This document shows positions 1-41,600 of a DNA stretch of 41,600 nt, piece by piece (positions within the stretch are counted from its first letter, which is position 1; each line of letters begins with the position of its first letter). The stretch covers positions 1 to 41,600 of the IMG/VR virus record IMGVR_UViG_3300031787_000278; one strand, written 5' to 3'. Under the pieces are notes generated by a model that was not told where the DNA came from, ran no database searches, and saw only the letters and a program-made list of their open reading frames with translations. Position numbers and translations under genes: made by a program. Source of the DNA: a virus.

Positions 1-2
1 TC

Positions 3-674
3 ACTGCCGGGACCGGGGCCGGGCAGATTCGAACGGTTGCGAGCAACACTTCGACCGTTATCACGGTTTCAAGCAACTGGACGACCCAGCCAGACGCAAC
101 CTCGCAGTATAGCCTTGAAGGAAATGATGATTTCATCTACTTCATGGGCAATAATGCCGTCACGCTCTATCGGTATTCAATCGCTGGCAACACTTGGTCA
201 ACGCTGACACCTGTTGCTGCGCGTGCCGCCGCGCCGGGTGCTGGAATGTCAGGACACTGGATTCATTCAGTTTCGGCAAGCGATTGGACAAACGAAAACG
301 CAATCCTGAACGGTCGCTACATCTACAGCTTCCAAGGCGGCAACACGACCAACCTGCATCGGTACGACATTGCCGGTAACACTTGGGCCACGATTACCTA
401 CGCACCTCCCGGCGATGCCATGAGTACCGGGACAAAATGGGCGTACAACAAGGACCGGCTCTACATGCAGCGTGACAACACTGGACGCTGGTTCTACTTT
501 GACTTTGCTGAGCAGGCAATGCAGCCTTGGAGCACGATGCTTTACCCGCAGGGCTCGGGTATCGTCGGTGACACGGCGTTCGACGTTACCTACAAGGATG
601 GAGCGACGGAAATCGACTACATCTACATGGTATTGAACACATCCAACATCATGCTTCGCCAGATGGTGATTTAA
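3..674 (+). CDS. Kelch-like structural protein, 5'-truncated by window edge
   Basis: The frame is open from the first bases of the window, so the gene starts upstream and about 223 C-terminal residues are seen. Two blade-like repeats are visible, LYRYSIAGNTWSTLTP and LHRYDIAGNTWATITY, each with the aromatic, Gly-Asn-Thr-Trp spacing of kelch beta-propeller blades; a weaker third one ends in MQPWSTM. Kelch-like propellers in phage virions usually sit on the capsid surface or in fibres and bind polymers or receptors. The stop overlaps the next start (TAATG) and the gene leads into the head operon, so a virion decoration or fibre role is inferred. Substrate unknown. Confidence 0.7.
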   Translation, partial: TAGTGAGQIRTVASNTSTVITVSSNWTTQPDATSQYSLEGNDDFIYFMGNNAVTLYRYSIAGNTWSTLTPVAARAAAPGAGMSGHWIHSVSASDWTNENAILNGRYIYSFQGGNTTNLHRYDIAGNTWATITYAPPGDAMSTGTKWAYNKDRLYMQRDNTGRWFYFDFAEQAMQPWSTMLYPQGSGIVGDTAFDVTYKDGATEIDYIYMVLNTSNIMLRQMVI

Positions 675-841
675 TGACAATTGAATATATTATTTCGATT
701 TTGGAGCGCAAGGTAGCAAACCTTGGCTCGGCCAAAACCAGTGCCGAACTGATAGGCGATTTGGAACGTGTAGAATCGCTACACGCAGAGATTGTTGAGA
801 CTCAAAACTCAATCGCAAACCTTAAAACCCTTTTGGAGTAA
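674..841 (+). CDS. Small coiled-coil protein, 55 aa
   Basis: An ATG overlaps the upstream stop by one base (TAATG), and the frame stays open for 55 codons. The protein begins MTIEYIISILERKV and continues with regularly spaced Leu, Ile and Val among Glu, Lys and Arg (SAELIGDLERVESLHAEIV), which suggests a single amphipathic helix or short coiled coil. No signal peptide, membrane segment or cysteines are present. The tight coupling to the kelch-like gene argues that it is real, perhaps a virion accessory or chaperone for its neighbour. No family is recognised. Confidence 0.6.
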   Translation: MTIEYIISILERKVANLGSAKTSAELIGDLERVESLHAEIVETQNSIANLKTLLE

Positions 842-843
842 AC

Positions 844-999
844 ATGAACCCAGAACAAGCGTTACAGATTCTCGACCAAGTTTGCCAAAACGTGCCGGGT
901 ACTCGCAAAGACCATGAGGCGATTGCTCAAGCAATTTCCGTTTTGGCTGAAGCAATCAAGCCAAAAAAGGAAGGTGAACAATGCCCGACCCAATCGTAA
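844..999 (+). CDS. Small helical protein, 51 aa
   Basis: The ATG lies two bases after the upstream stop, with TTGGAG about 5 bases before it (834-838). The product, starting MNPEQALQILDQVCQ, resembles short phage proteins with an EQAL..LDQ helix followed by a second helix (HEAIAQAISVLAEAI). That two-helix pattern is common in small proteins next to phage structural genes, but no function is known to me. Its last 19 bases overlap the next gene in another frame. Assignment rests on spacing, start signal and composition only. Confidence 0.6.
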   Translation: MNPEQALQILDQVCQNVPGTRKDHEAIAQAISVLAEAIKPKKEGEQCPTQS

Positions 1000-1304
1000 T
1001 TCCACTCGACCAGCCAGTTCAAATTCCATCATCGCCCGCAAAGCAATTTGAGGCGATGTGGATTACCCAAGTTTTGGTTCGCACCTTGCTGCCGACTGAC
1101 CAATCCGGTGGTGGCTTGGTTTCGATTGAATACGTCCCGATGAACGCGACGACTGGCGAGGTTCTGCCTCAGCCAACAGCAATCAGCAGCGACCGGCTGA
1201 TGCAAGCGGTCAGCGAAGTGCCCGAAGTTGCTCAGGCAATGGGGGCAATTCTGCTTGCAATTCAACCGTTCAGAAATTGGATCGCAGCACAGCAACCGGA
1301 GTAA
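981..1304 (+). CDS. Hypothetical virion-module protein, 107 aa
   Basis: Starts at an ATG behind GGAAGGTG (969-976) and overlaps the preceding small gene by 19 bases. The N-terminal half is beta-rich, with a segment reading GGGLVSIEYVPMNATTGE that looks like a strand-turn-strand, and the C-terminal third is a predicted helix (QAVSEVPEVAQAMGAILLAI). There is no signal peptide or cysteine. It sits three bases before the next structural gene. The position between a kelch-like protein and the packaging genes suggests a minor virion component; the fold is not recognised. Confidence 0.6.
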   Translation: MPDPIVIPLDQPVQIPSSPAKQFEAMWITQVLVRTLLPTDQSGGGLVSIEYVPMNATTGEVLPQPTAISSDRLMQAVSEVPEVAQAMGAILLAIQPFRNWIAAQQPE

Positions 1305-1307
1305 GAA

Positions 1308-2405
1308 ATGGCGACTCAGCAAATCGAGTTTTCGGCGGCAACTGGATTGACTCTTACGGCTACGCTGCACGCGGCAGGCTCGGACGCGATTGCCTACACG
1401 GCTTCCGCAGTTGTCGAGCAAACCAACCGCAAAGGGGTGTACCGTGCGACGTTTGCCGGCATTGCCGCAGGGACTTATCAGCTAGTCGCCTTTTCTGGTT
1501 CGACTCCCGTCGCCGTTTGGTGGGGGTTCGCTCAAGACACGGCAAGTACGTTTGTCTTTGGGGAAATCTCAGGTAGCCTCATCGCAAATTCAATCAACTC
1601 ATCGACGTTTGCCAGCGGTACAAGTGTTGGCGCAAATGTGCTGTCAATCTCCGGCGCCTCAGCCGCAACCATCGCAGACGAAGTGCGGGTGGAACTGGCG
1701 ACCGAACTTGCCAGAATCGACGTGGCGACTTCAACGCGGCTGGCGACTGCCGGTTACACTGCTCCAGACAATGCGTCGATTGCAGACATTGAAACTAAGG
1801 TTGATACACTTCTTGGACGGATTACTGCAAATCTGTTCACAGGTATCACGTACTTGCGTAACTGGTTAAGTGCTTTGGCTGGAAAGAATCCAGATCCGGG
1901 CACCCGAGCCGAAATCAATGCCACAACTGCTGGTGCAACGTATAACGAAACAACTGATAGCTTGGAAGCAATTACTGGGCTATCAGGGTTGTCCGAAGTG
2001 GATGCTAATCTTGTTGCAATCAACGGACAACCAATTTCGGCAGGACAACTCCGCCTCAACGTCATTAACACAAACGTGCTTAAGAACAGCGTGTTGACGT
2101 TGATGCGGAAAGACACGTACTCGGTGGACAATGGCAATCCCATCGATTTTGTAAGTGATGACCTTCCTGATATGACGATTGCAACTGGGGCGACTTTGAC
2201 AATTATGTCTAAGGCTCGCGTAGTGTTGCTTACTAAGTCGGGAACTGTGTCAGAAGTTGCAAAGCGTATTCGTTTCGAACTTACCGAAGCCAATACAACG
2301 CTTGTTGTAGCTAATGATAATCGCTACGATGTTGTTCTCAACTACGCTACAGGGCACCAAACAGTGTTCTCTGGCATCAACGTGATTCTGGACGACTGGT
2401 CATAG
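1308..2405 (+). CDS. Beta-rich virion protein with C-terminal domain shared with the next gene
   Basis: 365 residues. The N-terminal part (about 1-90) is Ala/Thr/Ser-rich with an Ig-like strand pattern (GVYRATFAGIAAGTYQLVAF). A helical linker follows, and the last ~110 residues form a separate beta domain beginning VLTLMRKDTYSVDNGNPIDF. The same domain closes the next protein (VLTLTRGDTYSIANGNPIEF), so the pair shares a duplicated module. Such modular Ig-like or jelly-roll proteins are common as phage head fibres, decoration or baseplate parts. The location upstream of terminase suggests a capsid decoration or fibre role, which is inference. Confidence 0.65.
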   Translation: MATQQIEFSAATGLTLTATLHAAGSDAIAYTASAVVEQTNRKGVYRATFAGIAAGTYQLVAFSGSTPVAVWWGFAQDTASTFVFGEISGSLIANSINSSTFASGTSVGANVLSISGASAATIADEVRVELATELARIDVATSTRLATAGYTAPDNASIADIETKVDTLLGRITANLFTGITYLRNWLSALAGKNPDPGTRAEINATTAGATYNETTDSLEAITGLSGLSEVDANLVAINGQPISAGQLRLNVINTNVLKNSVLTLMRKDTYSVDNGNPIDFVSDDLPDMTIATGATLTIMSKARVVLLTKSGTVSEVAKRIRFELTEANTTLVVANDNRYDVVLNYATGHQTVFSGINVILDDWS

Positions 2406-2413
2406 GAGCAAGT

Positions 2414-3124
2414 ATGCTTAAGAACACAGCCGGCCAGAACTGGGTCGTCCATGCGATTGATACTACGACTGGCAATAACAAGACAGGCGATGCTGCAAAC
2501 ATTACCGCCAAAATATCAAAAGATGGCGGAGCGTTTGTAGCATTGACTGATACTAACCCCGTTGAAATTGAAGCAGGCCGCTATGCTTTTGATATCAGTC
2601 AAGCTGAAATCAATTGCACACGGTTTTTCATTGTGCCGAGAAGTTCAACCGCAAATGTTCGAGTGGAGAATGAAGAAAAGGTCTTTACTACTGTTCCTCC
2701 AATCCCGGAAGTGAATGTAGTCGAAGTCAACGGCAAAGATGCAGCGAGCGGCATTGTACGGATAAATATAATCGACGCAAGCTACGTTCGAAAAGGTGTT
2801 CTCACGCTCACCCGGGGTGATACTTACTCTATTGCAAACGGGAACCCAATTGAGTTCATTTCGACCGAGTTTCCTGACTTAACAGTTCCAACTGGAGCCA
2901 CGCTCAAACTGTTCAATAAAACAACGAGAACAACGCTTCTAACAAAGACAACAACTTTGTTGGACGATGTTGAGAAAAGTATCAAGTTTGAAGCGACTGC
3001 TGCAGATATGAACATTGCTATCAATGATAAGGACTATGTTTACTCTGTTGAGTTAACGTGCGCCATAGGTAAACGAACAGTAATCTCCGACAAGTTGATC
3101 ATTAACGACGATTTGGTGCCGTAA
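2414..3124 (+). CDS. Beta-rich virion protein, paralogous C-terminal domain
   Basis: 236 residues, preceded by AGGAG about 5 bases before the ATG (2405-2409). An N-terminal Ig-like domain (DAANITAKISKDGGAFVALTD, then GRYAFDIS) is followed by a Pro-rich hinge and a C-terminal domain homologous by eye to that of the preceding 365-residue protein, with shared DTYS.(D/A)NGNPI, TGATL and TLLTK or VLLTK segments. The stop overlaps the terminase start (TAATG), so expression is coupled to the packaging genes. A minor capsid or fibre function is inferred; no enzymatic motif is seen. Confidence 0.65.
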   Translation: MLKNTAGQNWVVHAIDTTTGNNKTGDAANITAKISKDGGAFVALTDTNPVEIEAGRYAFDISQAEINCTRFFIVPRSSTANVRVENEEKVFTTVPPIPEVNVVEVNGKDAASGIVRINIIDASYVRKGVLTLTRGDTYSIANGNPIEFISTEFPDLTVPTGATLKLFNKTTRTTLLTKTTTLLDDVEKSIKFEATAADMNIAINDKDYVYSVELTCAIGKRTVISDKLIINDDLVP

Positions 3125-4776
3125 TGCACGCACTTGAAAAATTGATGCGAGAGCAAATCGTAACAGGGCTTCGACAAAATTTGAAGATTCCCTGTCACGA
3201 ATGGGTTGCTCGACACAGAATGATGGGTGATCCGTTTCCCGGCCCGTTCGGGTACAAGTATCATCCGTGGTTGTATGAGATGCACGATGTTTCAGCCGAA
3301 GAAGTGGTTGGGCAGAAGGCGGCTCAGATGGGTTATACAGAGTGGGCAATTAACGTCTCTCTGTATCATATTAACTATGGCAAGAGTGTACTTTACATTC
3401 TGCCGTCTTCATCGGACGCAGGCGATTTTTCATCGGCTCGCTTCGACGCAGCACTCGACTTGAGTCCGTATCTTGCTCAATTGTTTGTTGACGTTAATAA
3501 CGTTCGACTGAAACGAACTAAGGCAGCTTCGCTTTATATTCGCGGATCGCGAAGTCGAGCTAAGTTGAAATCTATTCCGGCCCCAATCATCGTATTGGAC
3601 GAAATGGATGAAATGTCCGAAGAAGCGATTAACCTTGTGGCTGAACGCCAGTCTGGGCAAGTATTTGCATTAACGTTGAAACTATCAACGCCTTCGATTG
3701 AGGACTTCGGAATAAATGCAGATTACAAGTTATCGACTCAAAATCTATATTTCTTTCGGTGTCCCGGTTGTTCTCGTTACATCAATTTGGAGTATCCAAG
3801 GAATTTCAAACTTCTGGGCGAAAGCCTGCTTGACCCAAAGCTGCAAGAAAGTTATTTCTATTGTCACGAATGTGGGAGACGAATTGACTCTAAGGAAAAA
3901 CCAGAAGTATTGAAGCATAAAGCCTTCGGGGGTACTGGACATTTTGTCCCGACGTATCCGGGACGCCTCAAAGAAGGGTTTATGATACATCAAATGTATT
4001 CCATGTCGCGATCAGGTCGAGAAGACATTTTTGCGGCAGCGGCGATGAAAGCTGAATTTGATGCAACGTATGCCCAAGAGTTTTGGAACAGCAAAGTCGC
4101 TCAACCTTATACGGCTCGTGGTGCGAAAGTAAGCGACGATCAGATACAACAATGTATCCAACATTATTCACAAGGTGTAGGGGACAAACGAAGCGTTAGA
4201 ACAATCGGCATTGACGTAGGTTTGCAGTTTCATGTTGTTATTTACGAATGGAAATTAGGGCAAACATACGCAGATGTGATGCTCAACGACGTTAGTGTGC
4301 CAACGGTATTGTTACAAACAACTGTAAGGGATGAATCCGAACTTTTAAGATTGTGGCGAGAGTACCAAATTGATTGGGGTATCATCGACGCAGAACCAGA
4401 ACGCCGAATTTCTTTGCGATTGTGCCAAGAACTTGGTGGAGGTTTAATGGCTTGCGATTATTTGTTCAGCCAGCAAGGTAAGACCGTTACTCGTCAAGAT
4501 GACGATCTAATGGTCAAGGTTAATCGAACAGCTTGGCTAGACCAAACAATGTTTCGGTACAAAAATGGCACGATTCGACTTCCAATTGATATCGACGAAG
4601 AATTTAAGCTTCATATTAAGGAGCCTGTACGTATAACTCGACGCGACAAATGGGGACAAGAGTATGGTGTGTATGTTAACAAGAAAGCAGACCACTATGC
4701 TCACGCAAGCACTTACGCAGAGTTGGCGTTGACTTTGCTAGAATTGGGAGAAGTTCAAACTATCAAGGTCTACTGA
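3124..4776 (+). CDS. terL: Terminase large subunit (GpA-like)
   Basis: ATP-driven DNA packaging motor with nuclease. The 550 residues match the GpA-like architecture: a Q-motif/Walker A region VGQKAAQMGYTEWA (about 62-75), a Walker B IIVLDEMDE with D159 and E160, a zinc-binding pair C213-x2-C216 and C247-x2-C250 between ATPase and nuclease halves, and an RNase H-like nuclease with IGIDVG (D364), IIDAE (D422/E424) and a late ADHYAHA motif near residue 523. It docks on the portal encoded next, with which it overlaps by one base. No separate small subunit is obvious; one of the small upstream genes might serve. Confidence 0.92.
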   Translation: MHALEKLMREQIVTGLRQNLKIPCHEWVARHRMMGDPFPGPFGYKYHPWLYEMHDVSAEEVVGQKAAQMGYTEWAINVSLYHINYGKSVLYILPSSSDAGDFSSARFDAALDLSPYLAQLFVDVNNVRLKRTKAASLYIRGSRSRAKLKSIPAPIIVLDEMDEMSEEAINLVAERQSGQVFALTLKLSTPSIEDFGINADYKLSTQNLYFFRCPGCSRYINLEYPRNFKLLGESLLDPKLQESYFYCHECGRRIDSKEKPEVLKHKAFGGTGHFVPTYPGRLKEGFMIHQMYSMSRSGREDIFAAAAMKAEFDATYAQEFWNSKVAQPYTARGAKVSDDQIQQCIQHYSQGVGDKRSVRTIGIDVGLQFHVVIYEWKLGQTYADVMLNDVSVPTVLLQTTVRDESELLRLWREYQIDWGIIDAEPERRISLRLCQELGGGLMACDYLFSQQGKTVTRQDDDLMVKVNRTAWLDQTMFRYKNGTIRLPIDIDEEFKLHIKEPVRITRRDKWGQEYGVYVNKKADHYAHASTYAELALTLLELGEVQTIKVY

Positions 4777-6431
4777 TGTTCATTTACCCGTTTGAAGATT
4801 ATGAAGAAATCAAACGCTGGCGGTATGCGTATCGCGGCGGACGCGACTTCGTTAATTTGTATCTTGAGAAGCTCTCGACCAAAGAGGACGATGATGACTT
4901 CGCAGCCCGCAAGCGATTGACGTATTGTCCATCGTTTGCTGCTGAGGCAATTGATGAAATCAAAGACGCTATCATCCACCGTGCAACTGATATTGTACGG
5001 ACTGGTGGACCTGAAACTTATCGCAAAGCCATCAATGGCGAATTGGGTGGCGTAGACCTGCGGGGAAGCTCAATGAGCATGTTCCTCGGTAACTACGTTT
5101 TGCCCGAACTGCTCCCAATGTCAACTGTTGGGGTGCTTGTTGATAACTTTGACAATTTGGGTCGAACGCTTGCGGACAAAGGCAACAAGCACCCTTATTT
5201 TACTGTGTTTGCACGGGAAAACATTCTTGCACACACGCCAGAGATTCCGTTCAATGGCTATGATAGTGTGCTGTTGCAAGAAACGATTTACGAAGTTGAT
5301 AAGTATGGCCGCAAAGCCATGTTTCCAACTACTCGCAATCGGTATTATGAAAAAGTTGATACTAACACCATTCTCGTAAAAATCGGAAATGTTGACGCTG
5401 ACTGGAAAAATGGAAAAGAATACATTCTGAACATTCCAGAGATTCCTTTCCATATTTTCCAATTGCGACGTTCTTTGATGAAAGACGTTGCAGACTATCA
5501 AATTGCATTGTTGAATATTGAAAGCTCGGACATTTCGTTCATTCGTTGTGCAAACTTCCCGATTTATTACGAGTTCTATAAGGCACGCGGATCGGCGGGC
5601 GACTACAGCAAGCCGACACGTACAGCTGATACTCGCGAGGTTGAAGTTGGAGCTGGTACAGGTCGTCGATTCCCTGATGGACTTGAGAAGCCAGGTTTCA
5701 TTGCTCCTAACGCTGACACTTTGCGAGCTTCGATGGAGAAGGGAGCACAAATCAAGAAAGATATTCGCTCCCTTGTTCGTCTCAATCTGTCGATGCTTGA
5801 ACCGCAACGTCAATCAGTTGAGTCGAAAGGTTACGACGAACGTTCACTTGAATCAGGTTTGAGTCAACTTGGTTTGATACTCCAGACTGGTGAACAAGAG
5901 TTGGCCAAATACTGGTCGTACTTCGAAGGAGCCGAGAACGACGTTAAGATTGGCTATCCCAAGACTTACGACTTGCAGAATGATGAAACAAGATTGCGTT
6001 ATAGTGATAAGCTCCGTAGTCTTGCAAACAGTGTTCCTTCGGACTCATTCCAACGTGAAGTGCAGAAATTGCTATCATACAAATTGATGGGCCATGTTCT
6101 GCCAAAGAGCACAATGGATGAAATCTTCGAGGAAATTGAAGAATCCGAAACAATCACATCGGACCCGAATATCATTTTGTCAGCACACAAAGCTGGACTT
6201 TGTTCTGACTACGATGCCGCTAAGGCTCTTGGGTTCAGTGAAGAATCAGTTGACCAAGCCCGTAAGGACCGAGCAGAGCGTATCAAGTTGACACTTGAAG
6301 CACAAGGCGGAGCGGACAACGCAGACGCCAACCGGGGAGCACCTGAATTTGATAAGGGTGTTCCGTCCGACGAGAAAGAAGGCAAAGCAGGTCGAGGCAA
6401 TCAAGACAACACGAACATTGGTGGTGAATAA
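4776..6431 (+). CDS. Portal protein
   Basis: 551 residues directly after the terminase, which is where tailed phages place the portal. The protein is mixed alpha/beta, with a wing-like N-terminal half (YRGGRDFVNLYLEKL, later VLPELLPMSTVGVLVD) and a long helical C-terminal crown (LSYKLMGHVLPKSTMDEIF, then AKALGFSEESVDQARKDRAE). The layout resembles the DUF4055-type portal family. The last ~40 residues are hydrophilic, Gly/Asp/Asn-rich and probably disordered. It should form the dodecameric DNA entry ring. The call rests on position, size and general resemblance, since portals lack short diagnostic motifs. Confidence 0.82.
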   Translation: MFIYPFEDYEEIKRWRYAYRGGRDFVNLYLEKLSTKEDDDDFAARKRLTYCPSFAAEAIDEIKDAIIHRATDIVRTGGPETYRKAINGELGGVDLRGSSMSMFLGNYVLPELLPMSTVGVLVDNFDNLGRTLADKGNKHPYFTVFARENILAHTPEIPFNGYDSVLLQETIYEVDKYGRKAMFPTTRNRYYEKVDTNTILVKIGNVDADWKNGKEYILNIPEIPFHIFQLRRSLMKDVADYQIALLNIESSDISFIRCANFPIYYEFYKARGSAGDYSKPTRTADTREVEVGAGTGRRFPDGLEKPGFIAPNADTLRASMEKGAQIKKDIRSLVRLNLSMLEPQRQSVESKGYDERSLESGLSQLGLILQTGEQELAKYWSYFEGAENDVKIGYPKTYDLQNDETRLRYSDKLRSLANSVPSDSFQREVQKLLSYKLMGHVLPKSTMDEIFEEIEESETITSDPNIILSAHKAGLCSDYDAAKALGFSEESVDQARKDRAERIKLTLEAQGGADNADANRGAPEFDKGVPSDEKEGKAGRGNQDNTNIGGE

Positions 6432-6877
6432 TGTACGGAACACTTGTTGACTCGAATACTTATTTCAGCACATTGAGGTACGATCGTCAAGCCATTTGGG
6501 CCAATAGCTCAGAGGCAGCACGGACAGCTTGTCTGGGAGAAGCAACGAACCTCATTGATATGCTCAACTTCGAAGGTGATAAGACCGACGAAGAACAAGA
6601 GCTAGAGTTCCCACGCGATGGTGATACCGAGGTTCCAACTCCTATCATTCACGCTGCATACGAGATTGCCTACCAAATCTTGTCCGGTCGTGATGTTGAT
6701 ATCGAGCTTGAGAACGTCGAGAAAGTAGCGGTAGCCTTTGGGCAACGCCGCGTTGATAAGGAAAAGAGCTTCGTCTCGGAAGCTAAGACCAACGGTATTC
6801 CAAGTGAACGTGCTTGGAAACTTCTCAAACCTTTTTTGCGCGACCCGCACAAAGTAAAAATCATTAGGAGTACGTGA
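6431..6877 (+). CDS. Head-tail connector / adaptor protein
   Basis: 148 residues, overlapping the portal stop by one base and the scaffold start by one base. The all-helical pattern, with AARTACLGEATNLIDMLNF early and IIHAAYEIAYQILSG in the middle, resembles the gp6/gp15-like adaptor family that databases often mislabel as DnaT-like. Such proteins form a ring below the portal and hold the packaged genome until the tail joins. No enzymatic motif is present. The location between portal and scaffold/coat supports the neck role; the exact family assignment is by pattern. Confidence 0.65.
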   Translation: MYGTLVDSNTYFSTLRYDRQAIWANSSEAARTACLGEATNLIDMLNFEGDKTDEEQELEFPRDGDTEVPTPIIHAAYEIAYQILSGRDVDIELENVEKVAVAFGQRRVDKEKSFVSEAKTNGIPSERAWKLLKPFLRDPHKVKIIRST

Positions 6878-7674
6878 TGAAACATTTCTGGCTATTGGCG
6901 ACCAACACACCGTGGTACAAAGAGGGTGAAGGAAACGGTGACGGGCAGCAACCGCCCAAGACCTTCACGCAAGAAGAAGTCGAGAAGATGATACAAGGTC
7001 GTCTCTCGAAACAGAAACAACGAGAGACAGAGCTTTTGACCAAGCTCAAAAGCCTCGAAACAAAAGGTCTGTCGGATGCCGACCGCGAAGCTCTGGAACA
7101 GCAAATCCAACAGCTTCAAGAGCAGAACATGAGCAAAGAGGAATTGTTCAAGGAACGCGAAACCAAGCTGAAATCTGAGCATGATAAGATTCTCAAGAAA
7201 ACCGTTGAAGAATCAACTCGCTGGAAAGGTTTCTTTGAAAGTTCCTCAATCAGACAAGCGATCACGGCTGCTGCAATTTCTGCGGAAGCCGAGAATGTGG
7301 AGCAGATGTTGATGATGTTCCAAGGTTCTTCTCGTCTGGAAGAAGAAATTGAGAACAACAAACCGACTGGCCGGTTTATCGCCAAGATGAAAATTGTTGG
7401 TATTGACCCTGACACTAAGGCCAAAAAGGAATTTGACCTGCCAGTGGCAGAGGCTATCACTAAGCTGCGAGAAGATGGTTTGAACGCCAATCTTTTCAAG
7501 CACAAATCTACTGGAGGAACTGGAACCGTCGGAAACGGCGGTACTGGCAGCTCAGGACGAGCTTCCAACAGTATGCCGCAACCTGAACAGTTTGCGAACC
7601 CTGCCGAGTTCCAAGTGGCGTATACATCTTGGCGGCAAAAATACAATCTTGATGGTTCTGAAAGGAAAATCTGA
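6877..7674 (+). CDS. Capsid scaffolding protein
   Basis: 265 residues. The ATG at 6877 overlaps the upstream stop (TGATG) and has AGGAG 7 bases upstream; a GTG three bases earlier is less well spaced. Residues ~25-110 are a charged, Gln/Glu/Lys-rich coiled coil (EEVEKMIQGRLSKQKQRE and DREALEQQIQQLQEQNMSK), followed by a small domain and a Gly/Thr/Ser-rich linker before a C-terminal helix (PAEFQVAYTSWRQKYNL). That build and the position just before the coat gene are typical of DUF4355-like phage scaffolds, which guide procapsid assembly and leave afterwards. No protease motif is seen here. Confidence 0.82.
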   Translation: MKHFWLLATNTPWYKEGEGNGDGQQPPKTFTQEEVEKMIQGRLSKQKQRETELLTKLKSLETKGLSDADREALEQQIQQLQEQNMSKEELFKERETKLKSEHDKILKKTVEESTRWKGFFESSSIRQAITAAAISAEAENVEQMLMMFQGSSRLEEEIENNKPTGRFIAKMKIVGIDPDTKAKKEFDLPVAEAITKLREDGLNANLFKHKSTGGTGTVGNGGTGSSGRASNSMPQPEQFANPAEFQVAYTSWRQKYNLDGSERKI

Positions 7675-9062
7675 TGCCTAATAACACTGATGCATTTGTA
7701 CCCGAACTGTGGGCAGCAGAAGCTGTCAACCAGCTTTGGGAAAACATGATTTTTGCAGGCACCGTTCATCGCGATTTCGAAAACGAACTCGCTTCGTACG
7801 GCGATGTTGTGAACACCCGCAAGCCGGGTGCCTTCGTTGCAAAGCGGAAACAGAACGATCTCGATGATGTCGAGATTCAAGACGTGACCGCGACCAACAT
7901 CCAAGTCAAGCTGAATCAACGTGTTTACGTTGCGTTCATGCTTGGCGACAAGGCCCAATCGCTCTCGTTCCAAGATTTGGTTCAGATTTATCTGTCTCAA
8001 GCTATCATGGCGAACGCTCGCCACTTGGACCGTGTGATTGGTGCCCAAGTTTATCAGTTCTTGAACAACACCGCTGGTGGCCTCGGTCAAATGACCGCGA
8101 TCAACTCGCACGACTATCTGCTCGATATGCGACAGGTGTTCAACGATAACTACGTTCCAACTATGGATCGTTGGCTGGCGTTGTGCTCTCGAACTGAAAC
8201 CCTGATGCAAAAGAATGACCTGTTTAAGCAGGCATACAGCATCGGCGATTCGGGCCAAGCTCTACGGAATGCAATCCTTGGTCGCGTTGATGGTTGGAAC
8301 ACGTTCCTCGAACTGAACACCGCAAGTGTTCGTGTCGCTTCGGACGCAACCGCCACCGCAACTGTCAATGGCGCACATGCTGCTGGCGTTACTGTTCTCA
8401 ACGTTGACGATGCCACCGATATCACGGCTGGTATGTACCTCGTTGTCGCGGGTGACTGGACTCCAGTGAAGGTTCTGTCCAAGGCAACCAATGCCTTGAC
8501 TCTGAATCGTCCATTGAAGAAGGCGGTTGCTGACAATGCGGTGATCACCAAGCTGACCCTGACCAACGTGGACCAAAGCTCTGCAATCGCCGCTGGCGAT
8601 GATGGTGTTTTGGCTGTCTCCAATGGTTATCCCGCTGGTTGGTTGAAGCCGATCAATGTCAACGCCACCGCGATTCCTCGCGTCGGTCAGTTGGTATCAT
8701 TCGGTGCAACCAGCACCGTCGAGTACGGCATCATCAACGTTGAAACCAACGGTTCTGATTACCTGATCACTCTCGACCGTCCGCTTGAAGAAGCCATTGC
8801 CCACAACGGCGTGGTTTGCTTGGGCCCGGCTGGCGATTATAACTTTGCTTACCAACGCAACGCTGTTGCTTTGGTTAGTCGTCCGCTGCTGGTTCCTCGC
8901 TCCGAGACTGGTGTTCGTGCCGCTACCGCAGTTGCCCACAACATGGCTCTGCGTGTTGAAATCAGCCGCAACAGCTTGAAGCAAGGTCACTTGGTCGTGG
9001 TCGATGGTATCTTTGGCGTAGCCAAGCTGGATGCAGCCCTCGGCGGTTGCTTGTTCGGCTAA
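7674..9062 (+). CDS. Major capsid (coat) protein, P22 coat-like
   Basis: 462 residues after the scaffold. The N-terminal region (PELWAAEAVNQLWENMIF, then GDVVNTRKPG) and the long helix DLVQIYLSQAIMANARHLD resemble the P22 gp5-type HK97 fold. Residues ~225-330 contain a beta-rich insertion (AAGVTVLNVDDATDITAGMY) comparable in place to the P22 I-domain. The C-terminus has a RHDMALR-like strand (VAHNMALRVEISRNS) and ends in GGCLFG. Codon use is noticeably richer in GC-ending codons than in the neighbours, as expected for a highly expressed gene. There is no N-terminal delta domain, so a separate scaffold is needed and present. Confidence 0.88.
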   Translation: MPNNTDAFVPELWAAEAVNQLWENMIFAGTVHRDFENELASYGDVVNTRKPGAFVAKRKQNDLDDVEIQDVTATNIQVKLNQRVYVAFMLGDKAQSLSFQDLVQIYLSQAIMANARHLDRVIGAQVYQFLNNTAGGLGQMTAINSHDYLLDMRQVFNDNYVPTMDRWLALCSRTETLMQKNDLFKQAYSIGDSGQALRNAILGRVDGWNTFLELNTASVRVASDATATATVNGAHAAGVTVLNVDDATDITAGMYLVVAGDWTPVKVLSKATNALTLNRPLKKAVADNAVITKLTLTNVDQSSAIAAGDDGVLAVSNGYPAGWLKPINVNATAIPRVGQLVSFGATSTVEYGIINVETNGSDYLITLDRPLEEAIAHNGVVCLGPAGDYNFAYQRNAVALVSRPLLVPRSETGVRAATAVAHNMALRVEISRNSLKQGHLVVVDGIFGVAKLDAALGGCLFG

Positions 9063-9079
9063 TTGAAAAGGAACGGGAA

Positions 9080-9487
9080 ATGGATGCGGCAATTCGCCTA
9101 CAGATTTGGTCCGACTTATACGAAATGGAACGCATGTATGGGCGTCCGGCGACTTACGTCCAGATGCGTGCCCAACAGTTCAACCCTCAGACTGGCAAGT
9201 ATGATGAAGACGATGTAGTGCGAATTGCCCTCCTTTCCCTTCCTTCTTTTGAAGAAGATATTGGCTACCCGCCGGCCACACAAGCAGGCGGAGCGTCTCC
9301 GGGTCTTTTTTCAGACTTCGAACAAGGGGACAAAGTTTTTCTGCTCTCGACCCGTTTGCTTGATAGTAGTTTTGAAGCCAGACAACAAGACCACATTGAG
9401 CAAGATGGAGAAAAATACAAGTTCAAACGTATCATAAGCCTGATGCCCCGGGCGGGATACATTATTCATGGGAGACGTGTCCAATGA
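9080..9487 (+). CDS. Neck / head completion protein
   Basis: 135 residues. The ATG at 9080 is chosen because AAAAGGAA lies 7 to 8 bases upstream and because an earlier in-frame ATG (9047) would overlap the coat gene by 16 bases without a good site. The N-terminus MDAAIRLQIWSDLYEMERMYG is helical and the C-terminal half is a small beta barrel (DKVFLLSTRLLDS, then KYKFKRIISLMPRAG), compatible with head-closure (stopper) proteins. The gene lies between coat and tail genes and overlaps the next gene by 4 bases. Function is inferred from order. Confidence 0.6.
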   Translation: MDAAIRLQIWSDLYEMERMYGRPATYVQMRAQQFNPQTGKYDEDDVVRIALLSLPSFEEDIGYPPATQAGGASPGLFSDFEQGDKVFLLSTRLLDSSFEARQQDHIEQDGEKYKFKRIISLMPRAGYIIHGRRVQ

Positions 9488-9918
9488 TAGAATGGTTCCG
9501 TTGGGCTAAGGCATCAATCTACAACCACTTCAATCAGTTATCATTCAACAAGAAATTTGACGGAATTGAAACTGATAAGACTGAGTTTCAAGATTGGTGC
9601 GAAATTCGAATCGAAGGTCCACGATTGATGGAGACCACCCGTGAGAATTTCATTTATGATTACGGTGTGAACATTGAATGTCTCTCGACGGATATGAAAG
9701 ATGCATACAAGTTGGACGCAATGATCGGTGAGGTTGTTGCGTATATGCTTGAATGTATTCCGTTGAAGAAGTTTGGCGAATTGACAGAGGAGACTGGAGA
9801 ATACTTGATACGTTCGAGCGAAGTTCAAATGTATCCGTTCTCCACACCCGCTGGCGTAGAAGTCAAACGTTGTCAGATTGAAACCAATTATCGTTTACGT
9901 TTGAATAGGAGCCTGTGA
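9484..9918 (+). CDS. Tail terminator-like protein
   Basis: 144 residues, starting in an ATGA overlap with the upstream gene. The pattern of alternating strands and helices (CEIRIEGPRLMET, YGVNIECLSTDMKDAYKL, VKRCQIETNYRLRL) resembles the alpha/beta fold of tail terminators such as lambda gpU or HK97 gp10-neighbour proteins. It lies immediately before the tail tube gene and overlaps it by one base, the usual site for the tail terminator, which caps the polymerised tube and joins it to the head. No stronger sequence evidence was found. Confidence 0.55.
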   Translation: MIEWFRWAKASIYNHFNQLSFNKKFDGIETDKTEFQDWCEIRIEGPRLMETTRENFIYDYGVNIECLSTDMKDAYKLDAMIGEVVAYMLECIPLKKFGELTEETGEYLIRSSEVQMYPFSTPAGVEVKRCQIETNYRLRLNRSL

Positions 9919-10427
9919 TGGCACGACAGATTTACTCGCTGAAAGATGCGACGATCAAGTTGAAAGACGGTACCACTCCTACCGCAAAAGAAGTGGAAAT
10001 CCTGATGGACGATGGGTCAATCAGTATCACTGAGTCGCGGAACATCGAATACAAGATGAACCGTGGCGTCCTTGGGGCGGACACCGCTGTCCGCGAAGGT
10101 GACGACGTTCCGATGGAAATCTCCATCACGGGACGTATGGATGGGTACAAGGGCGAAAGTGCCCTGTTGCTCACCCCGAGCGAGTTCATCAAGAACAATC
10201 ACGCAGACATCTCACTCGTCTCGACTGGCGACGAATGTGCCCCGTTTGCGTGCGACATTTTCATTGACTTCGCTCACCCAGACGGTTGCACTCCCGGCTA
10301 CAATGCCGAGTTAATTGAACTGCCTGAGTTCCGTTGGGAACAATGCGTTGTCGATATCAAGGCTGGCACGATTCAGATTTCTGGAAAGTGCAAGGCCAAG
10401 ACTCCGACTGTCACTCGACCTGCCTAA
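9918..10427 (+). CDS. Major tail tube protein
   Basis: 169 residues. The ATG at 9918 overlaps the preceding stop (TGATG) with TAGGAG 4 to 9 bases upstream; a GTG three bases earlier is less likely. The protein is mostly beta: DATIKLKDG at the start, GSISITESRNIEYKMNRG and VPMEISITGRMDGY in the middle, and a closing strand TIQISGKCKA. This fits the beta-barrel tube fold of siphovirus tail proteins, where hexamers stack on the tape measure. It stands just before the frameshifted tail assembly chaperone pair, which is the conserved siphovirus order. Confidence 0.75.
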   Translation: MARQIYSLKDATIKLKDGTTPTAKEVEILMDDGSISITESRNIEYKMNRGVLGADTAVREGDDVPMEISITGRMDGYKGESALLLTPSEFIKNNHADISLVSTGDECAPFACDIFIDFAHPDGCTPGYNAELIELPEFRWEQCVVDIKAGTIQISGKCKAKTPTVTRPA

Positions 10428-10443
10428 CTTTTCAAGGTGTACC

Positions 10444-10968
10444 ATGCGACTTAAAGGGAAATCAGTCCCGTTACCTAAGCCCGTCACTGTGAACTTCCAC
10501 CGTGGCGATGAAGTTTTTACATTGGTGGTTAAGGCGGTACTGGACGGAGAGGCTTTCAACAAGATTCTCTCCGAACCATTGCCGCCTATCATCACAAAAG
10601 TTGGCGGCTCTCAGAGTCCTGATCTTCGTGACAAGAAATACTTGGAAGCTAAGAAAGATTGGGAAGCAAAGCGGGCAACTTGGTTCTTGTTGGAATCGCT
10701 TTCAGCAACGCCGGACTTGGAATGGGATACCGTTGATACCCACAATCCGGATACTTATTCCAATCTTGAGGAAGAACTGAAAGCGTTTACCCCGCAAGAA
10801 CAAGCTCGCTTATTCGAAGCGATTAACGAAGCTCAGAATCCGACTGGTAAGACTGAGGAACAGGCGATTGAAAATTTTATTCAACGGCTGCTCCAACCGG
10901 TATCGCCCCAGTCCTCGGAGACAGCCGAACCCACCAGTACCGAATCTGGCGAAGCTGCGAACGGTTAA
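10444..10968 (+). CDS. Tail assembly chaperone, short (G-like) form
   Basis: 174 residues from ATG 10444, with AAGGTG about 6 bases upstream. The N-terminal half is a small alpha/beta domain (VTVNFHRGDEVFTLVVKAVL) and the rest is acidic and helical (EEELKAFTPQEQARLFEAI), ending in a Ser/Thr/Glu-rich tail. By position between tail tube and tape measure it corresponds to lambda gpG, which coats the tape measure while the tube polymerises. The zero frame stops at 10966; a -1 frame, closed until 10869, opens just before a slippery heptamer at 10872, giving the longer fusion described separately. Confidence 0.78.
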   Translation: MRLKGKSVPLPKPVTVNFHRGDEVFTLVVKAVLDGEAFNKILSEPLPPIITKVGGSQSPDLRDKKYLEAKKDWEAKRATWFLLESLSATPDLEWDTVDTHNPDTYSNLEEELKAFTPQEQARLFEAINEAQNPTGKTEEQAIENFIQRLLQPVSPQSSETAEPTSTESGEAANG

Positions 10969-11099
10969 ACTTAACGCCTCCCGGTGTTAAGAAAGAGTGG
11001 GACAACAACGATTGGTGGACGCAACAATTGATACTTGCTTACTGTTACGGTCGTGACGTGGAGGACATGAAACTTGCTGTCAGCAAAGCGGGCTTTTGA
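10444..11099 (+). CDS. Tail assembly chaperone, -1 frameshift fusion (G-T-like)
   Basis: Predicted product of -1 ribosomal slippage at AAATTTT (10872-10878). The first 145 codons are shared with the short form; reading then re-starts at 10878 in the -1 frame and runs 73 codons to TGA at 11097. The added part contains a linker and then a domain reading KKEWDNNDWWTQQLILAYCYG followed by RDVEDMKLAVSKAGF, which has no start codon or ribosome site of its own that would make it a separate gene. In lambda the fused T domain recruits tail tube protein to the tape measure. The next gene starts inside its 3' end at 11074. Confidence 0.72.
10872..10878 (+). promoter_or_regulatory. -1 ribosomal slippery heptamer
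   Basis: The bases A AAT TTT fit the X XXY YYZ pattern in the zero frame of the chaperone gene, so both tRNAs can re-pair one base back (AAA TTT). A TGA in the -1 frame at 10869 lies immediately upstream, so the -1 frame opens exactly here. No other canonical heptamer was noticed between this point and the zero-frame stop at 10966. A downstream RNA structure was not resolved by eye. Confidence 0.68.
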
Positions 11100-11688
11100 C
11101 CTCTACAAGTTTGATGCCGAAGGTTTGTCCAAGACATTGGAGAAACGGTTGGGTCAAATACTGCGACAGTCTGCAAGAGAATGGTTGCGGACCATGATAG
11201 TATACGTTCCGGTTGAAACGGGGATGGCGAAATCCGCATTGGCTCCACTTGGAGCCTTTTTGCGGGTCGCCGTCCCCATTGAACCGATTCGTAAGCCTTA
11301 TATCAAACGTAAGCCTCCAACTTATGGAGGCAAACCGATTAGTATGCCGCAAGGACGGTACAGAAGTAAGTTTACTATCATTGATGATAAGACTGCACCT
11401 GGGACATACCAGTACGTGTTCGAGTGGAGCACAACAGTCCTACATTACTACCTGGCACACTATTACAAAGGGTATGGATTACCCGGTGAATTTGCAATCC
11501 ACGAAGCTAACATGGCTTTCTGGACTCACTTTGAAACTCAAATCGTAAGGGCCATGCCGGATATTCAAAAGTTTATCAGGCGATACAAACCAAGAGGTTA
11601 CGCTCAGAACCAACAAACTATTGTTGATTGGAAAATTGAGCACATGGGCGACAACAGCAGGGGTAGCGGTTGGGACACTCCGTTCTAG
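11074..11688 (+). CDS. Tail completion / minor tail protein, HK97 gp10-like pattern
   Basis: 204 residues. The start is a TTG at 11074 with GGAGG 9 bases upstream; the next in-frame ATG (after residue 38) would remove a conserved-looking helix. The segment REWLRTMIVYVPVETGMAKSA carries the 'VPV.TG' signature seen in HK97 gp10-like and tail-completion proteins. The middle is basic and Tyr/Pro-rich (RKPYIKRKPPTYGGKPI). The gene overlaps the frameshift domain of the chaperone by 26 bases and lies 7 bases before the tape measure gene. A tail or neck role is likely; the assignment is by motif. Confidence 0.55.
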   Translation: MLSAKRAFDLYKFDAEGLSKTLEKRLGQILRQSAREWLRTMIVYVPVETGMAKSALAPLGAFLRVAVPIEPIRKPYIKRKPPTYGGKPISMPQGRYRSKFTIIDDKTAPGTYQYVFEWSTTVLHYYLAHYYKGYGLPGEFAIHEANMAFWTHFETQIVRAMPDIQKFIRRYKPRGYAQNQQTIVDWKIEHMGDNSRGSGWDTPF

Positions 11689-11695
11689 GTGACAA

Positions 11696-14600
11696 ATGAC
11701 AAAAAGCGAGAAATTTGAACTTGATGCAAAACAGGCAATCCAAGAACTTGGAAAGCTGGCAAGCAAGTTTGAGACACTTAACGACCGCGTTAAGATTGTC
11801 AACAGCACTTTCAAGGCTCTTGAGAAAGCTCGCGACGTACAAGTCGGTAAGCTCAAGGAATGGGTCGCCAAGCTCAAAGATACTGAGCGAGGTTTGTACC
11901 AGTTCACTGTCAAGTTGGGCCGTCTGACCTCGGCCCTTGATAGTACGATTGCTCACATCAAGAGTCTCAGGAACAACACGCAGCAGAACAACAGTGTTCT
12001 CAAGAACGCCACGATTGCTCAAGAAGTTATCACGGCAGCAATCACCAAGAACTGGCACGCTTTGTCCGCAGAAGCCCAAGCGTGGGTAGAGAAAACCGAA
12101 GAAGGTAAGCGATTCGCCGAAGCAGCGAAGCATATCAATGATTCGCTGACAGACCAAGCTCGCGTTATGCGAGAAAGCGAAGCAGCTACAAAGAAAGAGA
12201 CACAAGCTCAACGAATCCTAGAAGCCGTAATCAAACAAACGGCTGTGGGTCTCAACGCCGAAGAACAAACAATTCTTCAAAACATGCTGGCTACGATCCA
12301 GCTAGCGGAAGCCAAGAGCTTACTATCACGGCAAGTAAACAAGACTCGTCGCGACCAAGAGAAAGCGGATCGTGAGCGTGATGCTGCATTAAAGAAGCAG
12401 CAAGCTGAAACCGAACGACAGCGTATCATTCAAGAAATTTACAATCGGGTTATCAATAACACGACTGCGGCTCTTTCTGCCGAAGCACAGGCCATGATGG
12501 CCAGTATCACGGCAACGCAACAACTTGCCCGTGCAAAAGCCCAACTTAACAAACAACAGTTTGGTGCAATTGATGCGGCAGAGAAAGCTGCCGAACAACA
12601 ACGTAAGAACCGTATTGCAGGCGAACTGTTTGCGTACGCTCAATCGGGCGGTACGACAACTTTGTCAGCCGAAGCGGATCAAGTACGCCAAAACATTGAA
12701 GCCAGCAAGCAGCTTGCTGCCGCAACCAAAGTTATCGAACAGCGGATGTACGGTAAGAACGTCGCTCTCGATAAGCAAGGTAAACTGTGGAAACAAGATA
12801 CTTTGGCCATGTTGCAGAACTCCCACCAACTTGAGTGGGTGTCGCGACGTATGGCTCGTTTTGGTCAAATCTTGCAGAATATTGTTGGCTATGGCGGTTT
12901 CTTCCTATTGTTCAACAAACTGCGAGACTCCGTAAAAGATGCAGAAGCGTGGGCAGAAAAAGTATCAGAGATCAGAACAATCTCGGATCGTGCCGCAGTA
13001 TCATCTGCTGAGTGGACGAAGCAACTTGAAGCCATTAGCTCTGCTTATGGGATTGAGTTCACTGTGGCAGCGGAAGCAGCTTACGCCGCATTGTCCGATC
13101 AAGTCACAGAGGCTGGTGATACTTTTGGCTATTTGCGTAAGCAAATCCAATTAGCTTACACAGCAGTCGGATCGTTGGACTCTGCCGTTCAAGCCACAAA
13201 CTCTTACTTAACTTCGTTCGGCAAGAGCACCGAATACGCATCTTACGCTAATGCAATCTTGTTCAAGACGGTTGACTTGGGTCGTGTTCGTCTTGAGGAG
13301 ATGGGTACTACGCTTGGACGTGTCAATATCTTGAGCGACCAACTTGGCATCAGCTTCATGGAGCAACAGGCGTCATTGACGGTCCTGTCGCGGAAAGGTA
13401 TTCCGTTCTCCGAAGCTATGACGTTGATGCGTAACGTCATGCAGAAGTTGATCAAACCTACCGAGTATACAGAGAATCTGTTGCGGTCCTGGGGTTTCAC
13501 ATCAGGCGAAGCAGCCGTACGGTCGTTGGGCCTTATTGGCGTTATTCAACGTTTCGCCCAACAGGCTCTAGCGTCCGGAGATGCTGCCGCCGAGTTTGGC
13601 GAAATCATGGGACGTATGCGTGCAATCGTTGGTTTGGCCGGTACCAGCCAAGCCGATTTGAACGCTGAAATGGCGGAGTTTCAGAAATCGTTTGATAGCA
13701 ACTTTGATGCTTACGAAGAACGTTTGAAGTCTGTTGATATCACGTTGAAAGTTGCACGTGAATCCTTCAACAATTTCTTTGTAACGGCTTTTGGTGATCC
13801 TGCAATTCGCAAGATTGCCGATATGATCCAAAAGACAGACGGCATCAAGCAAGCTCTGCAAGAGATGAAAGAAACCGTGCGTTTCTTGATCATTGAAGCA
13901 GGCAGTCTTTGGGCTGCGTTACGTCTTGTAAACGGTGGTATTGCTCTTTATACAACGTACACGACCGCCGCCACAACAGCAACGGTAGCTCAAACTGCGG
14001 CGACGGGACAAGCTCGACGGGCTTTGATGCTAATGTCAGCCGCACGCGGAGCGGCAACACTTGGTCTAAGTATTTTTGTCACGGTACTTATTACAAAATT
14101 CTTTGAGGCAGGCGATGCAGTAAGCCGTTTCAATGCGATTCTTGATGATACAAAAACCAAACTCCTTAAGCTACAAGAACTCAATCTTGCCCGGTGGCAA
14201 AAAGAAGTTGACAAAAATACCGCTGCGGTTGAGTTGCGGTTCAAGAGTTTGGCTGAAACAATTTCACGCGTATCTGCCAACCTGCAAATTAAGGTTGATA
14301 ACGTAACCAAAAGTATCAAGAAGGCTTGGGAAGAAGTTGGCGTAACCTTCAAGTTTGTAAGCCGCAATATCGGTAAAGAGATCGGTGCCGCTCTTGCACA
14401 AGCTGATTCAAAGATCGAGGAACTGTCCCAACTAATCGAACGGGTCCAGAATGGTATGACCCGTGACGAGGCTAAGGTTGACGGGCAACAAGGTATCCTT
14501 GATATTGAGGGCGACGAATCGTTGTCCCAACAAGACAAGGTTGATAAGCTCAAAGCACTTATCAAGACAATGGAAGCTGAGGCCGATAAAGCCTTGGCCG

Positions 14601-16066
14601 CTGGGGATATGACTTACTTCAACGCAATGAACGAGCAGATCACCGCTGCTACGACTGCGATGAAGGATCAGTTGAAGAAGATGTTAGCTGACGCCAATAT
14701 CATCCAGCAAGAGTTCGTACGTGATGCGTGGGGCAATATCAAGTTTGACCGTGCCGGTCGTCCCCGCGTCAAACAAACAAAGGTAAAAGACCCGCAGCTT
14801 GTCCAAGATTTGGAAGCCCAAATCAATCAAGCTGAAAAGGATCGTGTAGCTATCCTTGAACGACAAATCAAACTCAAGGATGACTATCTTGCCCGACTTA
14901 AGACCGAGAAAGAAGAACTTGAAAAGCAACGTCAAGTACAACAAGATAACCTTGAACGCTATCAAGCTCTGATCGAAGAACTTGGGACCGTTGACCTTGG
15001 CGGCGATCTTGAGGAGTTCAAAAAGAAGTTCCAAGAGCTACGCGGCTTGGGTGGTGCGATCGGTTTGGACCCGTCGGAACAAATTAAAGTGTTCCGTGAA
15101 CTGAACGCCAAGCAACAATTGATGCAGCAACAGCAAGCTCAAGAAGCCGAACAGCAACGTATCAACCAATACAACGCTATCCAACAAGAGTTGCAGAATC
15201 GTATGACTGCGGCTCAAGATGCTTTGCAAACCAACTCAACTCAAGCTCTTGATAAGCAGAACGAAAGTGCAACCGAACTTGGAACAAACATTAAAGGTTT
15301 GGCTGCTTTCCTTCAAAAAGTTAGAGGAGACCTTTGGGCACAAGGTGTCCAGCTTCCGGAGAATCAGACAAAAGAAGGCAGAGATCGCCTGATGAAACAA
15401 TCAGCTGATTTGTCTGAGGCAAATGCAGCATTGAATTTTATCAGCCGACGTTTGGAAGTAGCAATGCAGTCTGGCAGCCAAGAAGAATTGGCACGGGCCA
15501 TGCAGTTTGCAACTTCAACCTTAAAAGGATTTGATCCTATTATCAAATCTTTATACAACGTAGACCAAAAAGCATTTGCTCCTAGTGGGCTGTTAACAGG
15601 TCAAAATGCTAGGAAGATTGTAGACCCCATGTCGGGTCTAGTTGATATCGAATACGCAGGTCAAAGTCTTAAGGGCCTAACTCGTAACATTGAAACGGCT
15701 TTGGCCCTGAACGCAGAAAGCATTGCTCTTCAAGGTAAAGCCGCACAAGCAGCAAGTGACGTTAAGACCTTAAGTGAAACTCTAACAAATGCCATTAAGA
15801 ATCTGCCCACTGACCTTCAAAAACTAATTGATATTAACAATCCAGTCGCAAGTCCGGCTGGGTATCAAACGTCTCAATTGACACAGACCTTAGAAGATTT
15901 GTCCATGAGTATCAAGGGACAAGCGGTCGAAGTATCAATTGGAGACATTTACATCCAGACGCAGGGCACAACGCAACAACAGGCAAACGAAATCATTCAA
16001 GTCATTCAACGCAACATCAGGAACGGAGCACTCAATGTTCAGAATGGGAACGTTCGAAGGCCGTGA
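11696..16066 (+). CDS. Tape measure protein
   Basis: At 1456 residues this is the largest protein here and lies right after the tail assembly chaperone genes, as in siphoviruses. Residues 1-380 are almost wholly helical with repeated Ala/Gln/Lys/Glu heptads, including recurring 'ALSAEAQAMM / TLSAEADQV / GLNAEEQTI' units. Around 395-410 (LQNIVGYGGFFLLFNKLRD) a hydrophobic segment starts the conserved TP901-like core. A second hydrophobic stretch lies near 765-800 (ARGAATLGLSIFVTVLITKFF), possibly inserted in the host membrane during DNA entry. No lytic transglycosylase or peptidase motif was recognised. At about 0.15 nm per residue the tail would be roughly 220 nm long. Confidence 0.93.
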   Translation: MTKSEKFELDAKQAIQELGKLASKFETLNDRVKIVNSTFKALEKARDVQVGKLKEWVAKLKDTERGLYQFTVKLGRLTSALDSTIAHIKSLRNNTQQNNSVLKNATIAQEVITAAITKNWHALSAEAQAWVEKTEEGKRFAEAAKHINDSLTDQARVMRESEAATKKETQAQRILEAVIKQTAVGLNAEEQTILQNMLATIQLAEAKSLLSRQVNKTRRDQEKADRERDAALKKQQAETERQRIIQEIYNRVINNTTAALSAEAQAMMASITATQQLARAKAQLNKQQFGAIDAAEKAAEQQRKNRIAGELFAYAQSGGTTTLSAEADQVRQNIEASKQLAAATKVIEQRMYGKNVALDKQGKLWKQDTLAMLQNSHQLEWVSRRMARFGQILQNIVGYGGFFLLFNKLRDSVKDAEAWAEKVSEIRTISDRAAVSSAEWTKQLEAISSAYGIEFTVAAEAAYAALSDQVTEAGDTFGYLRKQIQLAYTAVGSLDSAVQATNSYLTSFGKSTEYASYANAILFKTVDLGRVRLEEMGTTLGRVNILSDQLGISFMEQQASLTVLSRKGIPFSEAMTLMRNVMQKLIKPTEYTENLLRSWGFTSGEAAVRSLGLIGVIQRFAQQALASGDAAAEFGEIMGRMRAIVGLAGTSQADLNAEMAEFQKSFDSNFDAYEERLKSVDITLKVARESFNNFFVTAFGDPAIRKIADMIQKTDGIKQALQEMKETVRFLIIEAGSLWAALRLVNGGIALYTTYTTAATTATVAQTAATGQARRALMLMSAARGAATLGLSIFVTVLITKFFEAGDAVSRFNAILDDTKTKLLKLQELNLARWQKEVDKNTAAVELRFKSLAETISRVSANLQIKVDNVTKSIKKAWEEVGVTFKFVSRNIGKEIGAALAQADSKIEELSQLIERVQNGMTRDEAKVDGQQGILDIEGDESLSQQDKVDKLKALIKTMEAEADKALAAGDMTYFNAMNEQITAATTAMKDQLKKMLADANIIQQEFVRDAWGNIKFDRAGRPRVKQTKVKDPQLVQDLEAQINQAEKDRVAILERQIKLKDDYLARLKTEKEELEKQRQVQQDNLERYQALIEELGTVDLGGDLEEFKKKFQELRGLGGAIGLDPSEQIKVFRELNAKQQLMQQQQAQEAEQQRINQYNAIQQELQNRMTAAQDALQTNSTQALDKQNESATELGTNIKGLAAFLQKVRGDLWAQGVQLPENQTKEGRDRLMKQSADLSEANAALNFISRRLEVAMQSGSQEELARAMQFATSTLKGFDPIIKSLYNVDQKAFAPSGLLTGQNARKIVDPMSGLVDIEYAGQSLKGLTRNIETALALNAESIALQGKAAQAASDVKTLSETLTNAIKNLPTDLQKLIDINNPVASPAGYQTSQLTQTLEDLSMSIKGQAVEVSIGDIYIQTQGTTQQQANEIIQVIQRNIRNGALNVQNGNVRRP

Positions 16067-16379
16067 CCCAGAGTTCGGTGATAGCACGGAGCTTAACAAT
16101 CAAGATCGTGAAGCACATGGTATCAATGGACCCTTGCGTCAATGGCAGAATGATACACACATCAAGTATCGTGTATTTAACTTTGTATTTGAACCGTTGA
16201 CTCTTACACAGAAAAATACTTTTGTCACGGAATACAATAGTAACAAAGGTAAAGCAGTAGAGTGTGAGATCGAACACTTAAACTTAACGGCTGACTTCGT
16301 GCTCTCCGGTTTGAAAGTTTCAACGTTGAGAGATAATTGTTCCTACCGTATTGAGGTAACATTACAATGTTTGTCTTAA
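16035..16379 (+). CDS. Minor tail protein after the tape measure, 114 aa
   Basis: The ATG at 16035 follows GGAG by 6 bases and overlaps the tape measure end by 32 bases; an upstream start would overlap far more. The protein is beta-rich, with IKYRVFNFVFEPLTLTQ and YRIEVTLQCLS, and resembles the small distal-tail proteins that siphoviruses encode between tape measure and tail tip. It overlaps the next gene by 13 bases. The similar size and strand pattern of the next protein suggest that the two act as a pair in the tail tip. Exact role unknown. Confidence 0.6.
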   Translation: MFRMGTFEGRDPEFGDSTELNNQDREAHGINGPLRQWQNDTHIKYRVFNFVFEPLTLTQKNTFVTEYNSNKGKAVECEIEHLNLTADFVLSGLKVSTLRDNCSYRIEVTLQCLS

Positions 16380-16720
16380 CTGCGGCACCGGACTCTTTAA
16401 CTCTGCCCGATCCCGAACTCCAAGACAAGATGTCTTATGAAGATGAAATAGTCATCAAATACACTGAGGCAGGGACCGTTTATACAACAATAAATAAACG
16501 AGCCACCGTTAGAGAGTATCAATTTATTCTCTCTAAGGCTGAATATGATGATGCAGTAACATTCTTTGAAGTGTTACGTGCCCGGACGGTTACTGTGTCC
16601 GGTTTTGCATCGTTTACGGGTAAGATTGAATATAGCTCCCGTAAAATGTCTGGGCTGAGGCGAGGGGCTGATTGTAACGGCGATGATGTATTCGAACTGA
16701 CACTGGTGTTCTATGCGTAG
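16367..16720 (+). CDS. Minor tail protein, 117 aa
   Basis: Begins MFVLTAAPDSLTLPDPELQD and continues with beta strands (EIVIKYTEAGTVYTTINKRA, YQFILSKAEYDDAVTFFEV) to a C-terminal FELTLVFYA. The gene overlaps both neighbours by 8 to 13 bases. Proteins of this size and pattern between the tape measure and the large tail tip protein usually belong to the distal tail or hub complex. No cysteine cluster (four-Fe-four-S type, as in lambda gpL) is evident; only one Cys is present. The function is inferred from gene order. Confidence 0.58.
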   Translation: MFVLTAAPDSLTLPDPELQDKMSYEDEIVIKYTEAGTVYTTINKRATVREYQFILSKAEYDDAVTFFEVLRARTVTVSGFASFTGKIEYSSRKMSGLRRGADCNGDDVFELTLVFYA

Positions 16721-19523
16721 TATCCCAACTGCCTTGTCGAACTATCTTCAAACTCACCAAGGACTAATTCAACAATTGGTCGTTGATGTGATGTGGGACG
16801 ATGAATGGGTCCGCTATGACAATGATCTTATCGAACTTGGTGAAGTCACTCAACAAGTAACACAGTTCGATAAGACCATCGGTTCAGTATCAGTAACCAT
16901 TATCGCCGAAGGTTTGGACGAAATCCATTACCACAAAGTGCCTGCACGAATTGTTTTCGTGCTTGTTGATACTGGCGAGTTGTTATTTGAAGAAGCAGAA
17001 CTTGTCCTGTTCGAGGGCCAAGTATCATCGCCTTTTGAAATCAAAGACAACAAGCGAGTATCATTCGACATTGTTAGCGAAATCGAAACGATGGAGCTTG
17101 GTTTCTCACCTGACGAGGGCCAACTCGATTTTGTTCCGCGTGAGTTTGCTGACGTTGTATGGCCGCTTGGGTTTGGCTTCATCCAGAAGGCTCCAGCCGT
17201 AAAGGTCAAAGATGCACAGTCTATGATACTGTCCACCAATTTGACTTTGGCTGATCCATCGCTACCGCAAAAGATTGCTGCTGCGTTGGAAGGCTTCTAC
17301 TACGCGATGTACATGTGCCGCTTCTGGCTATCAACTATCCAACTCAATGAGGATAAGGTTGATAATCTTGGAGCAGAGGTCAAGGTATTCTTTCAAGCAT
17401 ACCGTATCAATGTTGTTGAAGTGCAAAACGCAATCAACGACCTCCAACTCAAAACAAATTTACACCAGCAAGACCCCAACAATGTATTCCGCAAGGCGGA
17501 TATGATAACCGCAGAAATCTTTCTGCAAAACACTATCAATACAGCCAATGCAGCCCTAGCTGCTCTTTACACTAAGCTGAACCGTCTCAACCTGCTCATT
17601 GAAAAGAATCGGTACAAACGAGGAGCAACGACTAAGTTTCTTGATGCCTACATGGAAGCAAAGGAAGCTGCCGCTGGGTATCATGAACTGGTTCTCATGT
17701 ATTGCCAACAGTTGCAGTATCAAGACGGACACCAACTCGTTGAGAACAGCGACGACTTCGAGCAGAACGTAGAGTTCGATTTCTTTATCAAAAACGTAAA
17801 GTTTCGCGGTTATGTAGATGGTCGGGACCTCTACATCTCGGAAGGCCCACTCAATACTTACGAGAACGTTCCACTCGACCCATGGACTCCAGATGATGAA
17901 GCAATCTGCGAGCCTGAAAATGAATCCATGAATATGTTCCGTTGCAGCACTAACCTGACCAACCAATATGTATTGGTTAAGGATGTGTATGACGAGTATC
18001 ATATTATCGGAATCACAGGTCAAATTGATAACAAAGTCTACTTTGACCTTGTGCGTTGGGAACAGGATCGCGTCGGCCGGGCCGAACGGTATGATATTGA
18101 TACCGTTGTTGGAACCTTGGTCGAGATGCCCGTAGCCGCTGTCGCTATGAACGCTTTCCCGCCCAATACTATCTTCTCTGGATCGTTCGACCCACAGAAA
18201 TGGAACCGTAAAGAGACTGCGCGGTACCTCCAACTTATCAGCGGACTCACCAATCCAACGCCAGAAGAAAAAGCAACAATGGCGTGGATCGCATGGCTGG
18301 AGCCGTGGGACGCTGTTGATGAAGCAAATCTCTTGATCCAAGTGCCCACTATCCGGGATACTTACACCTTGGTTGGACCTGACATTGCCGAGATTATCGC
18401 CACTAGCGGTATGATGCGGGCAGAATGGTTGGCCAATTATCCTGTGCCCTATGAGGAGATACAGTCGAATTTGTTCTGGCAAGCCGAACCTGGAAGCACA
18501 GTTGTCCAAGGTAACACTTGCCGTATTTATATCGTTAACTGCGTCCCGTCTACAATCTACGGTGTATACGGTTACCGAACAAATAATAACGGCGAACGGT
18601 TCCTTGCTCCAATCCCAAGCCGGTACTATACAAAGCTGGAAAATCACAATCTTGGCTCTATGAACGTTTGTGCCTTGGTATTCAACCAAGAAGTACCCGG
18701 TTACGAAGACGAAGTATTTGTAACATACGAATCGAGCGTAGGACCACGTATCACTGATATTTTGATCTACTTGATTGAGAACTACACCGATAAGACTTGG
18801 GACGTCGAATCGTTCCAAAACCTTGAGGCCAAGTTTCAAGACAAGTACCCCGCCAACTTTGTTCTGTATGACCGTACAGACGTTCTCGAAGAAATGCAAC
18901 GTATCGCACGTGAGGCTCGTTGTCGCCTCTGGATGCGGGACGGCGTATTTTACATCAAGTACCTGTCCGAGCGACCTGTATCGGTTAAAACTATCACCGG
19001 TACAACCATCGTGTCCAACACAACTGTCAAGCAGATGAAGGATACGGAAGAAATCTACACCAAGTATACTGCGATCTGGAAGCCAGATTACTTGCCCGAT
19101 ACCCGCGAACGTAAGATCATTGTCCGCTACAACGTCAAACGGTACGGTATCCGGGAGTATCAAGAAGAATACCACATCTTCAACGAGTACGATTTGGTTC
19201 ATAAGTCTGCCACTTTCTGGGCCATTCGGCACGCAAATACGTTCAAACGGATACAAGTCGAGACAACAATCGACAATTTGGACCTTGAAATCAATGATTC
19301 AATCACGTACAAGGGCCAACTTTGCACTATCATTGGTTGGCAATACAGCAAAAATGGTCTCATTTTGACCTTAGAACTGCCAATTAGACTAGGCGAAACA
19401 GAAGAATACCCGTATTATTGGCCCAGTTCGCTGCCTGCCGATTACGAGTTCCCACCTGCAAACGACGATTATGCTGGTGGTTTCGGTCCTAATAGCAACG
19501 TAACAGGAACAATCCCATGCTAG
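16713..19523 (+). CDS. Large tail tip / hub protein
   Basis: 936 residues. The N-terminus (LIQQLVVDVMWDDEWVRYD, then VTQQVTQFDKTIGSVSVTI) has the strand pattern of a gp27-like hub barrel. A helical section follows at ~180-330, and the C-terminal third (VLEEMQRIAREARCRLWMRDG, then RKIIVRYNVKRYGIREYQ) matches the general form of phage tail-associated hub domains with a split barrel. It follows two minor tail proteins and precedes likely receptor-binding proteins, so it should form the central tip that contacts the tape measure. No peptidase or hydrolase motif is seen. Overlaps are 8 and 7 bases. Confidence 0.72.
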   Translation: MRSIPTALSNYLQTHQGLIQQLVVDVMWDDEWVRYDNDLIELGEVTQQVTQFDKTIGSVSVTIIAEGLDEIHYHKVPARIVFVLVDTGELLFEEAELVLFEGQVSSPFEIKDNKRVSFDIVSEIETMELGFSPDEGQLDFVPREFADVVWPLGFGFIQKAPAVKVKDAQSMILSTNLTLADPSLPQKIAAALEGFYYAMYMCRFWLSTIQLNEDKVDNLGAEVKVFFQAYRINVVEVQNAINDLQLKTNLHQQDPNNVFRKADMITAEIFLQNTINTANAALAALYTKLNRLNLLIEKNRYKRGATTKFLDAYMEAKEAAAGYHELVLMYCQQLQYQDGHQLVENSDDFEQNVEFDFFIKNVKFRGYVDGRDLYISEGPLNTYENVPLDPWTPDDEAICEPENESMNMFRCSTNLTNQYVLVKDVYDEYHIIGITGQIDNKVYFDLVRWEQDRVGRAERYDIDTVVGTLVEMPVAAVAMNAFPPNTIFSGSFDPQKWNRKETARYLQLISGLTNPTPEEKATMAWIAWLEPWDAVDEANLLIQVPTIRDTYTLVGPDIAEIIATSGMMRAEWLANYPVPYEEIQSNLFWQAEPGSTVVQGNTCRIYIVNCVPSTIYGVYGYRTNNNGERFLAPIPSRYYTKLENHNLGSMNVCALVFNQEVPGYEDEVFVTYESSVGPRITDILIYLIENYTDKTWDVESFQNLEAKFQDKYPANFVLYDRTDVLEEMQRIAREARCRLWMRDGVFYIKYLSERPVSVKTITGTTIVSNTTVKQMKDTEEIYTKYTAIWKPDYLPDTRERKIIVRYNVKRYGIREYQEEYHIFNEYDLVHKSATFWAIRHANTFKRIQVETTIDNLDLEINDSITYKGQLCTIIGWQYSKNGLILTLELPIRLGETEEYPYYWPSSLPADYEFPPANDDYAGGFGPNSNVTGTIPC

Positions 19524-20329
19524 ACAAAGGCAAGAAATACCTAAGCGATGCGGCTGATCCTCAACGTTTGCCAAGTCTTATCAATGTCGAACAGGATTAT
19601 TCTCCGGTACCAATCGGTGTTAAACGGCAATTCAAAGCCGATAAGCCACATTTGCGTCCTGATCTCAAGCAAGAACCGACTATCGATCCAATACCGGAAA
19701 CTATTTTCGGTGTCGTTCATACGATTGCGAACAACGTAATCACTATCATGGACCGCAATTTGGTTAAGCGGGACTGTCGATTGTTGTTCGATATACAAAG
19801 CAAGAAGTTCCGTATCGGACAAGAAGTTGCAGCCTTCCGGCCAAGTGAGGACGACGAATGGTTCATCGTAGGCGACAAGGCCCGTGATCCAATCAAACAA
19901 ATGACCTTCGAACTTACTGATCTATCCCCAATCACTTGGGCTAACGAAACAGACTTCGAGTATCCAATTGAAAACGAGATTGCTGAGATTGATGGCGTAG
20001 CGATCAATGTCCTTGAGACCGGTTACTATGATATCGAACTTGATATCAATCTCGAAGTCGAAACTACTGGAGCCGGTTGGACCGGTGTTGGCGTCGTAAC
20101 AATGACACAAGTTGCAGGGTCCGCTGGTTCCAATACAACTCAGTGTTCTTGGACGTATGATATTTACAACGCCAACACGAACGCCAAGGTTATTGGACCG
20201 ACGGGACTTGGAACATACCCATATAAGCGTCCCGCACTTGGAGCGTTGACCAAAGCGACGTACGGTCTTTGGCATGATACGTTGGGTCTTATCTGGTGCA
20301 ATGAAACTCTGGAGACAGAAGTATGTTAA
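19517..20329 (+). CDS. Tail tip-associated protein with C-terminal beta domain
   Basis: 270 residues. Residues ~60-120 look like a small OB-type barrel (TIFGVVHTIANNVITIMDRN, later FRIGQEVAAFRPSEDDEW). From ~145 onward the protein is strand-rich with GYYDIELDINLEVETTGAGW, reminiscent of a TNF-like or C1q-like jelly roll used by phage fibres for receptor contact. It follows the tail hub gene and overlaps both neighbours by 7 bases. A fibre or receptor-binding role is inferred. Cysteines are few and not arranged as a metal site. Confidence 0.55.
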   Translation: MLDKGKKYLSDAADPQRLPSLINVEQDYSPVPIGVKRQFKADKPHLRPDLKQEPTIDPIPETIFGVVHTIANNVITIMDRNLVKRDCRLLFDIQSKKFRIGQEVAAFRPSEDDEWFIVGDKARDPIKQMTFELTDLSPITWANETDFEYPIENEIAEIDGVAINVLETGYYDIELDINLEVETTGAGWTGVGVVTMTQVAGSAGSNTTQCSWTYDIYNANTNAKVIGPTGLGTYPYKRPALGALTKATYGLWHDTLGLIWCNETLETEVC

Positions 20330-20574
20330 AGGTCAAAGTCAACGGTGTGACCAAGAAAGAGGTCAATACCGATACTAATGTCAACAAATTCACCACCAGT
20401 ACGGCGAACAAGCCAAGCCAGAAAGTATCAATCCACGTATCAATGCGTATCTTTTTGCAAGCGGGAGACGCAATAACACTTGATACTGCGGACCTGTTTC
20501 CGACTGGTAATCAACTCAAAGCATCATCTGAGTCAGGACGTTTGACTGTAACAAAGGTGCCGATGTATGACTGA
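20323..20574 (+). CDS. Small beta-rich protein between tail genes, 83 aa
   Basis: 83 residues, starting MLKVKVNGVTKKEVNTDTNV and overlapping the upstream gene by 7 bases and the downstream gene by 8 bases. The central segment SQKVSIHVSMRIFLQAGDAI looks like two strands of a jelly roll. The segment could complete or cap the C-terminal domain of the preceding tail protein, because a split jelly roll would have this boundary. No known family is recognised. GTATC occurs three times in 25 bases (around 20423-20448), an example of the motif discussed in the findings. Confidence 0.5.
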   Translation: MLKVKVNGVTKKEVNTDTNVNKFTTSTANKPSQKVSIHVSMRIFLQAGDAITLDTADLFPTGNQLKASSESGRLTVTKVPMYD

Positions 20575-21505
20575 TAAATTCTTGGTGAAAGACACTGGCA
20601 AGTTCGCCCTTCGGAATAACAAGTTTCAAGTCAGCAACGAGTGTGAATGTTGTATCTATGATCCTTGCCCGGGCAGTACCACCGGCGACTTGCTAGATGA
20701 TTTCGATCCACCGTTCCATAATAGCGGCCTTCCAAACGGTTCGCACGAACTTGGTTTTGGTATTTATGCCGACTATGAAGGCTGGTCAAATCCTACAGGG
20801 CAGCAATGGCGTACGGCTGGTAAGATGCGACCATTGGCTAATTTATCTGTGGCTCCACTTTGGCCTCCTACAAAATACACCAATGGCAGTACGAAGTACG
20901 AAGATCATTTCGTTTATTCATTTGATATGGTGAATAACGATTATGAGTTCACGATTGATGCTTACATCCCTACGGGTTGCACACCTGTAGCCAATGGCGG
21001 CGTTCCTCCTGGAACCTCAACCACTGTTGGACCGATGTTGGCGTTCTATATGAACGGTCTGGACACAATGAACGCGTCTGCAATAGTTTTGCAATGGCTC
21101 AAAAATCCTGATGATGTTTGGGAACTCTGGAGAAGAGTATCATACCCGACAGCCATCAATACTTGGACCAATAACGATGTTGTAATTACTCCTGCAACCA
21201 GCCACGAACTCAAGATCAGAATGGAGATCGACGGGTCACGAACTTCAACATTCGTGAACGTGCGCACAAAACTATACGTTGATGGTGTTCTCCTTGCAAC
21301 ATCTTACTCTGCGTCTATTGCTAAGTTTCTTTTGTCTCCTCGGTGTCGAGGAGATTATATTTGCAGCCTTCGTGGTTGGGTCCGAGGAAATACTTGGGCC
21401 GCAGCTAACATTATTCCTTCTCAAATTATAGATCAAATACATAACAGCGATATCAGTAATGATGTTTACTTCAAAGATTTCTTCGTAGATGAGATACCGG
21501 CATGA
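20567..21505 (+). CDS. Putative tail fibre / receptor-binding protein
   Basis: 312 residues. A short N-terminal anchor (MTDKFLVKDTGKFALRNNKF) leads to a Cys-rich patch CECCIYDPC and a large beta domain. Segments such as HELKIRMEIDGSRTSTFVNV and VRTKLYVDGVLLATSY are typical of LamG/concanavalin-like lectin sandwiches, in which a 'YVDG..' hairpin recurs. It is the last large gene of the tail cluster, the usual place for receptor-binding proteins. A carbohydrate-binding function is inference from pattern only. The gene overlaps the next one by 4 bases. Confidence 0.55.
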   Translation: MTDKFLVKDTGKFALRNNKFQVSNECECCIYDPCPGSTTGDLLDDFDPPFHNSGLPNGSHELGFGIYADYEGWSNPTGQQWRTAGKMRPLANLSVAPLWPPTKYTNGSTKYEDHFVYSFDMVNNDYEFTIDAYIPTGCTPVANGGVPPGTSTTVGPMLAFYMNGLDTMNASAIVLQWLKNPDDVWELWRRVSYPTAINTWTNNDVVITPATSHELKIRMEIDGSRTSTFVNVRTKLYVDGVLLATSYSASIAKFLLSPRCRGDYICSLRGWVRGNTWAAANIIPSQIIDQIHNSDISNDVYFKDFFVDEIPA

Positions 21506-21786
21506 GCAAGCACCGTATCCACCAGATCATTACGTTCACGCGAGCTATCATTGCTCATATAAAAAGAGGGCAAGGTTACTTGCCCGAAGAACAAGTCCTT
21601 GCCCGCTTTGAGATTTGTAAAACTTGTGATCAATTCAGTGGCAAGAAGTGTAGAGCTTGTGGCTGCTGCCTTGATGCCAAGACCAAGTTCCTCAACAAGT
21701 TGTCTTACCCTCTGGAGGCATGTCCTCTGGGAAAATGGCCTGCAATAACTTCCGAAGATTCGGCTTCGGGTGATCAGCAGGTTTGA
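21502..21786 (+). CDS. Small Cys-rich zinc-binding protein (DUF6171-like)
   Basis: 94 residues, coupled by an ATGA overlap to the fibre gene. The core has the cysteine pattern C-x2-C ... C-x2-C-x-C-C ... C within FEICKTCDQFSGKKC, RACGCCLDAKTKF and YPLEACPLGKW. That order is shared by a family of small phage proteins near tail or lysis genes and is likely to bind zinc; the molecular role is unknown. The last 95 bases overlap, tail to tail, the convergent MazG-like gene on the other strand, so its final ~30 residues are constrained by two genes. Confidence 0.65.
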   Translation: MSKHRIHQIITFTRAIIAHIKRGQGYLPEEQVLARFEICKTCDQFSGKKCRACGCCLDAKTKFLNKLSYPLEACPLGKWPAITSEDSASGDQQV

Positions 21787-22102
21787 GCAACTTACCGTCC
21801 TCACGGAACTTGTATCCAGAAGCGAACTTCATGATGTTATTCAAATCGACTTCCATTTGGAACGGTTCGTCCGGCACACCCATGATACAAAGGATGTGAG
21901 TCGCGACGAATCGCACGTCACAGACGCCATCAACGATCTCAACAACGTCATTGTTTTTGAGAGCCTCGACGAGTTCCTTTGTTTCTTCCATGATAAGATC
22001 GGCCAACAAGTTCCGCACCTTATCCGTCATTTGGATATTATTGCTGGTATAGCCCATCATATCGGTGAACATTTGACACAGTTCGTAGTGCTTGCTGATC
22101 AT
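21692..22102 (-). CDS. MazG/HisE-like nucleotide pyrophosphohydrolase
   Basis: 136 residues. The helical core EETKELVEALKNNDVVEIVD followed by GVCDVRFVATHILCIMG carries the E-E-x2-E ... E-x2-D arrangement of all-alpha NTP pyrophosphohydrolases, in which the acidic residues bind Mg and hydrolyse nucleoside triphosphates to monophosphates. A conserved-looking tail with DLNNIMKFASGYKFREDG follows. It is the last gene of the leftward replication operon; its start overlaps the exonuclease stop by 3 bases in an ATGA arrangement. Its 3' end runs 95 bases into the oppositely transcribed Cys-rich gene. A nucleotide pool role is likely; substrate unknown. Confidence 0.72.
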   Translation of the reverse strand: MISKHYELCQMFTDMMGYTSNNIQMTDKVRNLLADLIMEETKELVEALKNNDVVEIVDGVCDVRFVATHILCIMGVPDEPFQMEVDLNNIMKFASGYKFREDGKLLKPADHPKPNLRKLLQAIFPEDMPPEGKTTC

Positions 22103-22749
22103 AGAGTTGGCAACCTTTTGTTGAGGGAGAAGTTTTCAATCATTTTCTTGTAGACCATTGCCGTGATACGTGCATCGTAGTACGCATCGTGCAATGATCC
22201 GTCGTCCACATCCAACCCAAGACGCTTGGCTACCGCTGATAACCGAATCGTGTGCGGGAAAGGAATAGACGAAGTATCAAAGTCTGCAATATCATTGATG
22301 CTGGATGCAAGGGCCATGCTGCAACGATACTGATGGAAGAAGTATTCTTCGAACAATTGTGTCCCGAACCAACGAAGCAAGAAGGCACGGTCAAAGACCC
22401 AGTTATGGGCCAATGGTGCAATTTTCTTACCTTGCGGTAGCTCAAGCCGTTCAATCCAGTTGCACACGATATCAAATGCCTTATCAGCAGGTATGCCGTG
22501 TTCAAGGATATCAAGCCACCGTTGACCGCCAATGGCTCGAATCGCTCCATCCTCAGCCATATCAGGCCGGTTCGGACGAATCAAGATATCAAGCGGCGTA
22601 ACGCCTGGCAACGGGTCTAGCGTTGCAGTGAGTGGCACGATAGCAATTTGTACCAACTCATGCACTTCGGGGTCAAGTCCCGTGGTTTCTACGTCAAGGG
22701 AACAAATTTGGTTCCCGTTGAGATGGATGAAAGTTCTTTTAACTGTCAT
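22099..22749 (-). CDS. DnaQ-like 3'-5' exonuclease
   Basis: 216 residues from the ATG complementary to 22747-22749, which overlaps the methyltransferase stop by 11 bases; a longer start would run over 100 bases into it. The DEDDh signature is visible: CSLDVETTGL (D19, E21), LAHNWVFDRAFLL in the middle and LHDAYYDARITAMVY near the C-terminus. These residues coordinate two metals for removal of 3' nucleotides from DNA or RNA. The polymerase encoded at 31942 has its own exonuclease domain, so this enzyme is more likely to trim or recycle DNA ends. It is co-transcribed with primase-helicase and methylase. Confidence 0.85.
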   Translation of the reverse strand: MTVKRTFIHLNGNQICSLDVETTGLDPEVHELVQIAIVPLTATLDPLPGVTPLDILIRPNRPDMAEDGAIRAIGGQRWLDILEHGIPADKAFDIVCNWIERLELPQGKKIAPLAHNWVFDRAFLLRWFGTQLFEEYFFHQYRCSMALASSINDIADFDTSSIPFPHTIRLSAVAKRLGLDVDDGSLHDAYYDARITAMVYKKMIENFSLNKRLPTL

Positions 22750-23569
22750 ATTTGATCCAAATACTCTCCGTATCAAGAGGTACTGCACCTGTAGGTGTAG
22801 ATGCGATCCGTACATTCCAGTTGTAACGTTCATTCCAAAACGAACAACTATCAATGTGAGGGCAAGGTCGATGCGATAGAATCACTCGTCCTTTGCACTC
22901 ACTTATCAATGATAACAACTTCTTATGTTCCTCCAGTCCCCACCCATGAGCGTACCCATCTTGACCTTCATCCAGATAAGGCGGGTCAAGATAGAGAACA
23001 GTATCAGGACTATCAAAGTCTTTGATACATTGGAAACAGTCAAGATTCTCAATGAGAAACGATTTGAAGCGGTGTGATACTGACTCAAATACTTTGAGAG
23101 CAGTATCAATCCGGTTCAAAGGCGTGGTCTGACGAGCAAACGTCGTACCGATTTGACTGAATGATACTCGAACATGGTAGAACCATTTGGCCGCACGGAC
23201 AATAGGATCAGTTTCCGTGACCCATTCTCGCCGTGCATTGGTCCATTCTTCACGGGACCAAGGGTGCATTTGGTTAATGTAGGCTTCGAGGTCGGATCGT
23301 CTGTCCCGTAAGACACGGTAAAAGTCAATCAGGCCACTGTTCCTATCATTGTAAATCTTCATTTTACAATCGGGAACGTTCAATGATACCACACCCGTTC
23401 CACCAAACACATCAACCCAAGTGCTTTTGGGTGTGATACCCAAGCGAGGGAGAATGTATGGTAGCGAGTCAACCTTTGATCCCGGAAACGAAATTGGTGC
23501 CTTTACTATCACCGTGCGTTCTGGTTCAGTATCAGTAACATCCATGAAAAGATTAAATAACTCGTTCAT
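22739..23569 (-). CDS. D12-class DNA N6-adenine methyltransferase (Dam-like)
   Basis: 276 residues with the alpha-type amino-methyltransferase order: an SAM-binding motif X FPGSK (28-32), motif I VDVFGGTG (52-59), IYNDRN (72-77), and catalytic motif IV DPPY (195-198), followed by VILSHRP. The product should transfer methyl groups to adenine N6. No endonuclease partner lies next to it, so it is an orphan enzyme that may shield phage DNA from host restriction or mark it for replication. Target sequence cannot be read from the protein; GATC sites are plentiful in the window. It overlaps the primase-helicase stop by 4 bases. Confidence 0.85.
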   Translation of the reverse strand: MNELFNLFMDVTDTEPERTVIVKAPISFPGSKVDSLPYILPRLGITPKSTWVDVFGGTGVVSLNVPDCKMKIYNDRNSGLIDFYRVLRDRRSDLEAYINQMHPWSREEWTNARREWVTETDPIVRAAKWFYHVRVSFSQIGTTFARQTTPLNRIDTALKVFESVSHRFKSFLIENLDCFQCIKDFDSPDTVLYLDPPYLDEGQDGYAHGWGLEEHKKLLSLISECKGRVILSHRPCPHIDSCSFWNERYNWNVRIASTPTGAVPLDTESIWIKYDS

Positions 23570-26241
23570 GCTATCCTCAAGTATTCATTGACACAGATCA
23601 ACGGTGCAGACGGTTCTGCATTTTGGTCAAAGGACATATTACCCCAACACCATGTAGCTCCCTTGGTCGAACGTCCTTTCACGAACTGACTGGGCATGTG
23701 CTTTGATACTTTGGCCTTGGTCCACACGTAACGTTCAGCCGGTTCGAGCCACTCAAGATACTTGTTGTAGAAGTCCTCAAGTGTAACAGTTGACCCAGGA
23801 ACATGGTAACACTGTTCCCGAATGAACGCTTCAAGTCTCGTTTGATTCGCCTCTTGAGCCATCTGTTTATCAGCGGTCAACAAGGCTGGAAGCATCAAAC
23901 GCTCGGTTGATTCGGGCAACTTGAGTTGCATCAAAGCACCGAGGAAGTCTGGAGCTTCCATATCAAGCAGAGAAAAGAGCGTACGTTTCGGGATTTGTTG
24001 TTCCGGAGCGTTCTCAACATGTATCATAGTGATACGAGTATCACCCGGAAAGATTGGGCAGTACGTCCGACTGTTGCAACAATGCACCCAATGCGATGTG
24101 TTTGGGGCCGTATACGGCGTACAACGCTTGTGATGAATTGATAACGTCGGACTTGTGACCCAATCCTTGATTCGATTGTACGCATTTTTGTTATCTTGCA
24201 GGTTTCTTTCTTCGATTACGCACAAGATAGCTCCCTCAAGTTCGCCTGTAAACCCACCTGAGTTGGTCAATGCGTTCTCAGCGAACACAAAACCCGGCGA
24301 AAAGAGCGTATACAACGACTCATGGAACATACTTTTTCCCGTATTTTGGTTCTCACCATAGATGAAAAGATACGGTAACGGCTCAAACGGGAACTGAAAC
24401 ATTGATGCGATCCAACACATCAAGTAATCTTCGCCCGTCTTGACGCCATTTGTTCGGCACCATTCATTCTCATGAACGTATGCATCCACGCCTTTGCCGA
24501 CGTGTTGTAAGATACGTCGCCATGTTGGGAATGATAAATTCGGGTCCATCTTCGGTTTGTACTTGAGTTGCGGAGCCGATTTGTTCCACAATCGTCCACC
24601 GGGGTACTCAGGTTCAAAGGGCCGAACAACAAGTTTCCACGGTTTCAAAACAGAGGAGCCGATGATAGTTTTGACCTCCCCATCCTTGATCCCCATAGAC
24701 TCAAGAGCCGACTTAACGTGAACCATAGGTTCGTTGATCCAAGCTCCGTTTGAGGCAATAGACCAACCAGCATTTTGGCCTCCGTCAGTAACGATATGAC
24801 GAATGATATCATCGTAGTTACCGATTTCAACTTCCGTTTCAGAGCTACCTGTACGGGTATTAAGTTGAAAAACCTTGAGCCACATCTTACCTTTGTCGAG
24901 CCAACCTTGAATTGGTTGGTCCGTGGACTCACGCGGAATCTCAACAATCACTTTTCCGGGACTCTTTTTCGTATTGACCCGCCCGATCCGGTGCCGAAGT
25001 AGTGCGGGAATTGATACTTGCAGCCCTAGCCGCATAAAAGCATCGGCCAATTGTTGGGAGGTTGGGAAATTGTAGTTACCCTTTTCATCCTCCAATGATC
25101 CAAACATCGCTGCGACGGTCTGGAAATCGGCCTCACGATTGAAGAAACATCGTGTCCAACCCTTACCATCTTGTACCCATGATGCATGTTCTTCTACGCC
25201 AAGTGTGTAGCGTCGTACGCTCCATGCACCGTTACGCATCGGGTACGCGAAACAATTTTGTTCGTTCAAGTTTGTTGCTGGACTGTTCGTATCGAATACG
25301 CCTCGCATATCAAGGCTTTCGTGAGCCTCTTTCAAGTGTCTCGTATGCGTCACGAGCATGTGGGTATCAGCGTCCCACCAGAAAAACTTATCATTTTCAG
25401 CCATCCAAGCCAACAACTTACGGTGTTCTTGGTCGAGCGTGATATTCTGTTTCTGGTTTGCAAGCTCGTCAAAACGTGTCAACGATTCGTCTGTTGACAA
25501 CGGAGCATGACGTACACGCTTACGCTCACCTGTAACAACATCACAATGATCACGCCAGTTATCAGGGATATCATACAAAGGTTCTCCCTGCTTGATAATT
25601 GTGAATCCATCTTCGGCCTGCTTCCTTGCCCACACCCACATGTTACCGCCGCATACGTCCACCTTCGCTTGCAGGTCAATACCTGTTGTGCATGATAGTT
25701 TGGCGAGGATCGCACGGGCCAACGCTGCATGTTGCGTATGATTTGATACAATAGGCGACTCACCAATGAACACATACAAGTGCAAGCCGCGTCCAGACGT
25801 TGAACGTCGCAACGTTACCCACGGCACTTGTGTCACACGTTCACGCAACTCGGACAACTCACGTGTGTCCAACTTCTTTTGATGCTTGGAACTGTGTCCC
25901 ATGATAGCATCAAAGTCAAACGCTACCCACCGAGACTTGAGTTCTTTCCAGTCCCAGCCAGTCATACCGATTGCATCAAAGTGATCAACACTGAATGTCA
26001 AGTCGGGATTATCGTATGATGGACTGCTCTTGGCGTTGTGCGGAATACGGAAACTTTTCCAAGTAGTGATGCCATCCGAGTACCCAACCCAATTGATATT
26101 CTGGAACGTACCTTCAATACGCTCGCCACCGTCAGCAGCAACGTTTACTTGGCACTCCATTCCCGCATGATACAGAGATGCTAGGTCAGGGCGTGCCCGC
26201 ATCTCTAAGAATCGTTTGATAGCCTCAGTCCGAGTTGCCAT
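23566..26241 (-). CDS. Primase-helicase (PrimPol-like AEP plus SF3 helicase)
   Basis: 891 residues from the ATG at 26241, preceded by AAAGG 10 bases upstream; an upstream start adds 15 poor residues. An archaeo-eukaryotic primase-type domain is indicated by WVAFDFD (~109-115) and STSGRGLHLYVF (~135-150). After a middle region, an SF3/D5-type ATPase shows Walker A YGENQNTGKS (~628-637), Walker B ILCVIEERN (~675) and a later Asn/Arg sensor region. A winged-helix-like C-terminus follows. The enzyme should prime and unwind phage DNA. It begins the leftward operon facing the repeat-rich intergenic hub, and its start codon lies inside a GTATCATATCATGG element. Confidence 0.82.
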   Translation of the reverse strand: MATRTEAIKRFLEMRARPDLASLYHAGMECQVNVAADGGERIEGTFQNINWVGYSDGITTWKSFRIPHNAKSSPSYDNPDLTFSVDHFDAIGMTGWDWKELKSRWVAFDFDAIMGHSSKHQKKLDTRELSELRERVTQVPWVTLRRSTSGRGLHLYVFIGESPIVSNHTQHAALARAILAKLSCTTGIDLQAKVDVCGGNMWVWARKQAEDGFTIIKQGEPLYDIPDNWRDHCDVVTGERKRVRHAPLSTDESLTRFDELANQKQNITLDQEHRKLLAWMAENDKFFWWDADTHMLVTHTRHLKEAHESLDMRGVFDTNSPATNLNEQNCFAYPMRNGAWSVRRYTLGVEEHASWVQDGKGWTRCFFNREADFQTVAAMFGSLEDEKGNYNFPTSQQLADAFMRLGLQVSIPALLRHRIGRVNTKKSPGKVIVEIPRESTDQPIQGWLDKGKMWLKVFQLNTRTGSSETEVEIGNYDDIIRHIVTDGGQNAGWSIASNGAWINEPMVHVKSALESMGIKDGEVKTIIGSSVLKPWKLVVRPFEPEYPGGRLWNKSAPQLKYKPKMDPNLSFPTWRRILQHVGKGVDAYVHENEWCRTNGVKTGEDYLMCWIASMFQFPFEPLPYLFIYGENQNTGKSMFHESLYTLFSPGFVFAENALTNSGGFTGELEGAILCVIEERNLQDNKNAYNRIKDWVTSPTLSIHHKRCTPYTAPNTSHWVHCCNSRTYCPIFPGDTRITMIHVENAPEQQIPKRTLFSLLDMEAPDFLGALMQLKLPESTERLMLPALLTADKQMAQEANQTRLEAFIREQCYHVPGSTVTLEDFYNKYLEWLEPAERYVWTKAKVSKHMPSQFVKGRSTKGATWCWGNMSFDQNAEPSAPLICVNEYLRIA

Positions 26242-26251
26242 GATATGATAC
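26238..26251 (-). repeat. GTATCRTATCAT element at primase-helicase start
   Basis: On the minus strand the bases read GTATCATATCATGG, the last ATG being the start codon of the primase-helicase. Four further copies lie at 26652, 26749, 38403 and 38500 on the plus strand. Placement over a ribosome entry region allows an operator or a translational role. Confidence 0.5.
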
Positions 26252-26289
26252 CTTTGTTTGTTGGTTAAAATCGACACTTCCCGCAATAT

Positions 26290-26305
26290 ACTAACGTATG
26301 TTAGT
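26290..26305. repeat. Palindrome ACTAAC-GTAT-GTTAGT
   Basis: Perfect 6-base arms around a 4-base spacer, 50 bases upstream of the primase-helicase start. GTTAGT recurs at about 26607 and 26705 in the same region. The arrangement suits a dimeric repressor or initiator site for the leftward operon. No named protein can be assigned. Confidence 0.5.
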
Positions 26306-26314
26306 TAAAATGTT

Positions 26315-26351
26315 ATTCACGTTTTTGGTACGAAAATCGTGAATCGTTCAC
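26315..26351. repeat. Inverted GTGAAT half-site cluster (operator or parS-like)
   Basis: ATTCACG (26315-26321) is matched by CGTGAAT (26338-26344), with inner TTTT/AAAA extending the dyad by four pairs around one bulged base. The right arm itself begins a second dyad GTGAA-TCG-TTCAC (26339-26351). Three half-sites in 37 bases next to a ParB-like gene suggest cooperative binding, possibly by that protein; this is inference. Confidence 0.5.
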
Positions 26352-26399
26352 AAACGCGGGGAAAATGGCCGTTTCGCTCTAATGCCACAGAATAGGCCC

Positions 26400-26487
26400 T
26401 AGAATCGACGATCGCCATTAAACGTCCGAACATACCAACCGCCCGCCGAACGCCCGCCAGCCGGCCAGCCAGCCCGTAGAATCGACG
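26400..26487. repeat. Direct repeat TAGAATCGACG flanking a GC-rich segment
   Basis: Exact 11-base copies lie at 26400-26410 and 26477-26487, 77 bases apart. Between them is a GC-rich run of short repeated words (CCCGCCAG, CCGGCCAGCCAGCCC) that differs sharply from the AT-rich flank. Two spaced copies could be initiator iterons; the number is too small for certainty. Confidence 0.4.
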
Positions 26488-26570
26488 CCTAAGCCTACCG
26501 GCTCCCGGCAGGGTGAAACCGGGAATAACGTCAACCCTGTAACAACCCCTATTCTATGTTATTAAGTTTG

Positions 26571-26584
26571 GAAAATAGATTTTC
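26571..26584. repeat. Palindrome GAAAAT-AG-ATTTTC
   Basis: Perfect 6-base arms with a two-base centre in the AT-rich part of the intergenic hub. It can be a protein site or part of a DNA unwinding element. It lacks a GC-rich stem, so it is not a terminator. Confidence 0.4.
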
Positions 26585-26630
26585 TAAGGGTATACGCTCC
26601 CTAATGTTAGTTGTTATTTGTTATTCCAAG

Positions 26631-26658
26631 TTGGCAGTATCAGTATCCTTAGTATCAT
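26631..26658 (+). promoter_or_regulatory. Putative sigma70-type promoter toward the ParB-like gene
   Basis: TTGGCA at 26631-26636 is followed after 16 bases by TATCAT at 26653-26658, close to the -35 and -10 consensus. It lies in the AT-rich end of the hub and would give a leader of roughly 180 bases before the ParB-like start. The -10 hexamer is part of the repeated GTATCATATCAT element, so that element may regulate this promoter. Confidence 0.45.
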
Positions 26659-26665
26659 ATCATAG
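26652..26665 (+). repeat. GTATCRTATCAT element
   Basis: Reads GTATCATATCATAG. It overlaps the proposed -10 box and is preceded by two further GTATC words at 26637 and 26643 (CAGTATCAGTATCC). The tandem five- to six-base spacing suggests a site read by a protein with repeated contacts. Confidence 0.5.
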
Positions 26666-26748
26666 AAACTTTATTTTCCGGTGAATAAAACCGGCTCTCA
26701 ACACGTTAGTATGTTGAAATGGCGATCAGGTCGATTCTCACCCGTTGA

Positions 26749-26762
26749 GTATCGTATCATGA
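26749..26762 (+). repeat. GTATCRTATCAT element
   Basis: Reads GTATCGTATCATGA, about 80 bases before the ParB-like start codon. It matches 38403-38416 base for base, and the identity extends through the following GAA. No -35 box lies at proper distance, so promoter function is less likely here than protein binding. Confidence 0.5.
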
Positions 26763-26773
26763 GAACCGGGTAA

Positions 26774-26798
26774 AACCAGTATCATGGTGAGACTGGTT
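26774..26798 (+). promoter_or_regulatory. Leader hairpin AACCAGT/ACTGGTT
   Basis: A 7-base perfect stem encloses an 11-base loop that carries ATCATGGTGAG. A weaker outer pairing GAACC (26763-26767) with GGTTC (26811-26815) can enclose it. The structure lies in the leader of the ParB-like gene and is followed at 26821 by TTTT, so it could act as an attenuator or RNA-binding site. Confidence 0.4.
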
Positions 26799-26841
26799 CA
26801 GTAAGTCTGGGTTCCGGCCCTTTTATCATGGAGAATTTGCT

Positions 26842-27861
26842 ATGTCCAATTCTGCGACCGCAGAAGCTCCTGCTATTCAGCAGGAAAGTATCAAGGTTAC
26901 TGGCGACGTGAAGATGATTTCGACTGCCAAGGTTGTGCCGTCGAAGATCGCCCTTCGCGGAGTCAAGGACCAAACCGAGGAGTTCCAAAACCTGCTCAAC
27001 AGTATTCGTCTGCACGGTATCATGAACAGCATCACTGTTCGTGAACTGCCGGATGGTACTTACGGTCTGGTTGACGGTCTGCAACGTTTCACTTGTGCCC
27101 AACGCTTGGGCATGGAAACTGTTCCGGCCCGTATCATGGCGATGGACGATGCTGAGACTTTGAAGGCTCAGATCATCACCAACGTTCACCGCGTCAAGCA
27201 ACGCCCTGCCGAAGTCGCACAACACCTGTTGCGTATCTTGAGCTTGGACCCGCTGCTGACTGTGAACGAACTGGCTCGCCAGATGGCTCAGTCACCAGCG
27301 TGGGTCGAACAGCAACTCGACCTCAACAACCTGTTGCCGGAAGCAAAGGTTGCGGTTGATAACGGTTCGCTGAACCTGAGTTCGGCCTACATGCTCTCAA
27401 AGCTGCCTCTGGACCGCCAGAAGGACGAGTTCGAGAACGCATTGAAGGAACCGTCGCTCCAGTTCGTCGCTCGGATGCGGGAAGTCGTCAAGAAGATTCG
27501 TGACGACAAGAACGCTGGCCGTGATAGCGGCAAGATCGAATGGCGTCCGCCTGTCCACCTGCGTCCTTTCGCTTCCGTCGAGACGGAATACAAGGCGATT
27601 CTGGATGGCAAGGAATCCACCGTCCTCAAGATGCTGGAAGCCGAAGGCGTGAAGGTCACGGAGCAAGTCAAGCAAACCGCTCTCCGCGTTGTTGCTTGGG
27701 CTTTGCACCAAGATACTGCGACCAAGGAAGCTGCTCAAGCCGAGCATGACCGTCGCGTCAAGGCCAAGGAAGCTGAGAAGGCAGCACGTGAAGCTGAAAA
27801 GCAGAAGCAACGTGAAGCCAAGGCAGCCGAAGCCTCGACCTCCAAGACTATCTTCGAGTAG
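26842..27861 (+). CDS. ParB-like DNA-binding protein, first paralog
   Basis: 339 residues, first gene of the rightward arm, with GGAGAA 7 to 12 bases before the ATG. Residues ~30-125 form a ParB/Srx-type N-terminal domain: a 'LLNSIRLHGIMNSITVRELP' strand-helix unit, GLVDGLQRFTCAQRLG in place of the usual GERR box, and ITNVHRVKQRPAEVAQHL in place of ENxQR. A helix-turn-helix follows (TVNELARQMAQSPAWVEQQL). The last ~60 residues are a charged coiled coil. ParB proteins are CTP switches that load on centromere-like DNA, but phage members also act as regulators or nucleases. The altered ENxQR-type motif leaves CTP use uncertain. The adjacent repeat region is a natural binding target. Confidence 0.8.
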   Translation: MSNSATAEAPAIQQESIKVTGDVKMISTAKVVPSKIALRGVKDQTEEFQNLLNSIRLHGIMNSITVRELPDGTYGLVDGLQRFTCAQRLGMETVPARIMAMDDAETLKAQIITNVHRVKQRPAEVAQHLLRILSLDPLLTVNELARQMAQSPAWVEQQLDLNNLLPEAKVAVDNGSLNLSSAYMLSKLPLDRQKDEFENALKEPSLQFVARMREVVKKIRDDKNAGRDSGKIEWRPPVHLRPFASVETEYKAILDGKESTVLKMLEAEGVKVTEQVKQTALRVVAWALHQDTATKEAAQAEHDRRVKAKEAEKAAREAEKQKQREAKAAEASTSKTIFE

Positions 27862-27884
27862 TCGGTAGTCTTTCTCTTTCTTTT
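27846..27884 (+). terminator. Weak terminator-like hairpin
   Basis: GACTA (27846-27850) can pair with TAGTC at 27859-27863 or 27866-27870, followed by a pyrimidine run TTTCTCTTTCTTTT. The 5-base stem overlaps the stop codon of the ParB-like gene. It is weak and may only reduce readthrough into the next gene, which starts 49 bases later. Confidence 0.3.
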
Positions 27885-27910
27885 ACAGTTACCAGTTAGG
27901 AGATTTTATC

Positions 27911-28564
27911 GTGAACGACCTTTCAGTTCTTTCCAATGCTGTTGCCGTTTCGTCCGTTGATATGAAGGAATTATCATCGGTTGTCGGTGGTGGAGCCTTT
28001 CTCCCTTATATCACGCTGTGTGGATCGTCCTCCGACCTTGCGAAAGAGGGCAAAATCCCAATGGGCAATTTCGCCCTTGTTCGAGGCAAAGATAACGCGG
28101 CCGATTTGGGCAAGACCTTCGTAATGGTGGTCTTGGCTGTTCGTCCCGTTGCTTTGAAGTTCTCGGAGGGAGATCGGTTCTACGACCCGAAGTCGGCAGA
28201 GTTCCAAGATATTCGACGCCAAGCTGACGGCCCCGGTCAAACGGGTTGTGGCTACGGCCCTGAGTTCTTGGTCTGGCTCCCAGAGCATGGTTGCTTTGCC
28301 CAGTATGGATTGTTCTCCAAGACTGGCCGTAACGAGTCGCCCAATTTGGTTGGACCATTGACCAAGAGTGGGCCATTTGTTTGTACGCAAACCTCGCACC
28401 TTATCACTGGTAAGGGTCCGAACCCTTACAAGTGGCATGGACCGCGTACCGGCGAATACAATCTTGACGTTCAGCTCCCAGACGTTGAAGCGGTCAAGCA
28501 CGAGGTTGATAAGTTTATCAATCCGCCGGTGGTTGAGAAAGTTGACGAACAACTGGATCGGTAG
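27911..28564 (+). CDS. Conserved phage replication-region protein, 217 aa
   Basis: Starts at a GTG with TAGGAG about 10 bases upstream. The protein has a hydrophobic 'GGGAFLPYITLCGSSSDLAKEG' opening, a central VMVVLAVRPVALKFSEG strand pair, CGYGPEFLVWLPEHGCFAQY and a late YKWHGP motif. I recall similar small proteins with FLPYLQL and YGPEFLVY segments in other phages, close to ParB-like or replication genes, but without a proven role. A beta-barrel single-stranded DNA-binding protein would fit size and place; this is a guess. A strong terminator follows, so it ends a two-gene unit with the ParB-like protein. Confidence 0.6.
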   Translation: MNDLSVLSNAVAVSSVDMKELSSVVGGGAFLPYITLCGSSSDLAKEGKIPMGNFALVRGKDNAADLGKTFVMVVLAVRPVALKFSEGDRFYDPKSAEFQDIRRQADGPGQTGCGYGPEFLVWLPEHGCFAQYGLFSKTGRNESPNLVGPLTKSGPFVCTQTSHLITGKGPNPYKWHGPRTGEYNLDVQLPDVEAVKHEVDKFINPPVVEKVDEQLDR

Positions 28565-28585
28565 TCTAGTTGTCCTTTGGGTGGG

Positions 28586-28615
28586 CACACGGGTCGAAAG
28601 GCCCGTGTGTTTTTT
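28586..28615 (+). terminator. Intrinsic terminator
   Basis: CACACGGGTC (28586-28595) pairs over ten positions, one of them G-U, with GGCCCGTGTG (28600-28609) around a stable GAAA tetraloop, followed by six T. It separates the ParB-like unit from the helicase unit. The next start codon (28616) abuts the T run. Confidence 0.88.
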
Positions 28616-28930
28616 ATGTTTGCGAAATTCACTCCTGAAAAATTTAATGCCCTCTACAAAGAGGGTTTTGGCGTATCATCGTTCAACACTACCAAACATT
28701 CATGTTTGCAGTTGTTAGGCGATCCCAACGTTCATGCCTATGAGACGTACCTAAGTATCATACCTGAGCATCAACTGTTGGACTTAATTAACAGCGGTCT
28801 TGGTCAGATAACAATCAAACGCTGCTCTCAATATCCTCACTTGTTCATGGTGGCAATCACCACCAACGACTGGAGCCGATTAAATGCCTTCAACGTCAAC
28901 CCTCCTCCGGCAGGAAAAATTCACGGTTAA
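28616..28930 (+). CDS. Hypothetical protein, 104 aa, starting at a terminator
   Basis: The ATG at 28616 directly follows the T run of the terminator and has no ribosome site; an upstream TTG would put the hairpin inside the coding region. The product begins MFAKFTPEKFNALYKEGFG and has a mixed alpha/beta pattern, including IIPEHQLLDLINSGLGQITI and HLFMVAITTNDWSRLN. Its last 47 bases overlap the helicase start in another frame. No family is recognised. Translation would need readthrough transcripts or a leaderless start, so it is either attenuated or expressed at a low level. Confidence 0.5.
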   Translation: MFAKFTPEKFNALYKEGFGVSSFNTTKHSCLQLLGDPNVHAYETYLSIIPEHQLLDLINSGLGQITIKRCSQYPHLFMVAITTNDWSRLNAFNVNPPPAGKIHG

Positions 28931-30743
28931 GTGGATTGGACAGAAATACTACCGTGATATCGAGTGTACCGTTCGCGGTTCTCGCATCTCGGTCAAGTTC
29001 CCGTATGATAAGTTCCTACTCGATGCGGTCAAGACCTCGTTCGAGGGTCGCACGTGGGACATGGAAAAGAAGGAATGGTCTTTTCCTATCACCCAACGCA
29101 ACTTGTTTCAATTTGAATTGTTGCAAGGGAAATACGGACCAGAGCCAAAGACTAATTGGCCGGTCAACATTGAAATACAGAAAGAGGATATCGACGCGGT
29201 TATTGAAGGTCGCGGTATCACTCTCTACCAGCATCAATACGAAATCATCAGCCACATCCTATTGAAGCGTCAGTTCCTTGTCGCGGCGGATATGGGTCTT
29301 GGCAAAACACTGTGTACTATCGTGGCAATGGAAATTCTTGCCGGTGATAGTAATCCTTACATCTTGTGGGTCGGTCCCAAGGGGCCGTTGACCGCAGCAA
29401 GGTTGGAGTTTGCAAAGTGGCGTAGCCCTTTGCGACCAGAGTTCATGACGTATGATGCGCTTAGGATTGCGTTACAGAGGTGGGACCGACCCACTCCTCA
29501 AATTTTTGTCATGGATGAAATCTCTTGCTGCAAGACGGCGACCTCGCAACGTACCAAGGCTTGCCAGTACGTTGCGGACTCTATGCGTGACGAGAAAGTC
29601 CAGCCCATGATAGTTGGGTTGACTGGTACGCCCTCGCCAAAGACACCTGTTGACTGGTGGGCAGAGGTTGAGATCATTCGTCCCGGTTGGATCACTGAGA
29701 AGTCTCCCCGTGACTTACAGGCCCGTCTTGGCGTGTTGTCGGAGCATGATGATGGGATCACTAAGTTCAAGAAACTTGAAACGTGGAAAGATAGCACAGA
29801 CAAATGCGATATCTGTGGTAAGACGGAGCAGGAACATGCAAACGCCCCTTGGGACTTCAACCATCCGTATGTTGCCGGTTCGGATGAGGTATCAGCGTTT
29901 GGCAAACGGCTCCGTGGTCCGGTTGGAGTCTGGCTCAAGTCCGACTGTCTTGATTTGCCAGAGAAGCGTTACGAATGTATCCAGTTCGAGCCAACACAAG
30001 AAATACTATCATTGGCTCGTACCGTTGTCAACCGTACCAAACGTGCTGCGGATGCACTCATCAAGCTACGTACGCTGTCCGATGGCTTTCTCTATGAAGA
30101 AGTTGAAACGGGGTCCGAACCTTGCACGGAGTGCATCAATGGGCAGGTGAATATCAGCCCAGATGAAATGGGACCGTGTGCCATTTGTTCCGGGTCTGGT
30201 CGTGCCCCAGTTATGACTCGCGTTACTAAGGAGTTCGCTTGTCCTAAGATTGACTTGTTGATACAATTGCTTTCCGAGCATGAGGAAGTTGGTCGCTTGT
30301 GCGTTTATGCAGGCTTCCAAGGTTCTGTGGATCGGATTCAAAAGGTTGGGTTACAACAGGGATGGTCAGTGTTTAAGGCTGATGGTCGTGGGTGGTCATT
30401 CACAACTCACGAAGGCTTGATCCCAATGACTCAAGAAGCGATGGTCGAACGCTTCCAATCAAAGGATGATAGGATCATGTTCGTTGGACAACCGGGTGCA
30501 GCAGGTATGGGTCTCACCCTTACTGCTTCACCTACGACCTATTTCTACTCCAACGACTTCAACCCACAGTCCCGGTTCCAAGCCGAGGATCGTATTCATC
30601 GTATTGGTATGGACGTTATTCGTGGCGGTCGTATCATTGATGTTATTCATCTGCCCTCAGATGAAAAGGTAATTAACAGCCTTGTTAATAGTCGTAATCT
30701 ACAAAGTATCACAATGGACGAATTGAGAGGCTACTATGTATAA
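28884..30743 (+). CDS. SNF2-type SF2 helicase with HARP-like N-terminus
   Basis: 619 residues. GGAG lies about 8 bases before the ATG. Residues ~15-85 resemble a HARP domain (VRGSRISVKFPYDKFLLDAV, then TWDMEKKEWSFPI), known from SMARCAL1 annealing helicases. The motor follows: Q-like YQHQYEI, motif I AADMGLGKT, motif II VMDEIS, motif III GLTGTPSP, motif VI QAEDRIHRIG. Between the lobes are Cys clusters CDICGKTEQEH and CTECINGQ...CAICSGSG, probably zinc sites. Such enzymes rewind or remodel replication forks and displace bound proteins. It is coupled to the second ParB-like gene by an 8-base overlap. Confidence 0.85.
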   Translation: MPSTSTLLRQEKFTVKWIGQKYYRDIECTVRGSRISVKFPYDKFLLDAVKTSFEGRTWDMEKKEWSFPITQRNLFQFELLQGKYGPEPKTNWPVNIEIQKEDIDAVIEGRGITLYQHQYEIISHILLKRQFLVAADMGLGKTLCTIVAMEILAGDSNPYILWVGPKGPLTAARLEFAKWRSPLRPEFMTYDALRIALQRWDRPTPQIFVMDEISCCKTATSQRTKACQYVADSMRDEKVQPMIVGLTGTPSPKTPVDWWAEVEIIRPGWITEKSPRDLQARLGVLSEHDDGITKFKKLETWKDSTDKCDICGKTEQEHANAPWDFNHPYVAGSDEVSAFGKRLRGPVGVWLKSDCLDLPEKRYECIQFEPTQEILSLARTVVNRTKRAADALIKLRTLSDGFLYEEVETGSEPCTECINGQVNISPDEMGPCAICSGSGRAPVMTRVTKEFACPKIDLLIQLLSEHEEVGRLCVYAGFQGSVDRIQKVGLQQGWSVFKADGRGWSFTTHEGLIPMTQEAMVERFQSKDDRIMFVGQPGAAGMGLTLTASPTTYFYSNDFNPQSRFQAEDRIHRIGMDVIRGGRIIDVIHLPSDEKVINSLVNSRNLQSITMDELRGYYV

Positions 30744-31677
30744 GAACGTTCCACTTAACGAAATTTACTTGGACCATGAGTTCAATTGTCGCGGAAGATT
30801 TCTTCCAATTGATTGTGTCGAGTTGGCACGTTCAATACAGGAGATTGGCCTTCAACAACCTATCACGGTACGGGAACTGCGTGCAGAAGCCAGTCCCGGT
30901 CGTGTTGGCGAAGCAGACTTGATAGCCAAGGGCTACAAGTACAAAGTCATCACCGGACACCGACGCTTCACGGCTTGCAAGATCAACAAAGCTGAGACGG
31001 TTGAAGCTAAGATTCTTCCGGCTGATACTTACGATGCAGCTTGCGAGGATGCCAACCTTGTTGAGAACATTCAACGGGCCGACTTGACAATTGAACAAGA
31101 GGCCAAGGCTCTCAAGCGGTACGTCAATCGTGGCGAGTCTGCCCAAGCGATTGCGGATCGGTTGGGTATGTCCAACGGTTGGGTGCGAACCCGTGTGATG
31201 TTGCTCGACTTGCCGGACGAAGTGCAAACGTTGGCAGGGAAAGGCTTCATCAATCAAAATGATATTCGGGAGCTTCATCGCCACCGTGTATCAGACCGAC
31301 GGGTGATCGAACTTGCAGCCAAGTTGAGGGATGCACGTATCAACCACCAGAAGGCCAGTGTTGATCGTCTTGTGAAGAACAAGCCAGTATCAAAGAAAGA
31401 GAAAAAGGAACGTGGTCCTAACGCCGTTTCTGATTTGATGGAACAGGTTCGTTCTCTTTTCTGCTCCATCAACAGGGACATTTCAATCCCTGTCCATGAT
31501 TGGGTATCAGCCGAAGGAAACAGTATCGTGACAGCGGTACTGGCATGGTCAGGAGGATTCATCAACAATGACGAACTTTGGGATCGAATTGAGCAATTTG
31601 GAAGCACTTTCGGTGTACGAGTCGAGCGGCCCGTTTTCGCCGAGGATGAACAGACTGTTGCTGGAATCGCTAGTTAA
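30736..31677 (+). CDS. ParB-like protein, second paralog
   Basis: 313 residues with a more canonical ParB core than the first paralog: LARSIQEIGLQQPITV, then KVITGHRRFTACKINKAETV (the GxRR box) and EDANLVENIQRADLTIEQEA (the ENxQR CTP-binding motif), then a helix-turn-helix SAQAIADRLGMSNGWVRTRV. A Lys-rich linker (VKNKPVSKKEKKERGP) leads to a separate C-terminal domain of ~90 residues ending in ERPVFAEDEQTV. It lies between a remodelling helicase and the DNA polymerase, so a role in DNA replication, organisation or gene control is likely. No ParA ATPase gene is in the window. Confidence 0.83.
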   Translation: MYKNVPLNEIYLDHEFNCRGRFLPIDCVELARSIQEIGLQQPITVRELRAEASPGRVGEADLIAKGYKYKVITGHRRFTACKINKAETVEAKILPADTYDAACEDANLVENIQRADLTIEQEAKALKRYVNRGESAQAIADRLGMSNGWVRTRVMLLDLPDEVQTLAGKGFINQNDIRELHRHRVSDRRVIELAAKLRDARINHQKASVDRLVKNKPVSKKEKKERGPNAVSDLMEQVRSLFCSINRDISIPVHDWVSAEGNSIVTAVLAWSGGFINNDELWDRIEQFGSTFGVRVERPVFAEDEQTVAGIAS

Positions 31678-31930
31678 TCCCGGACACTCCCGTTGTGATA
31701 TTTGTAAATCGTATTCAATACTTTACAGTCGCAACGGGAGTCATCGTTGCAGGAAGCATTACCCTTTGCTGCCCCGTGATAAGGATGTGACTGTTAATCT
31801 TGACTGTGGGTGTGAGTTAATAATTCACAAACGACATACTGAACTGTTATTTCGCACTTGCGGTGAGCATGATAAGAACCTCGCGTTGAGGTACTACTTT
31901 ATAATGGACACAGGTGATCCAGATTTGTAA
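31568..31930 (+). CDS. Small zinc-binding protein, 120 aa
   Basis: The ATG at 31568 has AGGAGG 11 bases upstream but overlaps the ParB-like gene by 110 bases; an in-frame ATG at 31646 would shorten the overlap to 32 bases yet has a poorly placed site. The part after residue 40 holds two likely metal knots, CDICKSYSILYSRNGSHRC-x2-H and LDCGCELIIHKRH...CGEH. It begins 11 bases before the polymerase gene. The double treble-clef pattern suggests nucleic-acid or protein binding. No family is recognised. The N-terminal 26 residues are the uncertain part. Confidence 0.6.
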   Translation: MTNFGIELSNLEALSVYESSGPFSPRMNRLLLESLVNPGHSRCDICKSYSILYSRNGSHRCRKHYPLLPRDKDVTVNLDCGCELIIHKRHTELLFRTCGEHDKNLALRYYFIMDTGDPDL

Positions 31931-31941
31931 AAGGAGCTAGG

Positions 31942-34455
31942 ATGCTTTTCTTTGATACTGAAACTTGCGGGTTCAATGGCCCGTTGATTTTGATCCAGTA
32001 CGCTGTCGATGATTACGACCCGGTACTGTGGAATGTTTGGACCGAACCTGTACTGGACTCATTATCCGTACTTGAAGAGTTCGGTAAACAAGACGTTGTT
32101 GGTTTCAACCTTTCGTTTGACTGGTTCCACATCGTAAAGATACATGCGATGCTCCAGCTTCTCTATGAGCGTAAGGGCAACGTACAACCAATCGGTTTCA
32201 TCCAAGAGATGGCGGCTCTTGAGGCCGATGCTCGGTTCGGACCATGTATCAAACCTAAGTCGGCTTTGGACCTAATGCTCTTTGCTCGTAAGGGTCCATA
32301 TCAATCTACGATGGACCGTAAGCCGGTTTATATTCGCAAGATTCCAACCGCAATGGTGGAGCCTATCATTACTGAGTTGACTTCTCGTTTGCAACTCAAG
32401 ACTCTGTACCGTGGACAGTGGAAACAACGGCTCGTCGCTCCCGGTATGTCTGACTTACTTCTTCGCTTCAATCCAACTGGATCGTTGAAGGCTCTCGTCG
32501 TTGATACTGGTATCCGAGATACACGATCCACGTATGAAAGCCTCAAGGCTCCGCCTCCACCGTACGAGGCATCTTGGGCACCATTTGCAACCGCAATCTC
32601 GAAAGGCCCAATGTGGCGTGTCGAGCGAAAGGTTACTTGGCCGGGTATCATTCTCGATCACATTGGATATTGGGCATACTCAAATGAAGCTCAACAGTAC
32701 GCTTTGGCTGATGTTGTTGATACTCGTGCTTTATATCGTCATTTCGGTAACCCTGAAACTGGCGACGATGATAGCGAGTTGGCTTGTATGGTCGGGGCTG
32801 TACGTTGGAGAGGTTACAGTATCGATGTTGAGGCTGCCAAGCGAGAATACGACCGACTAGGCGAACTTGCGAAGTCTGCTCCCACAGGTGATAAGAAAGC
32901 GTATGCTTGGCTATCACAGGTCATGACTCCGATGGAACTGGAACACTTGCGGGATGATAAGAACAAGATCAGTACCGCCAAGTTGATACTCCAAGAGATT
33001 TCTGCATGGAACACGGATTGTAGTTGCGTAACTTACGAAAAGAAACTTGTTGAGAAAAAGGGTGGCTTCGGTGGAACAATCAAGTCCTACGAAACGGAAC
33101 GACATTTTGTTCCTACTTGCTCATGTATCGAGGGCAACATCAGACATCTTGCAGCTGTGCGTGCTGAAGCCATCCTCACAGCACGACAGTCCAAACAAAA
33201 AAGAGCTACGCTTCGCAAGCTACTTGATGCTGGACGTTTCCACCCGTCAGCTTCTGTTATTGGAAGCCTTTCGGGCCGCATGTCGGGACGAACCACTGGA
33301 GCTAGCGGCGAACGGATTAAAGGTCTCAATGCTCTCGGTATCAATCGAGACCGCCGAGTTCGAGAGCTATTCACCTTCGCTGATACCGGTTACGCACTCG
33401 ATGGAGGTGACTTTGAGGCTTACGAAATAGCCATTGCCGCCGCTGCGTACAATGATACTGCGTTGAATAACCAACTTCTATCATGTAACGAGTGCGGACA
33501 CATTTACGACCCGGACGAGTACCGTAAGTTCGATCATTGTCCGTCTTGTGGCTGCTCGTATACCAACTGTAAGACTTGCAAGGGTCAGACGGTTGTACGC
33601 GGCAATGATATCGTAAAGCCTTGTCGCTGCGGTAAGAACAACATTGGCAAGGGACGCGAGAATACGACTCGTAAGATACATGCTCTGTTCGCAATGGAAC
33701 TGTATCCCGGAAAGACTTACAATGATATTGTCGCGTCAAAAAGTACGGCCCATGATATGTACGATGCCGGTAAACGGTCAATATTCGGCGGTCTACTATA
33801 TGGCGGTGACGAGAACACGATGCTTCGACGGGTTGGTATACCCTTGGAAGTTGGTAAGCCGGCCCGTGATAAGTTCTTCAACCGCTTCCCCGGTATTAAG
33901 GCTGAGCAGACTGCGTGCTATGAGCGATTCTGTTCTATGCGTCAGGAAGGCGGACTCGGAACCAAAGTGAGTTGGGTTGATCCTCAAGAGTACGTTGAAT
34001 CCTTGACAGGGTTTCGACGATACTTTACTCTTGAGAACCAAATTGCAAAAACTCTGTACACTATGGCCTCAGACCCGCCCGAATCGCTCGCGAAGTATAA
34101 GGGAAATATCATACGGCGAGATAAGGAGCAAACCTTTCTTGGAGCCGTACGGTCGGCCCTTTACGGAGCAGCCTTCCAGTTGCAGGCCGCGTGTATGCGA
34201 GCCGCTTTGAACCATCGCATCCAGTCTACTGGTGCGATTCTAACCAAGCGGTTGCAGCGTAAGATATGGGACCATCAACCTAGCGGGGTTCATGAGTTCC
34301 TTGTCGTACCGATGCAGGTGCATGACGAAGTTATTTGTCCATCAAAAGTTGATTTGTTCTCGACCATTGAACAGTTCATCAATGATACAAAGGAGCTTGT
34401 ACCGTTGATTCACATTCAATGGAAAAGTGGTCTCAAGAATTGGAGCGAGAAATGA
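31942..34455 (+). CDS. Family A DNA polymerase with 3'-5' exonuclease and zinc-ribbon insertions
   Basis: 837 residues, with AAGGAGC 6 to 12 bases upstream. The N-terminal DEDD exonuclease shows LFFDTETCGF, VGFNLSFDWFHI and ALADVVDTRALYRHF. Polymerase motif A is GGDFEAYEIAIAAAAY (~488), motif B KRSIFGGLLYGG (~611) and motif C MQVHDEVI (~793). Two Cys-rich insertions are unusual: one near 355-390 (DCSCVTY ... TCSCIEGN) and one at ~514-570 between motifs A and B with repeated CxxC pairs (CNECGHIYDPDEY, CPSCGCSY, CKTCKG, CRCG). It is the main replicative polymerase candidate. DpoZ of 2-aminoadenine phages is also family A, but no diagnostic residue was checked. Confidence 0.9.
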   Translation: MLFFDTETCGFNGPLILIQYAVDDYDPVLWNVWTEPVLDSLSVLEEFGKQDVVGFNLSFDWFHIVKIHAMLQLLYERKGNVQPIGFIQEMAALEADARFGPCIKPKSALDLMLFARKGPYQSTMDRKPVYIRKIPTAMVEPIITELTSRLQLKTLYRGQWKQRLVAPGMSDLLLRFNPTGSLKALVVDTGIRDTRSTYESLKAPPPPYEASWAPFATAISKGPMWRVERKVTWPGIILDHIGYWAYSNEAQQYALADVVDTRALYRHFGNPETGDDDSELACMVGAVRWRGYSIDVEAAKREYDRLGELAKSAPTGDKKAYAWLSQVMTPMELEHLRDDKNKISTAKLILQEISAWNTDCSCVTYEKKLVEKKGGFGGTIKSYETERHFVPTCSCIEGNIRHLAAVRAEAILTARQSKQKRATLRKLLDAGRFHPSASVIGSLSGRMSGRTTGASGERIKGLNALGINRDRRVRELFTFADTGYALDGGDFEAYEIAIAAAAYNDTALNNQLLSCNECGHIYDPDEYRKFDHCPSCGCSYTNCKTCKGQTVVRGNDIVKPCRCGKNNIGKGRENTTRKIHALFAMELYPGKTYNDIVASKSTAHDMYDAGKRSIFGGLLYGGDENTMLRRVGIPLEVGKPARDKFFNRFPGIKAEQTACYERFCSMRQEGGLGTKVSWVDPQEYVESLTGFRRYFTLENQIAKTLYTMASDPPESLAKYKGNIIRRDKEQTFLGAVRSALYGAAFQLQAACMRAALNHRIQSTGAILTKRLQRKIWDHQPSGVHEFLVVPMQVHDEVICPSKVDLFSTIEQFINDTKELVPLIHIQWKSGLKNWSEK

Positions 34456-34793
34456 GGGAGTACGTTCTTGGGATATTGGAGGCTTATATTGAAGGACAGA
34501 TTGCAGCTTGGAGACGCAAGTTGTATCGTGTTCGCAAGATGAAGCTACCTATGTTTACGGCAGCAGATGATAAGCGTGTCAACACATTACTTCTGCACTC
34601 GCGATATGATGAATTGTACGTTGTCCTTGAATCAATGGAGAAGCGTGACTTTTCTGCCCTTACGGTAATGGAGTTACGGAAAGAAGCTGCTCTCGTTGAT
34701 ATCAAGAATTACCAGTCTCTTAACAAGTCCCAGTTGGTTTCTTTACTTACGGAGTATTACAATGGATATCTACACCATTCATCGAACTCTTGA
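34452..34793 (+). CDS. Small protein with C-terminal Rho-N/SAP-like domain
   Basis: 113 residues from the ATG at 34452, which overlaps the polymerase stop (ATGA) and has GGAG 6 bases upstream; an in-frame ATG at 34419 would overlap by 37 bases. The N-terminal half is helical and basic (GQIAAWRRKLYRVRKMKL). The last ~40 residues, LTVMELRKEAALVDIKNYQS then LNKSQLVSLLTEYY, match the helix-extension-helix of Rho N-terminal or SAP domains, which bind nucleic acid. It is probably a DNA-binding accessory of the polymerase unit. It overlaps the next gene by 32 bases. Confidence 0.65.
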   Translation: MREYVLGILEAYIEGQIAAWRRKLYRVRKMKLPMFTAADDKRVNTLLLHSRYDELYVVLESMEKRDFSALTVMELRKEAALVDIKNYQSLNKSQLVSLLTEYYNGYLHHSSNS

Positions 34794-35130
34794 CTACCAG
34801 TTGTCAGAAACAATCAAGAAGGAGTACAAGGACATTTGGAACCGATTCCCTGAAATCGTGTCCAAGTTTCCAGAACTCACCCAAGAGGATATCAAAGGTG
34901 AGTTGGCCGGTTTGCTGAAAACTGAGGCGTGGCAGAATGTCCAAGATGTTTGGTTCGAGCGTAATGCTTCGCCTGACTACTGGGCACGATTGGCTGCTCT
35001 CACGGGACGCAACATGTTGCCCGAACAGAAACGATTGGCCAAGGTTCGCAAGTTGTGTGCCGCCAAGGTCGAAGATATCATTGAACAATTGATCGCAGTC
35101 TCGCCAACGGGATTCTTGGATGGAACCTAA
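34762..35130 (+). CDS. Hypothetical helical protein, 122 aa
   Basis: The ATG at 34762 is chosen because GGAG lies 7 bases upstream; an earlier start would overlap the preceding gene by almost 100 bases. The protein, starting MDIYTIHRTLDYQLSETIKK, is almost fully helical and charged, with FPELTQEDIKGELAGLLKTE and a Cys-containing basic segment VRKLCAAKVEDIIEQLIAV. No motif is recognised. It is coupled to the VRR-NUC nuclease by an 11-base overlap, which suggests that it may work with it. The overlap of about 30 bases at the other end is typical for this arm. Confidence 0.6.
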   Translation: MDIYTIHRTLDYQLSETIKKEYKDIWNRFPEIVSKFPELTQEDIKGELAGLLKTEAWQNVQDVWFERNASPDYWARLAALTGRNMLPEQKRLAKVRKLCAAKVEDIIEQLIAVSPTGFLDGT

Positions 35131-35482
35131 GAGCTTTGCCAGAGGTAAACCGGAAGAAGCTATTCGTACGCAGCTTAAAGCGTATCTGGAAGTCCGTGGC
35201 TGGTTCGTTATCATTACACATGGTAACGCTTACCAGTCCGGGCTGCCGGACCTCTACGCTACGCACAAAAAGTTTGGTGGACGATGGATTGAAGTCAAAC
35301 TTCCGGGAATGGTAGGGTCCAAGTTCACAAATGCACAATTGGAAGTGTTTCCGAAGTTGTGCTTAAACGGTTCTCCTGTTTGGGTATTAACTGGAGCAAC
35401 CAAAGACGAATATGATAAACTTTTTACTATGAAGCAAGGTAACTTCGAAGTTTACCTGATTCAGCAGATGTACAAGAGGTAG
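35120..35482 (+). CDS. VRR-NUC domain nuclease
   Basis: 120 residues forming one PD-(D/E)xK-type VRR-NUC domain: EEAIRTQLKAYLEVRGWFVI with the first Glu, then SGLPDLYATH and RWIEVKLPG, which supply the catalytic D ... E-x-K, and a C-terminal NAQLEVFPKL helix with VWVLTG. Stand-alone viral VRR-NUC proteins cut branched DNA such as Holliday junctions. It lies beside the polymerase and helicase genes, so recombination or clearing of branched DNA before packaging is plausible. The domain length matches the family norm and no active-site residue seems to be missing. Confidence 0.85.
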   Translation: MEPKSFARGKPEEAIRTQLKAYLEVRGWFVIITHGNAYQSGLPDLYATHKKFGGRWIEVKLPGMVGSKFTNAQLEVFPKLCLNGSPVWVLTGATKDEYDKLFTMKQGNFEVYLIQQMYKR

Positions 35483-35484
35483 GT

Positions 35485-35664
35485 ATGGCTGTTGCTCCTG
35501 GGGAATGTAATTGTAACGGTTGTGGAAAGAGTATGGAATTGATCAGCACCATCAAGAAAGGCAGGGTGAGGTCAGACGTACATTTGTGTATCAAGTGCGG
35601 AACGATCGCAAACACGCTTACCAAGTTTGCAAAAAAGAGTCCAAGGAAAGAAGGTGACAAATGA
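35485..35664 (+). CDS. Tiny zinc-ribbon-like protein, 59 aa
   Basis: The ATG at 35485 follows AGAGGTAGG at close spacing, two bases after the VRR-NUC stop. The product starts MAVAPGECNCNGCGKSM and contains a second knuckle CIKCG, giving C-x-C-x2-C ... C-x2-C, a probable zinc ribbon. A basic tail FAKKSPRKEGDK ends the protein. The stop overlaps the next start by 4 bases (ATGA), which supports a real gene. It may bind nucleic acid or a polymerase; no family is recognised. Confidence 0.6.
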   Translation: MAVAPGECNCNGCGKSMELISTIKKGRVRSDVHLCIKCGTIANTLTKFAKKSPRKEGDK

Positions 35665-35888
35665 GATACTGGATTCTTAAAGCTAAGGGCCTAACGTTTG
35701 ACTACGATGTGGCTAACGGTTTCGTTGTTGCGGCTGCGTCCGCGAAAGATGCTCGCGTGATAGCTGCAATGAACTGTGGAGACGAAGGTCCAGATTACTG
35801 GATGGATTCAAAGAAATCAACGTGCGGTCACTTGCCCACGTACCCGGCCAAACCCAGACTTATCATGAGGGACTTCAACAATGGGTGA
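35661..35888 (+). CDS. Small hypothetical protein, 75 aa
   Basis: Starts in an ATGA overlap with the zinc-ribbon gene, with AAGGTG about 5 bases upstream. The fold looks like a compact alpha/beta unit: MRYWILKAKGLTFDYDVANG, then FVVAAASAKDARVIAAM, which resembles an 'edge strand plus helix' module in small phage proteins. One pair of Cys is present (NCGDEG, STCGH), too few for a clear zinc site. The stop overlaps the next gene by 8 bases. Function unknown. Confidence 0.6.
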   Translation: MRYWILKAKGLTFDYDVANGFVVAAASAKDARVIAAMNCGDEGPDYWMDSKKSTCGHLPTYPAKPRLIMRDFNNG

Positions 35889-36282
35889 GTCTACAATAAT
35901 CGACGATGAAGGCAATCTTAGAACAGTTGATAGCTGGGCCGCAGGTGAAATTATTCGCTTACGTCGCTTGATACGGAGAGACAACATGGCCAAGATTGGT
36001 GATGCAGTTTTACTGCCCTTTGGGCATGAACATAGAATCGCACGGGTTATTGCAATTGCTGGCAACGGCGGCGTAATTGCTGAGCCATATCCGGGAAGAA
36101 GTGACCTGATCAAAGTCGAGCGTGTGCCCGGTGAATGGCCTATGATAGGCTACTACACAATGAGGCGGGAAGTCTCATGGTTCTGGTGGCTTGGTATCGC
36201 TGATAAAATTGTGTATGAATTTATCCCAAATGGAGTTGTTACATGTCCACGTTCGGAACACACGGAAACTGCATCAAAGTAG
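35881..36282 (+). CDS. Hypothetical protein with SH3-like or PD-type beta core, 133 aa
   Basis: Starts MGESTIIDDEGNLRTVDSWA, then a helix AGEIIRLRRLIRRDNM and a beta part KIGDAVLLPFGHEHRIARVI followed by NGGVIAEPYPG. The second ATG after the helix (AAIGD-like MAKIGDAVLL, 35986) has GGAGA upstream, so translation may also begin there and give a shorter SH3-like protein. The 3' end overlaps the HD phosphohydrolase start by 40 bases. No enzyme motif is recognised. Confidence 0.55.
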   Translation: MGESTIIDDEGNLRTVDSWAAGEIIRLRRLIRRDNMAKIGDAVLLPFGHEHRIARVIAIAGNGGVIAEPYPGRSDLIKVERVPGEWPMIGYYTMRREVSWFWWLGIADKIVYEFIPNGVVTCPRSEHTETASK

Positions 36283-36800
36283 CCAGCGGCAAGTACGTTG
36301 ACCTTGTTGACCCTGACCCGGCTACAATTGATATTGAGAGCATTGGAGCGGCTCTTGGTAAGTTGTGCCGGTTCGGTGGTCACTGTCCACGGTTCTACTC
36401 GGTTGCAGAACATTGTATCCATGCTTCCAAGTTGGCCTTGGATGATGGTTACATGGGCGATGCGTTGCGGGCTGTGTTCCTGCACGATGCAGCGGAAGCG
36501 TATGTTGGAGATATGGTCCGTCCTCTCAAGATGCACATCTCACAGTATCATGAGTTTGAGGCTCGAATCGAAAAGGCCATTGAGGCTCGTTTCAACATTC
36601 AGTTCGAACCGTGGCGAGATATCATCAAGAAGTACGACCAAGAGATGCTGAAAACGGAACGTTACCAAATGTGGCCGTTGGACAAGACCGAATGGGCAGG
36701 TATGGACGGAGCGTATCATGTTGTATTGCTCCGCTACTACCCGCCAAACGAAGCAACGTTTTATTTTGAACAGTTCGCTCAAACATTGAAGATAACATGA
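36243..36800 (+). CDS. HD-domain phosphohydrolase (YfbR/DatZ-like)
   Basis: 185 residues with a complete HD site: YSVAEHC (H57), VFLHDAAEAYVGDM (H81, D82, E85) and a later Asp in WPLDKTEW. It belongs with the YfbR-type nucleotidases and the related phage dATP triphosphohydrolase DatZ. YfbR removes phosphate from deoxynucleoside monophosphates, while DatZ depletes dATP in phages that use 2-aminoadenine; sequence alone does not decide between them. It lies next to a nuclease and a DUF5664-like pyrophosphohydrolase, so it should shape the nucleotide pool. Overlaps are 40 and 4 bases. Confidence 0.82.
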   Translation: MSTFGTHGNCIKVASGKYVDLVDPDPATIDIESIGAALGKLCRFGGHCPRFYSVAEHCIHASKLALDDGYMGDALRAVFLHDAAEAYVGDMVRPLKMHISQYHEFEARIEKAIEARFNIQFEPWRDIIKKYDQEMLKTERYQMWPLDKTEWAGMDGAYHVVLLRYYPPNEATFYFEQFAQTLKIT

Positions 36801-37135
36801 AATACGAAGCAACAGTTCTTGATGTGATTGATGGCGATACGCTTGACGTATTGGTCAATCTCGGCTTTGGAGTCAGTATCAAACAACGAGTCCGCTTGTA
36901 TCAAATTGATGCTCCCGAGTTGAGTTCGGAAGCAGGGAAGAAAGCCCTTGACTATGTTAAGACGTTAGGTCTTGGTCGAGTCCAGCTTGATGTTCCTAGT
37001 GGAGTTCGAGACAAGTACGGTCGTTGCTTAGGTGATGTTTTCTTTCTCTACAACGGAGATTACTACAGCCTTTGCAACATGCTTTTGATAAACGATCACG
37101 CACGTCGTCTTTTATACGGAGAAGAACATGATTGA
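36797..37135 (+). CDS. Staphylococcal nuclease-like (SNase) protein
   Basis: 112 residues: ATVLDVIDGDTLDVLVNLGF carries the first Asp and DGDT motif, KQRVRLYQIDAPE the Arg and Asp of the OB barrel, and DKYGRCLGDVF the second Arg. These are the metal and phosphate contacts of thermonuclease, which cuts DNA and RNA without much specificity. The C-terminal helix region is shorter than in the S. aureus enzyme. No signal peptide is seen, so it acts in the cytoplasm, perhaps to degrade host DNA. It overlaps both neighbours by 4 to 8 bases. Confidence 0.85.
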   Translation: MKYEATVLDVIDGDTLDVLVNLGFGVSIKQRVRLYQIDAPELSSEAGKKALDYVKTLGLGRVQLDVPSGVRDKYGRCLGDVFFLYNGDYYSLCNMLLINDHARRLLYGEEHD

Positions 37136-37568
37136 ACGTGAGATTAGTCAAGAAGAAATTCGAGCTTTGACGTTTGGTTTCAATGATTGGACGAAATACC
37201 GAGTTTTACGTTACAATGATACTCGTCGCGAGGGCGAGCTTGTGGCTGAGTATGATCATTTGTACAATACTTATTGTGCAAACAAACCGAAAACAGAAGT
37301 GCTGGGGACGGCACTACGATGTTTACCGTATGAAGGACTGGTCGAGATCGGGAAAATCTTCGAGGAGGGCCGCAAGAAATATGGCCTTGACAATTGGAAG
37401 AAAGGCATCAATGATACTGCCTACCAAGAAGAACGACTCGAACATGCTTTGCGGCACTTGATGTTGTGGTCGAATGGTGATAGGGCTGAGAACCATCTTG
37501 CAAAGGTGGCTTGGTTCTGTCTCACTCAACTTTACTTTGAGGCACGTAACAATGGGAGCAGTTCTTAA
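37128..37568 (+). CDS. DUF5664 / MazZ-like dNTP pyrophosphohydrolase
   Basis: 146 residues. The core reads IGKIFEEGRKKYGLDNWKKG, then QEERLEHALRHLMLWSNGD and ENHLAKVAWFCLTQLYFE. 'EG..KYG..NW..G' with the helical E-x2-HALRH and H-x3-V-x2 pattern is the DUF5664 signature, a MazG-type family containing MazZ, which converts dGTP or dATP to monophosphates in some 2-aminoadenine phages. Many relatives occur in phages with ordinary DNA, so the pathway cannot be deduced. With the HD enzyme and the MazG-like protein at 21692 this makes three nucleotide hydrolases. Confidence 0.78.
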   Translation: MIEREISQEEIRALTFGFNDWTKYRVLRYNDTRREGELVAEYDHLYNTYCANKPKTEVLGTALRCLPYEGLVEIGKIFEEGRKKYGLDNWKKGINDTAYQEERLEHALRHLMLWSNGDRAENHLAKVAWFCLTQLYFEARNNGSSS

Positions 37569-37644
37569 TGCGGTTATGGCTGTTCTGGTAGCTGGAGCTA
37601 TCGGAGCGATTCTTTACCACCTTTTCGTAGAGGAGGACTTCTAG
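37552..37644 (+). CDS. Tiny membrane protein, 30 aa
   Basis: An ATG at 37552, inside the 3' end of the preceding gene, opens 30 codons that end in TAG overlapping the next GTG (TAGTG). The peptide MGAVLNAVMAVLVAGAIGAI continues with LYHLFVEEDF: a single hydrophobic helix with Gly/Ala faces and an acidic tail. GAGG lies about 10 bases upstream. It resembles the small one-pass peptides found among phage early genes and lysis cassettes. Function unknown; the coupling to a secreted protein suggests an envelope role. Confidence 0.55.
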   Translation: MGAVLNAVMAVLVAGAIGAILYHLFVEEDF

Positions 37645-37937
37645 TGAAAGGTATTGCGTTTTTTGCTTTTTTCGTGTTGGTTTGTATCATGGCCCCCGCA
37701 TCTTTCGCCCAATGTACGGGCGGGAGTTGCGAGTACGCCCGTCAGATGCAGGCCACTGGTGTGTTCAGGCATGACGCCAGCTATCGCGGGGCGGAAGTGA
37801 TCTACTGGAGTAGCGGGACTGCCACCGCTGCACAGGCCCGACGATCATGGATGCGTTCGCCCGCACACAGGCGTTTGCTCCTGACCGGACGTATCAAGAA
37901 CGTTAGTTGCTTCGGCAACTATTGTGTAGGTCGATAA
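37644..37937 (+). CDS. Secreted mini CAP-superfamily-like protein
   Basis: 97 residues from a GTG with GGAGG 7 bases upstream. The first 22 residues form a signal peptide (MKGIAFFAFFVLVCIMAPAS, cleavage likely after SFA). The mature part resembles a shortened CAP/SCP domain: CEYARQMQATGVFRHD (the 'A..m...g...H' helix), GAEVIYWSSG (place of GENI), AARRSWMRSPAHRRLLL-like (W..SPAHR) and a closing NVSCFGNYCVGR. Four cysteines could form disulfides outside the cytoplasm. Known CAP proteins are secreted and bind lipids or other ligands. A strong terminator follows. No lipobox is present. Confidence 0.6.
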   Translation: MKGIAFFAFFVLVCIMAPASFAQCTGGSCEYARQMQATGVFRHDASYRGAEVIYWSSGTATAAQARRSWMRSPAHRRLLLTGRIKNVSCFGNYCVGR

Positions 37938-37945
37938 CTTTACGG

Positions 37946-37983
37946 GCCACGGTTCCGCTTGCGGGGCCGTGGCTTTTTCTTTT
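37946..37983 (+). terminator. Intrinsic terminator
   Basis: GCCACGG (37946-37952) pairs with CCGTGGC (37967-37973); an inner CCGC/GCGG pairing, separated by two T-G steps, can extend the stem. A TTTTTCTTTT run follows. It ends the nucleotide-metabolism and CAP unit. Confidence 0.85.
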
Positions 37984-37993
37984 GGAGTTTAAT

Positions 37994-38401
37994 ATGATAC
38001 TGCTTGTTGATACTGTTTCCATTGGTGCGAAACTTTACAAAAAGTATGATGGTTCTAAGCTCGACTACGGGCGTTTCGTGCAACACGTACGTAGTGTGCA
38101 TGAGGTAGAGGCCATGTTCGCGTACTTCGGTAAACAACCGACTAACAAAAACCTATCATTTGGTTGGCTACTTGACAAAATCGGTTTCGAGTTACTTTAC
38201 GATGTGCCCGATGGTCAGTGGCTTGATGTGTTGCGAAAGTTATTAAATACGAAAAAGGAACTTATCATCGCAACAACGAACTCGGCCAGCAAATTCTGTT
38301 TGAAAGGAAAATCGTTTGAACTTTACACGGTAGGCGATGTGCCTGACCTACGTAGGTTCGCAACTGATACACACGACCTCTCAGAGTTCATTTTGCGATG
38401 A
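37994..38401 (+). CDS. PIN/NYN-like protein, possibly degenerate
   Basis: 135 residues from ATG 37994, with GGAG 6 bases upstream, just after the terminator. The opening MILLVDTVSIGAKLYKKYDG and the KLDYGRFVQHVRS, EAMFAYFGKQPTN and GFELLYDVPDG segments follow the order of NYN/LabA-like PIN nucleases (first Asp, Asn/aromatic region, 'Yyg', Rossmann strand). The later ELIIATTNSASKFCL takes the place of the usual S/GDxDF motif but lacks its acidic residues, so catalysis is doubtful. The role is unknown; RNA binding or decay is possible. Confidence 0.45.
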   Translation: MILLVDTVSIGAKLYKKYDGSKLDYGRFVQHVRSVHEVEAMFAYFGKQPTNKNLSFGWLLDKIGFELLYDVPDGQWLDVLRKLLNTKKELIIATTNSASKFCLKGKSFELYTVGDVPDLRRFATDTHDLSEFILR

Positions 38402-38402
38402 A

Positions 38403-38416
38403 GTATCGTATCATGA
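38403..38416 (+). repeat. GTATCRTATCAT element
   Basis: Begins two bases after the stop of the PIN-like gene and reads GTATCGTATCATGA followed by GAAA. It is identical over 14 bases to the copy at 26749 in the central hub. Confidence 0.5.
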
Positions 38417-38499
38417 GAAAGCTGGATGTCCTATTGTAAATGGCGTGGTCATCTGTTCTATTAACGGACCCGATCGGCAACTGCCGGAAACGGGGACAA

Positions 38500-38513
38500 G
38501 TATCGTATCATGG
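38500..38513 (+). repeat. GTATCRTATCAT element
   Basis: Reads GTATCGTATCATGG followed by GAAAC. It lies just before the AGGAG ribosome site (38519-38523) of the next gene. Confidence 0.5.
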
Positions 38514-38531
38514 GAAACAGGAGCAAGTATC

Positions 38532-38735
38532 ATGGCAAGAGTCGCCATTGACGATGGCAACTGGAGCGAGTATCGTGAAGTTCGTCGCGTGATTGAATAT
38601 CGTGACAATGCAATTTACAGAACTGAGTTTTTGAAATACGTCCGAGCCGACTATCAACCCGGCGAGGATGAGGTAATTTGTCCGCTGCCGACCAGCATGT
38701 TGCTGAACGGGCGAACGATTCTTGTAACTGAGTGA
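38532..38735 (+). CDS. Small hypothetical protein, 67 aa
   Basis: The ATG at 38532 has AGGAG 8 bases upstream; the frame is open further back, but no good start or site lies there. The protein, MARVAIDDGNWSEYREVRRV, is beta-rich (VIEYRDNAIYRTEFLKYVRA) and ends MLLNGRTILVTE. No signal peptide, cysteine cluster or known motif is visible apart from one Cys. It is the first gene after the motif-rich intergenic region, so it may be controlled from there. Function unknown. Confidence 0.55.
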   Translation: MARVAIDDGNWSEYREVRRVIEYRDNAIYRTEFLKYVRADYQPGEDEVICPLPTSMLLNGRTILVTE

Positions 38736-38745
38736 GGACTGTATC

Positions 38746-39129
38746 ATGGATTACTTGAACATTGGCTGCACGCCGCCAGATGAACCCTGCGTTGGGGTTG
38801 GCAACGACGACTATGATAAGGGATCGCGAATCGAGACTCTGGTCTACAAAGATCAGTTGGCTCGTATGTTCCCGGAAGGGCGGTTCACGGTCAAGTCGTT
38901 TCCACACGACTTCGGTGCGTACCGCGAAGTTGTGGCGTACCTGACTGGCGACGAAGCAACTGATAAAGCTGCGTTCGACGCGGAAGGAGGCGGCCCGCTT
39001 GAGTGGGACGAGATTGCTTTGAAAATGTTAGCCGAACGCGGCTATCATAAGTGCGAGTGTCGGTTGTGCGGTATGCAGTTTATTTCGTTGAACGGTTCGA
39101 AAGAAGTTTGTGTTGACTGTGGAGAGTAA
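38746..39129 (+). CDS. Small protein with C-terminal zinc ribbon, 127 aa
   Basis: Starts behind GAGGA (38733-38737) at ATG 38746. The N-terminal part (YLNIGCTPPDEPCVGVGND) contains two Cys; the middle is helical (DQLARMFPEGRF, VVAYLTGDEATDKAAF). The end, CECRLCGMQFISLNGSKEVC-VDCGE, gives C-x-C-x2-C ... C-x2-C and should bind zinc like a small treble clef. It overlaps nothing and is followed after one base by the GHKL-like ATPase. A partner role for that ATPase is possible but not shown. Confidence 0.6.
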   Translation: MDYLNIGCTPPDEPCVGVGNDDYDKGSRIETLVYKDQLARMFPEGRFTVKSFPHDFGAYREVVAYLTGDEATDKAAFDAEGGGPLEWDEIALKMLAERGYHKCECRLCGMQFISLNGSKEVCVDCGE

Positions 39130-39130
39130 C

Positions 39131-40408
39131 ATGTTTATCATGATTGGTAACGAAGGCGTTTGCGACATTGAATCGTTTACCCTTCTTGGTGCGTCCTCTG
39201 CCCGTGGCACGGATGCGATTGGTCAATTCGGTTCCGGTGCCAAGCACGCTATCAACCTGTGCCTCCGCGAAGGTGTGCCGGTTGTTGTGTTCATTGGGAC
39301 CGAGCGTTACGAGTTCACCATGCGGCCACGTATTGTGAATGGTAAGACTTTTAATCAGGTCTACTGCAATGATACTCCCAAGGATTGGGTGGTCGAGTTC
39401 GGTGCATTGGACTGGACCGGCATGGAGCTTGCGTTGCGAGAGTTCATCTCAAACGCAATCGACCAAGTTGGCTGGTCCAAGATGGTCGTGACTACGGAGA
39501 CGGAAGCCGTAGGCGTTGAGGGTCAGACCCGGGTGTACGTCGGTGCTCACCCTGATGCGTTGAAGATGTTTGGTCGCCTTGATACTTACTTCCTCCATGC
39601 ATCCGGCCGGGACAAGGAAACGTTCTTGCCCGGTATATCCGATGTGTTGCGAGTATACCGACGCGGTGTGCTTGTGTTCGAGCAAAAGGTTGGCGTGTGC
39701 CTCGGAGCTTACAACTTTAAGGATATCAAAGTGTCCGAGTGCCGTGTGGCCAAGGCGTCGGACGTATCATGGGAAGTTGGATGCCTGTTGCGGAATGATA
39801 TGGAGTTCTTCCAGACTGTGCTGAAAGCGTACCGACGTGACCTGTGGGAAGCGTGTGACGCATGGTTCCTCAGCGGGAGCGAGGAAGAACAACTGGCCTC
39901 ATTCTACAAAGTCTTTGGTGAAGATGCCGTTCTACTCCAAGGCGACGCGACACATGCAGCAGCGTCCGGCAAGAAGATCATTGATATTGGTTCCTCAATC
40001 GGGTTCCATCTTGCTTCGCGAGTCAAGGTTCCAGTATCATCGGCCTTTGTACCCAAGTATAAAGAGCTGACACAAACTGTATCCGCCCCGTCACCGAAGC
40101 TGATGAAGAAGGTGAAATACTTGTGGCGTATGATCGTCCGCTACAAGATGCATCACGGCAAGGCGTGTCCGCTCGTCTGGTCGTACACTCGGTCGATGAA
40201 AGGCGGGGCACTGGTTCGTGGTTTCTATGATAACGGAGCCATTTTCATCGAGTCCGATTCCGAGGATTTGCAAACGATCCTTGAAGAATTGGCACACCAT
40301 GCGTCCGGTGCGGCGGACGGTACTAGGGATTTCCAAGAATGGATTCTGAAATTCACTTGTAAAATGATGAAGGAGAAGATCGATGGACTGTCTGCAAAGA
40401 GCCTTTGA
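39131..40408 (+). CDS. GHKL-like ATPase with permuted motif order
   Basis: 425 residues from ATG 39131 with GGAG 6 bases upstream. Near the N-terminus lie IGNEG (5-9) and GQFGSGAKHAINL (31-43), similar to glycine-rich ATP-lid boxes, and only afterwards ALREFISNAIDQ (101-112), which matches the GHKL N box with Glu104, Asn108 and Asp111. In Hsp90, gyrase B and MORC the N box comes first, so the order here is permuted. The C-terminus holds LEELAHHASGAADGTRDF (384-401), reminiscent of a metal-binding HExxH-like helix in mirror. I recall similar unnamed ATPases in other phages. Function unknown; overlaps the next gene by 26 bases. Confidence 0.6.
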   Translation: MFIMIGNEGVCDIESFTLLGASSARGTDAIGQFGSGAKHAINLCLREGVPVVVFIGTERYEFTMRPRIVNGKTFNQVYCNDTPKDWVVEFGALDWTGMELALREFISNAIDQVGWSKMVVTTETEAVGVEGQTRVYVGAHPDALKMFGRLDTYFLHASGRDKETFLPGISDVLRVYRRGVLVFEQKVGVCLGAYNFKDIKVSECRVAKASDVSWEVGCLLRNDMEFFQTVLKAYRRDLWEACDAWFLSGSEEEQLASFYKVFGEDAVLLQGDATHAAASGKKIIDIGSSIGFHLASRVKVPVSSAFVPKYKELTQTVSAPSPKLMKKVKYLWRMIVRYKMHHGKACPLVWSYTRSMKGGALVRGFYDNGAIFIESDSEDLQTILEELAHHASGAADGTRDFQEWILKFTCKMMKEKIDGLSAKSL

Positions 40409-40763
40409 GTACGTGTACGACCTGCAACTCGGAGCGTTGGACGGTTGTAACCACTATCAACAGGTGATGGAGCGGTTAGGTGTTCCTATCATTGCTATTG
40501 AGGCCATGCCTCAGTACGATGGTAGGGACTGTTTTGTGGACCCGCACAAGCGGTTCCAAGGTTACTTACAGGGACAAGGAGTGTTAGCAGGGACGATGAA
40601 TGGCAAGTATCATGCGATCGGGTGGCTCGGACCCGGCAAGTGGTACAGTGATGGAAAGGTGCATAACTCGTGGCCGGAGATGGGAATGAAAGTGTTGTAT
40701 GTGATACCGAAGCCCTACGACTTGTTTTTATCGCTGAGCGAGTTGCTCGGCGATACGGACTAG
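40383..40763 (+). CDS. Putative papain-like cysteine protein, 126 aa
   Basis: Starts at ATG 40383 with AAGGAGA about 6 bases upstream, inside the end of the ATPase gene. MDCLQRAFEYVYDLQLG puts a Cys at the beginning of a helix, and GKYHAIGWLGPGKWYSDG supplies a His on a strand and a following Asp, the Cys-His-Asp layout of small papain-like folds such as C39-type or BtrH-like enzymes. No signal peptide is present, so it would act in the cytoplasm. Catalysis is not proven. The 3' end overlaps the next gene by 94 bases. Confidence 0.45.
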   Translation: MDCLQRAFEYVYDLQLGALDGCNHYQQVMERLGVPIIAIEAMPQYDGRDCFVDPHKRFQGYLQGQGVLAGTMNGKYHAIGWLGPGKWYSDGKVHNSWPEMGMKVLYVIPKPYDLFLSLSELLGDTD

Positions 40764-41086
40764 AGCCAAAGTATTGCGAAGCATACGAACTTTACCTCAA
40801 GGGTAAGGGTATGCGTTACGTTGAATCTTGCCTGCATTGGGCGTACAAGACGGACCTGCGTCGTCGTAAGGTCGAGTCTTTGCCCGATGGGGCGTGTGAC
40901 CACCATGATACGGTGGACATTTGGGATGTAATAAGCAAGGTGGCGGACGATCTGGAAGTCCAGATTGTTCGTCACCTTGAGGCGGGGTACACAATGCTTG
41001 AGATCGGTTTGATACTCAACATTGCACCCGCCACGGTACACGGTCGTATTGATTCTTTACGCAAACGATTGGAGAATGAACTATGA
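40670..41086 (+). CDS. Sigma/HTH-like regulatory protein
   Basis: 138 residues from a GTG at 40670 with AAAGG 10 bases upstream; the next candidate start is ATG 40811, which removes the overlap but also a helix (ERVARRYGLEPKYCEAYELY). The C-terminal ~55 residues, DDLEVQIVRHLEAGYTMLEI then GLILNIAPATVHGRIDSLRK, form a helix-turn-helix like sigma factor region 4 or LuxR-type proteins. It is a good candidate for a transcription factor that could read the repeated GTATC elements. No region 2 of sigma is clear. It overlaps the next gene by 4 bases. Confidence 0.6.
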   Translation: MAGDGNESVVCDTEALRLVFIAERVARRYGLEPKYCEAYELYLKGKGMRYVESCLHWAYKTDLRRRKVESLPDGACDHHDTVDIWDVISKVADDLEVQIVRHLEAGYTMLEIGLILNIAPATVHGRIDSLRKRLENEL

Positions 41087-41436
41087 ACATGAGAGACGCA
41101 ATCAAGACTTGGGACAAGTATCGTAGGATGTCGGAAGCTGATCGCAAGATCACACGGTCCGCGATGTATCAAGCACTTGGGAAAGTGGCGAAAGACTACT
41201 TCCAAGCAATGGACCGTCCACTGCGTACCCATCGTCTGTCCGAACGTGTGTTGTTGGTCAAGTTTCGACGCAAGATTTGGCCCGCAGTTGATACTGCGTT
41301 GGCTGAAAATATGAGAGCCGGTGCCCCGTACAAAGTGACTTGTACCCGTCGGTTCACCATTCGTGAGGGTGCCGAGTGCGTTGCTGCGGCCAAGTGGTTG
41401 GGATGGAACTCAGTGGTGGTAACTTATGTTGATTAA
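41083..41436 (+). CDS. Hypothetical basic protein, 117 aa
   Basis: Starts in an ATGA overlap with the HTH gene, GGAG 8 bases upstream. The N-terminal half is helical and basic (TWDKYRRMSEADRKITRSAM, RLSERVLLVKFRRKIW) and the C-terminal half shows strand-helix-strand (YKVTCTRRFTIREGAECV, then AAKWLGWNSVVVTYVD). The latter resembles a small substrate or nucleic-acid binding module, but no family is recognised. It is probably a DNA- or RNA-binding accessory. It overlaps the following tiny membrane gene by 11 bases. Confidence 0.55.
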   Translation: MNMRDAIKTWDKYRRMSEADRKITRSAMYQALGKVAKDYFQAMDRPLRTHRLSERVLLVKFRRKIWPAVDTALAENMRAGAPYKVTCTRRFTIREGAECVAAAKWLGWNSVVVTYVD

Positions 41437-41512
41437 CATTTGTCTCGTCGTGATAATTTTTGTAACTTTTGGCATATTGGAGCTTCTCAGTGGACCAAAA
41501 AAGCTTGGATGA
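41426..41512 (+). CDS. Tiny membrane protein, 28 aa
   Basis: An ATG at 41426, inside the preceding gene, opens 28 codons to TGA at 41510. The peptide begins MLINICLVVIIFVTFGILEL and ends LSGPKKLG: one membrane helix with a short basic tail, so the N-terminus is probably outside. It resembles the 30-residue membrane peptide at 37552 in plan but not in sequence. No clear ribosome site is seen; translational coupling is likely. Function unknown. Confidence 0.45.
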   Translation: MLINICLVVIIFVTFGILELLSGPKKLG

Positions 41513-41600
41513 AAAGATTCGTCGGCCTCAAGGTGTTTGTACCAGTGTGGCCAACAAGTTGATTGATAACATGCTCATTGTTGGGCATATCATGGGTACA
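41490..41600 (+). CDS. 3'-truncated gene at window edge
   Basis: A GTG at 41490 with GGAG 7 bases upstream opens a frame that reaches the end of the window (37 codons). The start reads MDQKSLDEKIRRPQGVCTSV and continues ANKLIDNMLIVGHI. It overlaps the tiny membrane gene by 23 bases. Too little is present for a family call. Confidence 0.5.
   Translation, partial: MDQKSLDEKIRRPQGVCTSVANKLIDNMLIVGHIMGT

Follow-up and report, generated by a model that had tools for sequence, protein, structure and literature searches.

Few molecular switches have been studied as much as the GHKL ATPases (Hsp90, gyrase, MutL, MORC, and histidine kinases), for which the motif order N-G1-G2 is regarded as defining. 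A 41.6-kb stretch of DNA from an IMG/VR virus record (41,600 nucleotides; hereafter, the window) encodes a protein of 425 amino acids in which these motifs are arranged differently, with the N box behind the glycine boxes. This raises the question of whether the protein is a GHKL ATPase whose chain has been circularly permuted, as the order of the motifs had suggested to an earlier note on this DNA. The motif positions given there were confirmed (IGNEG at residues 5-9, GQFGSGAK at 31-38, REFISNAIDQ at 103-112 with E104 and N108, and ELAHH-ASGAAD at 386-396). The open reading frame (Table 1) starts with an ATG at 39131; a longer version would start in frame with a GTG at 39110, and the ATG is favored because relatives of the protein begin at the G1 strand, like the ATG version. 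The G1-strand region is the present N-terminus of the fold in the window protein, and the N-box cassette comprises the N-box helix LALREFISNAIDQ, which carries E104 and N108, together with the next strand.

Table 1. Features of the putative permuted ATPase gene and of its two adjoining open reading frames in the window
Feature	Coordinates	Strand	Basis
Upstream ORF, 127 aa, two CxxC pairs (zinc-ribbon-like)	38746..39129	+	ORF call
Putative circularly permuted GHKL ATPase gene	39131..40408	+	ORF, phrog_8203, AF2, Foldseek
G1-strand region, residues 1-10, MFIMIGNEGV; NxG replaces DxGxG	39131..39160	+	N7 is N in 74/85 members, G9 is G in 79/85
Lid and G2 box, residues 20-40, GASSARGTDAIGQFGSGAKHA	39188..39250	+	G20, I30, G31, G34, G36, K38 invariant in 85/85
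Relocated N-box cassette, residues 88-124	39392..39502	+	R103, E104, N108, D111 invariant in 85/85; restores collinearity with canonical sisters
Second-domain (transducer-like) strands, residues 173-206	39647..39748	+	E203, R205 invariant in 85/85
C-terminal zincin-like domain, residues 316-418, EELAHHASGAAD	40076..40384	+	Foldseek HtpX, PprI, selecase
Downstream ORF, 126 aa	40383..40763	+	ORF call

Profile searches for relatives, which the earlier note had proposed as a check, recovered two PHROG families, both labeled 'unknown function'. The window protein matched phrog_8203 with E 2.3e-27 over residues 2-222, and it also matched positions 46-109 of phrog_6077, the G1-G2 part of that family (E 1.4e-7). 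All 42 sequences of a 42-row alignment of the permuted family also matched phrog_8203. Positions 1-45 of phrog_6077 are missing in front of the window protein, which hints at a rearrangement. In its native order, the protein had no match in Pfam at E < 0.1, none in NCBIfam, and none among PDB sequences. Relatives were found by tblastn and alignment-driven scans in Pseudomonas phages M6 and YuA, Bordetella phages, Pseudomonas phage AH02, and Brevundimonas phages, in the 595-kb phage LR756511 (a full-length relative, 26-29% identical), and in 264 IMG/VR stretches, the top 80 of which were retained. Domain order is identical between the window protein and the phrog_8203 proteins of M6 (ORF071), YuA (gp29), Bordetella phage MW2, and the jumbo phage LR756511. 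Identity to other phrog_8203 proteins is about 20-32%, and the group to which the window protein belongs is nearest the large-phage homologues. A further 20 permuted homologue loci, single-copy or nearly so, lie in bacterial genome contigs (L087-L106) that include Niabella, Deminuibacter, Roseovarius, Aquisalinus, and Pseudomonas canadensis. Members are mostly annotated 'hypothetical protein', because native-order profile searches miss permuted members; a few carry the annotation 'HATPase', 'ATP-binding protein', 'metallopeptidase', or 'RIIA'.

Conservation was examined in 85 diverse members (Table 1). The ExxxN N box, with its catalytic Glu and Mg-binding Asn, is present in all of them as E104 and N108 and aligns with 'LRELVSNA' of HtpG, and the G2 box GxxGxG(x)K is likewise present together with the lid. 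The G1 box DxGxG is absent, most members having NxG in its place. With the adenine-contacting Asp of DxGxG replaced by Asn here and in most relatives, the affinity or specificity for nucleotide may differ. All 85 members have the order G1, G2, N, against the GHKL order N, G1, G2, and each has a single N box, located after the glycine boxes. No intermediate with a duplicated N box was found among the 85 members, and none of the 80 loci tested encodes an N-box remnant just upstream of the gene. The best named sequence matches of the permuted family are to the sacsin-type ATP-binding domain: eight of 42 members matched the NCBIfam model, with E-values up to 8.6e-4, and one member (L030) matched the sacsin-type Hsp90-like domain (NF047352, PF25794) with E 5.4e-6. 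Unlike the permuted family, sacsin has the canonical order, and its other domains were not seen here.

The second family, phrog_6077, supplies phage proteins with the canonical order. Those recovered include Moorella phage MTATph1 CDS0173, Vibrio phage 1.121.O gp114, Pseudomonas phage PaMx11 gp71, Pectobacterium phage phiTE_019, pEp_SNUABM_01 gp155, vB_EalM-132 gp137, and others; the sequences P0007 and P0008 are phrog_6077 members, as are the MTATph1, PaMx11, and phiTE_019 proteins and the Vibrio phage 1.158.O 'histidine kinase-like ATPase'. Canonical members reach Pfam HATPase_c and HATPase_3 directly, and that of Vibrio 1.158.O exceeds the curated Pfam HATPase cut-off (27.0 versus 25 bits). 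Like the window protein, phrog_6077 proteins have a G1-lid-G2 block and a second domain ending in an invariant Arg; unlike it, they have the N box at the N-terminus as usual, and most are without the C-terminal zincin-like motif, although MTATph1 and vB_EalM-132 share the zincin-like C-terminus. Their G1 is degenerate in most cases (DDGPG is kept in MTATph1, with SRGG/SYGG-type sequences elsewhere), and their counterpart of the conserved xxE-x-R motif in which the second-domain strands of the window protein end (E203, R205) is LDRDR, with the second-domain Arg retained. A profile of the phrog_8203 type aligned with the canonical profile (E 1.4e-27) across 343 columns that start at the G1 strand and reach the zincin-like C-terminus; the N-box piece matched separately, in swapped order (E 1.2e-6). 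When the N-box cassette was shifted to the front, a single alignment with E 7.4e-35 and a score of 263, versus 211 unmoved, was obtained (E-values from such one-against-one profile comparisons are relative, not database E-values). Shifting seven other blocks of the same size gave scores of 163-205, below the unmoved 211, and with the N-box cassette inserted at or after residue 60 the scores were only 210-217. Since the sister proteins show the canonical order, the departure from N, G1, G2 in the window protein is read as permutation.

The same relation was seen against cellular GHKL proteins (HtpG, MutL, a MORC-like protein, and TopoVI-B from eight bacterial genomes). Doubling a profile end to end is the usual way of detecting circular permutation. 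In native order, the profile of the permuted family matched the cellular set in separate pieces only (best E 2.4e-4), whereas a doubled profile of the N domain gave a single alignment across the junction (E 2.3e-6), which begins in the N box of copy one and continues into the glycine boxes of copy two, both for the mixed set and for HtpG. Column-shuffled and reversed control profiles gave 0.06 to 0.8. When ten doubled sequences were scanned with Pfam, one of them, L029, matched HATPase_c, its residues 97-193 aligning with profile positions 8-99 across the junction (E 0.0038).

Both forms were found at one locus. Phages M6 (Rabinowitzvirinae) and PaMx11 (Bradleyvirinae) belong to one family, Mesyanzhinovviridae, and BLASTP aligned the permuted gp71 of M6 with the canonical gp71 of PaMx11 as two segments in swapped order: residues 8-53 of M6 with 58-104 of PaMx11 (34% identity, E 8e-4) and residues 82-111 with 11-40 (40% identity, E 0.28). 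The upstream adjoining gene, gp70, is homologous in the two phages (45% identity, E 2.4e-14); its products (L001:5594-5959 and L140:4732-4950) are small putative membrane proteins. Because both forms occupy the same position within one phage family, they are probably interchangeable. In a tree built from the shared blocks, with the N-box cassette left out, 45 permuted and 11 canonical sequences were split by a 100/99 branch that was present in 200 of the 200 bootstrap trees checked. As all permuted members fall on one side of the tree, a single permutation event is the simplest reading, after which, again on the simplest reading, the permuted form would have spread and one form would have replaced the other at the M6/PaMx11 locus.

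Structure models are in line with a permuted fold. AlphaFold2 gave a pLDDT of 88.3 for the window protein (42-row alignment) and 90.3 for an M6-type relative (L066; 28 rows), and the order of elements in the models (G1 strand, lid, G2 helix, four strands, N-box helix, strand, strand, second domain) fits that expected. Foldseek searches against the PDB returned Hsp90 first for both models in their N-terminal part, with E 7e-3 for the window protein and 7e-4 for the M6-type protein (Hsc82-AMP-PNP in the latter case), TopoVI-B and MutL ranking lower. These modest E-values are attributed to the inability of a sequential alignment to follow the permutation. For the second domain, no significant match to the Hsp90 or MutL transducer was obtained with hhalign, and the spot match to the LNxSR motif of HtpG was weak and non-significant (E 0.53). 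The invariance of E104 and of E203/R205 nonetheless favors a functional ATP cycle, as well as R205 being a second-domain arginine of the Hsp90 type. With the profile comparisons, the canonical-order sister family and its member at the M6/PaMx11 locus, the single-origin tree, and the two models all bearing it out, the protein is very probably a GHKL (Bergerat) ATPase that arose by circular permutation.

The proposed change can be described with four blocks: the N box and its strand (1), G1 and the lid (2), G2 and its strands (3), and the last strand with the rest of the protein (4). The canonical order 1-2-3-4 would have become 2-3-1-4, placing the N-box helix and strand between the glycine boxes and the final strand of the fold. 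The ATPase part would then be followed by the second domain with R205 and by a zincin-like domain that in most members is without its first zinc ligand. By analogy with known GHKL proteins, ATP-Mg would be bound by N108, G31/G34/G36, and K38; the lid, at about residues 18-35, would close; R205 would sense the gamma phosphate; and E104 would act as the base for ATP hydrolysis. The protein would cycle between open and closed states, probably as a dimer, as in Hsp90, MutL, and MORC, and the zincin-like domain might serve as a binding module. Likeness to Hsp90/HtpG, MutL, MORC, and TopoVI-B extends to the N box, the G2 box, and, judging from the models, the fold. The window protein differs from them in motif order, in having NxG for DxGxG at G1, in its zincin-like C-terminus, and in having no N-terminal arm before the N box.

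What the ATPase acts on is suggested by the genes beside its relatives. Their immediate neighbors include genes for exonuclease VIII/DUF3799, YqaJ, RecT, Sak4, DnaB, UvrD-type helicases, SSB, and RadC, and of the five times that the DUF3799-type cluster occurs within eight genes, four are at +1 or -1; the neighborhood is variable, and these are raw counts. Because replication and recombination genes are among these neighbors, a role as a switch, clamp, or chaperone for proteins of phage DNA replication or recombination is tentatively favored, at somewhat less than an even chance. The neighbors in the window itself had led the earlier note to suggest a small regulatory or anti-host system. That suggestion was not supported: none of the neighbor genes of the window was found beside relatives, and no partner gene is constant among them. 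As for the neighbors' identities, the zinc ribbon stands on two CxxC pairs (the upstream ORF has no confident family in Pfam or PHROGs) and a helix-turn-helix protein (40670-41086) on a weak match below the Pfam cut-off (GerE, E 0.0025), but the 'papain-like' label for the downstream ORF found no support, no family being matched in Pfam or PHROGs. The downstream ORF overlaps the ATPase gene by 26 nt, and translational coupling of the two is possible.

The main rival to a role in DNA replication or recombination is that the protein, like RIIA, guards the phage against host exclusion or defense rather than acting in DNA metabolism. RIIA is a phage GHKL protein that has been discussed as a counter-defense factor (PMC7824862). 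The label 'RIIA lysis inhibitor' is attached to two canonical-order relatives, the de-permuted profile matches T4 rIIA (score 39.6, E 2.3e-4), and in M6 and PaMx11 the gene for the small putative membrane protein precedes the ATPase gene. However, the T4 rIIA match is limited to the N box through G2 and is not above that to cellular HtpG (score 46), T4 RIIA has the canonical order, a length of 725 aa, and an unrelated C-terminal part, no rIIB-like partner came to notice in the regions that were read, and the relatives adjoin replication and recombination genes. Membership in the T4 RIIA family itself (phrog_612) was rejected, since the window protein is unmatched and only one of 42 members matches, with E 0.016. 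In a search with PADLOC defense models, the window protein was likewise unmatched, and two single weak matches were obtained among the 42 members. Protection of the RIIA kind is considered unlikely.

The C-terminal domain raises another alternative, namely that the protein is a SprT/Wss1/selecase-like metallopeptidase under ATP control, breaking down proteins and perhaps doing so on DNA. A zincin-like fold is indeed supported by Foldseek (HtpX and PprI for the window model; selecase with prob 1.0 for the M6-type model), and the domain shares with minimal zincins (selecase/abylysin, SprT-like, Wss1 WLM, DUF6782) the arrangement of helix, strands, HExxH-type helix, and helix. There is also a weak Wss1 alignment across the HExxH position (E 0.47), and the C-domain of MTATph1 matches the DUF6782 metallopeptidase family (E 3e-4). 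Both canonical members in which the domain is kept, MTATph1 (HETLHKYSGARD) and vB_EalM-132 (HETIHRVTGAND), have HExxH...D, which is also retained by two permuted members, L064 and L072 (HELDHHISGYSD and HEYEHHISGYDD). The HExxH motif requires two His ligands and a catalytic Glu, and the window protein instead reads EELAH, with Glu (E385) at the first His position and E386 and H389 kept; the conserved Asp (D396) lies seven residues past the His, an unusual spacing for a third ligand. The first histidine is Glu in 72 of the 85 permuted members and His in only two, and about 17 of the 85 are without an intact motif or domain, while the ATPase residues never vary. Such loss beside invariant ATPase residues indicates that peptidase action is not the conserved function of the family. 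Because its first HExxH histidine is Glu, an active peptidase is doubtful in the window protein, although peptidase action may survive in a few members, and the metallopeptidase reading as a whole is improbable. Of the possible metal site that had been proposed from the sequence, the zincin-like domain thus stands, but the first histidine is replaced here and in most permuted relatives; E385, H389, and D396 could form an altered site. To judge from these motifs, the domain is a zincin in decay, the ancestor likely having had an intact motif whose first ligand was lost inside the permuted branch.

A very improbable reading is that the protein pairs, as a B-subunit-like component, with a phage TopoVI-A-like topoisomerase (phrog_6247), the two forming a topoisomerase from separate parts. 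Close relatives (L011, L013, L016, and L047) have a phrog_6247-type 'DNA topoisomerase' gene nearby and TopoVI-B is among the Foldseek matches, but no TopoVI-B-type transducer match was found, and the gene occurs in only five of 50 ATPase records, many of which are fragments; an obligate partner was rejected on that count. Near the permuted ATPase gene, TopoVI-A-like genes lacking an obvious B subunit were seen at L011:4560-5453, L016:3542-4444, and L047:4839-5738. That the motifs arose by chance within an unrelated protein is hardly credible and, despite the lack of Pfam, NCBIfam, and PDB sequence matches in native order, is in practice refuted by the sister-family profile comparison and the direct Pfam HATPase matches of canonical-order homologues, alongside the eight sacsin-type matches, the motifs invariant in 85 members, and the Hsp90 Foldseek matches.

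The window has other features of its own. Counted over both strands of the whole window, the hexamer GTATCA is present 130 times, versus 16.7 occurrences expected from dinucleotides, and is densest at 15601-18200 and 36401-39000, with the flank preference aGTATCA(A/T); GTATCATG alone occurs 18 times versus 1.3 expected, and several occurrences overlap start codons. Candidate explanations for the word are a binding site of a phage DNA-binding protein, a Chi-like word, or some other function. Two separate ParB-type genes lie at 26842-27861 and 30736-31677 (ParB_N 5.9e-15; ParB_N/KorB/HTH_ParB), and a ParB-type protein is a possible reader of the word. The early region also encodes a staphylococcal-nuclease-like protein at 36797-37135 (SNase 2.5e-5).

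The GHKL superfamily and both PHROG families, as unnamed clusters, are already known; the permuted variant is new. Searches of open-access full text turned up no account of a permuted GHKL protein; a paper on HEPN uses the term for HEPN only. Hundreds of permuted members with a single origin, and canonical sisters, one of them sharing gene position and phage family with a permuted member, provide a before-and-after case of circular permutation within a very conserved enzyme fold, and in the zincin-like domain a metal site has been lost stepwise inside one family. ATP-dependent dimerization in Hsp90, GyrB, and MutL uses an N-terminal arm. Whether this is a natural permuted GHKL family, fixed once, spread over many tailed phages, and still running an ATP cycle without that arm, is evenly balanced. 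If so, with no arm before the N box, a different way of coupling ATP to dimer closure would be needed, and the replacement of one form by the other at a single locus would allow what the permutation costs to be measured. The family thereby makes it possible to test directly, for each part of the ATP cycle (the N-terminal arm, the lid, and dimer closure), whether it depends on chain connectivity.
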